From: a virus
IMG/VR virus record: IMGVR_UViG_3300020172_001532
Coordinates: 1-43,548 of that record
Strand: one strand, 5' to 3'
Length of the DNA: 43,548 nucleotides
A program made the translations under genes and the position numbers. Of the stretch, positions 1 to 43,548 are shown piece after piece (the stretch's first letter is position 1; each line of letters starts with the position of its first letter). The notes below the pieces were generated by a model. The model saw only the letters and a list, made by a program, of their open reading frames with translations, ran no database searches and was not told the DNA's origin.

Positions 1-375
1 AACATAACATTCATGTGTTGGTTTTTCAAACCTAACAAGAATCTCACCTCGGTAGTTTGAATCAATAACTCCAACTGAATTTTTTAGTGAAACTCCAGAT
101 GGTGCCTTTGTGATTGAACTTCTTGGAAACAAAAGACCAACATGACCACTTGGAATTTCTACGGCGATACCTGTTCCGTATTCCATGAATGTATCGGTAA
201 ATCTAAATGATGTTGCCGTCAAATCCATACCAGCATCACCATCTTGTGCATACTGTGGTGTTACTGCGTCTGGAACTAACTTACGAAATTTTACGGTTAG
301 ATCCAAATCATTTTTATATTTTACATTTACATTCGTTCTTGAATATCCATAAGGGTAATAACTATGCGAATTCAT
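1..375 (-). CDS. dut: dUTPase (dUTP diphosphatase), 3' end cut by the window
   Basis: Hydrolyses dUTP to dUMP and pyrophosphate, keeping uracil out of phage DNA and supplying dUMP for dTMP synthesis. The 125 visible residues start at an ATG at 375 preceded by a strong AGGAGG (381-385 region). Trimeric dUTPase motifs are visible: motif I (DAGMDL, about residue 47), then GTGIAVEIPSGHVG, motif II (PRSSI) and motif III (GVIDSNYRGEI, with the catalytic Asp and the Tyr that reads the base). Motifs IV and V would lie beyond position 1. The first 15 residues are Tyr- and Ser-rich and not part of the fold. It is last in an operon with the PLP enzyme (1-nt gap) and thioredoxin, so it belongs to nucleotide metabolism. 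Confidence 0.95.
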   Translation of the reverse strand, partial: MNSHSYYPYGYSRTNVNVKYKNDLDLTVKFRKLVPDAVTPQYAQDGDAGMDLTATSFRFTDTFMEYGTGIAVEIPSGHVGLLFPRSSITKAPSGVSLKNSVGVIDSNYRGEILVRFEKPTHECYV

Positions 376-376
376 A

Positions 377-1126
377 CTAACCTCCTACATTCCAAAATAA
401 TGCATCAGGTGATGCGTGTTCTTTAATAAATGACCAAACTTTTGAATCATAGTAATCCGAAGAAGGAAACGGTGGTTTCTCTGCAGGTTTACATTTCTGT
501 TCAAATTTATATTTCGATAGGAATAATTCTGCCCTACCTTTTTCTCTATCTGTTGTATTATGGCCAACCCTAACACCATACACTTTAGCGTGTGGCCATG
601 CCTTTTGTAATCCCCTTGAAAGAACTCCTGAACTTATACAAGACCAAACTTCTTTTGGTTTGATTGGCAATTGGCTAGCAATTCTAGCAACTTCATCAAT
701 AACAACAGGATGGTCAAGACCGAATGGTAATAATTGTGTGTCAGGTGTTTCGAGGGCATACTTTTTAGCAACGTGCTGAATGTGGGTGAGGAATCCCATA
801 GGAACTTCTATAATGTTTGCACCAATTGATAGTGCTTCTGTTGTTAGTGGTAAGTGTTTTCCTTTTGGAATAACAACGGTTGCCTTCAATCCTAAATCTT
901 TACAAGCATAAGCAAGTGCAACTTGAGCATAGCCAACTCTCGGTGAGGCGTAAACCCATTCTCGAACATGAGACTGTGATTGAAGATACCGATAAAGGAA
1001 ACGTCTTTTTGTTCCACCCGGAAGTAAATCATCACGGACTACCCAAATGTTTTCATGTTTTTCAATGACAACATCTGGAAGATTCACAGTAACATCTTTC
1101 GTTGGATATTGAAAGAAGTCTGACAT
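377..1126 (-). CDS. PLP-dependent enzyme, fold type II (tryptophan synthase beta / ACC deaminase-like)
   Basis: A 249-residue protein resembling fold-type II pyridoxal-phosphate enzymes (cysteine synthase, threonine dehydratase, ACC deaminase). The segment DDLLPGGTKRRFL (about 32-44) matches the ACC-deaminase/D-cysteine desulfhydrase style PLP-lysine motif, followed by a Rossmann-like stretch ending in KATVVIPKG. The usual SxNH loop that holds the cofactor carboxylate is replaced by ASPRVGYAQ, and the glycine-rich phosphate loop by SSGVLSRGL, so substrate and even activity are uncertain. At 249 residues it is shorter than the usual 300-plus. The start has AAGGTG upstream. It sits between thioredoxin and dUTPase, 8 and 1 nt away. 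The substrate cannot be told from sequence. Confidence 0.65.
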   Translation of the reverse strand: MSDFFQYPTKDVTVNLPDVVIEKHENIWVVRDDLLPGGTKRRFLYRYLQSQSHVREWVYASPRVGYAQVALAYACKDLGLKATVVIPKGKHLPLTTEALSIGANIIEVPMGFLTHIQHVAKKYALETPDTQLLPFGLDHPVVIDEVARIASQLPIKPKEVWSCISSGVLSRGLQKAWPHAKVYGVRVGHNTTDREKGRAELFLSKYKFEQKCKPAEKPPFPSSDYYDSKVWSFIKEHASPDALFWNVGG

Positions 1127-1134
1127 AATTCACC

Positions 1135-1392
1135 TTAAATAGATTTTATAACTGATTGATAATATGATTTTGATTGAACACCAATTACTTGTTGAACCAC
1201 TTTACCATTTTTTTCAAAAATAATAGTTGGAACTGCACGCACACCGTATTGTTGTGCCACATCTTGATTATTATCAATATCAATTTTTTGATAGCCAACG
1301 GATGGATTCTCGCTTCTCAATTGATCGATCACGGGTGTTAAATGTTTACATGGTTGACACCACGCTGCTGTGAAATGTTTAATTGCAATCAT
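1135..1392 (-). CDS. Thioredoxin
   Basis: An 85-residue thioredoxin, a cytoplasmic dithiol reductant. The active site is W11-C12-Q13-P14-C15, with Gln in place of the usual Gly, and the cis-proline loop AVPT is present at P55. The protein is shorter than cellular thioredoxin (about 105 residues) and lacks the first strand and helix, as is common for phage thioredoxins and glutaredoxins. The likely client is the class II ribonucleotide reductase at 6395-8248, whose C-terminal cysteine pair needs such a reductant (inference from family knowledge). It lies in the operon that runs from 1867 to the dUTPase and overlaps none of its neighbours. Confidence 0.93.
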   Translation of the reverse strand: MIAIKHFTAAWCQPCKHLTPVIDQLRSENPSVGYQKIDIDNNQDVAQQYGVRAVPTIIFEKNGKVVQQVIGVQSKSYYQSVIKSI

Positions 1393-1399
1393 GTTTGTA

Positions 1400-1867
1400 T
1401 TACCAAGGTCTATAAAAATCTATTATAGTATTATTTACATTGCCGTTTGTGCCATCATTTGATCCATCGTCATCAATTATTTTCCAAGCATCGATTTCTT
1501 TATACTGGTCAAAAATACTTTCATTTGTAAAACGATTTGCAACAACTCTGCCTTTATATTTTATTACTCCATCATCAACTTCAATGTCACTCTTTTCTTC
1601 AAAATCATCAACTAATTTTGTTTCAATCCTAAACGGCTCATTCATAGATTGTTCTATTTGATAATAAATGTCATTTATATCCGTTGCTAATATCTCAGCT
1701 TCACTTTCTGGATCAATTAACATATTGTGATTCGTTGCAATTACTTTATAGATAATATCATTTAATTGTATAAGATAACCGATATAAGAATTTTCTAAAT
1801 CAAAATCATCCATATAATTGAAAGTTTCTACAATTTTACCTCTATCGAATACTTCCATATTAGTCAT
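1400..1867 (-). CDS. Acidic protein of unknown function
   Basis: I do not recognise this 155-residue protein. It is rich in Asp, Glu and Asn, with predicted beta strands (GYLIQLNDIIYKVIA) and no signal peptide, membrane segment or Cys pair. The open frame extends to 1900, but AGGAGT at 1872-1877 sits 7 nt before the ATG at 1867, giving the N-terminus MTNMEVFDRGK, so I use that start. It is the first gene of the operon with thioredoxin, PLP enzyme and dUTPase, directly behind a Bacteroidetes-type promoter at 1898-1929. The context suggests an early or middle gene, but no function should be inferred from it. Confidence 0.75.
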   Translation of the reverse strand: MTNMEVFDRGKIVETFNYMDDFDLENSYIGYLIQLNDIIYKVIATNHNMLIDPESEAEILATDINDIYYQIEQSMNEPFRIETKLVDDFEEKSDIEVDDGVIKYKGRVVANRFTNESIFDQYKEIDAWKIIDDDGSNDGTNGNVNNTIIDFYRPW

Positions 1868-1897
1868 AACAAAACTCCTATGTGATAAATGAATAAC

Positions 1898-1929
1898 CAA
1901 ATATAATAAAAATATACATAACTAGCAAA
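1898..1929 (-). promoter_or_regulatory. Bacteroidetes-like promoter of the thioredoxin/dUTPase operon
   Basis: TTTG (1926-1929), 20 nt, TATATTTG (1898-1905) on the minus strand, 31 nt before the ATG at 1867. It matches TTTG-N19-21-TAnnTTTG. The -7 box match is exact. Confidence 0.6.
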
Positions 1930-1936
1930 TCTTTTT

Positions 1937-4174
1937 TTATAGACCCAACCTTATTTTTATATCTATGGTATCGTCTTTTGTCTTTTTTATTGGCTTACTT
2001 AATTTCGCAATAGCAACCAACTCTCTGGAACTATTGTAAAGGCCAACTGTTGTTATGTAGATAACAGGATTATCTATGAAACATGCTTGTTTTATTCTTC
2101 CATATTCTTTCAAGTATGTTGGGTTATTAGAATAATTACACTCTACTGGAGCAATTCTAACAGAGTAATTTCGTATGTTTCTTTGTCTAGCATTTCTGAA
2201 TTTCGTAGGCATACCCAATGCAGTTGATCCACTCAATGATGTAAATAATTTATATGAATTGTCACCATTGATATTACTACCTGTAACACTATTGAAATTC
2301 AATTCGCTATTTAATAGTTCACCACTTAAAACAACTACACCCATATTTGGATAAACTTTACCGTATGTTTTGAAACTATTGTTATTAGCAGCAGTTCCTA
2401 CACCATTACTGTATATCCCACTTGAAAGTGAACCACTAACAATATCAAACGAATACATAGAACTCTTATCACTACAAGATTCTATTTCAGTTAAATCGCC
2501 TGAATTATCTATTAACGATAATACTTTATTAGATGAACTAACCGCAACATTACTTCCTGTGTGTACATTATTTACATAAGATAATCCATTCAATTCAGAA
2601 AGATTTATCTGGAAGTTTCCGGCATCTATTTTATCCTTTATACTGTCTCTACTGAAAGTCATAACATATACCATAGATGATGTGTATTCGGTTGAGTTAT
2701 TATAGTAAACACATTCATCAGAAAAAGTATCTAACGTTTTCAATTTGTATTGACTGTGGATTGATTTTGATGGCGAATCACTATCTTCAAACTCTTCAAA
2801 ATTAGATCCAGAACCTTGACTATGACCAAATGATACTGAAAAGTATGATTTACTAACATCACATATAGCACAATCAGTAATATCATAATAATACAATTTA
2901 GATGCCTGTGTTTGTATGGAACTTGTAGCAAGACAACTCAAAGATTCTTGACCATCAAATAGTCCATCAATTTCATTCTTTACAATATCACGAACATCTC
3001 TACGAGCAAATCTTTGCCAAACTCTACTTGATGCATCACCGAAGTCACAAGGATCTGCGGTTATTATTCTTCTGTATGTTGGTGAAAGTAAATCAGGAGT
3101 TGAACTCGGTAAACCGTTTGGTGAGTTACCATCAATAAGATCAACCAATTCGGGAGGAGTTTGTCTTCCAGCAAGATATTCATCATATGCCTTTTGTGTA
3201 AACTGATCTGGACATATAATATAAATTTCTTCACTAACTGTTACTGTGCAATCGCAATTTGGTGTTAAGAAACGATTAACAGTAGGCGGTGTTATTATAT
3301 TCAATTCAACACATTCACAATCAAGCAAATCAGAAAATCTAGTTTGTTCTTTATATTCTTTTACTTGTTTTGTTATTGTTTCAACACTACTTGAAACAAA
3401 GAAGACATCGGGTGATATTGTAAAGTCTACCAAACTAACATTACTAATGTCTCTTATTTTTCCTTCTTGATATATTAGTGTTCCCGGTTTGAAAACATTT
3501 AGGTAAGGATCTGAAACTTCGTTAATATCATCTGGTCCTGAAAATGAACCTGGTATACAAAACTTTCTATAAAATGTAACAACATAACTGTAAATGTTGT
3601 ATATCGCTTCAAATCCTTTGTAACAAGGTCGGTATGGCACTCTAACTTTTTTATCCGAAATAGATATAAAGTCACCGTTTATGAAGAAATCATCGGGTGG
3701 TATATCTACTCTTGTACTACTTTCCACACCAAGTTGATTTTTCCAATTAACAGTTAAACTCAAATTTAAGTATGGTCTAGATCCTTTTATCCATACCTGA
3801 CCATTTGATCTAATATAGTAGTGTTCGTTTTCTCGGAATCCACCCTTTGACTTATCTTCAATTTTTATGGATTTAACATTTGGGAATGTTATGTTTGGAG
3901 CATTTACTATGTTTGTTGTTTTATTATATGTAACCGGTAAACGATATTTCCATTTGCCGGTTTTTGGCAAATCTAATGGGGTATCATCGAAGTATAGTTT
4001 ATTTCCAGCAAATTCTTTCCATTCAACCGCAGTACATGGATCCGCTAATTTTAAAACACCCATTAAGTCTGTTTCAGTTGTGGTGTTTAAGCTATCCCAA
4101 TCTGCAGACCTATTTACTATTTCCTCTAGAATTTGATCGTTAGACCATACATCGTTAATCTTAAATTTGCTCAT
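1937..4174 (-). CDS. Probable virion structural protein, 745 residues
   Basis: A 745-residue protein with no catalytic motif that I recognise. It is Ser/Asn/Tyr-rich and beta-strand-rich, with unusual cysteines for a phage particle protein (for example LLDCECVE, NCDCTV, DITDCAICD). The C-terminal 250 residues alternate Gly/Ser/Asn turns with hydrophobic strands, and the stretch YITTVGLYNSSRELVAIAKL near the end resembles a conserved protein of marine T4-like phages that I recall as structural. It could be a tail-fibre, baseplate-peripheral or capsid decoration protein. It is separated from the main tail cluster by the whole replication region, which is unusual. The start ATG has only a weak GGAT upstream. 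Confidence 0.75.
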   Translation of the reverse strand: MSKFKINDVWSNDQILEEIVNRSADWDSLNTTTETDLMGVLKLADPCTAVEWKEFAGNKLYFDDTPLDLPKTGKWKYRLPVTYNKTTNIVNAPNITFPNVKSIKIEDKSKGGFRENEHYYIRSNGQVWIKGSRPYLNLSLTVNWKNQLGVESSTRVDIPPDDFFINGDFISISDKKVRVPYRPCYKGFEAIYNIYSYVVTFYRKFCIPGSFSGPDDINEVSDPYLNVFKPGTLIYQEGKIRDISNVSLVDFTISPDVFFVSSSVETITKQVKEYKEQTRFSDLLDCECVELNIITPPTVNRFLTPNCDCTVTVSEEIYIICPDQFTQKAYDEYLAGRQTPPELVDLIDGNSPNGLPSSTPDLLSPTYRRIITADPCDFGDASSRVWQRFARRDVRDIVKNEIDGLFDGQESLSCLATSSIQTQASKLYYYDITDCAICDVSKSYFSVSFGHSQGSGSNFEEFEDSDSPSKSIHSQYKLKTLDTFSDECVYYNNSTEYTSSMVYVMTFSRDSIKDKIDAGNFQINLSELNGLSYVNNVHTGSNVAVSSSNKVLSLIDNSGDLTEIESCSDKSSMYSFDIVSGSLSSGIYSNGVGTAANNNSFKTYGKVYPNMGVVVLSGELLNSELNFNSVTGSNINGDNSYKLFTSLSGSTALGMPTKFRNARQRNIRNYSVRIAPVECNYSNNPTYLKEYGRIKQACFIDNPVIYITTVGLYNSSRELVAIAKLSKPIKKTKDDTIDIKIRLGL

Positions 4175-4205
4175 GTTAATTTATATCCACATAACAATAA
4201 TTAAA

Positions 4206-4529
4206 TCACATAGAACTGATTACTGCACCATATTCTTTTGCTTCAAACTTTTCTCTGACAATATCCATCAAACATTTTTCAACTTCTTTTTTGTATTGAT
4301 CGATAAAGTATGGTGTTCCTTCTTCTGCCTTCTCAATATCTTTTATTGCTTCCAATTTAGTAACACACTTCTTTTCACCGACCATCTTGGCAAGTTCTAT
4401 AAGTGCCTGTGTTGTATCACCTTTTTCTTCAACTGCCTTTTCAATTTTCTTTATAACAGTTTTTACTTTTTTTCCAAGTCCTTCATCTTCTTCTTTCAAT
4501 AAAAGACTTTTTAATTTAAGAGATTTCAT
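4206..4529 (-). CDS. Small charged helical protein with a Leu/Lys-rich N-terminal tag
   Basis: A 107-residue Lys/Glu-rich helical protein of unknown function. The frame is open to 4541, but GGAG lies 7 nt before the ATG at 4529, which I take as the start. It begins MKSLKLKSLLLKEEDEG, similar in style to the starts of the nucleotidyltransferase at 5051-5926 and other proteins here (short basic/Leu helix, then LxE). In T4-like phages such N-terminal sequences can direct internal proteins into the prohead and are then cut after LxE. Here the residue after the Glu is another Glu, which fits the cleavage rule poorly. The rest is predicted helical. Confidence 0.7.
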   Translation of the reverse strand: MKSLKLKSLLLKEEDEGLGKKVKTVIKKIEKAVEEKGDTTQALIELAKMVGEKKCVTKLEAIKDIEKAEEGTPYFIDQYKKEVEKCLMDIVREKFEAKEYGAVISSM

Positions 4530-4544
4530 TACAAACTCCAATGT

Positions 4545-4748
4545 TTATTTACGGGATAATATGAAATAAAGTCCAAAAAATAACAGCGCTACCGAGTAAA
4601 ATATAATATCGGTAATGATGTAACTCTTGGTAAGTTTCGTTACTAAAGCAAAAGCCGCATCGAATCCAAGCGGATTGAAGAAAGTTCCTAGTATCAAACA
4701 TACTTTTGCCAACACATCTTTGTATTTTTTGGTTGTTCTTTCTAACAT
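4545..4748 (-). CDS. Small membrane protein with two transmembrane segments
   Basis: A 67-residue protein with two hydrophobic helices, about residues 14-34 (VCLILGTFFNPLGFDAAFAL) and 43-63, joined by a short loop with KLTKSY; the ends are basic. It could be a holin-like or inner-membrane accessory protein, but two-TM phage proteins are diverse and no lysin lies nearby. The start at 4748 is preceded by only a weak GGATGG. A second frame (4549-4761) is open over the same DNA but gives a Trp/Cys-rich protein with no helix pattern, so I reject it. An ATATTTAT element lies 49 nt upstream at 4797-4804. Confidence 0.7.
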   Translation of the reverse strand: MLERTTKKYKDVLAKVCLILGTFFNPLGFDAAFALVTKLTKSYIITDIIFYSVALLFFGLYFILSRK

Positions 4749-4796
4749 TACGCCATCCCATTTTGTTGCCTTGTTATGAAAAATACCATTGTAACA

Positions 4797-4804
4797 ATAA
4801 ATAT
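4797..4804 (-). promoter_or_regulatory. ATATTTAT element
   Basis: ATATTTAT on the minus strand, 49 nt before the start of the 67-residue membrane protein and just past the 4811-4842 terminator. Confidence 0.4.
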
Positions 4805-4810
4805 GTTAGA

Positions 4811-4842
4811 AATAAAAAAGGGTGATGTTTCCACCACCCTTA
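4811..4842 (-). terminator. Rho-independent terminator after the histone-like gene
   Basis: Stem AAGGGTG/CACCCTT (4818-4824 with 4835-4841) followed on the minus strand by a run of T (4812-4819). It lies 8 nt beyond the TAA of the 58-residue gene. Confidence 0.85.
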
Positions 4843-4849
4843 ATTTCTA

Positions 4850-5026
4850 TTACTTAGATCCTTTGGCTTCAGCTACGGAAGCTTGATTATATGGTGTAAT
4901 CAATTTCTTAATTCCACCTGCCGCCTTACGAGCAGCCGCTGCATCTTTCTTTTTTGTTGAATTATGTGCAACTGTAAACTCATTAAATAAGTTTGTTAGT
5001 TGGACATAGATTTCCTGTTTTGACAT
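4850..5026 (-). CDS. Histone H1-like (Hc1-type) small basic protein
   Basis: A 58-residue protein missed by simple length cut-offs. It starts with an ATG at 5026 behind a very strong AGGAGG (5031-5036) and stops with TAA at 4850. The sequence starts MSKQEIYVQLTNLF and continues through KKKDAAAARKAAGGIKKL to a short Ala/Lys tail. This layout (an acidic-aromatic helix, then an Ala/Arg/Lys-rich helix ending in SVxEAK) resembles the small Hc1/histone-H1-like proteins frequent in Bacteroidetes. It probably binds nucleic acid and could help condense phage or host DNA (inference). A rho-independent terminator follows directly at 4811-4842, so expression ends here. The nucleotidyltransferase gene lies 24 nt upstream. 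Confidence 0.7.
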   Translation of the reverse strand: MSKQEIYVQLTNLFNEFTVAHNSTKKKDAAAARKAAGGIKKLITPYNQASVAEAKGSK

Positions 5027-5050
5027 AAAACCTCCTGTGTGTAATATAAC

Positions 5051-5926
5051 CTACATTATCTCCGGTATCGGTAGTTTTGCATCGGTTATACTTTGTATAA
5101 AAAACTTGCGAATTGTATCTCGCATTCCTGAAACCTTACTTTCTTTATTGAATACAGCATCATACAATTTTTCAAATGATGCCGCATCTGCGATAGTGTA
5201 CTGGTCTCCCAAAAAGAAATTTATCATTTCTTCCGGTGTTTGTGTTAAGAAACTCTCACTGCCTGCAATAATTTTACCGGCTTTAATAATACTACCACCT
5301 TTACCAGCATAACTTTTTGTCAATCTATAAATTCCTTTATCCTGTCTCATAACATACTTCTCAATTTCAATAGGAACATTCTTATCGGTTTTCTTTAATA
5401 CTTTGTAATCAACTGCAGAAACAATAGCGGCCAATAAAAAGTTTCTATATGCTCCCTTGTATTTAGATTCACCCTTTGAATAATCTGGAGATGAATATAC
5501 AAATTGTGTCCAATTAACATTGTTTGATAACATTAAATCAACTTGCACTGGTTCTTCCGTAACTCTGCCTACTATTGGAAATGATATAGAAACTTGTGAG
5601 AACCCACGAAGTGACTTTGCATCATATCCCATTTTTTCTAATTTTTGTATCAACCAATCGAATACATCACTCAATTTTAAACTATTAGCGGATGCCAATT
5701 GATCCATTGAAACACCAATATCCAAATCACCTGATAATTGGTCAGCTGATTTTTTTCCTGCACTACCGAGTATGAAACAATCTGTTCCAAAACCAATAAG
5801 ACCGAGTGGTTTCAAAACAACTGTCTCAATTTTTGAGATAGTTGCCGTCACTTCACTTTGTTTAATCCCCACTGCATCGGGAAACATGTTCCCACTCTCC
5901 TTCAATAATTTCTTTAATTTAATCAT
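5051..5926 (-). CDS. Nucleotidyltransferase-fold protein with a head-protein-like N-terminal tag
   Basis: A 291-residue protein with the polymerase-beta type nucleotidyltransferase signature: G54-S55, then after an insertion G66-D67-x-D69 (SGDLDIGV), and a third acid at D130 (VQVDLML). These three carboxylates bind the two metals used to transfer NMP to a target. The substrate is unknown and could be RNA, protein or a small molecule. The N-terminus (MIKLKKLLKESGNMF) has a basic/Leu helix followed by L8-K9-E10|S11, which fits the T4 prohead protease rule, so the enzyme may be packaged and injected (inference). No ribosome site is visible before the ATG; TATTTTTG lies 11 nt upstream. One strand of a 17-nt inverted repeat lies just upstream, at 5943-5959. 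Confidence 0.8.
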   Translation of the reverse strand: MIKLKKLLKESGNMFPDAVGIKQSEVTATISKIETVVLKPLGLIGFGTDCFILGSAGKKSADQLSGDLDIGVSMDQLASANSLKLSDVFDWLIQKLEKMGYDAKSLRGFSQVSISFPIVGRVTEEPVQVDLMLSNNVNWTQFVYSSPDYSKGESKYKGAYRNFLLAAIVSAVDYKVLKKTDKNVPIEIEKYVMRQDKGIYRLTKSYAGKGGSIIKAGKIIAGSESFLTQTPEEMINFFLGDQYTIADAASFEKLYDAVFNKESKVSGMRDTIRKFFIQSITDAKLPIPEIM

Positions 5927-5942
5927 GTTATATCAAAAATAT

Positions 5943-5959
5943 GTGTTATAGTTCTTTGG
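5943..5959. repeat. Left arm of a 17-nt inverted repeat
   Basis: GTGTTATAGTTCTTTGG on the plus strand; its exact reverse complement is at 6372-6388. The arms bracket the membrane coiled-coil gene 5992-6354. Confidence 0.9.
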
Positions 5960-5991
5960 ATAATGTGTTTAATAATAATTATACTTTATTT

Positions 5992-6354
5992 TTATTTTAC
6001 TTTACCCAAACCATCAATTTTAGCACTCAGCCCATCAATTCTTTCATGCACGAATTTTATTTCATTACCAATGTTTGTTCCTGCATTACCAATCCGTTCA
6101 TGTATGAACTGTTGTTCTTTTTCAATAGCTGAACGCAAGCTATCAACTCTGGAATCAATTGTTCGTTTCAAATCATCCTCTGTTGATGTAATTCTTTGAT
6201 CCAAATTATTAACTACTGTATCAACTACCCTCTCTAAATTATTTAGTTCTTTGTTTAATCTACTAATCTTGAACACACCCACAACTACAACCGCAACTAA
6301 CGTCACGACTATAACTGCACATATACCCAACAAAAATGGCATTAAAAATTCCAT
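5992..6354 (-). CDS. Single-pass membrane protein with a coiled coil
   Basis: A 120-residue protein: one strong transmembrane helix at about 5-27, followed by about 90 residues of heptad-rich, charged helix. The second half contains two similar units, QQFIHERIGNAGTNIGNEI and KFVHERIDGLSAKIDGL, which looks like an internal duplication. AAGGAG lies 8 nt before the ATG at 6354, so I prefer it to the upstream alternative at 6375. It likely forms a membrane-anchored oligomer on the cytoplasmic or periplasmic side; the role is unknown. The gene is precisely bracketed by a 17-nt perfect inverted repeat (5943-5959 and 6372-6388), suggesting a discrete inserted or exchangeable unit. Confidence 0.8.
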   Translation of the reverse strand: MEFLMPFLLGICAVIVVTLVAVVVVGVFKISRLNKELNNLERVVDTVVNNLDQRITSTEDDLKRTIDSRVDSLRSAIEKEQQFIHERIGNAGTNIGNEIKFVHERIDGLSAKIDGLGKVK

Positions 6355-6371
6355 AACTTTTCTCCTTATTC

Positions 6372-6388
6372 CCAAAGAACTATAACAC
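6372..6388. repeat. Right arm of a 17-nt inverted repeat
   Basis: CCAAAGAACTATAACAC on the plus strand, the exact reverse complement of 5943-5959. It lies between the reductase stop and the ribosome site of the coiled-coil gene. Confidence 0.9.
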
Positions 6389-6394
6389 TATTAC

Positions 6395-8248
6395 TTACTT
6401 AATTTCGCAGGCACCACCAGCACAAGCCAATTCACCGGTCAAGTCCGTGTTGTCTTCGAGTTCCACTATATTTGACAAATTAACATCGTGCAGAGTTTCC
6501 ATTAACTGATTGTATTTTTCCTCTGTAATATCCTCGAAAGGACTTTGGATATAACTGCCCCCATCGTAGTTGAGAACAGAAAGACCATTGAAGTGTTCAC
6601 GGTTTTCCCACATCCAATTACCAACAGCAGTCCATTCATGTTCGCGGATGGAAACTGTTGCAGATATGTTATGTGTGTTCATACCTGTTCTGTGACCAGG
6701 TTTAATCCAATTCTGATTGAACCATTTTACTCTTTCCAACAACTGCAAAGGACTTTCACTACGAAGTATTGAACCCTCTGGTGACTTTTGTGGAACACCA
6801 ATGACGGCAGTATCATGTGGGCGGAAGTATTCATCTTCTACCAATTCGGGATGATTGATTGAAAGATAAGTATAAATTGCCTCGTTCTTACCAACACGAA
6901 CACGGCGTAGGTAGTAATCATTGTGCCAAGCGTGAATACCGGATGAACAACCCAATGTTAATGATGATGTTCCAGCAGGTTTAATCGTTGTTGTTCTTGC
7001 AGATTTATTTATACCGATAAGTTCAGCAACTCTTTCGTTTTCTTCTCTTGATGTTTTAGCAGCGGCTTTCAAATCTAATTTCTGAACTTTACCGGAACCG
7101 ATACCGGTCATTCCAACTCCAAGTAGTGCATCCTTTTCAGTTGTTCTTTGCCAAATAGGACGAAGATAATGGAAGTCAGTATAACCAGCTTGTAAAGTTC
7201 CTATGAAAGAAGCGGCACGAACTCTTGATTCTAAATCGGATTGGTCAACAACATCGGAAACATTTACTTCACATAAATTACAGAATTGAAATGGTCGAAG
7301 TGCAATCTCACAACAAGGATTGGTTCCCCAATCTTTATCGTTTGAAAGATAAATACCGGGTTCACCTGCATTTGATAACTCTATTTTCTTCCAAAGTGAT
7401 TTGAAAAATTCTTCTGATACCTTACTACGAAGAAGAACTGCCGAGTTATTGGCTCTGCCTCTTTGTGGATTTAGTTCCCACCAATTTCCAAACTTACATG
7501 AAATCATATCGTCATCATCTGCAGAGAAAAGAGAAATGAGAGCAGCACGGCGAATACCACCTGCAAGAACTGCATCTGCAATGTGACAAACAATATCGTG
7601 AACTTCTATTGGTGGAAGTTGATCACCATCTGTTTTTAAATCAAGTATAGCTCTAATCTTTTCAATACAAATTCGTAGTGGTTCTGGACCTGGTGCCTTT
7701 CCACCACTTGTAATAAGACGAGCACCTTTGTGACGAATATCGGAATAATCAAAACGAATTGATGATCCACCTGTGAAATAAGACTTCATCAATGCTTTAA
7801 TTGCATCTGCCCAACCTTCAATTGAATCACTAATAAGAAATCTTCTTTCTTTTGATTTTGGTCTGTGAATTGGTGGCAAACTTTCAACATGATGTTTCTG
7901 AACGGAATAACCTACACCGGTTCCACCAAGAAGAAGAAACATCACTTCACCGAAAGCACGCCAGTCATCTATTGGTAAGTAAGCACAGTTATAGATTCTG
8001 TTTGGGGAAATTTCAATGGGTTTACCACCGAATTGCAATGAACGCATTGATGGTAAAACTTTTTTATCATATACCATCTTATACACATTTTCTATCTCGT
8101 CTTTAAGTTGTGGGTATTTTCTTTGGTGCATTTCTTTATTGCGTGTCACTAATTCTTCCCAAGTTTCCCTACGATTCTTTTCAGGTATGAAACGAGCATA
8201 TTTCATGTAAACTGTGATCTCAGACAGAATGCGATTGCTAATGTCCAT
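6395..8248 (-). CDS. nrdJ: Class II (adenosylcobalamin-dependent) ribonucleoside-triphosphate reductase
   Basis: Reduces ribonucleotides to deoxyribonucleotides using a cobalamin-generated thiyl radical. The 617-residue chain matches the monomeric Lactobacillus leichmannii type. It has an N-terminal active-site cysteine C88 (IYNCAYL), a GGTGVGYS nucleotide loop, the core N310-x-C312-x-E314 with partner C323 (spacing identical to N406/C408/E410/C419 of the L. leichmannii enzyme), and a C-terminal shuttle pair C609-x4-C614 (ELACAGGACEIK). The shuttle pair needs thioredoxin, which is encoded at 1135-1392. It is shorter than the 739-residue reference. GGAG lies 7 nt before the ATG. Dependence on cobalamin means the host must make or import B12. 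No small subunit is needed. Confidence 0.95.
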   Translation of the reverse strand: MDISNRILSEITVYMKYARFIPEKNRRETWEELVTRNKEMHQRKYPQLKDEIENVYKMVYDKKVLPSMRSLQFGGKPIEISPNRIYNCAYLPIDDWRAFGEVMFLLLGGTGVGYSVQKHHVESLPPIHRPKSKERRFLISDSIEGWADAIKALMKSYFTGGSSIRFDYSDIRHKGARLITSGGKAPGPEPLRICIEKIRAILDLKTDGDQLPPIEVHDIVCHIADAVLAGGIRRAALISLFSADDDDMISCKFGNWWELNPQRGRANNSAVLLRSKVSEEFFKSLWKKIELSNAGEPGIYLSNDKDWGTNPCCEIALRPFQFCNLCEVNVSDVVDQSDLESRVRAASFIGTLQAGYTDFHYLRPIWQRTTEKDALLGVGMTGIGSGKVQKLDLKAAAKTSREENERVAELIGINKSARTTTIKPAGTSSLTLGCSSGIHAWHNDYYLRRVRVGKNEAIYTYLSINHPELVEDEYFRPHDTAVIGVPQKSPEGSILRSESPLQLLERVKWFNQNWIKPGHRTGMNTHNISATVSIREHEWTAVGNWMWENREHFNGLSVLNYDGGSYIQSPFEDITEEKYNQLMETLHDVNLSNIVELEDNTDLTGELACAGGACEIK

Positions 8249-8292
8249 TTATTTCTCCATTGATTTTTTTATTTAAAACGTTATTTTAATAC

Positions 8293-8331
8293 TGTAAAAC
8301 AAAACCATACACGAATAAGTATATGGTTTTG
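8293..8331 (-). terminator. Terminator after the transferase-like gene
   Basis: A 10-bp stem CAAAACCATA/TATGGTTTTG (8300-8309 with 8322-8331), followed on the minus strand by GTTTTGTTTTAC. It ends the 5' nuclease, helicase, transferase-like unit. Confidence 0.7.
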
Positions 8332-8356
8332 AATAAAAAAATTGGGTTTTGTTAAA

Positions 8357-8932
8357 TTATTTTTTAACCCAGTTTTCACCATCCCACCATTCAAAATTTG
8401 GCAATTCTGATTTATATTGGAATTGTTCATACCATTCCGAAACATATAGATATGGGTAAGAATGCCCTACCAATTTGTCTATAAAGTAATAATGAACTCT
8501 TGGAGTAACACCAGATTCATCCAACCTACCACCAATCAAAACAGGAACATATGGTATGTCATCATACCAATTTAGTATAGAAAATACAATATCATTGAAA
8601 TAATAAATTTCATGTTTAACCGATAATGCACTTTCCACTTCATCCACAATTACAGACGGATATAAATGTTTAACATTTTTCAAAATCTCTTTGTAATTGC
8701 CTTGATTTGTAACCTTTACTTTTTTTACTTTTCTTCTTCTGTTTCCAGAAATAGGTTGAATCTTAACACGAGCGGATCTACATTGATACCACTCACCATT
8801 TTTTGTTGGCAACCAACCATTCTCAAAAAGATATTGATTGGTTTCGCCGTTTGGAACACAAAACACTTCACATAAATCAGCAGCAGTATCTAAATCATAC
8901 TTACCGTTTTCATGGTTAAACCGTGTTCTCAT
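8357..8932 (-). CDS. Aminoacyl-tRNA-protein transferase-like (ATE1/Bpt, GNAT fold) protein
   Basis: A 191-residue protein that I match, by pattern only, to bacterial leucyl/arginyl-tRNA-protein transferases. The segment ENGWLPTKNGEWYQCRSARVKI (37-58) followed by the basic NRRRKVKKVKV corresponds to the family's G(W/F)RRxGxxxYRP..C..CxxxRIPV..F.PSxSQRR region. The end, YPYLYVSEWYEQ to WWDGENWV (159-189), corresponds to the family's LPYLYLGYWIxGxxKMxYKxxFRP..xxDGxxW. The N-terminal CSYLP-type cysteine motif is missing, and the chain is about 50 residues short, so tRNA transfer activity is unproven. If active it would add an amino acid to protein N-termini and mark them for Clp degradation. It sits downstream of the helicase and before a terminator. 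Confidence 0.5.
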   Translation of the reverse strand: MRTRFNHENGKYDLDTAADLCEVFCVPNGETNQYLFENGWLPTKNGEWYQCRSARVKIQPISGNRRRKVKKVKVTNQGNYKEILKNVKHLYPSVIVDEVESALSVKHEIYYFNDIVFSILNWYDDIPYVPVLIGGRLDESGVTPRVHYYFIDKLVGHSYPYLYVSEWYEQFQYKSELPNFEWWDGENWVKK

Positions 8933-9008
8933 TCTCTAACCTCGTTTGTTGATAATCATGTTATCGTAACAACAAAACACGATACGAAACGAAATTCATG
9001 TATAAGTA

Positions 9009-10361
9009 TTAGAATCCTTCCAATTCTTTAAATTTTTGTGAAAGTGCCTTTTTAACATTAACATCACCTGTCATTGATGTTTGAACCGTTTTTCCCATAT
9101 CCGAACTTGGTTCATATATTTCAATGTGACCATTCATTGTATTTATTTTACTTGGGAATGTCATTCCATCTGGACCGAAACGATTCTTGATAATATGCCA
9201 TCTACCTGTTCCACCAACCTTATCATTTAATTTTCTTGATAGTGACATGATGAAATCTGCAATCATAATCTTATTGTATGATTCAGAAACTTTACCACCC
9301 TCAATAACATCATCTTCGAGTGAAGAACGATTTGCCTGTGATGCAGTCCAAATAGGTATTGCATATGTTCCACCGATTCCACGCAAGTCTTCGTAAATAT
9401 CATTTAGTTCCAATCTCTTATCACCGGCTTTAGCGGGTCTAATCAAATCTGCATAATCAACTATAACCAAATCAGGTGGCTTTCCTTGGCTGATACATTT
9501 TTCTATATGTGATGTGATAGTTGTGATACTTGCTGTTTTAGTTGGATAACACTTTACAATCAGATTACCTTTGATGGTTTCCATTACATCGCGTATTTTT
9601 TCTTGTGCATGTTCTTCATTCAGATTTTGAAAAGCAATTTTTGTAAAGTAAGCATCGAATCTTCTTGCAACATAAAATTGATTTAATTCCAATGTATAAT
9701 ACACAACTCTCTTACCGGCTTTAACTGCTTGAGCGGCAATACTAACTAATCCCCAAGATTTACCACCGCCAGCGGGTGCAATAATAACACCCAATTCTCC
9801 AGCAGCTAAACCGCCGTTAGTAATATCATCAACAACATTCCAACCAGTCGGTACGCAACTTCGTGCACCTTCTTCATACCTAGCTACAATATCCAAAATG
9901 TAATCATGTCCAATATCTTTGTCAGTTCCGGCTTTCAATGCATTATCAACTTTCTTTTTTATAAGGTCATATTTGCCGCTCTTTAGCAAATCAACAGACT
10001 CAATGATTGCAACTTTCATCTTTTGATTTTTAAAAAATTCGAGTGTAGTTAATTTTACATATTCTGCATCCGAACTATCTTTATACTTTGCACTTTCTTT
10101 AAGAGCGTCTACAATAGTGCTCTTCAAAACTTTATCTTCGACCATAATCAATTCGGACTTGAAAACTTCAGCAGTTGGTGCAGTTCTATATTTTTCATAA
10201 TATGCCATTATCCTAGTAACAATCCAATTATTTGCCTGAGATTCAAAATATGTTGAATCTATAATATCGGAAACTTGTTGTAAAAATGATCTATCGTTTA
10301 ATAATGAAGTGATTACTTTTGTCTGAAAGGTATGACCGTACTGGGATAAATTATCCTGCAT
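9009..10361 (-). CDS. Replicative DNA helicase (DnaB/T4 gp41 type)
   Basis: A 450-residue hexameric 5'-3' helicase for the replication fork. The N-terminal 150 residues form a helical collar. The RecA-like motor begins at GWNVVDDITNGGL, with Walker A APAGGGKS near 193-200, a TLEL motif after beta 2, Walker B LVIVDYADLI near 298-307, and the sensor/Arg region TASQANRSS (H3 and Q motif), as in SF4 helicases. The start ATG at 10361 has AGGA upstream and overlaps the end of the 5' nuclease gene by 11 nt, so the two are translationally coupled. A primase was not found in the window. Confidence 0.93.
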   Translation of the reverse strand: MQDNLSQYGHTFQTKVITSLLNDRSFLQQVSDIIDSTYFESQANNWIVTRIMAYYEKYRTAPTAEVFKSELIMVEDKVLKSTIVDALKESAKYKDSSDAEYVKLTTLEFFKNQKMKVAIIESVDLLKSGKYDLIKKKVDNALKAGTDKDIGHDYILDIVARYEEGARSCVPTGWNVVDDITNGGLAAGELGVIIAPAGGGKSWGLVSIAAQAVKAGKRVVYYTLELNQFYVARRFDAYFTKIAFQNLNEEHAQEKIRDVMETIKGNLIVKCYPTKTASITTITSHIEKCISQGKPPDLVIVDYADLIRPAKAGDKRLELNDIYEDLRGIGGTYAIPIWTASQANRSSLEDDVIEGGKVSESYNKIMIADFIMSLSRKLNDKVGGTGRWHIIKNRFGPDGMTFPSKINTMNGHIEIYEPSSDMGKTVQTSMTGDVNVKKALSQKFKELEGF

Positions 10362-11412
10362 ATTTTTTCCTAATGGAATTTATTGTTGTGAAATTCGTCT
10401 GAATCCAAACATCCCAATTCAATATAACAGTTTGTAGTTTATCTTCTATAAATAGTTTATCGAGTTCAACCTTATTGATTGCATCAATTTCACCATCAAC
10501 TAAATGTCTTATCGTTGATTTGGTACTCTGTGAAATATCAACATCACTTAATTGCATGATTCTGTGATTGATTTGCAGTACATTTAGGTTGTTCTTTAAT
10601 TCTTGAATTGCTTTGGATTTATTATCATGTAATTTACAAATTTCTATGAACATTTCCAAATCTATTTTTCTTTTTTCTGATAATTCTGGAAAGAACTTTA
10701 GTATCGTCTTATCGCCGAGACCACGAATACCAACTACATTATCGCTTTTATCACCAAGTAAAGATTTGTATATGATATAGTTTTCACACCATATACCCGT
10801 TTCTTCCAAAAGATTAGCTGGAGTATACATTTTCTTTTTAGTTGGCAAATAGACACTAACTTTATCTGAAACTAATTGTAGAAAGTCTCGGTCATTAGAT
10901 AGTATCACCGATTTTTCTTTAAAATAATAAGAAAGGTAGGCAATCGCATCATCTGCCTCAATTTTATCAATGGAGATAATAGTAAGTGGCAGATTTTGTA
11001 GGTATGAAAAAACACGAAACAGTTGATACTTCATTGAGGATTGTTCATCTTCAATATCTTCAAACCCAACTACACGATTTAGCCGTGACTTGATTGCCCT
11101 ACCTTCTTTATAGTTTGAATAGATTTCTTTTCTTCTTTGTGAACCACCTTTACCATCAAAAACAACAACAACCCGCGTAGGTGATGTCATACGAATTATT
11201 GCCCCAAGGGACTTCAAGAAACCAGAAAGTCCGCCTACATGAACGCCATCCGCATTTAGAGTTGGAATTGCCGAAAAAGTGCGGATAAAAAGATTCATGC
11301 CATCAACTATCAAAACTTTACTATCGCGGTGCAAATTGATTTGTTCAGCTTTATCGGTTTCTATTTCTTGCAAAAGTCTTTGATACTTTTTGTTCATTGT
11401 AACCAATTCCAT
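10351..11412 (-). CDS. rnh: 5'-3' exonuclease / flap endonuclease (T4 RNase H type)
   Basis: A 353-residue FEN-family nuclease that removes RNA primers and 5' flaps during lagging-strand synthesis. Metal-binding acids are visible in order: VDGMNLF, VFDGKGG followed by the Arg/Lys arch RRKEIYSNYKEGR, IEADDAIAYL, LSNDRDFLQL and LLGDKSDNVVGI. A helix-hairpin-helix follows (GIRGLGDKT), the K+-dependent DNA-binding element. Two starts are possible: 11412 (MELVT, no clear ribosome site) and 11397 (MNKKYQ, with GGAATTGG upstream). The fold begins only at about residue 30, so both are compatible. A promoter-like TTTG-N19-TATATTAG lies at 11430-11460, behind the uvsX terminator. Confidence 0.92.
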   Translation of the reverse strand: MELVTMNKKYQRLLQEIETDKAEQINLHRDSKVLIVDGMNLFIRTFSAIPTLNADGVHVGGLSGFLKSLGAIIRMTSPTRVVVVFDGKGGSQRRKEIYSNYKEGRAIKSRLNRVVGFEDIEDEQSSMKYQLFRVFSYLQNLPLTIISIDKIEADDAIAYLSYYFKEKSVILSNDRDFLQLVSDKVSVYLPTKKKMYTPANLLEETGIWCENYIIYKSLLGDKSDNVVGIRGLGDKTILKFFPELSEKRKIDLEMFIEICKLHDNKSKAIQELKNNLNVLQINHRIMQLSDVDISQSTKSTIRHLVDGEIDAINKVELDKLFIEDKLQTVILNWDVWIQTNFTTINSIRKKYAG

Positions 11413-11429
11413 ATATTATTTTATCAATA

Positions 11430-11460
11430 CTAATATACGAAAAAAATATGACATTGCAAA
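11430..11460 (-). promoter_or_regulatory. Promoter-like element before the 5' nuclease
   Basis: TTTG (11457-11460), 19 nt, TATATTAG (11430-11437) on the minus strand, right behind the uvsX terminator. It shares the 13-mer TATATTAGTATTG with the gp32 upstream region. Confidence 0.55.
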
Positions 11461-11492
11461 ATAAAAAAAAAAGAGAATCATATGATTCTCTT
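11461..11492 (-). terminator. Palindromic terminator after uvsX
   Basis: A perfect 22-nt palindrome at 11471-11492 (half-site AAGAGAATCAT) followed on the minus strand by ten T. It lies 27 nt after the uvsX stop and ahead of the nuclease promoter. Confidence 0.88.
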
Positions 11493-11518
11493 TTCATAGT
11501 TCTTAACGGAGTATCAGA

Positions 11519-12664
11519 TCAAATATCATCTAATATAGGATCATCAGATAAAATAACAGCATCTATGCGTGCTTCATCTAATTTCTTATATTTCATAATT
11601 ACTTTTTCTGCAATTTCAGAGTAGACTATATCCAAAAGTTCCGGATTACTCATAATCTTTTCAACAAATTCTTTTGATTGAAATTTAATAACTTCTCCAG
11701 ATCTTTTGTCAGTCCATTGATACCAAGCACCTGATTGTGAAACAAGATTGTGTTCCTTCATAGTAGTTAGCCATGAAGAATAATCATCAATCCCACTATC
11801 AAAGTAAACTTCATATTCACATTCTCGCAAAGGAGGTCCACAACGATTTTTGACTAACTTTGCCTTAACTCGCGAACCAATTACTTCATCACGCCCTTCT
11901 CTCTTTGCCTTAATGGCACCGATTGAAGATAGACGAATACGAACAGAGGCATGGAAAGGAATGCTTTTACCACCAGGTGTTGTCCAAGGATCAGAGAATG
12001 CTGGGGCATTTAATTTCTGACGAAGTTGGTTTGTGATAATCAAACAAATTCTTTCTCTACCGATAAGATTTGTAATCTTTCGCAATGCCTTTGAAATGAT
12101 AAGTGCCTTTGCCGTAGCATATCCATCCTTGTCAAAATCTGCAGCCATTTCTGTTTTAGTTGATGCACCGGCAATAGAATCTACAACAATAGTAACCAAT
12201 CTGTTTTTATCCGATGAACGAACTTTATCAGTAATAACATCAATGGTTTCAAAAATATCCTCTACGGTTTCCAATGGAATGTATAACATATCTTTTAAGT
12301 TCAAACCAATCGCACTTAGATATTCGGTTGCAATTGCATTCTCTGTATCAATATAAACTGCAAGACCACCTTTCTTTTGTGTGTTAAGAAGTGCATGGGC
12401 TGCCAACAATGATTTACCAGATTGTTCGAGACCTGTTATTTCAGATACACGACCAACAGGAAAACCACCATACTTACGATTAGAAATGGCCAAGTCCAAC
12501 ATGGTTGAACCAGTTCCAACCCATTCTTTTATTATCGTAGGTGCATCACTATCACCTTCAAGAAAGTATGCCGTCTTAATGTTTTGAGCTTTGAATTGTT
12601 TGTTTATAGTTTCGGCAATGACCCCACCGAGTTCATCGGAAAGGTCACTCTTTGATTTTGCCAT
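11519..12664 (-). CDS. uvsX: UvsX/RecA-type strand-exchange recombinase
   Basis: A 381-residue ATP-dependent recombinase for recombination-dependent replication and repair. It contains TGSTMLDLAISNRKYGGFPVG, Walker A GLEQSGKS (about 78-85), the catalytic Glu region DTENA, Walker B VTIVVDSIAG, and loop L1/L2 elements ending in ITNQLRQK and the TPGGKSIPFHASVRIRL motif shared by RecA and UvsX. The acidic C-terminus (SDDPILDDI) is like that of RecA. AAGGAT precedes the ATG. The gene follows gp32 by 12 nt and is terminated by a strong palindromic terminator at 11461-11492, so gp32 and UvsX form a two-gene unit. They cooperate directly on single-stranded DNA. Confidence 0.94.
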   Translation of the reverse strand: MAKSKSDLSDELGGVIAETINKQFKAQNIKTAYFLEGDSDAPTIIKEWVGTGSTMLDLAISNRKYGGFPVGRVSEITGLEQSGKSLLAAHALLNTQKKGGLAVYIDTENAIATEYLSAIGLNLKDMLYIPLETVEDIFETIDVITDKVRSSDKNRLVTIVVDSIAGASTKTEMAADFDKDGYATAKALIISKALRKITNLIGRERICLIITNQLRQKLNAPAFSDPWTTPGGKSIPFHASVRIRLSSIGAIKAKREGRDEVIGSRVKAKLVKNRCGPPLRECEYEVYFDSGIDDYSSWLTTMKEHNLVSQSGAWYQWTDKRSGEVIKFQSKEFVEKIMSNPELLDIVYSEIAEKVIMKYKKLDEARIDAVILSDDPILDDI

Positions 12665-12676
12665 AACCCATCCTTA

Positions 12677-13438
12677 TTAAAATAAATCATCAAATGTAAC
12701 ACCAGCATCTTCAGCAGATGTAGTGGTCTTGATTGTATCACTCTTTTCTTGTTTGTAATTCAAATCCTTAGACGGTTCTTCTTGTGATGATGAACCCATC
12801 CAAGTTTGTAATTGAATCTTCAAATCATCATAAGATGATTCTGGATACAATTCTGTAATCTGTGGTTGTAACTTAATCTTTTCAAGAACATCTGCACTTT
12901 CTGTAATAGGTGTTTCTTTTGGTTTAACACGAATACTTGTTTCTGCATAAGTCTTACCGGCTTCTTCTGGTGACTTAACGGTAACAACAATGTCACGACC
13001 AGATTTTGGATCAGACAAATCACCGTAATCAGGATCAACAAAGAAAGCAAGTAGTTCTTCATAGATTTGTTTACCAAATCCCCAAAACTTTACACCTTCA
13101 TTTTCTTGACCACGAACAATTACAGGAACATAGATACGCATTTTGGGTTCCAATTTTCTACCCATTACCCAATCTTCTTTATCGCCAGTCTGTTTAAGTT
13201 TTTCTGCAAACTCAACCACTGGATCAGGACGACCAAATGATGCGGGAGAAAGAATAGACCTTTTACCCAAGTTGTAATGAAAATACAATTCGATAAACGG
13301 ATTTTCTTTGTTGTGAATGTAAGGAACAATTCTGATTTGTGTTTCACCTGGATCGGGTTTCCAAATGTTAGATGTGCGATTGTTTGTATTTTTCAAAGAG
13401 TTCAAACGGCTCTTGATTGCATCGAGGTTAATACCCAT
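12677..13438 (-). CDS. Single-stranded DNA-binding protein (T4 gp32-like)
   Basis: A 253-residue protein that coats single-stranded DNA and recruits replication and recombination enzymes. The N-terminus (MGINLDAIKSRLNSL) resembles the basic cooperativity region of gp32, the core has the FHYNLGKRSILSP and WGFGKQIYE segments of the gp32 OB fold, and the chain ends in an acidic, aromatic tail (DAGVTFDDLF) typical of phage SSBs as a protein-docking site. The Cys/His zinc module of T4 gp32 is absent. GGAG lies 9 nt before the ATG. It heads the gp32-uvsX unit behind a promoter-like TTG-N20-TATATTAG at 13511-13541. Confidence 0.9.
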   Translation of the reverse strand: MGINLDAIKSRLNSLKNTNNRTSNIWKPDPGETQIRIVPYIHNKENPFIELYFHYNLGKRSILSPASFGRPDPVVEFAEKLKQTGDKEDWVMGRKLEPKMRIYVPVIVRGQENEGVKFWGFGKQIYEELLAFFVDPDYGDLSDPKSGRDIVVTVKSPEEAGKTYAETSIRVKPKETPITESADVLEKIKLQPQITELYPESSYDDLKIQLQTWMGSSSQEEPSKDLNYKQEKSDTIKTTTSAEDAGVTFDDLF

Positions 13439-13510
13439 GATGTTTCTCCGAATGTGTAATAAATAATGTTTAATCGTTACTAAAAGATTGTTATATCTAA
13501 TAGAACAATA

Positions 13511-13541
13511 CTAATATATGGATTTAATGTTTAATAAGCAA
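13511..13541 (-). promoter_or_regulatory. Promoter-like element before gp32
   Basis: TTG (13539-13541), 20 nt, TATATTAG (13511-13518) on the minus strand, about 70 nt before the ATG, between a terminator and the gene. It carries the same 13-mer TATATTAGTATTG as the nuclease promoter. Confidence 0.55.
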
Positions 13542-13566
13542 GCAATTTTATTTTTATTTCTATAAA

Positions 13567-13600
13567 TTAAAATGGGAAACCCGAAGACTTCCCATTTTAA
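13567..13600 (-). terminator. Terminator between the tagged 248-residue gene and gp32
   Basis: A 12-bp stem TTAAAATGGGAA/TTCCCATTTTAA (13567-13578 with 13589-13600), with a TTCGG-containing loop. T-rich sequence flanks both sides, so it may be bidirectional. Confidence 0.8.
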
Positions 13601-13620
13601 TATTTTTGATTGGCGATAAT

Positions 13621-14367
13621 TTATCTGGACATTTGATCCTCGTAATCATCAGAACGACCACCTGGTCCATCCATTTCAGATGCAAATTTATAATTAACTT
13701 CAAGTGGTTTACTTACCTGAACGTTTTTCTTGATATAATCAATTAATTTTTCTTTTGTCTTAAATGTCTCGAAAAAATTGTGATCACCTGGTTTTGGATG
13801 TGATAAATCAACCGATCCTGCCTTTTTTGGCAAACCCTTGTATATCGAATATATTTCACCCTTCACATTTGGAAAAAATGCCAATTCTTCAACATAATTC
13901 ATTGGCAATAAAAGATTCTTTTTATCATCAGTATGCCGTACTGGAAGAAAATCAAAGTTACCATTATAATCAATAGTTCCATCAAAATTCATTTTTATTT
14001 TTGAGAAATCAATACCCATATCTTTTGCCAATTCTTCAACAGTTTTCTTTTGAAGTTCTTGTGCCATAGGTGTTTCTTGTTTCCCAAGAACTGGTGATTT
14101 TCCAGGACTACCATATTTTTCGGCTTCATATTCTGCCCATGCCGCATCTTCAGCTGCAGTTCCAGCTGCCGCTTTTGCCTTATCATACAGTTCTTGTTCC
14201 TTTGGTGTCATGGATGAAACTTTCTTTTGTTTAACAGCTTCCGGCTCACCCATACCAACTTTTTTCAATACATTATCAAAGAAACCTTCATTTAATCTCT
14301 TTTTAAATGTATCTTGCAATTTTCTGTTTTCTGCAACTAAATCATGTACTATGATTTTCTTATTGAT
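13621..14367 (-). CDS. Tagged protein with LNE|GFF site; probable ATC start
   Basis: A protein of unknown function, 248 residues if it starts at 14367. The only strong ribosome site (AGGAG, 14373-14377) is 5 nt from an ATC in this frame, giving N-K-K-I-I-V-H-D-L as the next residues; the nearest conventional candidate, TTG at 14319, has no ribosome site, and no in-frame ATG exists near the start. Residues 25-30 read L-N-E|G-F-F, matching the T4 prohead protease rule (L/I)xE|(G/S/A), and GFFDNVLKKVG recalls GFFGDIWDGLKG after a site in the 448-residue protein at 41162-42508. The rest is Ala/Lys/Glu-rich then a globular C-terminal half (YVEELAFFPNVKGEIYSIYKG). It is followed by a terminator at 13567-13600. 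Confidence 0.75.
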   Translation of the reverse strand: MNKKIIVHDLVAENRKLQDTFKKRLNEGFFDNVLKKVGMGEPEAVKQKKVSSMTPKEQELYDKAKAAAGTAAEDAAWAEYEAEKYGSPGKSPVLGKQETPMAQELQKKTVEELAKDMGIDFSKIKMNFDGTIDYNGNFDFLPVRHTDDKKNLLLPMNYVEELAFFPNVKGEIYSIYKGLPKKAGSVDLSHPKPGDHNFFETFKTKEKLIDYIKKNVQVSKPLEVNYKFASEMDGPGGRSDDYEDQMSR

Positions 14368-14428
14368 AAAAACTCCTAAAATTATTTGTTGTACTTGATA
14401 AGTTCTTTTAATATATCAGACAATTTAA

Positions 14429-15082
14429 TCACAAATTCTTTACAGAAAATAAGTGAGTCCTAATTATTTCTTTTATTTTTTTACGAAATTTATTACGCAA
14501 TCTTTCATTGACCTTTATTTCAGTCTTTGGTTCTTCTTTTTCTTTCTTTTCTTTTTTAGTTGGTTCTTCTTCTTTTTCGGGTGTTGATTCGGTTGGCTCT
14601 GCCAATGATGAAATTTCGTCATCAATTTTTTTCGATACGGCTTCAACAACAGAATTTATATTCTCAACTAATTCTTCCAAAACTTTTATATCTGCGTCAG
14701 TTAATTTTCGTTTGATGTATGTGCTTATTCTTTTGATAATCAATTCTACATCATTTTCATGTGATTCCTTATCTTCTTCCGAATAAGATGAAGACTTTAA
14801 CTTTGCCAAAGAATTAAACAATGCCTTCAATGAAGGATTGTTTGAGAATCTAGATCCTATTGATCTAAGCTTGTCTTTTACATCATCGTATGATTTAGAA
14901 CTAACCAATGGACTAAACCAATTTTTTATTACATCTGGTGTTTCTGATGGGAATGACATTTTCAAGTACCCGCCACGGGCACCTTCTATTGAATTTGCAG
15001 CATCTATAAAAATAATATAACCCAATGGACTAATTGCCGATTCGGTGATTGATTCATTTATTTTTTTCTTAACCTTTTTCAT
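14429..15082 (-). CDS. Tagged helical protein with two IxE|S sites
   Basis: A 217-residue protein of unknown function. It begins MKKVKKKINESITESAIS, in which I8-N9-E10|S11 and I12-T13-E14|S15 both fit the prohead protease rule of T4-like phages. A globular segment (PLGYIIFIDAANS... to NWFSPLV) follows, then long charged helices, a Glu/Lys/Pro-rich linker around 165-190, and a basic C-terminus. It may be an internal head protein (inference). The start has only a weak GAG. It follows the 109-residue gene by 7 nt, so the two are probably co-translated. The 248-residue tagged protein lies 61 nt downstream. Confidence 0.75.
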   Translation of the reverse strand: MKKVKKKINESITESAISPLGYIIFIDAANSIEGARGGYLKMSFPSETPDVIKNWFSPLVSSKSYDDVKDKLRSIGSRFSNNPSLKALFNSLAKLKSSSYSEEDKESHENDVELIIKRISTYIKRKLTDADIKVLEELVENINSVVEAVSKKIDDEISSLAEPTESTPEKEEEPTKKEKKEKEEPKTEIKVNERLRNKFRKKIKEIIRTHLFSVKNL

Positions 15083-15089
15083 ATATTTC

Positions 15090-15419
15090 TCACGGTAATA
15101 ATGTTAGTTTACCAGAATTTTGTAATAGATAAACACTTATACTGGTTTCCTTATTGAAAAAATGTAACTTGCCACCCATTGGTTTCTTATAGATATAGCC
15201 AATTTCTTTCAGAGCATCAACTATCTCATGTTCTTTATACATACTAGCATCTATCATATTATCAGGTAGCATAGAAACATCTGATAGTTTCTTTTTAAGT
15301 TCTTCAAATATACTATCAAATCCGGTTCCTTCTTTAACGGAATCAGTTTGTTCGAGAATTTTTTTAACAACTCTATTTGTTATTTCGTCAATAATTGATT
15401 TAGTCATACGTTTTTTCAT
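15090..15419 (-). CDS. Small protein of unknown function
   Basis: A 109-residue protein. The N-terminal 30 residues are a basic helix (MKKRMTKSIIDEITNRVVKK) containing IDE and ILE, which only loosely fit a head-protease site because the next residues are Ile and Gln. The C-terminal half looks globular, with helix EIVDALKEIGYIYKK and a small sheet ending in LTLLP. It could belong with the tagged set around it, but the site evidence is weak. An ATATTTAT element at 15443-15450 lies 24 nt upstream. A second start at 15407 (MTKSII) is possible; neither has a clear ribosome site. Confidence 0.7.
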   Translation of the reverse strand: MKKRMTKSIIDEITNRVVKKILEQTDSVKEGTGFDSIFEELKKKLSDVSMLPDNMIDASMYKEHEIVDALKEIGYIYKKPMGGKLHFFNKETSISVYLLQNSGKLTLLP

Positions 15420-15442
15420 TTAGTTATATCCAATACTAGTAA

Positions 15443-15450
15443 ATAAATAT
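15443..15450 (-). promoter_or_regulatory. ATATTTAT element
   Basis: ATATTTAT on the minus strand, 24 nt before the 109-residue gene; it overlaps the last base of the previous gene's stop. Confidence 0.4.
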
Positions 15451-15839
15451 CAAAATGCCTGAACTTTAACAAGAAAAATCTTAATAACGCGGAACCCTTC
15501 TTTATTTTTTAATAATGCACAATTTCTATACCGCTCCCATTCAATAGGGTATTTTTTATCAAGAATGCCGTTGTTTAAGTTCATTATCAATTCGTTAAGA
15601 GCATTTATTGTATAAATTGTATTTGTCTCACGTTTTTGATGAACCATTATTGAATTTGGTAAGAACTTCTTGTAACTGTCCATGATTATGTTATATGACA
15701 GAATACAATCGTCTTTTATTTCAAATGACTTGAAAATAAAAATTTTGTTGTTTAATACTGAAAAGTTTGTATTTATATCGTTTATTACTTTTTCTAACTC
15801 ATACTTTTTTGCAAATGTACAAACAAGTTGTGTCTTCAA
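15450..15839 (-). CDS. Protein of unknown function with a TTG or earlier start
   Basis: A 129-residue protein, beta/alpha mixed, rich in Ile, Asn and Lys, with no recognised motif. Its first codon is not ATG. The TTG at 15839 has GAGAG 5 nt upstream and is my choice; the frame is open for eight further codons up to the TAA near 15867. It overlaps nothing but lies directly behind the 61-residue gene (17 nt). It probably forms one transcription unit with the polymerase gene upstream. No membrane segment or signal is present. Confidence 0.65.
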   Translation of the reverse strand: MKTQLVCTFAKKYELEKVINDINTNFSVLNNKIFIFKSFEIKDDCILSYNIIMDSYKKFLPNSIMVHQKRETNTIYTINALNELIMNLNNGILDKKYPIEWERYRNCALLKNKEGFRVIKIFLVKVQAF

Positions 15840-15856
15840 TGCATCTCTCTCATTAG

Positions 15857-16042
15857 TTAAGATTTTTTATCACTATTATCCGGAAACTTCAATGCAAGCA
15901 TTACGTGAAATAACAACTCCTCGTTGTCTATGTATCTTGATAGTATCTCTTTTGCCGTATTCATGTGTGCGTCATTGTAGACATTAAATCTATCCGTGCC
16001 TATCTTTTCAATCAATTCTCTTGTAATTTCATTAAAATCCAT
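15857..16042 (-). CDS. Small protein of unknown function
   Basis: A 61-residue acidic, helical protein (MDFNEITRELIEKIG) with Asp, Asn and His but no recognisable motif. It lies between the DNA polymerase and a 129-residue gene of unknown function, on the same strand, and probably shares their transcript. The ribosome site is weak. An ATATTTAT element is 44 nt upstream at 16086-16093. The length and position are typical of small phage accessory proteins; nothing more can be said. Confidence 0.6.
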   Translation of the reverse strand: MDFNEITRELIEKIGTDRFNVYNDAHMNTAKEILSRYIDNEELLFHVMLALKFPDNSDKKS

Positions 16043-16085
16043 ATAAAACCATATTTGTTAAGTTTAGAATACATATGTACTTCAT

Positions 16086-16093
16086 ATAAATAT
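16086..16093 (-). promoter_or_regulatory. ATATTTAT element
   Basis: CATATTTATATGAAG context on the minus strand, 44 nt before the 61-residue gene. Confidence 0.4.
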
Positions 16094-16094
16094 G

Positions 16095-17312
16095 TTAATA
16101 AATTTGTTTAATGTGACCAAAATCCTCGCCAACATAAATTTTTATTGACATATTATCGGTCTCAAAAGCAGACTGTAAAACATAAATCAAATCCATTTCA
16201 TCTGGATGAATATCAAAAACAAATGCATCGTATAGATACATCATAAATACAGACTTCTTGTTCTTCAAGTATGGTAAAATACTTTTTATTTTACGAACAT
16301 TGTATTCTGTTTCTAACGATTGAAGAACATAATTGAATACTTTATTAGGAGTTACATTTTGAATATCTCTAAAATTCTTTTCGTAAAACCAAGACTTCAC
16401 CATACCATCCGTTTCATACACAGAATACAGTTCATCAATCATTGCCTGAATGGTTGTGAAGAAAGGATGTACTATAAACTCTGGAGTTATAGTTCCATAT
16501 ATGTTTTGAAACACTTTACTTTTGAACTGATCGTAGTCCATATCAATTCCTAATTCATCTTTTATTTGTTCGTATGGATGTCTTTCAAATTGATAGTCTA
16601 ATATCTTAGCAAGTAGTTTGATATGAAATGCATCATAATCAAACTGAACTATCTTACCACCATCAAACCTTGAACGGATTTTATCTCTGCTACCGTCTTT
16701 CTTATTCATTGCGGAGAAATTAAAACTATCCCAAGCATTACTTGGTCTCCCGGTTGCCGTATACCACATATAATTTTGTTTTTTTATTTCATCGCCAGCA
16801 AGAATATCATTTCTTTCAATCGCATGGAATACCGTAAAAAAGTCATTACAGTAATCAATACAATGTTGTTCAATTGGATTATCCGTGTAAATCTTCATAA
16901 CATATTTTGCAATCTTTCTTGCCCATTCCAATTGTTTTGAAAGTGGTATCACATGGCCTAAATCTTCTATCTTGTAAAATTTGTTTGCAAGTGTTTCCAT
17001 TCCTTTCGGGTAAAATTCCTTTGGATTGATGTGGTCACTGATGTAATAATGCAGATATGAATTTAGATCAATACCACAATTAAACCCATTATACACTAAT
17101 GCTTTTTTATTGAATACAAGTGTTTTTGGATGCAGTTTAATTTCATTCAACTGAATGTCTGTATCTATTTCATCTGGATGTGTAAAGTTTATGCATTGTT
17201 CTTCTCCGTCAGTAAACAGAAAATACATACCGATAATACCAACTGCAGATTGGTGTTTGTTTGGATTGCTTATGATTGGAATGCAAACCGAAGGTTTTTC
17301 TTCAAATATCAT
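16095..17312 (-). CDS. Compact, divergent family A DNA polymerase
   Basis: A 405-residue polymerase, much smaller than typical phage family A enzymes (about 600-plus). Visible polymerase motifs: TATGRPSN (185-192); motif A F-D225-Y-D-A-F-H-I-K-L-L-A, where the canonical Glu steric gate is His; motif B K264-x3-F268-x3-Y272-G273; the N327-Y-V-L-Q331 helix; and motif C Y361-D362-A-F in place of HDE. Both metal-binding Asp (D225, D362) remain. The first 120 residues resemble a shrunken 3'-5' exonuclease domain (YNGFNCGIDLNSYLHYY) but show no DxE motif, so proofreading is probably lost or supplied by another gene. No ribosome site; TTTG-N19-TATATTTG lies at 17343-17373. Confidence 0.82.
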   Translation of the reverse strand: MIFEEKPSVCIPIISNPNKHQSAVGIIGMYFLFTDGEEQCINFTHPDEIDTDIQLNEIKLHPKTLVFNKKALVYNGFNCGIDLNSYLHYYISDHINPKEFYPKGMETLANKFYKIEDLGHVIPLSKQLEWARKIAKYVMKIYTDNPIEQHCIDYCNDFFTVFHAIERNDILAGDEIKKQNYMWYTATGRPSNAWDSFNFSAMNKKDGSRDKIRSRFDGGKIVQFDYDAFHIKLLAKILDYQFERHPYEQIKDELGIDMDYDQFKSKVFQNIYGTITPEFIVHPFFTTIQAMIDELYSVYETDGMVKSWFYEKNFRDIQNVTPNKVFNYVLQSLETEYNVRKIKSILPYLKNKKSVFMMYLYDAFVFDIHPDEMDLIYVLQSAFETDNMSIKIYVGEDFGHIKQIY

Positions 17313-17342
17313 AGTGAATTTTATTTTGAATATAGATAATCA

Positions 17343-17373
17343 CAAATATACAAACTTTTTACATAAATTCAAA
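17343..17373 (-). promoter_or_regulatory. Bacteroidetes-like promoter before the DNA polymerase
   Basis: TTTG (17370-17373), 19 nt, TATATTTG (17343-17350) on the minus strand, 30 nt before the ATG at 17312. Exact match to the -7 box TAnnTTTG with canonical spacing. Confidence 0.6.
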
Positions 17374-17381
17374 ATAAAAAT

Positions 17382-18203
17382 TTATCTATCTTCGTAACCA
17401 AGACCAATAGGAGATACCTCAGTACCGGCAGAAATTCGATTGAATGGTATTTCCGATATAGAATTTTCAGGAGAAGAGGTATTTACAATAGGAGGTTCTT
17501 TTGTTTCAACTCTAGGTTTTATCGCAGGAACATTCTCATATACTGTTAATTCTCTTGGATTACGAACTAACTGTGAAATCAAACGGAATTTCTTTGCATA
17601 TCTATCTATTATCCGTAAATTAGTATCTATCACTCCGGGCATCTTTAATAAATAACCATCGTGAATATCAAATTCAGGTCCATCTACTTTCCAAGGCATT
17701 GAAATCATTTCATAAAGATATTGATTTATACCACTACTAGTATCACCATATTTTTGTGATTGTTCTGGTGATATTTCAAAAAAGACTCTTTCTCTTTCAT
17801 TTCTCTTTGTAATAAAGTGTCTGAATGTAGAACCTGCATCAATTTCTTTTTGTGTTAGTTTTCTTTTTACTGGCCTTGGTGCAGTAAATTTATAGTATTC
17901 ATCTACATTATTTGATTTTTTTCTACGAATACCCGGGCGAGTTGGTCCAGATTTGCCAAAGTGTTTTAAGTCATAATACTTCTTTTTTGGTTCAGATAGA
18001 TTTCTAAATCTAATTAGTCTCTCTGATTTTAGTGCATTCCATTCGTGTTCAGTAAAAACTTCTCCAGTTGTATATCTATGATAGAAACCAACATATTCCT
18101 CAAAATTTCTCAACAACATAAACTCACCACCATTGGCAAATAAGTTTTTTGTTATTTGACTTTCTGGATAATAAATTTTTTGTCTATAATCTTTTATATT
18201 CAT
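17382..18203 (-). CDS. Conserved phage protein next to the hub gene, probably structural
   Basis: A 273-residue protein. The frame is open to 18242, but the ATG at 18203 overlaps the TAA of the upstream hub-like gene (TAATG) and has AGGA before it, so I place the start there. The segment NGGEFMLLRNFEEYVGFYHRY (about 24-44) resembles a widespread protein of marine T4-like phages, usually near baseplate or neck genes. The middle is very basic and aromatic (KKKYYDLKHFGKSG), and the C-terminus is a flexible Pro/Ser-rich tail. Translational coupling to the hub-like gene suggests a baseplate or tail role. The function is unknown. Confidence 0.75.
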   Translation of the reverse strand: MNIKDYRQKIYYPESQITKNLFANGGEFMLLRNFEEYVGFYHRYTTGEVFTEHEWNALKSERLIRFRNLSEPKKKYYDLKHFGKSGPTRPGIRRKKSNNVDEYYKFTAPRPVKRKLTQKEIDAGSTFRHFITKRNERERVFFEISPEQSQKYGDTSSGINQYLYEMISMPWKVDGPEFDIHDGYLLKMPGVIDTNLRIIDRYAKKFRLISQLVRNPRELTVYENVPAIKPRVETKEPPIVNTSSPENSISEIPFNRISAGTEVSPIGLGYEDR

Positions 18204-20206
18204 TATCCTAACCTCATTATTCCTCGCAAACTGGTTTCCCAAGTGCTGACATCTATTTTATTACTGATACCATTTATTGAAAAAACAGAACCGCCATATC
18301 CTGGAGGTTTAAGATTTGTATTTATTGCTTCATTAAATCCCCATCCTGAGCATCCGTCTATCGTAACACTAAAATCAATTGGGAACAATACCCTAGCCTT
18401 TGAATGATGTCCTGTTTGATTTTTTTTCTTCAATTTCAAACACCCCTTCATAGAATCTCCCCAAGTGGTATTCACCCCATTTTCGTCTAATTGTTGCATA
18501 AGAACGTCTATGCTTGCCGCTGGGTTTTCTCCGTGTGATGCACCAGGTTTACCTGGAGTATCAACATTACCACCACCCATTATTGCCGCACCCATTGTTG
18601 AGCTAGTTTTACACGATATACTAACATTTTTAAGCATCGGTCTACCAAAACTCGCATTAAAACCAAACCCAGCTTGTGGTTCACAGTAACTCATATCTTC
18701 AACCGAAAGAACCGATAATGTCTTCCCAACGCCGCCACAAGTTGGAAATTTCTCAATAACTTGTGTAGCCAATTGCCACCAATCTCCGGATGCTTCATTT
18801 GCCCGTTTACACAATTCGTTTAAGAAACTTGTTAAGTTCTTTTGATTAGCGTCACCATCATTGTTATCATTAAAAAACTGTCTCCAAGTTTCTTTCACAT
18901 AGTCACAATTGAACCATATACTTCCTATCGGTGATCTATTTTGTGCAACATTAACTGTATTTTGACCATATCTACATGCTGGCCACAAAACTTCCATTGG
19001 ATATGCACTTGGATAATCTTGCATTCCTGGACCACCAGATGTAGTCTTATTGGCAATATCAACACCTTTTACTGCCCCTTGTGTTGCTGAAACTATCAAT
19101 TCTTTTAGATAATCTTCCATACTACCAAAATTAACATACCAAAACTTTTTAACAATTGGTTTTGTTATTTGACCTGCAGATCCTGCAGATCCTTTACTTT
19201 GACCTGAAGATCCTGCAGATCCTGCAGATCCTTGTCCACCTACCATTGCCTCATCGAACTTACTAACTTCATCCGTTTCCGGTGGATCAGGTTGCCATGG
19301 AATACCAACTGCACAATATCTCAATCCTGCAATTGTTTCTGCAGGTATTACTTCCCATGCCGCAACACCATATATTTCTTCCGCGGGTCCTGTACCCACA
19401 GGTGGAATTCCGCCAGATGCACCACCACTTCCTGCAGACTGCAGGGGGTTTAATTTGGCCATTGCTTGATCGATAGAAGTTCCTAAATCCGATCCAATTG
19501 CTTTAAGTTGTTTGGCATCGAGCGGTGCAAACGGTGGATCATTTGGTGTAGTAGGAGTTGTTGTTGTTGTTGTTCCAGATGCTGTAGTTGTTGGTGACGA
19601 TGGTGTTGGATCTGCATTTCTCTTTGAAAGATTACCAGTTACACCAGTTGCGATAACACCTTGTGCAAGAAGTGATGTTGATGCATTGATAGAAACATCC
19701 GTATTTACAGACCAACTGAAATCCAGTACAAGACCAGAAAAACCAAATTTAGAAGCACATGCTGAGCTTGCCCAAGTTGTCCATCCAAATGAAACACCTA
19801 TGGTTGCTCCTGGTTTGAAAAATGAACCACCAAATCCTAATTCAAAGCCACTTGCAGTTAATGCAGGATATATTGTAAAACTTATGGATGCCTTTATTAC
19901 AGATCCCATCGCTCCTTCATTTGATGTATCAACACCAGTTAAAATAGGAAGTGTGGGTGAGTGTGATTTTGGTCTATACAATGAAATATCACCACCCTTT
20001 GTTATATTTTCTTTACCTTTTGGAAACGTTAAACCACCGGCATTTGCCCATGTTTTTCTACCATACGCCCAATAAAGACCATTTGCTGTTGGATCCGCAC
20101 CACCTCTAATTTTTTTACCATAGATAACACTACGGGCATTAACTTCACCTGCACCAGGACCTGGTGGCCTAAGAAACGGATTGGTTACACCTATACTATG
20201 TGCCAT
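18203..20206 (-). CDS. Baseplate hub-like structural protein
   Basis: A 667-residue virion protein, placed by context as a baseplate hub or spike component. It starts with a Gly/Pro-rich arm, then beta-rich modules with repeated Ser/Thr/Gly (about 90-190), a Thr/Pro linker (about 200-225, with a run of Thr), a SAGSAG-type linker at about 322-347 encoded by tandem ctgcagatc units, and a Cys-containing globular C-terminal half (CRYGQNTVN, NELCKRANE, DGCSGWGFNEA). No catalytic lysozyme or peptidase motif is seen. GAGG precedes the ATG. It overlaps the next gene by 1 nt and follows the LysM gene by 2 nt, so the three are one translational block. Confidence 0.7.
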   Translation of the reverse strand: MAHSIGVTNPFLRPPGPGAGEVNARSVIYGKKIRGGADPTANGLYWAYGRKTWANAGGLTFPKGKENITKGGDISLYRPKSHSPTLPILTGVDTSNEGAMGSVIKASISFTIYPALTASGFELGFGGSFFKPGATIGVSFGWTTWASSACASKFGFSGLVLDFSWSVNTDVSINASTSLLAQGVIATGVTGNLSKRNADPTPSSPTTTASGTTTTTTPTTPNDPPFAPLDAKQLKAIGSDLGTSIDQAMAKLNPLQSAGSGGASGGIPPVGTGPAEEIYGVAAWEVIPAETIAGLRYCAVGIPWQPDPPETDEVSKFDEAMVGGQGSAGSAGSSGQSKGSAGSAGQITKPIVKKFWYVNFGSMEDYLKELIVSATQGAVKGVDIANKTTSGGPGMQDYPSAYPMEVLWPACRYGQNTVNVAQNRSPIGSIWFNCDYVKETWRQFFNDNNDGDANQKNLTSFLNELCKRANEASGDWWQLATQVIEKFPTCGGVGKTLSVLSVEDMSYCEPQAGFGFNASFGRPMLKNVSISCKTSSTMGAAIMGGGNVDTPGKPGASHGENPAASIDVLMQQLDENGVNTTWGDSMKGCLKLKKKNQTGHHSKARVLFPIDFSVTIDGCSGWGFNEAINTNLKPPGYGGSVFSINGISNKIDVSTWETSLRGIMRLG

Positions 20207-20208
20207 AA

Positions 20209-20544
20209 TTACCTCATAAAATTATACTGTTGAAACAGAGCACCTATGCCAGTTATTTTATCATAATATGGTATTCTTATGACTAGTCCCGGAGGTATTG
20301 CTAAACTTCCCCTACCCAAATTATTAACGGAGGCAAGAACAAACCAATAAGATGGATCACCATAATAGTCGTATGCAAGATTATCTAATCTATCACCCAA
20401 ATGAGAAACTATAAAAATATCTTCATTATTAGAGAATCCAGGATAAAAAATACTTGATAATTTACTAACCTTTTTTTGTAAACCGTCTGGATTAGTTTTG
20501 TTTACTCCGGTTATTATATCACATTCTTCGTATCTATTAGGCAT
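20209..20544 (-). CDS. LysM-containing baseplate wedge protein (T4 gp53-like)
   Basis: A 111-residue protein dominated by a LysM-like unit at about 44-94: IFIVSHLGDRLDNLAYDYYGDPSYWFVLASVNN, then a proline turn (AIPPGLVIRIP). T4 gp53 and many small myovirus baseplate or tail proteins have this domain, where it locks neighbouring baseplate proteins together rather than binding cell wall. Its place between the giant baseplate protein and the hub-like protein fits. The ribosome site is weak. An ATATTTAT element lies 35 nt upstream (20579-20586), so it probably heads the unit through 17382. Confidence 0.8.
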   Translation of the reverse strand: MPNRYEECDIITGVNKTNPDGLQKKVSKLSSIFYPGFSNNEDIFIVSHLGDRLDNLAYDYYGDPSYWFVLASVNNLGRGSLAIPPGLVIRIPYYDKITGIGALFQQYNFMR

Positions 20545-20578
20545 ATTATTGTTTCACTATAAAATATACAACATACTA

Positions 20579-20586
20579 ATAAATAT
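20579..20586 (-). promoter_or_regulatory. ATATTTAT element
   Basis: ATATTTATTAGTATG context on the minus strand, 35 nt before the LysM wedge gene. Confidence 0.45.
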
Positions 20587-20607
20587 ATGACTTGAATAAA
20601 TTTGAAA

Positions 20608-23600
20608 TTATTTAGTGTTTATCTCTTTGATCTTATTTTCCAATTCATCTATTCTGTTGGATTGAGTTTCTAGCATTTGTTGTTGTTCTTGTATTGCCTT
20701 AGTTAATACTGATACAAGATGTTGATATGATAGTGTTAGTATCTCACCTTTTGATATATCACCTTCTTTTCCATAAACCACTTCTGGAATAATCTGCAAC
20801 ATTTCTTGTGCTATAAATCCAACTTGTTCATCACCATTTTCAGTCATGTTATATTGAACTGGATTTAATTTCATAACATCAGTTAAACCATATCCAATAG
20901 ATCTAATGTTTTCTTTAATACGAATATCGGATTGAGAATTTCCACTTGCTGCCGCTGCTTTCGCTGCGTCTTCAGCTGCCTTTTTATCCGCCTGTGTCTT
21001 TTGATATGCGTCATCTGCGGCTTTGGCGGCTGCCTCTTGTTTATCAGCGTCCGCTTGACGTACTGCATCACGGGTTTGTCTTGCAATAAAATCTTTTTCC
21101 GCATCTGCAGGAATCCAGGTATCTGTCACAACATCTCTACTTGTTGTTTTTTCAGGATCGTTTGGATCCTGTTCTATAACTCTTTGTTTGACTTGTACCT
21201 TTTTATATCCCATTTTTGCATATTCCGCATCTGTGATAACGGCTTGCTTTTTGTCTTCTGCTTCAAGTTCTTCAAACGTCTTCAAGTCTGCTTCTCTTGT
21301 TGGATCATCATTTAGATTATTCGCACCACCACCGTCATTTATTCGGAAGAAGTTTACTCTTTCGTCATTTGGAGCTATTGCCGGCATCAAACCATCACCG
21401 TCATCATCATATAATGAATACATGACACCACCCCATTCAGGACGATAATTGCCTATAACTGTAAATCCAACTGCAACTTGAATTGTTTTTGGCAATTGTA
21501 ATACACCAGGTTTTACTTCTTCGTTATTATAGTTTTTATCTTCTTTTAATTGTCCAGTTTCCCAAGTTCCACCGGCGTTATCAAATGTATATGACAATGA
21601 GTTTATGAATCCAGGAGTCTTTCTGAATAGATGACCTATATTCAAACGGCACAATGGTGAACGAAAACGACCTGTGCTATAATCCGGAGCAGTCCATGAT
21701 GCAAGATAATTCAATTTACGCCATGTTGCTGCCTGTTCATCGCGAGAACCAATATGAACAGTAAATCCAAAACTAACATCCCTTTCATAAGAACTGAATA
21801 AATAAATTGGATCTCCTCTACCCATATACATTTGAGGACTCCAACTTGGTTTGTGATTATCAGTTATACTATCAAAAGCAGCACGGAACACAATTGCCTC
21901 AGCTGCTCTACCTTTACTACCATCTAGTTGTGTGCTTGTAAAGTAAAATGTTATTAAATCTTTTTTACCAGGAATTTCTGTATTATCTAATTCATATACA
22001 TCATTATCATTTATTTTCTTTGTATATTTTTTGAAATCTATGATGTTTATTCTATCGCCTCTGAACTCATAACCCTCGCCTTGTTTCTTTACAACTTTTC
22101 CACCGTCATATTTTATATTACTTCGGAATGGTTTACTTCTATCTGCACCAACTTTTCCAGGATTACCAAAACCAAATTTATCTTCCAAATTATTTGTCTT
22201 GTAATCTATTACAGCCGGATCGGTAGAGAATGTTTTTTTCTTATCGCCCCATTCAATATCATGTCTAAAATCATTAAAGTCATGTGAACGGTTAGCATCA
22301 CCGCGTGGAATCTTTTTAAGTTTTCCGTAAGCAACAGCAGCATATTGTTTAATCGGTGCGTCTGCCTGTGTTTCTCCACTAGGTGTTTGTGCCAAAACAT
22401 CTGGTAACTTTATGGGCAGTGTTGATGGAATGTCTACATCACCTGCAGTATTTGCCCGTGTCCTATCAATGTAAGCAATAGGTTTTGGTGTAAAAGGTTC
22501 TCTCTGTTGAAGTAATCTATATGTGCTTTGTTGAACATATGCAAAATTTTCAGGATTATCTTTTCCACCAGGATATTGTTGTGATTCTTTTCCTTTTAAG
22601 AATGATCCACTCAATAGATAAGATAATGCAGTCATTACACCATCAAATGTATCTGTTGAATCTCTAAATTGTTTCTCTAATCTTCCAGAGTATGTGTTAT
22701 TTGCATCTTCTTGTGCAGAATCACCTGTTTTTGTTTTTGGACCAAACCAAGTTTCTCTTTTCGCAGTCGATGGGTATGCACTCGGTAAAATTCCAGATGT
22801 ATCATAGTGAGTCATAAAAGGATGACTTGATCTATTGATTACTGTGATAGCATTTGGATCAGTTCCAGAATTAGGTCCTCCCTTTCCACTCAATCTGAAA
22901 ATTTTTGATCCTCTGGTTTTATACGCATCGGATATTGCGGACGGAAGTTTTGAGTTTATAGGAACAAATGCAGACGGTATCAATTCTGATAAAAGAGCAA
23001 TCAATCTATTGTATTTGTAAACAGAATACACATTTCTAGCATTTTTTATTGCAGAGGATAATATAGTTCCACCGCTAGATGATTGTCTTGGGAAATTCAT
23101 TACATCGGATTTATTACCAAATTCACCTTCGCTAGACGGATTCATTTTTTTAACAACTCTTTCGTAGTAATCGAAGTCATCTGGATCATTAGCATTTGGT
23201 TTGTCACCATGACGAATACGAATAACACGACCTCTAAATGTATTATCGCGTATTGAATCAAGTAATGATGTGGTGTTATACATTCTTGTTTTTGCCGTAG
23301 GAGAATCTAATGTAGATGGTTCATCCCAATTATTAAGTGTGTCTACCAGTGGGTTATTATCATACAATTGTGATTGCAATGTCTGCCATTTTAACCCTCT
23401 TGGACTTTGTAACCAATTATCAATTCTTTGCACATCTGCTTCATTGATAGTTCCAAATTCATCAGAATATCCACCCTTTGCAAGAAATTCCACGGATCCA
23501 CTAGTAAATCGTTTATTGCCCCATAGTTCATTCTTAACAGAATCTTTTACTTGAATACCACGAAGAATATAAGGATCCTGTCTGAATCCATTTGATGCAT

Positions 23601-26600
23601 AAGAATTTGGTTGTAACTGAAACTTTTTATATTGTAAATTCAATTGACCAGCATTTTCTGAAAGACCATATAAATAACTTCCGTTGATTTGTCTATTATC
23701 CCGCATGGTTCTTTCGTATTTTTTATTGTAAGCGCCTGCAGTTTTTGGCAATACTGCCCTACTTGATACATAATACGGATGTGTTGAATCGTTTATTGTT
23801 ATGTTTGGGACTTGATTCTCCAAAGAAGCAAGAGTTCCTGGTTGTGTCCAAGGGCGTTTACCCAAAGATAACGGTGCAAATTCTTCACCTTTAACAGTTG
23901 TTACTCCTCCAGATGCACGAACATTGGAAACTGCAAGTCTTCCGCCATCATCCAAACTGTATGTTAATGTTGGATTTATTATTGGATAAAGAGTTCCATC
24001 ATTTGTTGTCATCTTCGGTAAGAAACCATCTCGTTTCGATGGGGAAAAACCAAAGAAGTTTGTAACTGGAGTATTTAATCCACCAAATGTAACTTTGTTA
24101 GGACCACTTTCAGTTGAGTGTATTGAATATCCAGATTGATAATTTGTTTTTGTTTTGTCCGTATAGAATGTTTGGAAACCTCTACCGGCTTGTGTTGTAT
24201 TATTTTTCTGTTGAACATCAATGTATTGTTTACCGGTTGGTGTTCTGTATAAACCAAAGTAATTGTTACTCGGAGCAGAAGTTCTAGTACCTCTCCAATT
24301 AAAACCTGAAGATTCAGTTGAGTATTCGGTTAGTGGTCTGCCACTACCTTTTCTCATTGTATCTATTGTAAATCCACTAGCATTATCATTTGGAAAATAA
24401 TTTATACCAGTTGGTCTCAAACCATCGAAATCAAATCGAGAAGATTCAGTTACATATTCTGTTTCTGGATTTCCAGCGCCTTTAGGCATTATATCTATTG
24501 TAAATCCATTTTGGTTATTATCTGGAAAGAAACTTTGTCTAGCAGGTCTTCCACCGTCAAAATCAAATATAGATGATTCGGTTTCATATTCCGTGCCAGG
24601 TCTACCACTACCCTTTGCCATAATATCCAAAGTGAAACCACTTTGGTTACTATCTGGAAAGAAACTCTGTGGTTTGGGTCTACTACCATCAAAATCGAAT
24701 CTTGAAGATTCCACTACATATTCTGTTGCAGGTAAACCTTCGTTTCTCTGTATATCCATAGTGAAGCCGGACTGATTCGTATTCGCAAAGAAATCAATTA
24801 CTGACTCTAATGGATTACCAGGTCTTCCACCTTTGAATGTATAGAATGAACTCTCATGGAAATACTCTGTTCCCAATGGTTTGCCAGTTCCCTTTGGTTG
24901 TATATTTAGCGTAAATCCGGCTTGATTTAATTTTTCTTTATCGAAGTAATCTGTTCCTGCCTTTGGAAATTTTCCTACAAATGTAAATTCCGATGAATCC
25001 TTCACATACTTACTATCATATATTTCCGCAAGTCTATGGAAACCTATTGTTGTAAACTTTCCCCTTAAATCAAAATAGTTTACTTGTGGAGACGTGGCTT
25101 TGTTACCATCCCAATCAAATATGGATATTTCTGGAACATACTTTGTATCATATATTTCCGCGAGTCTATGGAAACCTGCAGTGGTTACTCTCTTGCGAAT
25201 ATCAAAAAAGTTCACCTCAGGAGAATCACCGCGTTTGCCATCCCAATCAAATTCAGAAGACTCTGGAATATATTTTGAATCTCGTAATGCAGCAAAATTA
25301 TGAAATCCTATCTTTGTAAATTTTTCTGGTAAATCGAAATAGTTTACAGAAGGAGCAGCATTTCTTGCACCATCCCAATCAAATCTTGAAGATTCTTTTA
25401 TGTATTTTGAATCATACTCTGATGCAAATGTGCTAAAACCAGTAGTAGTATGTGATCCTTGTAAATCAAAATAATTTATAGCAGGTGCATCTACTCTATA
25501 TCCATTCCAATCAAATTCAGAAGAATCTTTAATGTATTTAGATTCTTTGAATGTAGGGAATGTGTGAAAACCAACCGATGTATATTTACCGATAAGATCA
25601 AAATAATTTACAGCAGGAGCGTTTTGTTTAGTTCCGTCAAAATCGAATCGAGAGGAATCTTTTACATATCTACTATCGTATAGTGCATGAAACTTATCAA
25701 ATCCACTATTAGCATATTGATTTTGTATATCGAAATAATTTACAATTGGTGCATCTTGTCTATTTGCATTCCATGTATAAGTTGAAGATTCATTTTTATA
25801 TTTTGATTCCAAGAATGGAGTAAATGTATCAAATCCAGATAGAGTATTTGCAGATGGTATATCAAGATAATTAGCAAACGGAGCATCATCTCTTGTTCCA
25901 GTCCATGTAAATCGTGATGAATCAGGAACATACAACGACTCATATGGTTGAGCAAATGTATTAAATCCGTCAACTGTTTTCTTTGTTGTTAAATCGAAAT
26001 AGTTTACAGCTGGTGCATCTTGTCTATTACCATCCCAAATAAATTCGGATGAATTTTTTACATATTTTGTATCATACTTTTGTGCAAATACATGAAATCC
26101 TGTGTTTGTAAATTGTTTGAATTGATCCAAATAATTAACAGCAGGTGCATTTTCAGTTGGATTTCCTACCCAAACGTATTGTGATGAATCTTGAACATAT
26201 TTTGAATCCATAAAACCGGCAAAGTTATGGAAACCCATATTTGAATTTACACCAGCTTGATCAAAATAATTAACAGAAGGTGATTGTTGTTTGTTTCCAT
26301 CAAAATCAAATATAGACGAATCTGGAATATAATTGGATTGACCTAACTCTGCAAATTTAGTGAAACCTTTTGATGTATTCAAGAATATATTATCAAAGTA
26401 ATTTACTGCAGGTGCACCTAATCTATTTCCTTGCCAACCTAAAAATGATGTTTCGGTTTTATATTCCGTTATTTGCGGTTGTGTGAATACTGTAAATCCA
26501 CCAAGAGTGTTGTTATTATTTCCATCGAAGAAATTTACACCAGTTATTTTTGTAAAATCAAATTGAGAAGAATTTGGTTGATACAAGGATTCTTCGGGAG

Positions 26601-28065
26601 ATACAAACGTCTGAAACCCTCTGCCGTTAATATCAATAAAAGCATTCGTAAATGGTCCTTTATTAGAACCACCTGTCCAAACAAATTGTGAAAATCCAAT
26701 ATATTTACTATCACCGAGTTGTTGTCTTTGATTAAATCCAATTGCAAATTGATTTGAAAAGAAATTAACTTCTTGTAATCCAAGAATAGAATACAATGAA
26801 TTTACTGATCTATCATATCTACCACCTGGAAATGTGGGTGTTATACCATCCAAATTTAATTGACTTCTATCTGTATCATGTATAGTTGTTCCGGTATATC
26901 TAATTGAACTCCTGTCATCCACTTCTATCATTTTTTCAAGTTCCGATGTCCCAATGAATTTTATTGGTGTGCCATCTATATTAAATTCACTACCATCATT
27001 GGTGTGAATAGTGCCTTGATCTAGTCTTAACACAGTAACATCAGGATTTACAACAAGACCTTCCTTTATAGTATCGGTTATTATATTTGGGGATTGTTCT
27101 TGTCTACTAAAACTCAACGGTGGTATTATTGGTTCTATTTCTGGAATTATTATATTATCTACCGCATCATTTACATTTCTTGTAATTTCAACTAAATTTT
27201 CGGTTCTATCAAAAAACTGTGGAGGTCTTGTGATTTGAATTAAAGGATTTGTTATATTACCAATAGGCGATAATACATCGGTATTGATTGCAACTACTTG
27301 GTCTGTTCTATCAAATGATTGTGGTGGAACATTTATTACTATTCCAGGATCGGTTACATTATCAATCGCATTATTTATAGTTCTTGATATATCAGGAGAA
27401 CTATTTTCTCTATCAAATGTTTGTGCAGGTCTGTTTATGTCAGTATCTGATCTATTGTTATTTTGTCCAGGAGTTGTTGGGTTTATTTCAACATCGGATT
27501 CTGCAAGTCTACTTTGAAATCTTGTTTGTGATATTTTTGAAAACTTAGATTCTATTTGATCTAAACCAATTCCAGATGCCAAAGGTAATCTCGAATCACT
27601 AACCGATGGTGATAATGATGAAACACTATTTATCAATAGGTTTTCAACAGGAGTTTGAATTATATCATCTAATTTTGTAGACGATAATCTATCTTGCAAT
27701 TCAACTCTTTTATCGGAAGGGATAACAATATCATCAAAATTTGATGATTCCAATTTGCCAACTAAATCAATTTTGTTTGGTTTTGTTGTATTATCTAATT
27801 CAGTTGTTCCTAATTTTTTCGTAACATCACTTGGTTTAGGTTTTTTTATTTCATCAAGTTTTGTTTTGCTCAACTGACTTGTTAGTGATACTACCTTTGG
27901 TTTTTTTACATTCGGAACTTCTTTGTAAAGTCCGTCTGTTATTGGTTGATTAGTTGCAAAATTTTTGTCACTAGTAGCAGATGAAGCATCAGGAGAACTT
28001 TTGCCCTCCTTTGAAACTTCGGATCTATATTTTGATAAATCAGATTTTAAGTCTACTAATGACAT
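20608..28065 (-). CDS. Giant repeat protein with tube-like domain and C-terminal S74 self-cleaving chaperone
   Basis: A 2485-residue protein, the largest gene here. Order: low-complexity arm with about five L..KL..T.LDDI.KP repeats (55-145); four repeats built on PPQ(T/S)FDR (206-325); about 14 repeats of about 43 residues of the form GFhtFA..YDSKYvkdSSrFdWdGnr.dAPaVNYFD (about 440-1043); five variant GFT(L/I)DI repeats with TEY..ESSrFDFDG (to about 1270); an extended region; a globular domain at about 2005-2215 (FRAAFDSITDN, KLNYLASWTAPDYS, PGFINSLSYTF) resembling tail-tube/baseplate-initiator proteins; an Ala/Lys coiled coil; and a Peptidase_S74 domain with S2379-D-I-R-I-K2384, the Ser-Lys dyad. 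Autocleavage before S2379 would release 107 residues. AAAGGAT precedes the ATG. Confidence 0.85.
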   Translation of the reverse strand: MSLVDLKSDLSKYRSEVSKEGKSSPDASSATSDKNFATNQPITDGLYKEVPNVKKPKVVSLTSQLSKTKLDEIKKPKPSDVTKKLGTTELDNTTKPNKIDLVGKLESSNFDDIVIPSDKRVELQDRLSSTKLDDIIQTPVENLLINSVSSLSPSVSDSRLPLASGIGLDQIESKFSKISQTRFQSRLAESDVEINPTTPGQNNNRSDTDINRPAQTFDRENSSPDISRTINNAIDNVTDPGIVINVPPQSFDRTDQVVAINTDVLSPIGNITNPLIQITRPPQFFDRTENLVEITRNVNDAVDNIIIPEIEPIIPPLSFSRQEQSPNIITDTIKEGLVVNPDVTVLRLDQGTIHTNDGSEFNIDGTPIKFIGTSELEKMIEVDDRSSIRYTGTTIHDTDRSQLNLDGITPTFPGGRYDRSVNSLYSILGLQEVNFFSNQFAIGFNQRQQLGDSKYIGFSQFVWTGGSNKGPFTNAFIDINGRGFQTFVSPEESLYQPNSSQFDFTKITGVNFFDGNNNNTLGGFTVFTQPQITEYKTETSFLGWQGNRLGAPAVNYFDNIFLNTSKGFTKFAELGQSNYIPDSSIFDFDGNKQQSPSVNYFDQAGVNSNMGFHNFAGFMDSKYVQDSSQYVWVGNPTENAPAVNYLDQFKQFTNTGFHVFAQKYDTKYVKNSSEFIWDGNRQDAPAVNYFDLTTKKTVDGFNTFAQPYESLYVPDSSRFTWTGTRDDAPFANYLDIPSANTLSGFDTFTPFLESKYKNESSTYTWNANRQDAPIVNYFDIQNQYANSGFDKFHALYDSRYVKDSSRFDFDGTKQNAPAVNYFDLIGKYTSVGFHTFPTFKESKYIKDSSEFDWNGYRVDAPAINYFDLQGSHTTTGFSTFASEYDSKYIKESSRFDWDGARNAAPSVNYFDLPEKFTKIGFHNFAALRDSKYIPESSEFDWDGKRGDSPEVNFFDIRKRVTTAGFHRLAEIYDTKYVPEISIFDWDGNKATSPQVNYFDLRGKFTTIGFHRLAEIYDSKYVKDSSEFTFVGKFPKAGTDYFDKEKLNQAGFTLNIQPKGTGKPLGTEYFHESSFYTFKGGRPGNPLESVIDFFANTNQSGFTMDIQRNEGLPATEYVVESSRFDFDGSRPKPQSFFPDSNQSGFTLDIMAKGSGRPGTEYETESSIFDFDGGRPARQSFFPDNNQNGFTIDIMPKGAGNPETEYVTESSRFDFDGLRPTGINYFPNDNASGFTIDTMRKGSGRPLTEYSTESSGFNWRGTRTSAPSNNYFGLYRTPTGKQYIDVQQKNNTTQAGRGFQTFYTDKTKTNYQSGYSIHSTESGPNKVTFGGLNTPVTNFFGFSPSKRDGFLPKMTTNDGTLYPIINPTLTYSLDDGGRLAVSNVRASGGVTTVKGEEFAPLSLGKRPWTQPGTLASLENQVPNITINDSTHPYYVSSRAVLPKTAGAYNKKYERTMRDNRQINGSYLYGLSENAGQLNLQYKKFQLQPNSYASNGFRQDPYILRGIQVKDSVKNELWGNKRFTSGSVEFLAKGGYSDEFGTINEADVQRIDNWLQSPRGLKWQTLQSQLYDNNPLVDTLNNWDEPSTLDSPTAKTRMYNTTSLLDSIRDNTFRGRVIRIRHGDKPNANDPDDFDYYERVVKKMNPSSEGEFGNKSDVMNFPRQSSSGGTILSSAIKNARNVYSVYKYNRLIALLSELIPSAFVPINSKLPSAISDAYKTRGSKIFRLSGKGGPNSGTDPNAITVINRSSHPFMTHYDTSGILPSAYPSTAKRETWFGPKTKTGDSAQEDANNTYSGRLEKQFRDSTDTFDGVMTALSYLLSGSFLKGKESQQYPGGKDNPENFAYVQQSTYRLLQQREPFTPKPIAYIDRTRANTAGDVDIPSTLPIKLPDVLAQTPSGETQADAPIKQYAAVAYGKLKKIPRGDANRSHDFNDFRHDIEWGDKKKTFSTDPAVIDYKTNNLEDKFGFGNPGKVGADRSKPFRSNIKYDGGKVVKKQGEGYEFRGDRINIIDFKKYTKKINDNDVYELDNTEIPGKKDLITFYFTSTQLDGSKGRAAEAIVFRAAFDSITDNHKPSWSPQMYMGRGDPIYLFSSYERDVSFGFTVHIGSRDEQAATWRKLNYLASWTAPDYSTGRFRSPLCRLNIGHLFRKTPGFINSLSYTFDNAGGTWETGQLKEDKNYNNEEVKPGVLQLPKTIQVAVGFTVIGNYRPEWGGVMYSLYDDDGDGLMPAIAPNDERVNFFRINDGGGANNLNDDPTREADLKTFEELEAEDKKQAVITDAEYAKMGYKKVQVKQRVIEQDPNDPEKTTSRDVVTDTWIPADAEKDFIARQTRDAVRQADADKQEAAAKAADDAYQKTQADKKAAEDAAKAAAASGNSQSDIRIKENIRSIGYGLTDVMKLNPVQYNMTENGDEQVGFIAQEMLQIIPEVVYGKEGDISKGEILTLSYQHLVSVLTKAIQEQQQMLETQSNRIDELENKIKEINTK
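24255..24930 (-). repeat. Five variant coding repeats (type B) of the giant protein
   Basis: Units share GFT(L/M/I)DI, KG.G.P.TEY and ESS.FDFDG.RP, with FFP in place of NYFD. They appear to be a degenerate sub-family of the type A repeats. Confidence 0.8.
24936..26740 (-). repeat. About 14 coding repeats of about 130 nt (type A)
   Basis: Each unit encodes about 43 residues with GF..FA, Y(D/E)SKY, SS.F.WDG and AP.VNYFD. Protein similarity is high while the DNA has diverged, so the array is old and kept by selection, not a recent expansion. Units next to each other (the two ending HRLAEIYD) are the most alike. Confidence 0.85.
27090..27450 (-). repeat. Four coding repeats built on PPQ(T/S)FDR
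   Basis: Units of about 38 residues with (R/P)PAQTFDR, I...I.NA(I/V)DN and P.I.I motifs, in the N-terminal region of the giant protein, unlike the later arrays. Confidence 0.7.
27630..27900 (-). repeat. About five short coding repeats near the giant protein N-terminus
   Basis: Units of about 20-25 residues: LSKTKLDEIKKP, LGTTELDNTTKP, LESSNFDDIVIP, LSSTKLDDIIQTP. They resemble repeated peptide linkers that could bind a repeating partner. Confidence 0.65.
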
Positions 28066-28092
28066 ATTTTACATATCCTTTTTAATTCGATA

Positions 28093-28100
28093 ATAAATAT
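28093..28100 (-). promoter_or_regulatory. ATATTTAT element
   Basis: GATATTTATTATCG context on the minus strand, 28 nt before the giant repeat protein gene. Confidence 0.45.
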
Positions 28101-28117
28101 CAATCTATATTATTTTA

Positions 28118-31100
28118 TTATGCCTGACGACCAAATGTGTTCTGAACATTGTAAGACTTCTTGATGTCTAATGTTGAACGGATTTCTTCAACAAATCTAT
28201 CACCAAACTTAATAACAGTTGGCTGACCCGCGATACTACTGAATAATCCAATAAGTTGATCCAATTTACCTTCAACACCACTCATATTAACACCACCACC
28301 GGCAGGTCCAGCCGCACCACCGGCACCACCTGCTGCGGCTGGAGCCGCCTCACTACTTTCTATTTTCTGTGATGGTTGGAATACGGATTGTAGTTTTCCT
28401 AAATTACCCATTGCCTCTGGTTTTATTCCAGAAAGTTCGTTTAATTTATCAATGTCCAAATCATCAATTGCGTCTGAAAGTTTTGAGAATTGTTCTTCCA
28501 ATTTATCAATACCCGATACACTTGATATATTTCCAAGTGCCTGTGCAAATTGTGCAATACCCGCAGTATTTGCACCAATTTTACTAAAATCTATCTTTCC
28601 AAATGCTTCTAAATCTTCATAATCCAATTCTTCAAATGCATCATCCAATGCATCGAATACACTTTCTAATGGAGCAATTGCCGCAATAGCCGCCTTTGGA
28701 TCTAAATTTTGAAATGAATTTAACCCAGCAACTAAATTAGCACCGGCATTTTTTATACCTTCTTCACCCAATTTAGCAAATGCTGTTATTCCATCTAAAT
28801 CCAACTCTGCAAGTGCATCTTCAAATAAATCAAATGTATCTTCTATTTGACCAAAATCTATTTTGTCATTTATACCAATTAAAGAGTTCATACCGGCAAC
28901 TAAATTAGCACCGGCTTGTCCTAATGTGGCACTTCCTAATTTACCAAAAGCGGCAAGTTGTTCAAAATCTAATTCTTCAAGTGCATCATCCAATTCATCA
29001 AATGCATCTTCGAGTTTACTTAAATCTATTTTATCTGCAACAGAACCCAAAGATTCCATTCCTTTGCCCAAATTTTCACCAACTTTTGTTAAGTCACCCA
29101 ATTTTGATAATTCACTTATAGCACGAACTATCTCGTTCATTCCTGCACCGAAAGCAAAGGCACCTGCACCTAATAAAACCATTGCCGCTGCACCAACTGC
29201 AATAAATGGACCGGCCATACCTAATCCAACTGCGATTGCAGAAAATGCAACTAATGCAACACCAGCTTTTGCCAAATCTTCCCAACTAATACTTGTAAAG
29301 TATTGTAAACCCGCACCGATAACATATAGAGCGGCACCGAGAACTAACATAGCAGCTGCACCTATTATCATGTTTGCACTTGATTGTCCCATTAAATAAG
29401 CTATACCGGCAAGACCAAGTAGTGCAACACCGGCTTTTGCCATACCACCCCAATCAACTTTCATAAATTCTTGTAATGCCTTTGCAGTTACAAATAAAGC
29501 GGCTGCGAGAATCAATATAGCAGCAGCACCTTGTAACATTTTTTTAGTGTCCATTTTATTAACAACGTCTGTAAGACCATCCATCATACCACCGCCACCT
29601 TTGCCGGCCTTAGGCATCTTTGCCTTTTTACCACCACCTACATCACCGGCCATATCACCGGCTTTGCTAGCGGCCATATCTTTCATTTTTGAACCAAGAG
29701 CACCAGCCTTTTCTGTAATAGCACCGAATGCACCGCCTAATTTACCACCAACAGAACCCGCTAATCCCTTTACACCGTCCATGAGTGGACCCTTAACCAA
29801 GTCAAACAATCCACCTGCACCTTTGGCGGCAAGACTGAATCCAGCAGCTATACCACCGGGACCCGCAACTTTCAATGCCATTACACCAAGACCTGCAGTT
29901 GTTGGTCCTAAAAAGTCCATAATTCCACCAGCTGCACCGGCTATACCACTAAATTTACTTATTAAACCAGATACCATTTCTATTATTTTGGGAAGACTTT
30001 TAATCAAACCCTTTACTGCTTCCAATACTTTTGGCAGAGCTTCTTTAACTCCAGCAGCAATTGCATCCATATCTATACTATCAATCATCTCTTGGAATAT
30101 AGAAACTTTATCACCACCTTCTTCGAGACCACCAACCATTTCAAGAATGGCATCAATAACGGGTGCAAACTTTTGTTTTAACTTTTCAACTGCATCAGCC
30201 ATTGATTCTTGTAAACTTGCAGAACGTTTTTCAGCTGCCAATTTTTCTATGTATGCCTTTTGTTGATCATTTGCCGCACTCTTTGATGCCTCTGCGAGTT
30301 CTTTTGCATTCATCTTTGAAAGATTTTCTGCCATTGTGGCATCTATCTTTGCTTCTTTTAATTTCTCAGCATTAGTAAGCATATCTGTCATTTCCTCAAC
30401 AGACATACCCATTGCCTTTGCTACTGACTCTTGTTGTATGGCATTCATTCCTGTAAATTCTTCAAGTGAACCGGCTTGATTTAATATTTCTTCTTGAAGA
30501 TTGTAAATATCACCTTCCATGGCATATCTTCTAGCGGCATCTAATTGTAAATTTTTACCAGTCAATGCCTGTGCTTCCATCTCCGCAGTTAATGATCCTT
30601 CCAAATCTAGCATACCACGGCCAATATCTTTTACTTTTTTAAGATCCATTCCCAACATTTTCGCCTTCATAGCGGCAGAAGCAAGTTCTTTTGTTGAACC
30701 CTTAAATGCAACAGCAACTTCTTTTGGAACACTAGCAAGAGTTTTCATTGCATCTTTTGCATTCATTACACCTTTACCGACTCCAACTGCATCCTTTACA
30801 AGATTATCCATTGAAGTTCCGGTGATTATAGACAAGTCTTTTAATTTACCAACTTCTTCGCCAGATAATCCAAATTGTTTAGTAAGAATTGTTGCTTGTT
30901 TAGCAAATGCTTCCATCTCTTTATTACCAGCATTTATCATACCGGCAACATCCATGCCATTGAATGCATCGGAAGCAGCTTGTATACCAACTGCAATTTC
31001 TTTGGAATTTATTCCAGTTATTTTCATTTCATTCGATATTCTAGTGGTGTTTTTATACAACTCACGGGCTTCATCTTTGCTCATAGCAAAATCTTTACCC

Positions 31101-32269
31101 ATCTGTGATATTTCACCATCAATTTCCAGCAACACACCAACTGCCTTTTTTAATCCACCAACTAATAATCCAACACCACCAGTTAATGCACCTAATCCCA
31201 TACCTGCAACTAATTTAGGACCCATGGCAATCATACTACCCAATCCCTTAGCACCTTCTTTGAATGCATCTTTGAAATTACCTTTAAGTCCACTTTGTAT
31301 AGCAGCAGTAAATGATTTGTTCATATTATCTGCAGTTTTATCTATACCGAGAATTTTAGTAATTTGTTCACCACCTGGAAGGTTTTTAACCCAACCAGTC
31401 ATGGATGTGCCTATCTTCGATCCTATTCCCTCTATCATTTGAAGATTTGAATTCTGTTTTTCTATTACTTTATTTTGTGCATCTATTGTATCAAGTCTTT
31501 GTTCTTCTAATTTAATACCCTTCATCAATGTTGCTTGGTCTGCAGCACTCAATCCCAACAAATTATTCTCAACCCCATATCGTTTTACTGCAAGTTCTTG
31601 TCTGGCTTTATCTGTCTCTACTATTTTTGCCTGCCCCTTTTCTATTAAACCTGTTTGTGTAACTGAATCTTGATATAACTTTGTAACATCACTATTTATG
31701 TTTCTCATATCATCAAGATTTGTCTTAAATGCACCGCTTGTGTTATAGTTTTCTTTTATGGAATTACCAATTTTATCCCAATAATCTGCCGATTGGCTGT
31801 TTACTTGATTACCTTGCTCCAAAGTTTGTGCATATTTTTTTGATTGATCACTCATAATGCCGATATTGGAACCTATATCCACATAGGCCTTTTTTTGTTC
31901 ATTGGCAAGTTTGAGAGACTTATCTGCAACATCTTGGCGTTCTTCGTCTGTTTTATTTGATTCTTTTTGTGTTTTAAGATTCGCTTCTGTTCTGGTTTTT
32001 GTTTCTTTTTGAAACTTCTCTGCCTTTTTGGTTCTATCCTCTGAATCCTTTTCGATTTTCTCTATCTTTTTGCGCACTTCTTCTTCTTTCTCTACGGAAT
32101 CCATGAGAACTGCTTCTAAAGATATAAGTTTTTTTATATTTTCTATTGACTTCTTTTCAGCAGAATCCATCTTATTTTTTTGTTCAACAACTTCTTTTTC
32201 CAATTCAACACGTTGTTGCATTAGTTTTTTGAGTTCTGCTTCGAGTTTTACTTCTTGTTCTTTGGCCAC
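28118..32269 (-). CDS. Tail tape measure protein
   Basis: A 1383-residue protein that sets tail length and passes DNA at infection. It has a long Lys/Glu coiled coil (1-130), a helical middle, a hydrophobic Gly/Ala stretch (about 340-385, MGLGALTGGVGLLVGGL), more helices with Met/Lys/Ala, and three repeats of a membrane-like unit (about 908-1046: GAAAMLVLGAALYVIGAGL, each followed by an aromatic-Trp KAGVAL segment). Four acidic DALEELD-type helical repeats (about 1076-1280) and a basic end (NTFGRQA) follow. At roughly 0.15 nm per helical residue the tail would be near 200 nm. The start is GTG at 32269. It follows the frameshift pair of tail-assembly genes, the canonical position for a tape measure. 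Confidence 0.9.
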   Translation of the reverse strand: MAKEQEVKLEAELKKLMQQRVELEKEVVEQKNKMDSAEKKSIENIKKLISLEAVLMDSVEKEEEVRKKIEKIEKDSEDRTKKAEKFQKETKTRTEANLKTQKESNKTDEERQDVADKSLKLANEQKKAYVDIGSNIGIMSDQSKKYAQTLEQGNQVNSQSADYWDKIGNSIKENYNTSGAFKTNLDDMRNINSDVTKLYQDSVTQTGLIEKGQAKIVETDKARQELAVKRYGVENNLLGLSAADQATLMKGIKLEEQRLDTIDAQNKVIEKQNSNLQMIEGIGSKIGTSMTGWVKNLPGGEQITKILGIDKTADNMNKSFTAAIQSGLKGNFKDAFKEGAKGLGSMIAMGPKLVAGMGLGALTGGVGLLVGGLKKAVGVLLEIDGEISQMGKDFAMSKDEARELYKNTTRISNEMKITGINSKEIAVGIQAASDAFNGMDVAGMINAGNKEMEAFAKQATILTKQFGLSGEEVGKLKDLSIITGTSMDNLVKDAVGVGKGVMNAKDAMKTLASVPKEVAVAFKGSTKELASAAMKAKMLGMDLKKVKDIGRGMLDLEGSLTAEMEAQALTGKNLQLDAARRYAMEGDIYNLQEEILNQAGSLEEFTGMNAIQQESVAKAMGMSVEEMTDMLTNAEKLKEAKIDATMAENLSKMNAKELAEASKSAANDQQKAYIEKLAAEKRSASLQESMADAVEKLKQKFAPVIDAILEMVGGLEEGGDKVSIFQEMIDSIDMDAIAAGVKEALPKVLEAVKGLIKSLPKIIEMVSGLISKFSGIAGAAGGIMDFLGPTTAGLGVMALKVAGPGGIAAGFSLAAKGAGGLFDLVKGPLMDGVKGLAGSVGGKLGGAFGAITEKAGALGSKMKDMAASKAGDMAGDVGGGKKAKMPKAGKGGGGMMDGLTDVVNKMDTKKMLQGAAAILILAAALFVTAKALQEFMKVDWGGMAKAGVALLGLAGIAYLMGQSSANMIIGAAAMLVLGAALYVIGAGLQYFTSISWEDLAKAGVALVAFSAIAVGLGMAGPFIAVGAAAMVLLGAGAFAFGAGMNEIVRAISELSKLGDLTKVGENLGKGMESLGSVADKIDLSKLEDAFDELDDALEELDFEQLAAFGKLGSATLGQAGANLVAGMNSLIGINDKIDFGQIEDTFDLFEDALAELDLDGITAFAKLGEEGIKNAGANLVAGLNSFQNLDPKAAIAAIAPLESVFDALDDAFEELDYEDLEAFGKIDFSKIGANTAGIAQFAQALGNISSVSGIDKLEEQFSKLSDAIDDLDIDKLNELSGIKPEAMGNLGKLQSVFQPSQKIESSEAAPAAAGGAGGAAGPAGGGVNMSGVEGKLDQLIGLFSSIAGQPTVIKFGDRFVEEIRSTLDIKKSYNVQNTFGRQA
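28429..29041 (-). repeat. Four acidic helical repeats near the tape measure C-terminus
   Basis: Each unit has (K/A)ID-F/L..(L/I)E..FD..(E)DALEELD-type helices followed by (L/I)..FGK and (G/A)ANLVAG(L/M)NS. Two units are nearly identical. Runs of about 50 residues. Confidence 0.7.
29131..29545 (-). repeat. Three hydrophobic repeats in the tape measure protein
   Basis: Units GAAAILILAAALFV, GAAAMLVLGAALYV and GAAAMVLLGAGAFA, the first two followed by a Trp and a KAGVAL segment. Likely membrane-inserting when the tape measure leaves the tail (inference). Confidence 0.65.
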
Positions 32270-32289
32270 TTATTTCTACGGATAATCAT

Positions 32290-32331
32290 AAAAAAAACGG
32301 TTTACATATCTTGTATAAATATGTAAACCGT
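32290..32331 (-). terminator. Terminator before the tape measure gene, with ATATTTAT in the loop region
   Basis: A perfect 13-bp stem ACGGTTTACATAT/ATATGTAAACCGT (32297-32309 with 32319-32331), followed on the minus strand by seven T. The ATATTTAT element overlaps the loop and stem base, so termination and re-initiation may occur at the same place. Confidence 0.85.
32315..32322 (-). promoter_or_regulatory. ATATTTAT element inside a terminator
   Basis: CATATTTATACAAG context on the minus strand, 46 nt before the tape measure gene, within the hairpin at 32290-32331. Confidence 0.45.
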
Positions 32332-32335
32332 AAAT

Positions 32336-32590
32336 TTATCGTCTTGGTGTTGATGGTTTAGAGAATGTAGGCATACTAACTTTATGTTTTGAAACTTCTG
32401 ATTGTTCTACCTTATTTTTTTCTGCCAACACTTTTTTTACTTGATTGATATAAAACCTTCTCAAATGTATTGGAAGATTGTAAACTTCATCCCAAGTAAA
32501 ACCACCTTTACCATAATAACATAAAGAAAAAATTTCTTCATGTAACCCCAATTTATAATCAGGTTCCAGGCCAAAAAAATGACACCTCAA
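32336..32590 (-). CDS. Tail-assembly chaperone extension, probably made by +1 frameshift from the gp26-like gene
   Basis: An 84-codon frame overlapping the end of the gp26-like gene by 32 nt. It has no ATG until near its C-terminus; its only upstream candidate is TTG at 32590, just after an in-frame stop. The reading continues naturally from the upstream gene through a run of seven T (32573-32579), giving ...EVSFF-GLEPDYKLG. Residues after the junction (HEEIFSLCYYGKGGFTWDEVYNLPIHLRRFYINQ) are like small proteins beside gp26-like genes in marine T4-like phages. Phage tails often make such a two-form chaperone pair just before the tape measure gene, as gpG/gpGT of lambda. The function is assembly of the tape measure (inference). 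Confidence 0.75.
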   Translation of the reverse strand: MRCHFFGLEPDYKLGLHEEIFSLCYYGKGGFTWDEVYNLPIHLRRFYINQVKKVLAEKNKVEQSEVSKHKVSMPTFSKPSTPRR

Positions 32591-33425
32591 CGGGTATGTC
32601 TATCTCCTTTACCTCACCTGTTATATCCGAAACAAACGTAAACGTCATATCCAAATCAGGTGAGATTTCTTTTATGTATGACCGTAACGCTCTTGAATCG
32701 GCTGCAAAAAATTCGTTATCAACGAAACTATTTATAGCAGCTCTTCCAGTTTCACCATCGACTGATGTAATAATATGTTTGAGTCTTGTTGTAAGTTCTC
32801 TATCAATACCTGTTTTTATAGTAGTTTTATTCATAGATTTTATTTCACTTTGCACTTCTTTTTCCATTCCGTGTGTCATCAATCTGAACGTAACTACTCT
32901 CTTTGATATTGGTAATTCAAAATCGAACTCTTTTTTGCCATTCTGAAATAAGCTATAATCGACCTCCTTGTGCTCAATTTCAGTTAAATCTATTGTAACT
33001 TGTTGTTTATTTCCCGGCGAAAATGGATCATCTATTTGAACTGTATAGTCCTTTCCATAACCCAAAATTCTAGCGGCAACCATGATTGCGTTTTTATCAC
33101 CAGTATACAAGTCAGAATAATTGATTGGAGTTACAATCAAAGACTCAAACAATTTGTCTAAAACAACTCCTTGTTTGATAAGATTTTGTGAAGTTAAAAT
33201 ATCTTCTTCTTTTGCAGTCATGTATTTCATTTCAATTACACCGTCTGCAAGTGGATGTCCTTCTGAATACAGTGATCCCTTTGAAGGCAACGGTATTATC
33301 TCTGTTGGAAAGTTTGTTTTTTTAACAGAGGTTTGTTTGTGTTCTGCAAGAAGTTGTGCTTTAATATCTGCATCAGACACAGATTCTTCATTTGCTACAT
33401 TGTAGCCGGTTGGAATTTTTGACAT
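32559..33425 (-). CDS. gp26-like baseplate / tail-assembly protein (short form)
   Basis: A 288-residue protein resembling T4 gp26-type baseplate hub assembly proteins (T4 base plate protein family). It has a flexible N-terminus, then FPTEIIPLPSKGSLYSEGHPL, YMTAKEEDILTSQNLIKQG, a central Asp/Lys-rich domain and a helical RELTTRLKHIITSVDGE section, ending ...VEVSFFWPGT. It is probably a chaperone acting with the frameshifted form that fuses residues 1-284 to the 78 residues encoded at 32336-32572, giving a product of about 362 residues. It lies between the tube gene and tape measure. An ATATTTAT element and a hairpin lie 50-80 nt upstream. Confidence 0.8.
   Translation of the reverse strand: MSKIPTGYNVANEESVSDADIKAQLLAEHKQTSVKKTNFPTEIIPLPSKGSLYSEGHPLADGVIEMKYMTAKEEDILTSQNLIKQGVVLDKLFESLIVTPINYSDLYTGDKNAIMVAARILGYGKDYTVQIDDPFSPGNKQQVTIDLTEIEHKEVDYSLFQNGKKEFDFELPISKRVVTFRLMTHGMEKEVQSEIKSMNKTTIKTGIDRELTTRLKHIITSVDGETGRAAINSFVDNEFFAADSRALRSYIKEISPDLDMTFTFVSDITGEVKEIDIPVEVSFFWPGT
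32573..32588 (-). promoter_or_regulatory. Candidate +1 ribosomal frameshift signal
   Basis: On the minus strand GAGGTG (32583-32588, complementary to the 16S anti-Shine-Dalgarno) is followed after one codon (TCA) by TTT TTT T (32573-32579) and GG. The zero frame reads TTT TTT TGG and stops at TGA (32559-32561); a +1 slip gives TTT TTT GGC and enters the 84-codon frame. The spacing of an internal Shine-Dalgarno 3 nt before the slippery codon is the same as in the prfB +1 frameshift. A -2 shift would give the same frame. Confidence 0.7.
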
Positions 33426-33474
33426 AACTAAATCCTATAACATTGTGTAAAATAAAACGTTTTAATGTACCTAA

Positions 33475-33482
33475 ATAAATAT
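33475..33482 (-). promoter_or_regulatory. ATATTTAT element
   Basis: CATATTTATTTAGG context on the minus strand, 50 nt before the gp26-like gene, abutting the hairpin at 33483. Confidence 0.45.
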
Positions 33483-33509
33483 GGGTATACCGAAAAAATC
33501 AGTATACCC
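33483..33509 (-). terminator. Hairpin between tube gene and gp26-like gene
   Basis: An 8-bp stem GGGTATAC/GTATACCC (33483-33490 with 33502-33509) with a T-rich loop. It runs straight into ATATTTATTTA on the minus strand; the T tract is imperfect, so it may be a weak terminator. Confidence 0.6.
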
Positions 33510-33548
33510 GTATTTTAATTCAATTTAAATATGATAATACAAATCGTA

Positions 33549-34037
33549 TTAGTATTGTAATATAGCATAATCATATGCCAAAGTCAATGAAATCTCAACA
33601 AACGCATCATTTGCCCAATCCATTTCACCGAATGTAGTTGCAGTAATGAAAGCACCTTTGAGTGTCCATTCTTCAACCTTATCACCAACCGGACCGAGAA
33701 CATGAAGTGTTATGTCTTTCTTGTAAAAGTCAGAATAACCATCACGACCTGTTACGGATTCGTGTGAAAGACGTACCCATTCCATTGTTGCCTGAGCAGC
33801 AGAAGGAACGATGGGATCGTACAACTTGATTGTAATGTCTTGCCACTCACCCTTTCCCTTTACCTTGCGTTTGACGTTGATATGGTCAAGTGTGATTGGA
33901 TTGAAACTAATGTTTGGTCTACCAGCACCTTTTACCAAATATGCAGGAACGCCCTCAATATACATAATAAATCGGTTCTGTAATTTTGGCTCAAACGGTG
34001 TGAAAAAAATTTCATTGGGATCGAGTAGTTCAGCCAT
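33549..34037 (-). CDS. 19: Tail tube protein (T4 gp19-like)
   Basis: A 162-residue inner tail tube subunit that stacks in hexameric rings. The start is MAELLDPNEIFFTPFEPKLQNRF; it has the tube-fold pattern with YLVKGAGRPNISF, the WQDITIKLYDPI beta strand, the loop with TMEWVRLSHESVTGRDGYSDFYKKDI and the final strand ISLTLAYDYAILQY, as in gp19-type tubes. GGAG lies 6 nt before the ATG. Preceded by the sheath gene and followed by the assembly chaperone and tape measure. It is probably transcribed on its own, between a terminator (34084-34118) and a hairpin (33483-33509). Confidence 0.93.
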   Translation of the reverse strand: MAELLDPNEIFFTPFEPKLQNRFIMYIEGVPAYLVKGAGRPNISFNPITLDHINVKRKVKGKGEWQDITIKLYDPIVPSAAQATMEWVRLSHESVTGRDGYSDFYKKDITLHVLGPVGDKVEEWTLKGAFITATTFGEMDWANDAFVEISLTLAYDYAILQY

Positions 34038-34069
34038 TTATATCTCCAAATTAAAAATTATCTTTTCAA

Positions 34070-34077
34070 ATAAATAT
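34070..34077 (-). promoter_or_regulatory. ATATTTAT element
   Basis: GTATATTTATTTG context on the minus strand, 33 nt before the tube gene and just past its upstream terminator. Confidence 0.45.
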
Positions 34078-34083
34078 ACAACA

Positions 34084-34118
34084 TTAAAAAAATATGGGGA
34101 GAGTATTTCATCTCCCCA
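34084..34118 (-). terminator. Terminator after the sheath gene
   Basis: Stem GGGGAGA/TCTCCCC (34096-34102 with 34111-34117), followed on the minus strand by ATATTTTTTT. It lies directly beyond the sheath stop. Confidence 0.85.
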
Positions 34119-34128
34119 CTTATATCAA

Positions 34129-36567
34129 TTAAGCACCAGGAAACGCAGCACCAGTAGACTGTATGTTGAAATCAAGAATGATAAATTCAGCAGTCTTGGC
34201 AGGTTGTAAGAACAACTGACCATAAAGAATATTGCGGTCTATAATTTCAGGTGTATTGTTACTTTCATCCATGATAACACGGAAAGCATACAAACCTTGA
34301 CGTTGTTGAATTGACTCCAAGTAAGGTGTCACTATGTTTAAGAATCTTGAGCGTGTTTGTGAAGTATTTTGTTCAAACACAAGGTATCTTGTGGAAGAGG
34401 CAATAAACTTCTTAGCAGCAATCAATAGACGGCGAACATTGATACGGTCAAGTGCAGATGGGCGACCTTGAAGTGTCTTTTGACCCCACACACATACTCC
34501 TGTTGAAGGGAATACTGCGATGGGATTGATTCTTGCCTCATAAAGAGTGTCTCTTTCTGCATGTGTCAATCTTGACTTTACTTCAACCACTTCTGTAAGA
34601 CCACCACGATTCAAACCTGCAGGAGCGAACCATTCAGCAGCAACACGGTCATTAAATGCGATAACACCCGGAAGAACAACAGAAGGTGGAACCCAAATTG
34701 GTTTGTTTCTATCAAAGTCAAGAATCTTAACCCAAGGATAATAAGTTGCAGCGTAGTTACTGTCAAATCCTTCGGTTGTTGATACTGCAGTTGCAATGTT
34801 ATCACTTATACCGGCACAATCCATTACATAGAAAGTATCACCACGGTCTTCACACATATCTTTAGCATAATTAGTTATTGGAGAATGTAAAGAGTGAACA
34901 ACGCCCGGTAGTGAAATCATGTTAATATCAAATTCGTCAGCATTTGAAATTGTATCAATCGCCTTCTTGTAAGAGTCATATCCGTCAGTAGTTGAATTTG
35001 ATATATCAAATCCTTGTGTATTACCAGCTTCAATATATGTTCCTAACTTCTTTTGAAGATTTGGCTTGTGACCGTCAAATCCGCCTTGAAGTGGCACTAT
35101 AAATTTACGAGAATCTAATGCAGTGTTTGTAGACAAATCAATTGATGAACTATAAGCAGCTGCACTTGTTGGGAAACTTGCACCAGGATTTTGTTGATAA
35201 TCACCAAGATAGAAGTCTACGTTACTTCCTGTTGTTTGATTATCAGTTATAGGAAGCGAACGCAAGTAATTAAAGTTATCAGTATTTGTGAAATCATAAG
35301 AGAAACCCCAATATACTCGTCTATTGTAAGCACCACCGGCTACTTGATTAGATACGAATGTAGCAGCAGGAGGTTGAGTAAATGCAGATGGAATTGGTGA
35401 TTGTAAAGCACGGAATCCAAAAGGAACCAAATTAGGTGATACACCACCGTTTGTTACTGCCTCTGTTACTTCAACACGAATATATTTTGACTTGTTTGAA
35501 TAATCACCATTCACAACAACTTTACCTTCGTCTGTAATTGTGATATATCTATCACCAACTGCGCGAGAAATGAATTTAGGTGAGTTTGGATCCAAATTAC
35601 ACTTGAATGATTCAATTATGTTTGGACGCAAATCTTCATCTTCATAATTAAAAGGAGTTGTTGGTAATTTAGATTGATCAACATATCTAACAACAATATC
35701 AAAGTCACCGTATTCTGAACCAGCGATTGATCCAGCAGGACGAATATTAGTGATACCAACTTTTACTTCATAGTTTGAATGAATACCATGCGAAAGGGTA
35801 TGGAATTTGAAAATATTAGTTGTAGTAGCACCAACCTTTTGTGATGTTATCCAAGGTGTAGATGCTTCAAGATAATCTGTTGTGAAATCCCACGGTGAAC
35901 CAGCAGAGCCAGTTTCAATCAATATTGTAGTTGATGCATCAGCGGCCATAGAAGCAGATGCTTGTTTCTTAAAGTTTACATAGTTGTATACAGCATGGGT
36001 CCCGTATGGGTTATATCCATATAAATCACCGATATATGCAGTGGATTCTGGATTTATAGAAGAACTAAAAGAAGTTCCATTTTCAGAAATAGCATTTGTA
36101 AATGCAGAAGAATCTGTTGTAAATGAACCAGACACTTTGATAACAAAACTACCACTATTATTAGAAGCAACGGTTGTTTTTTCAAATAAAGAAGTTGCAT
36201 CAGAGTTAGTTACAACAAATGTTGGATGCAAGAAAGAAATCAATTTCTTGCCCCAAGAACCAGTAGCAACAAGTGCAATAGGATGTTTCAAAGAATATCC
36301 ACCAGATCCAAGAACACGAACTATTGTTGCACTTCCGGCATTGTTAAGATAGTTCTTTGCTGTGTATGGTAAATATGATTGCTCATATGTATTACCGAAA
36401 TGAGTGACGAAATCACCAAAACTATTAACTACTGTTGGGACAAATGCAGGTCCCTTAAGCGTGGGTCCAATCAGAGCCGCACCAATGTTGCCAATTCCTT
36501 GTGTAAGGAACGAGAGATCCATTTCATTAGTAAACACTCCAGGACTTACAATTCTTTCACTAGCCAC
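34129..36567 (-). CDS. 18: Contractile tail sheath protein (T4 gp18-like)
   Basis: An 812-residue sheath subunit, longer than T4 gp18 (659). The N-terminus ERIVSPGVFTNEMDLSFL and GIGNIGAALIGPTLKGPAFVPTVV is the classic sheath start. The C-terminal part is the most conserved: PSVVLPGVIAFND, HAERDTLYEARINPIAVFPSTGVCVWGQKTLQ, RLLIAAKKFI and the final strand EFIILDFNIQSTGAAFPGA. The middle (about 150-450) is a variable, beta-rich insertion that would protrude from the sheath surface. The start codon is GTG at 36567 with GGAG 8 nt upstream. The tube gene follows, and a strong terminator separates the two. Confidence 0.95.
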   Translation of the reverse strand: MASERIVSPGVFTNEMDLSFLTQGIGNIGAALIGPTLKGPAFVPTVVNSFGDFVTHFGNTYEQSYLPYTAKNYLNNAGSATIVRVLGSGGYSLKHPIALVATGSWGKKLISFLHPTFVVTNSDATSLFEKTTVASNNSGSFVIKVSGSFTTDSSAFTNAISENGTSFSSSINPESTAYIGDLYGYNPYGTHAVYNYVNFKKQASASMAADASTTILIETGSAGSPWDFTTDYLEASTPWITSQKVGATTTNIFKFHTLSHGIHSNYEVKVGITNIRPAGSIAGSEYGDFDIVVRYVDQSKLPTTPFNYEDEDLRPNIIESFKCNLDPNSPKFISRAVGDRYITITDEGKVVVNGDYSNKSKYIRVEVTEAVTNGGVSPNLVPFGFRALQSPIPSAFTQPPAATFVSNQVAGGAYNRRVYWGFSYDFTNTDNFNYLRSLPITDNQTTGSNVDFYLGDYQQNPGASFPTSAAAYSSSIDLSTNTALDSRKFIVPLQGGFDGHKPNLQKKLGTYIEAGNTQGFDISNSTTDGYDSYKKAIDTISNADEFDINMISLPGVVHSLHSPITNYAKDMCEDRGDTFYVMDCAGISDNIATAVSTTEGFDSNYAATYYPWVKILDFDRNKPIWVPPSVVLPGVIAFNDRVAAEWFAPAGLNRGGLTEVVEVKSRLTHAERDTLYEARINPIAVFPSTGVCVWGQKTLQGRPSALDRINVRRLLIAAKKFIASSTRYLVFEQNTSQTRSRFLNIVTPYLESIQQRQGLYAFRVIMDESNNTPEIIDRNILYGQLFLQPAKTAEFIILDFNIQSTGAAFPGA

Positions 36568-36609
36568 TTATTATCTCCATAAAATTATAGAATGTATTGT
36601 ATTCTTCAT

Positions 36610-36617
36610 ATAAATAT
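36610..36617 (-). promoter_or_regulatory. ATATTTAT element
   Basis: CATATTTATATGAAG context on the minus strand, 43 nt before the sheath gene; the same 15-mer occurs before the 61-residue gene. Confidence 0.45.
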
Positions 36618-36634
36618 GAAACAAAAAATTCAAA

Positions 36635-36934
36635 TTATGATTTTGATGGAATAAATTTACCAGAATCCAAATCCAATACACCGTCACCATATTTTTCATT
36701 TAGTTTCTTTACCAATTCACTTTCATCAGTTTGTAGATTGGAATAATCAGTAAAAAGTCTTTCTCTTAATTCCTTCATTTGTTCCAATCTTTTGTTTAGA
36801 AGATGTAACTCAATTTCTACTTGGCCAATTTGTGCAGTTGTCCTAGCATAACTTGACTGTAAACCTTTTACGTTGTCAATATCTTCTTGTTCAAAATCTT
36901 GTTCTGTAACTGTGTTTTCAGTATTCTCTGCCAT
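36635..36934 (-). CDS. Small coiled-coil protein between neck and sheath genes
   Basis: A 99-residue protein with a long heptad helix, about 25-85 (IGQVEIELHLLNKRLEQMK), flanked by an acidic N-terminus and ending GVLDLDSGKFIPSKS. Proteins of this shape, ending in YGxGxLD(V/L)DSGxF, recur in T4-like phages near head or neck genes. The role is unknown; it may be a virion connector or assembly factor. GAGAGG precedes the ATG. An ATATTTAT element lies 38 nt upstream (36972-36979). Confidence 0.75.
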   Translation of the reverse strand: MAENTENTVTEQDFEQEDIDNVKGLQSSYARTTAQIGQVEIELHLLNKRLEQMKELRERLFTDYSNLQTDESELVKKLNEKYGDGVLDLDSGKFIPSKS

Positions 36935-36971
36935 ATAAAACCTCTCTTAAAAATTAAAAAATATAACACTA

Positions 36972-36979
36972 ATAAATAT
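36972..36979 (-). promoter_or_regulatory. ATATTTAT element
   Basis: ATATATTTATTAGTG context on the minus strand, 38 nt before the 99-residue coiled-coil gene, directly after a weak ATTCTAA/TTAGAAT hairpin (36980-36998). Confidence 0.45.
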
Positions 36980-37004
36980 ATTCTAAAATCATTAGAATAC
37001 AAAT

Positions 37005-38069
37005 TTAATCCGTTTCATCTATTTCAAATGTATAAACATCTGGAGATCTAGATAAAGATATATCAACCATTTGTGCAACACGTCTTCTAAATGCAGCCAA
37101 CGATTCATCACCTTCACCATTTACGTTACCAAATCTACCACGATCAATATCCGCTTGATTTTCTCCACGAAGTCTTGAATTTAATTCATTTGTTGCACCA
37201 TAGTAATTAACATCATCTGGATTCATCATGGAGTTAATATCACCAAACATTTCAGAAACGAATCTAATTTTGTTAGCACTAATAACTCTTTTGGTTGTTG
37301 TTTCAGCTGCAACATCTTTTGGTATAAGATAACCATGAACTGTTATTTGAAATGTTGAACGAACTACTCGGTCTTGACCAGTTGTATTGCTGTCTTCTAT
37401 ATTCATTGAGTCCATATTTGTTGAAAATTTATAGTAATTCTTATCACCAAACGCCTGCCCATTAAAATGAACAAATTGTTCGAGAATATGATTTAATTGA
37501 TTTTGGTATTCACACCAAACTATAAAGTCATAGGTAATATCAACAAAATCAGGCATAGGTGTTACATAATACTCATACGATGGTTTTCTTTCATATTGTG
37601 TGCTAAATCTATCGTATGGTGTCATTCTATTGTAACGATGTTGCATTACATATGCAATTTGTTTTGTTGTTGCAACTTTATTGCGTTTTAATGTTTGATT
37701 TAATGCAACAGAAGATCTTCTAAATGTTATCAAAGGAACTATCGTTTTTCCTTTTTTATCTTTTAGAAAACCATCCTTTTGTATGGATGCCCATTTTTCA
37801 GAATTAGCATAAATAATAGGAACCATTAGTGATTCACTATTATCCTCAACTCTCAACATCATTTTTTGATCAATAAAAGATTTAACAGAAAAATCTATAT
37901 CATATAAAGTTATAGATACACTTCTTGTTTTATCTTTATCTCTACGAAATTGTAATGACCGACCTTTACCTAAATCCTGTCTTTGATTTTGTTCGGAACG
38001 AACATCATCAATAAAAGAATCACGCGTTCTTCTTATAGGCGGTTTTCTATATTTTGAAGAATTAACCAT
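37005..38069 (-). CDS. Tail completion / sheath stabiliser-like protein (gp15-like by position)
   Basis: A 354-residue protein. The N-terminus is strongly basic (MVNSSKYRKPPIRRTRDSF), followed by beta-rich segments including VDITYDFIVWCEYQNQLNHILEQF and RVVRSTFQITVHGYLIP, typical of tail terminator proteins that form a hexamer capping the tube. Its place after the gp13- and gp14-like genes and before the sheath corresponds to gene 15 in T4 order. I assign gp15-like from position and general pattern, not from a catalytic motif. Its ATG overlaps the gp14-like stop (TAATG), so they are coupled. Confidence 0.6.
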   Translation of the reverse strand: MVNSSKYRKPPIRRTRDSFIDDVRSEQNQRQDLGKGRSLQFRRDKDKTRSVSITLYDIDFSVKSFIDQKMMLRVEDNSESLMVPIIYANSEKWASIQKDGFLKDKKGKTIVPLITFRRSSVALNQTLKRNKVATTKQIAYVMQHRYNRMTPYDRFSTQYERKPSYEYYVTPMPDFVDITYDFIVWCEYQNQLNHILEQFVHFNGQAFGDKNYYKFSTNMDSMNIEDSNTTGQDRVVRSTFQITVHGYLIPKDVAAETTTKRVISANKIRFVSEMFGDINSMMNPDDVNYYGATNELNSRLRGENQADIDRGRFGNVNGEGDESLAAFRRRVAQMVDISLSRSPDVYTFEIDETD

Positions 38070-38593
38070 TATATGTTGCTCGGAATATCATTATGATTAT
38101 TTGTTATTGCAGGTCTAAATTCTTCTATGTGTATTCTTGACCTTCTTGTTAAGTGTGAACTAGCAATTATAGAAATATTGTGTCCCCATTTATCGCCAGC
38201 AAAAGAATAATCGGGATTTTTACCACCAAAGTATTGATTCTCTTGAACTTGATCAATCTCCCACCATTCACCGTTATATTCTACTACATCACCAACTTCA
38301 ATAAATAAATCGGCTTCTTTTAAGTTTTCTCGTATAAATGAATATGTTGCGGTTTGTTGATAATCTTGACCAAATTCCGTTCCTTCATACGCTTGCGCCT
38401 CTCTTGCAATAAGAGCAGCAACTTTCACAGGACTATGATATACTTTTTTATCGGATTCATTATACAAATTTGTTTTTGTATTTTCCAAAGAAAGTTTGTA
38501 AACAGCAACCTCTGTATCGATTATATCATTTACCAATTCCATATTGAACTTGTGAACAAGTCCCGCATCTCTGGTTCCGTGAAATAATGGCAT
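38069..38593 (-). CDS. Neck protein (T4 gp14-like)
   Basis: A 174-residue protein, shorter than T4 gp14 (256). The centre has EADLFIEVGDVVEYNGEWWEIDQVQENQYFGGKNP, matching the gp14 pattern of GDxIYFxxDxxxFEIxxVExxxPFYQ. T4 gp14 joins gp13 in the neck that closes the packaged head and receives the tail. The start has AGGA upstream. The gp13-like gene lies 4 nt upstream and the gp15-like gene overlaps at 38069. Moderate confidence as the family is divergent. Confidence 0.65.
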   Translation of the reverse strand: MPLFHGTRDAGLVHKFNMELVNDIIDTEVAVYKLSLENTKTNLYNESDKKVYHSPVKVAALIAREAQAYEGTEFGQDYQQTATYSFIRENLKEADLFIEVGDVVEYNGEWWEIDQVQENQYFGGKNPDYSFAGDKWGHNISIIASSHLTRRSRIHIEEFRPAITNNHNDIPSNI

Positions 38594-38597
38594 TATT

Positions 38598-39728
38598 TTA
38601 TCCTATGTAAATTGCTAAAGGAGTTCCGTTCAAACTAACATTCAAGTGTTCTGTTTCAGCTCTTTTTGCTTCTAATAGTTTTGCACGTGTCATTGTGTCT
38701 AACATAGCTCGCAATTCATCTACCAATGCCTGTTTTTCTGTTCCTGCAGCAGAAAGTAAATCTGCAGCATTTAGTGATGTTTCACCATTTGGAATTGGTA
38801 TACTACCATACTTACCACGAATATATCCAAGATTTTCTTTTACAAGTGCAAGTGTATATTTGAATATCCATCTTCTCCCAACGGAATTTATATGTTGATA
38901 TTTCATATGTTGATACGGTGCATTTGACATATCAGACACAGTTCCATTTGGGTATTTCAATGGATCACTTCTTTCTTCCTTTACAATGTATTCTATCCAA
39001 AGTTTGTAATCTTTGGTTGGAATTGGAAACATACGAATTTCATTATCAATCAATTCAAATGTAAAGGCCGATTTACGCATTAGGTCATTAAATTCTATTG
39101 CCTGAATACGAAGTAAATCTGCATACATTGGCATAAGCATAAATGATACACCGGTTGAATAAGCACCAAATCCAAATGTATCAAGCATTGCCTGATTACC
39201 TAAATATGGATCGTAAAAACGCATAGATGCCGGAGGACCATAGTGATGAACCTTTTTAATTTCTATTGAGCCAGTTGGAACCTTTACATCACGGATAAGT
39301 GCATCGAGATTATATTTTTGTTGTCCTGTTTTAATATCAATAGATGCGGAATAAAATGGAATATTACCATTTGTAAATGTTTCACTACCGTATTCAGTTG
39401 CAAGTTGTATCAATCCGCCTAAATTTGTTGATATGTTTCTATGGGTTAAATTTGATCCCGTAGGTGTTCCCATAATACTCAACATATTTTGTTGGATATT
39501 ATATTGGTTTACATGATTAGAGTATTCAGATACCGCCTCTTCAAAGCAAGCATAAAAATTTGTTGCCTGTAATTCCACATCCATGAGTGGATAGCCAAGT
39601 CTTCTGGCACACCAATCCGATATATTATCAGCGTCTAATTGAAAACTAGATTCAGCATCGTAGAAGCCAAACGGTGTGCTACCAGTTGTAAAACTGGAAC
39701 TACCAGGCCAAATAGGAATTTCGGTCAT
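38598..39728 (-). CDS. Neck protein (T4 gp13-like)
   Basis: A 376-residue neck protein that joins the portal to gp14 in T4-type phages. It has a helical N-terminus (DNISDWCARRLGYPLMDVELQ, then FYACFEEAVSEYSNHVNQYN), a domain with RIQAIEFNDLMRKSAFTFEL and FPIPTKDYKLWIEYI, then a long C-terminal helix (ALVDELRAMLDTMTRAKLLEA) and NVSLNGTPLAIYIG. The helical start with an aromatic Trp/Tyr pattern is usual for gp13-like and related head-tail connectors. AGAG precedes the ATG. The order PhoH, gp13-, gp14-, gp15-like is compact, with no terminator between them. Confidence 0.65.
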   Translation of the reverse strand: MTEIPIWPGSSSFTTGSTPFGFYDAESSFQLDADNISDWCARRLGYPLMDVELQATNFYACFEEAVSEYSNHVNQYNIQQNMLSIMGTPTGSNLTHRNISTNLGGLIQLATEYGSETFTNGNIPFYSASIDIKTGQQKYNLDALIRDVKVPTGSIEIKKVHHYGPPASMRFYDPYLGNQAMLDTFGFGAYSTGVSFMLMPMYADLLRIQAIEFNDLMRKSAFTFELIDNEIRMFPIPTKDYKLWIEYIVKEERSDPLKYPNGTVSDMSNAPYQHMKYQHINSVGRRWIFKYTLALVKENLGYIRGKYGSIPIPNGETSLNAADLLSAAGTEKQALVDELRAMLDTMTRAKLLEAKRAETEHLNVSLNGTPLAIYIG

Positions 39729-39737
39729 TTATTTCTC

Positions 39738-40478
39738 TTATTTGTTTTCTTCAAAATACTTTAATATATCATCAACAATTGGATGACGGTGGTTTGTTTT
39801 TAATTCATAAACCCCCAATCCATTTATTTTGTCTTTCATATCACATAAATATGGAAGACCTGAATCTTTTTTTTGTTTCAAATCAATTTGTGATATGTCA
39901 CCGGTTAAAATCATCTTTGAATTTATACCAAGACGAGACAATATCATTTCCATTTGTGCCTTGGTTACATTTTGTGATTCATCCACTATTACACAAGAAT
40001 TTACAAATGTTCTGCCACGAAGAAAAGAAATGGGGACAATTTCTATCTTATCTTCTTGCATTAACTTTTCAATTTTTTCTTTATGATAAAGTTGAAACAT
40101 ATTTGCCTGAATAGGAGACAACCAAGGATCCATTTTTTCTTTTATATTACCAGGAAGAAATCCCAAATCTTCGTTAGATACCGTTGGTCTTGTTATTATT
40201 ATCTTGTCTACTTCACGATAAAAAAAACATTCAAGTGCTATTTGTGTTGCTAAAAGTGTTTTACCAGAGCCAGCTTTTCCAACGAAAACTGAAATATCAT
40301 CACGGAGAGCATCTGCCTTTATTCTCTTTTGTTCCTCATTTAGAGTTAGTTGAAATTGTATTTTATTTTTAATAGTTTTTCTTCCTTTTTTTATACCAGA
40401 TGTATTAAGACTTGAAATCGCTTCTTCACTCAACAAATTTTCATTGTTGTTGGTTTCCTCGTTATATTCAGAACTCAT
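39738..40478 (-). CDS. phoH: PhoH-like ATPase
   Basis: A 246-residue P-loop ATPase of the PhoH family, common in marine and T4-like phages. It has Walker A GKAGSGKT at about 67-74, ITRPTV, the family motif GFLPG, an RGRTF segment, Walker B VIVDESQN, a TGDISQID sensor and NHRHPIV. The PhoH domain is related to superfamily 1 helicases; the role in infection is unresolved, with RNA metabolism or stress response proposed. A 45-residue hydrophilic N-terminus precedes the domain. GGAG is 6 nt before the ATG. It heads the neck-gene run. Confidence 0.92.
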   Translation of the reverse strand: MSSEYNEETNNNENLLSEEAISSLNTSGIKKGRKTIKNKIQFQLTLNEEQKRIKADALRDDISVFVGKAGSGKTLLATQIALECFFYREVDKIIITRPTVSNEDLGFLPGNIKEKMDPWLSPIQANMFQLYHKEKIEKLMQEDKIEIVPISFLRGRTFVNSCVIVDESQNVTKAQMEMILSRLGINSKMILTGDISQIDLKQKKDSGLPYLCDMKDKINGLGVYELKTNHRHPIVDDILKYFEENK

Positions 40479-40486
40479 AATGGCTC

Positions 40487-41086
40487 CTATAATAATTTAG
40501 AAAGGGTGTCTCCCATGGATTTTACGTCAGCTTCAATTTTGGAAAATATGTTATCCAATTTCTCAACTTTATGAGTCCACTCAAAACCTACAATAGCGAT
40601 AAATTCCGATCCTTTTCGTATCGGATAAACCACTGATGATTTAGACCCTCTCTGTGAAAAAAATGCTTTTGTAATTAAGTCCTCTATATTATCAACAACA
40701 GGATATACCGCCTTGTGATTTACTACATCTTCAACGAAGTTTGAGTAAAGAGACATCGGTAAGTTTTGATACTGCTTAAACTCCGTGCTAACCCCTTCTT
40801 CGAGTGATTCAAATGAGGTTGAGAGTTTAGTCATGGATTTGCCTGTTTTGTATTTACCACCGTTGTGTCTTTGAAGAATAAATGCACGCTGACAATTGTA
40901 TTCTTCTAACAGTTGGTCTAATATGGTTTGGATAAGTTTTGAATGAGAAATCTCTCGATCAATCTTTCTTTGTTTGTATTCACCGTATTTGTATTTTAGG
41001 AACCAAGAAAGGAAAACACCAATTAGTGTAGCCATACTGGATACGGCCAATTTTATAATATCAATATATTGAAGTTGAGTTTCCAT
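40487..41086 (-). CDS. Membrane-anchored GAF-like domain protein
   Basis: A 199-residue protein with one transmembrane helix at about 10-30 (IIKLAVSSMATLIGVFLSWFL), a basic juxtamembrane stretch, and a cytoplasmic domain (about 45-199) with the GAF-like layout: CQRAFILQRHNGGKY, a central helix-rich part, then the strands SSVVYPIRKGSEFIAIVGFEW. GAF domains bind small ligands or chromophores; no Cys or His ligand for a chromophore is obvious. An internal regulatory or signalling role at the membrane is inference. There is no ribosome site before the ATG at 41086; AATAAATAG lies only a few bases upstream. PhoH follows by 8 nt. Confidence 0.7.
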   Translation of the reverse strand: METQLQYIDIIKLAVSSMATLIGVFLSWFLKYKYGEYKQRKIDREISHSKLIQTILDQLLEEYNCQRAFILQRHNGGKYKTGKSMTKLSTSFESLEEGVSTEFKQYQNLPMSLYSNFVEDVVNHKAVYPVVDNIEDLITKAFFSQRGSKSSVVYPIRKGSEFIAIVGFEWTHKVEKLDNIFSKIEADVKSMGDTLSKLL

Positions 41087-41108
41087 TTGTAATAAATAGC
41101 AAAGTCAA

Positions 41109-41140
41109 AATAAAAAAGGGTGACAACTATCACCCTTTAT
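41109..41140 (-). terminator. Terminator after the 448-residue tagged protein gene
   Basis: Stem AAAGGGTGA/TCACCCTTT (41115-41123 with 41130-41138) followed on the minus strand by TTTTTTATTTT. Confidence 0.87.
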
Positions 41141-41161
41141 TAAAATTTATTTTTAAGTAAT

Positions 41162-42508
41162 TTATTTTACGTATACCAAATTACCGTCTTGTATCTTAAA
41201 TTCACCACGTGAGTTATATGATTCATGTTTATCCCCACCTGCTGCTTTCTTTTGTAGTGTTGGTATCATGTTCACTATTACCGTTGCAACGCTGTATGTT
41301 ATTAGACAACCACCAACAATAGTAATGAAAGTTTTAGCTGTAGCAACAATAGGAAGAAGTGGTGGAATAAAAAATGCAGCAATATCTGCACCACCAGGAG
41401 TTAATAGTTTTACAGCAACTTCCATTGTCTCGGATAATATACCAGAAAGAATTACAAATTCAAATACACCAGGTCCACCTAAAAGTTTAACGCCTTCTGA
41501 AAACTTTTTCAATAATTCTTTACCAACCAAACCTGCAACTACTTGTGCAATCTTTGCTAAAGGTGCAAAAACTGATTGTAGTATTTTAACACTCATTTCA
41601 ACTATACCTTTCAATGCGGGGTTTTTAATTGCCCCCTCAAGATGTGCAAATCCACCACCTTCAAATATAAACGCCCTATTATTTGAACTTCTATACAATT
41701 CGGAAACAACATTAGAATTTGAAAACAATCTGTTTCTTTCTTTAATAAGATTTAGTTTTATTTTGTTTACAGATTCCATGGTTTTTAAGTCATCCAACCC
41801 ATCTTCTGCCTTTGCAGCATCAATCTTAACATCTTCTGCGGGAGCAACACTACCGGCAACCATATCCTTTTCCCATGTTGGAGCGGAAATCCATTTACTA
41901 AAAAATGTTGTTGTTATGTATTTTGAAGAATCATATAGATTTTTTACTTCTGTTGCAAAAGTTTTTTGATCGGATATTGAGGAAATTTTTTTCTCTGCTT
42001 CTGATGATGCCTTCGCTGCGGCATCTTTTGCCTTTCCAGCGAAAGATCCAAATGCCTTTAACAGTCCATCTTTACAAGCGGAAGCAACTTCTGTGACAAG
42101 TGCAGAAAATTCAGACCAAACTGCTTTTATTTTACCCCATCCACCGGCAAGAACTTCTTTTGCTTTATCGCCCAAACCTTTTAGACCATCCCATATGTCA
42201 CCAAAAAATCCTTCGGACAATACAGAATCACCGTCTTTAGATTCAACTATTGTTTTTACACTTTTGTCCAATTTCTTTATTACGGACTCACTCAATGTTT
42301 TTGTTTTTGTCTTTGAAAACAAAATCCGCATTGCAGCCGATTCATTCTTTGTAAATACATCGGATTCCAACAATGAATTGATTGCAGATTCATCAAGTGT
42401 TGTAAATTTAATAGTGTTTGAGTTAATTTTTTGTGCCATTCTCTTTTCTGACATTACCTCGTTCATAAGGTATTTCAAAGAGTTTAGTTGTTTACGACTG
42501 TTTGACAT
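41162..42508 (-). CDS. Tagged protein with five prohead-protease-like sites and hydrophobic C-terminus
   Basis: A 448-residue protein, not recognised as a known family. The ATG at 42508 has GGAG 5-6 nt upstream (a frame open to 42529 is less likely). Within its first 100 residues are L38-D-E|S41, L46-L-E|S49, L72-S-E|S75, I87-V-E|S90 and L97-S-E|G100, each fitting the T4 gp21 rule (L/I)xE|(S/G). The last is followed by GFFGDIWDGLKGLGDKAKEVL, an amphipathic helix. A further I-F-E|G lies near residue 277. The C-terminal third has several hydrophobic helices. It may be an internal head protein whose N-terminus is trimmed before injection (inference). A terminator follows at 41109-41140. Confidence 0.75.
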   Translation of the reverse strand: MSNSRKQLNSLKYLMNEVMSEKRMAQKINSNTIKFTTLDESAINSLLESDVFTKNESAAMRILFSKTKTKTLSESVIKKLDKSVKTIVESKDGDSVLSEGFFGDIWDGLKGLGDKAKEVLAGGWGKIKAVWSEFSALVTEVASACKDGLLKAFGSFAGKAKDAAAKASSEAEKKISSISDQKTFATEVKNLYDSSKYITTTFFSKWISAPTWEKDMVAGSVAPAEDVKIDAAKAEDGLDDLKTMESVNKIKLNLIKERNRLFSNSNVVSELYRSSNNRAFIFEGGGFAHLEGAIKNPALKGIVEMSVKILQSVFAPLAKIAQVVAGLVGKELLKKFSEGVKLLGGPGVFEFVILSGILSETMEVAVKLLTPGGADIAAFFIPPLLPIVATAKTFITIVGGCLITYSVATVIVNMIPTLQKKAAGGDKHESYNSRGEFKIQDGNLVYVK

Positions 42509-42550
42509 AGTGACTCCATAATACTTCAAAATCGTTGATACAGTTTTACA

Positions 42551-42558
42551 ATAAATAT
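42551..42558 (-). promoter_or_regulatory. ATATTTAT element
   Basis: TTATATTTATTG context on the minus strand, 43 nt before the 448-residue tagged protein gene, directly after the ParB-fold gene terminator. Confidence 0.45.
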
Positions 42559-42564
42559 AAAATT

Positions 42565-42595
42565 AAAATAAAAACCCCATAAAAATTTACGGGGT
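42565..42595 (-). terminator. Terminator after the ParB-fold gene
   Basis: Stem built on ACCCC/GGGGT plus TAAA/TTTA (42574-42595), followed on the minus strand by TTTTTATTTTAATTTT. An ATATTTAT element follows at once. Confidence 0.8.
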
Positions 42596-42619
42596 ATGCT
42601 TTCTTAACATTTACTTAAT

Positions 42620-43548
42620 TTATCGTTTTCTTAACTTACTTTTGATTATTTCAGCAACAATAGGTTTTAATAATCTTGTTAATTTTTCGTGAAGTCTTTG
42701 TTTTTTAACTTTTTTCAAATATGATTCTTGCAATCTTTTTTGATTTACCGTATTGTATTCACGGAGTTTTCTCATAATATTTTCGGTGAGTGGTTTTTGT
42801 CCTGTTCTAATTTTATAGTACGATTCCATCTTTGATTTAACGTCATCACCATAAGGGGCTTTTAAGTCAATAACACCAGCTGCAATTGCCTTAGCAATAG
42901 TTCCAACTTCAGGAGCATTGATAACTGGCATATTTACACGATTTGGTGCCCAACCAGGAATTGCCTTTGGCATCTTTGACGCATTAGCAACCATTTTCTT
43001 TTTTGCATCTTCAACAGAACCACCACCCCATTCTTCAAATGCCTTTTTGCATTTTTCCGCATCAGACTGTGCCCAATATCCATTTGCTAAGACTACATCA
43101 ATAGCATCTTCAATTGGCTTACCACCGAATTTCGATATATCACCTTTACCAGTATTACCACCACGACCTAAACCTTTCGTCACAACATTTAATGCAGTCA
43201 CAAGAGCTGCACCAGGAAGGTCAATTTTTGTTGCTTGAATAGCAGCAGAAGGATCCACAAGAAATGTTGCTGCCCATCTATGGTGTCCATCCATGATAAA
43301 GTTATCATTTGAAATAATTGCCTGTAAGTCACCACCTGGACCACTTTCCATTGGTTTAATTTTCATTATTGCTGAGAAAGCAAATTCCACTGCCTTTTGT
43401 GGAACTACCTCTTTTTGAGATGGTTTTAATTTAGCAGCCGCAACTGATGCTTTTGATGATGGAATTTGATCATCTGTATCGTCACCATCTTTTTTTCCAC
43501 CTTTATATGCCGCTTTTGCAGCATCTGGTGGAACTGTACTCAATGGCA
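42620..43548 (-). CDS. ParB-fold protein, 5' end cut by the window
   Basis: At least 309 residues. It contains a ParB/sulfiredoxin-type motif, NDNFIMDGHHRWAAT, at about residue 80-95 of the visible part, which in ParB relatives binds CTP or a phosphate. Further sequence is Gly/Lys-rich, without the centromere-binding helix-turn-helix that I can see. The last about 55 residues form a basic helical tail with LTE|N, LRE|Y, LQE|S and LHE|K, resembling the N-terminal tags elsewhere in the window. The reading frame continues upstream of 43548 (no ATG seen; TTG at 43543 is likely internal), so the protein starts outside. It may be a virion protein, not a partition factor. Confidence 0.7.
   Translation of the reverse strand, partial: PLSTVPPDAAKAAYKGGKKDGDDTDDQIPSSKASVAAAKLKPSQKEVVPQKAVEFAFSAIMKIKPMESGPGGDLQAIISNDNFIMDGHHRWAATFLVDPSAAIQATKIDLPGAALVTALNVVTKGLGRGGNTGKGDISKFGGKPIEDAIDVVLANGYWAQSDAEKCKKAFEEWGGGSVEDAKKKMVANASKMPKAIPGWAPNRVNMPVINAPEVGTIAKAIAAGVIDLKAPYGDDVKSKMESYYKIRTGQKPLTENIMRKLREYNTVNQKRLQESYLKKVKKQRLHEKLTRLLKPIVAEIIKSKLRKR

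Follow-up and report, generated by a model that had tools for sequence, protein, structure and literature searches.

A gp26-like tail-assembly chaperone gene in a clade of T4-like phages appears to yield two products through a conserved +1 slip site

The stretch of DNA analysed here in full (hereafter the window; 43,548 nucleotides, or 43.5 kb, with a GC content of 34.5%) comes from a large T4-like bacterial virus with a contractile tail. On its minus strand the tail genes follow the order sheath, tube, gp26-like chaperone, +1-frame open reading frame (ORF), tape measure. The sheath gene (36567-34129) is followed by the tail tube protein gene (33549-34037), whose product scores above the cut-off for Pfam PF06841 (Phage_T4_gp19) and matches PHROG 4542 (E 8.3e-28). 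The gp26-like gene (32559-33425) runs in the zero frame from an ATG to a TGA at 32561-32559 and encodes 288 amino acids, the short form. An ORF in the +1 frame, called as 84 codons from a TTG (32590-32336), overlaps its end, and the next gene (32269-28118, GTG start) matches PHROG 167, tail length tape measure (E 9.9e-7), which bears out the first-pass annotation in siting the overlap directly before the tape measure gene. The chaperone gene thus lies between the tail tube and tape measure genes, as expected of the gpG/gpGT type. Beyond the tape measure gene, positions 20608-28065 of the minus strand encode a 2485-residue protein, the last ~120 residues of which match tail fibre C-termini.

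Two further features mark the intergenic regions. A hairpin resembling an intrinsic terminator (minus strand, 32297-32331; 15 pairs followed by T8) separates the second ORF from the tape measure gene and recurs at the matching place in many relatives, often with a T run; it may lower expression of the tape measure relative to the tail genes. The element ATATTTAT occurs 12 times in the window, always on the minus, coding strand and often just 5' of genes (copies include 32315-32322, 33475-33482, 34070-34077, 36610-36617, and 36972-36979). A similar element precedes the tape measure gene in most relatives, and ATATTTAT may serve this phage group as a late promoter element.

The gp26-like protein matches Pfam PF12322 (T4_baseplate) at 32.5 bits, against a curated cut-off of 24.5, and PHROG 150, baseplate hub. 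Its predicted zero-frame structure (pLDDT 84) resembles, among viral proteins, uncharacterised phage proteins, baseplate hub subunits, and T4-like baseplate hub assembly proteins. Comparison of the model with the PDB gave no significant match; the sole functionally sensible entry near the top of the list, itself non-significant, was 2ob9_A, the HK97 tail assembly chaperone, at rank 4 (E 1.2, probability 0.47, TM 0.47 by target). 2OB9 is HK97 gp13, which has the tail assembly chaperone fold.

The two frames overlap by 32 nt counted from the TTG, or by 41 nt from the upstream +1 stop. The junction reads, on the minus strand, GAG GTG TCA TTT TTT TGG CCT GGA ACC TGA, and its elements are GAGGTG (32588-32583), TCA, seven Ts (32579-32573), and then GG. 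The zero-frame product ends in ...VSFFWPGT, and a +1 step ahead of GGC instead yields ...VSFFGLEPDYKLG, for a product of 362 amino acids. The first-pass annotation had described an 84-codon frame overlapping the gp26-like gene by 32 nt with no ATG near its start, a GAGGTG separated by one codon from seven Ts, and a fusion of ...EVSFF to GLEPDYKLG of about 362 residues; coordinates, motif order, and translation were all reproduced. Runs of seven Ts are by themselves not rare in the window (47 over both strands, 3 of them in frame among 23 genes checked), but TTTTTTTGG occurs once in the entire 43.5 kb. It appears from the sequence that some ribosomes skip one base at this conserved TTTTTTTGG signal, so that a short and a long chaperone would be made.

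Conservation of the junction was assessed among relatives. A homologue scan of viral contigs returned at least 80 of them at 49-98% identity, and 81 loci were scored: the window, 77 of the listed relatives, and three phage records. The alignment of related phages, a check that the first-pass annotation had proposed, retains the junction TTTTTTTGGCCT in 77 of the 81 loci, with the +1 frame open and homologous; the remaining four read TTTCTTTGGCCT, TTTCTATTCCCT, CTTTTTTGGCCT, and TTTTTTTACCCT. Scans begun from the Streptococcus phage homologue and from one jumbo-phage homologue yielded 1 and 3 relatives, respectively. Codon usage was examined in 50 representatives less than 90% identical to each other. 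The two slip-site Phe codons are TTT in 49 of 49 and 48 of 48 representatives that have Phe there, and seven other conserved Phe columns use TTT at only 57-91%. The Pro that follows is CCT in all 50, invariably so because the codon is dual coding with Leu. Both frames are under selection; for the +1 ORF, purifying selection is seen in a median dN/dS of 0.45 over 598 pairs, and the conserved part of this ORF starts at the slip site itself. Existing annotations give the second frame a gene of its own or leave out most of it. It is entered as a separate hypothetical protein in Mel-JY01 (L001, 4845-5081) and as a short piece in immuto (L002, 4848-4958), with no frameshift marked in either record.

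This arrangement could in principle represent two ordinary genes, the second starting at TTG 32590 or at a non-standard codon through reinitiation after the gp26 stop. The window does contain the in-frame TTG, the second ORF of two relatives (L202 and L207) starts with ATG, and cyanophage homologues carry an ATG close after the gp26 stop. However, the TTG is missing from many close relatives (for example L009, L015, and L017), and 33 of the 81 loci lack any ATG, GTG, or TTG in the +1 frame between the upstream stop and the conserved GL that opens the domain; 18 of these 33 also lack CTG, ATT, ATC, and ATA, and hence all seven start-like codons. Separate initiation would also leave the invariant TTT TTT unexplained. 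The start-less loci led us to reject an independent start for the +1 clade, and for the window we give the two-gene reading only a slight chance. The first-pass annotation had regarded ATG-started second genes in related phages as evidence against a frameshift. Such genes do exist, together with a changed slip motif, in L202 and L207, but both are nested within the +1 clade.

The variants of the junction indicate which codon slips. Relatives L192-L206, except L202, are ~40% identical to a jumbo-phage homologue and, where inspected, read TTC TTT TGG CCT; their T run is four Ts long, and the second ORF is in the +1 frame. The same frame is kept in Flavobacterium phage immuto (L002), with TTT CTT TGG, and in a Streptococcus phage (L003), with TTC TTT CGT; the LR756508 junction is TTT CTA TTC. 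Common to these variants is a TTT or CTT in the P site, a pyrimidine after it, and a new frame one base on. The UUU-pyrimidine pattern takes the form TTT-TGG in most members, TTT-TAC in L085, TTT-CGT in L003, and TTT-CTA in L004, with L002 as a CTT-T variant. In bacteria, UUU_Ynn is reported to undergo +1 shifts with particular ease, also where no stop codon is present (PMC5009743). Because the sister clade has TTC TTT TGG, the slip can be placed on the second TTT. The first-pass annotation's +1 slip on TTT thus stands as probable, and the family evidence assigns it to the second of the two Phe codons within the T run.

The same variants bear on two other ways of arriving at this fusion. Transcriptional slippage on the seven Ts, or a -2 ribosomal shift, would reach the identical frame, and most clade members do possess the seven Ts, but L192-L206, L002, and L003 lack T7 and nonetheless keep the second ORF in the +1 frame, and -2 re-pairing is impossible in them; we therefore regard either route as very unlikely. 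An error in sequencing a homopolymer, splitting one ordinary gene, would fit the location of the junction in a T run. Such an error would have to recur, with identical junction and frame, in 77 separate viral contigs as well as in Mel-JY01, immuto, and LR756508, and members devoid of T7 share the arrangement of frames, making this explanation exceedingly improbable.

The overlapping frames therefore very probably constitute one tail-assembly chaperone gene with products of two lengths, the longer reached by a +1 slip at the second TTT of the T7 site (32573-32579), where junction conservation, invariant TTT codons, and the TTC TTT TGG of the sister clade converge. The comparison supports the chaperone role, the fused product, and the +1 shift put forward in the first-pass annotation. 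The products would share their N-terminus, the longer having a C-terminus encoded in an overlapping frame that is entered at a conserved slippery site, again in the manner of gpG/gpGT. In the proposed mechanism, most ribosomes would terminate at the TGA and release the 288-residue gp26-like short form. A minority would slip with tRNA-Phe on the second TTT of TTT TTT TGG (P site, 32576-32574) while the Trp codon TGG waits in the A site (32573-32571), the tRNA re-pairing with the overlapping TTT of the UUU-U tetramer. Translation would then resume at GGC (32572-32570) and continue through 32572-32336 (78 codons and a stop), adding a gp51-like C-terminal domain to give the 362-residue long form. 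By analogy with lambda gpG and gpGT, the short form would coat the tape measure protein and the long form would recruit the tail tube protein. The slippage, its efficiency, and these chaperone roles in the window's phage are predictions drawn from sequence comparison.

What stimulates the slip was considered next to the codons themselves. The window and most relatives have TGG in the A site, and because TGG is not rare in the window, a pause at a rare A-site codon was ruled out. No downstream RNA structure was seen at the junction (mean z -0.43 against base shuffles), and a 3' structural stimulator was likewise set aside. Both negatives weigh against the slip model, which supposes a pause at this codon. 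The first-pass annotation had favoured a prfB-like arrangement, in which GAGGTG pairs with the 16S anti-Shine-Dalgarno sequence and is required to drive the +1 shift. Most members of the nearest subclade do retain GAGGT(A/G), and its strength there exceeds that of a synonymous-codon null (percentiles mostly 0.06-0.13). Shine-Dalgarno sites also precede 78% of gene starts in the window as compared to a background of 30%. However, GAGGT is limited to that subclade; most relatives have GATGTC, GATACT, GACACC, or similar sequences, and many +1 relatives have no anti-Shine-Dalgarno match beyond 3 nt (family mean percentile 0.39). Placement of the slip on the second TTT also puts GAGGTG 6 nt, not the proposed 3 nt, from the slip codon, and the A site holds TGG rather than a stop. 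A Shine-Dalgarno sequence was thus rejected as the family-wide driver, and a required prfB-like element in the window is unlikely. GAGGTG (32583-32588) may instead be a lineage-specific, Shine-Dalgarno-like enhancer that promotes the shift in the window's lineage but does not define it.

T4 gp26 and gp51 are hub assembly chaperones. We found them to be paralogous (profile E 5.1e-18). PF12322 genes occur in pairs in T4, 44RR, and EC-F2 and singly in P-SSM2, S-PM2, HTVC008M, and Vi01. The Kyanoviridae among these (P-SSM2, S-PM2, and HTVC008M) are organised like the window: a single gp26 gene and a short second ORF overlap at a conserved Phe-Phe pair, ahead of the tape measure region. They differ in that the second ORF is in the -1 frame, at T TTT TTC followed by a purine and mostly with an ATG close after the stop, whereas that of the window clade is in the +1 frame. 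The cyanophage gp26 gene ends in NNT TTT TTC, and all 76 cyanophage loci scored have T TTT TTC, a purine as the next base, and an ATG close after the stop. The second ORF of P-SSM2 is annotated as gp51. HTVC008M reads AGT TTT TTT TAA, and no ATG lies close to the junction in its -1 frame.

An alignment of the window-clade fusion with the cyanophage -1 fusion spans the junction (E 1.9e-8), and the cyanophage fusion in turn matches T4-type gp51 (E 8.9e-14). The second ORFs alone behave in the same way: the window profile matches the cyanophage second ORF (E 6.6e-8), and the latter matches the C-terminus of T4-type gp51 (E 3.6e-8). A direct comparison of the fused family with T4 gp51 is weak (E 0.056) and counts against our preferred explanation. 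Because the window fusion matches the cyanophage fusion and the latter matches gp51, the counterpart of the long form, reached through the cyanophage homologues, would be gp51 and that of the short form gp26.

The bases flanking the two kinds of slip site are mirror images. In the +1 clade, no T directly precedes the T run (0 of 78 loci; 0 of 47 representatives), even though T ends 35% of codons, while in cyanophages a T always stands at this position, with TTC as the second codon and a purine next. The TTC TTT subclade tolerates a T before its slip codons (GGT TTC TTT). The +1 and -1 forms each seem to avoid the slip of the other, although related sequences are not independent observations. 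In the +1 clade, 61 of 78 loci have G or C as the last base of the codon preceding T7, as compared with only 26% of gp26 codons, and Gly at this position is GGG in 24 of 25 cases. Avoidance of T accounts for part of this excess but not for the preference for G or C over A.

A tree of 79 proteins contains several long branches, so its deep placements are uncertain. Frameshift-type labels change 5 times on it, against a mean of 21 for shuffled labels. Apart from the Streptococcus phage, the +1 loci fall into a single supported group, to which the ATG-started L202 and L207 also belong; these two are placed beside L002 and L208 and next to slip-bearing relatives. Outside this group lie the Streptococcus +1 phage and the jumbo phages with a -1 arrangement; the duplicated T4-type genes fall on the cyanophage side. 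From these positions, the ATG starts of L202 and L207 look like a later switch, which suggests that, where the signal is altered, the second ORF can acquire a start codon of its own. The gp26/gp51 family has plausibly, on the balance of this evidence, switched among four routes to the long form: a +1 frameshift at V-TTT-TTT-Y in the window's clade; a -1 frameshift, at T-TTT-TTC-R in cyanophages and at different junctions in several jumbo phages; separate initiation of the second ORF in L202 and L207; and gene duplication in T4 and its relatives. The mirror-image bases would then be determinants of direction, and the +1 shift would operate at a sense codon, with neither a conserved Shine-Dalgarno sequence nor a downstream structure. 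The family would constitute a natural experiment in which the direction of shifting has changed and frameshifting has been replaced by duplication or a new start codon, and the junction offers a compact sense-codon +1 signal with which to probe what makes UUU-Y slippery.

A 2016 review describes tail-chaperone frameshifting as conserved among long-tailed phages 'except T4' (PMC5009743). Passages in later papers that cite Vladimirov, Gautam and Davidson 2022 refer to gp26 and gp51 as tail assembly chaperones of T4-like phages, to the presence in some of these phages of a short chaperone gene together with a long, fused one (PMC10885494), and to poly-T -1 signals in their chaperone genes (PMC12846349). 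Forward shifts are also present among actinophage annotations (PMC10885494). The first-pass annotation had considered that a Shine-Dalgarno-driven +1 version in a T4-like phage would be new. The +1 direction probably holds for the window clade, but the cyanophage homologues look like -1 frameshifters, and because of these and the 2022 work on T4-like tail chaperone genes we have toned down the claim to novelty; priority for a +1 chaperone shift in T4-like phages is uncertain.

Comparison with characterised systems places the window's junction among several partial counterparts. The prfB slip site is CUU_U, rarely UUU_U, and like prfB and the UUU-pyrimidine sites the junction has a P-site NUU codon followed by U, with re-pairing one base on (PMC5009743); unlike prfB, it has the sense codon TGG in the A site and, across its family, no conserved Shine-Dalgarno sequence 3 nt upstream. 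The tail chaperone of the archaeal myovirus HSTV-2 very likely uses a +1 shift (PMC5009743) and, as described, resembles the window in direction and in belonging to a contractile-tailed virus, although its host is of a different domain. Lambda shifts -1 to make gpGT. In arrangement, gpG/gpGT is like the window, with overlapping frames before the tape measure gene and a short and a frame-shifted long product, but the shift in the window clade would be +1. Finally, where T4, 44RR, and EC-F2 have two separate paralogous genes, the window clade has one gene and, very probably, a shift, and would thus be the single-gene, frameshifting counterpart of the T4 gp26/gp51 pair.
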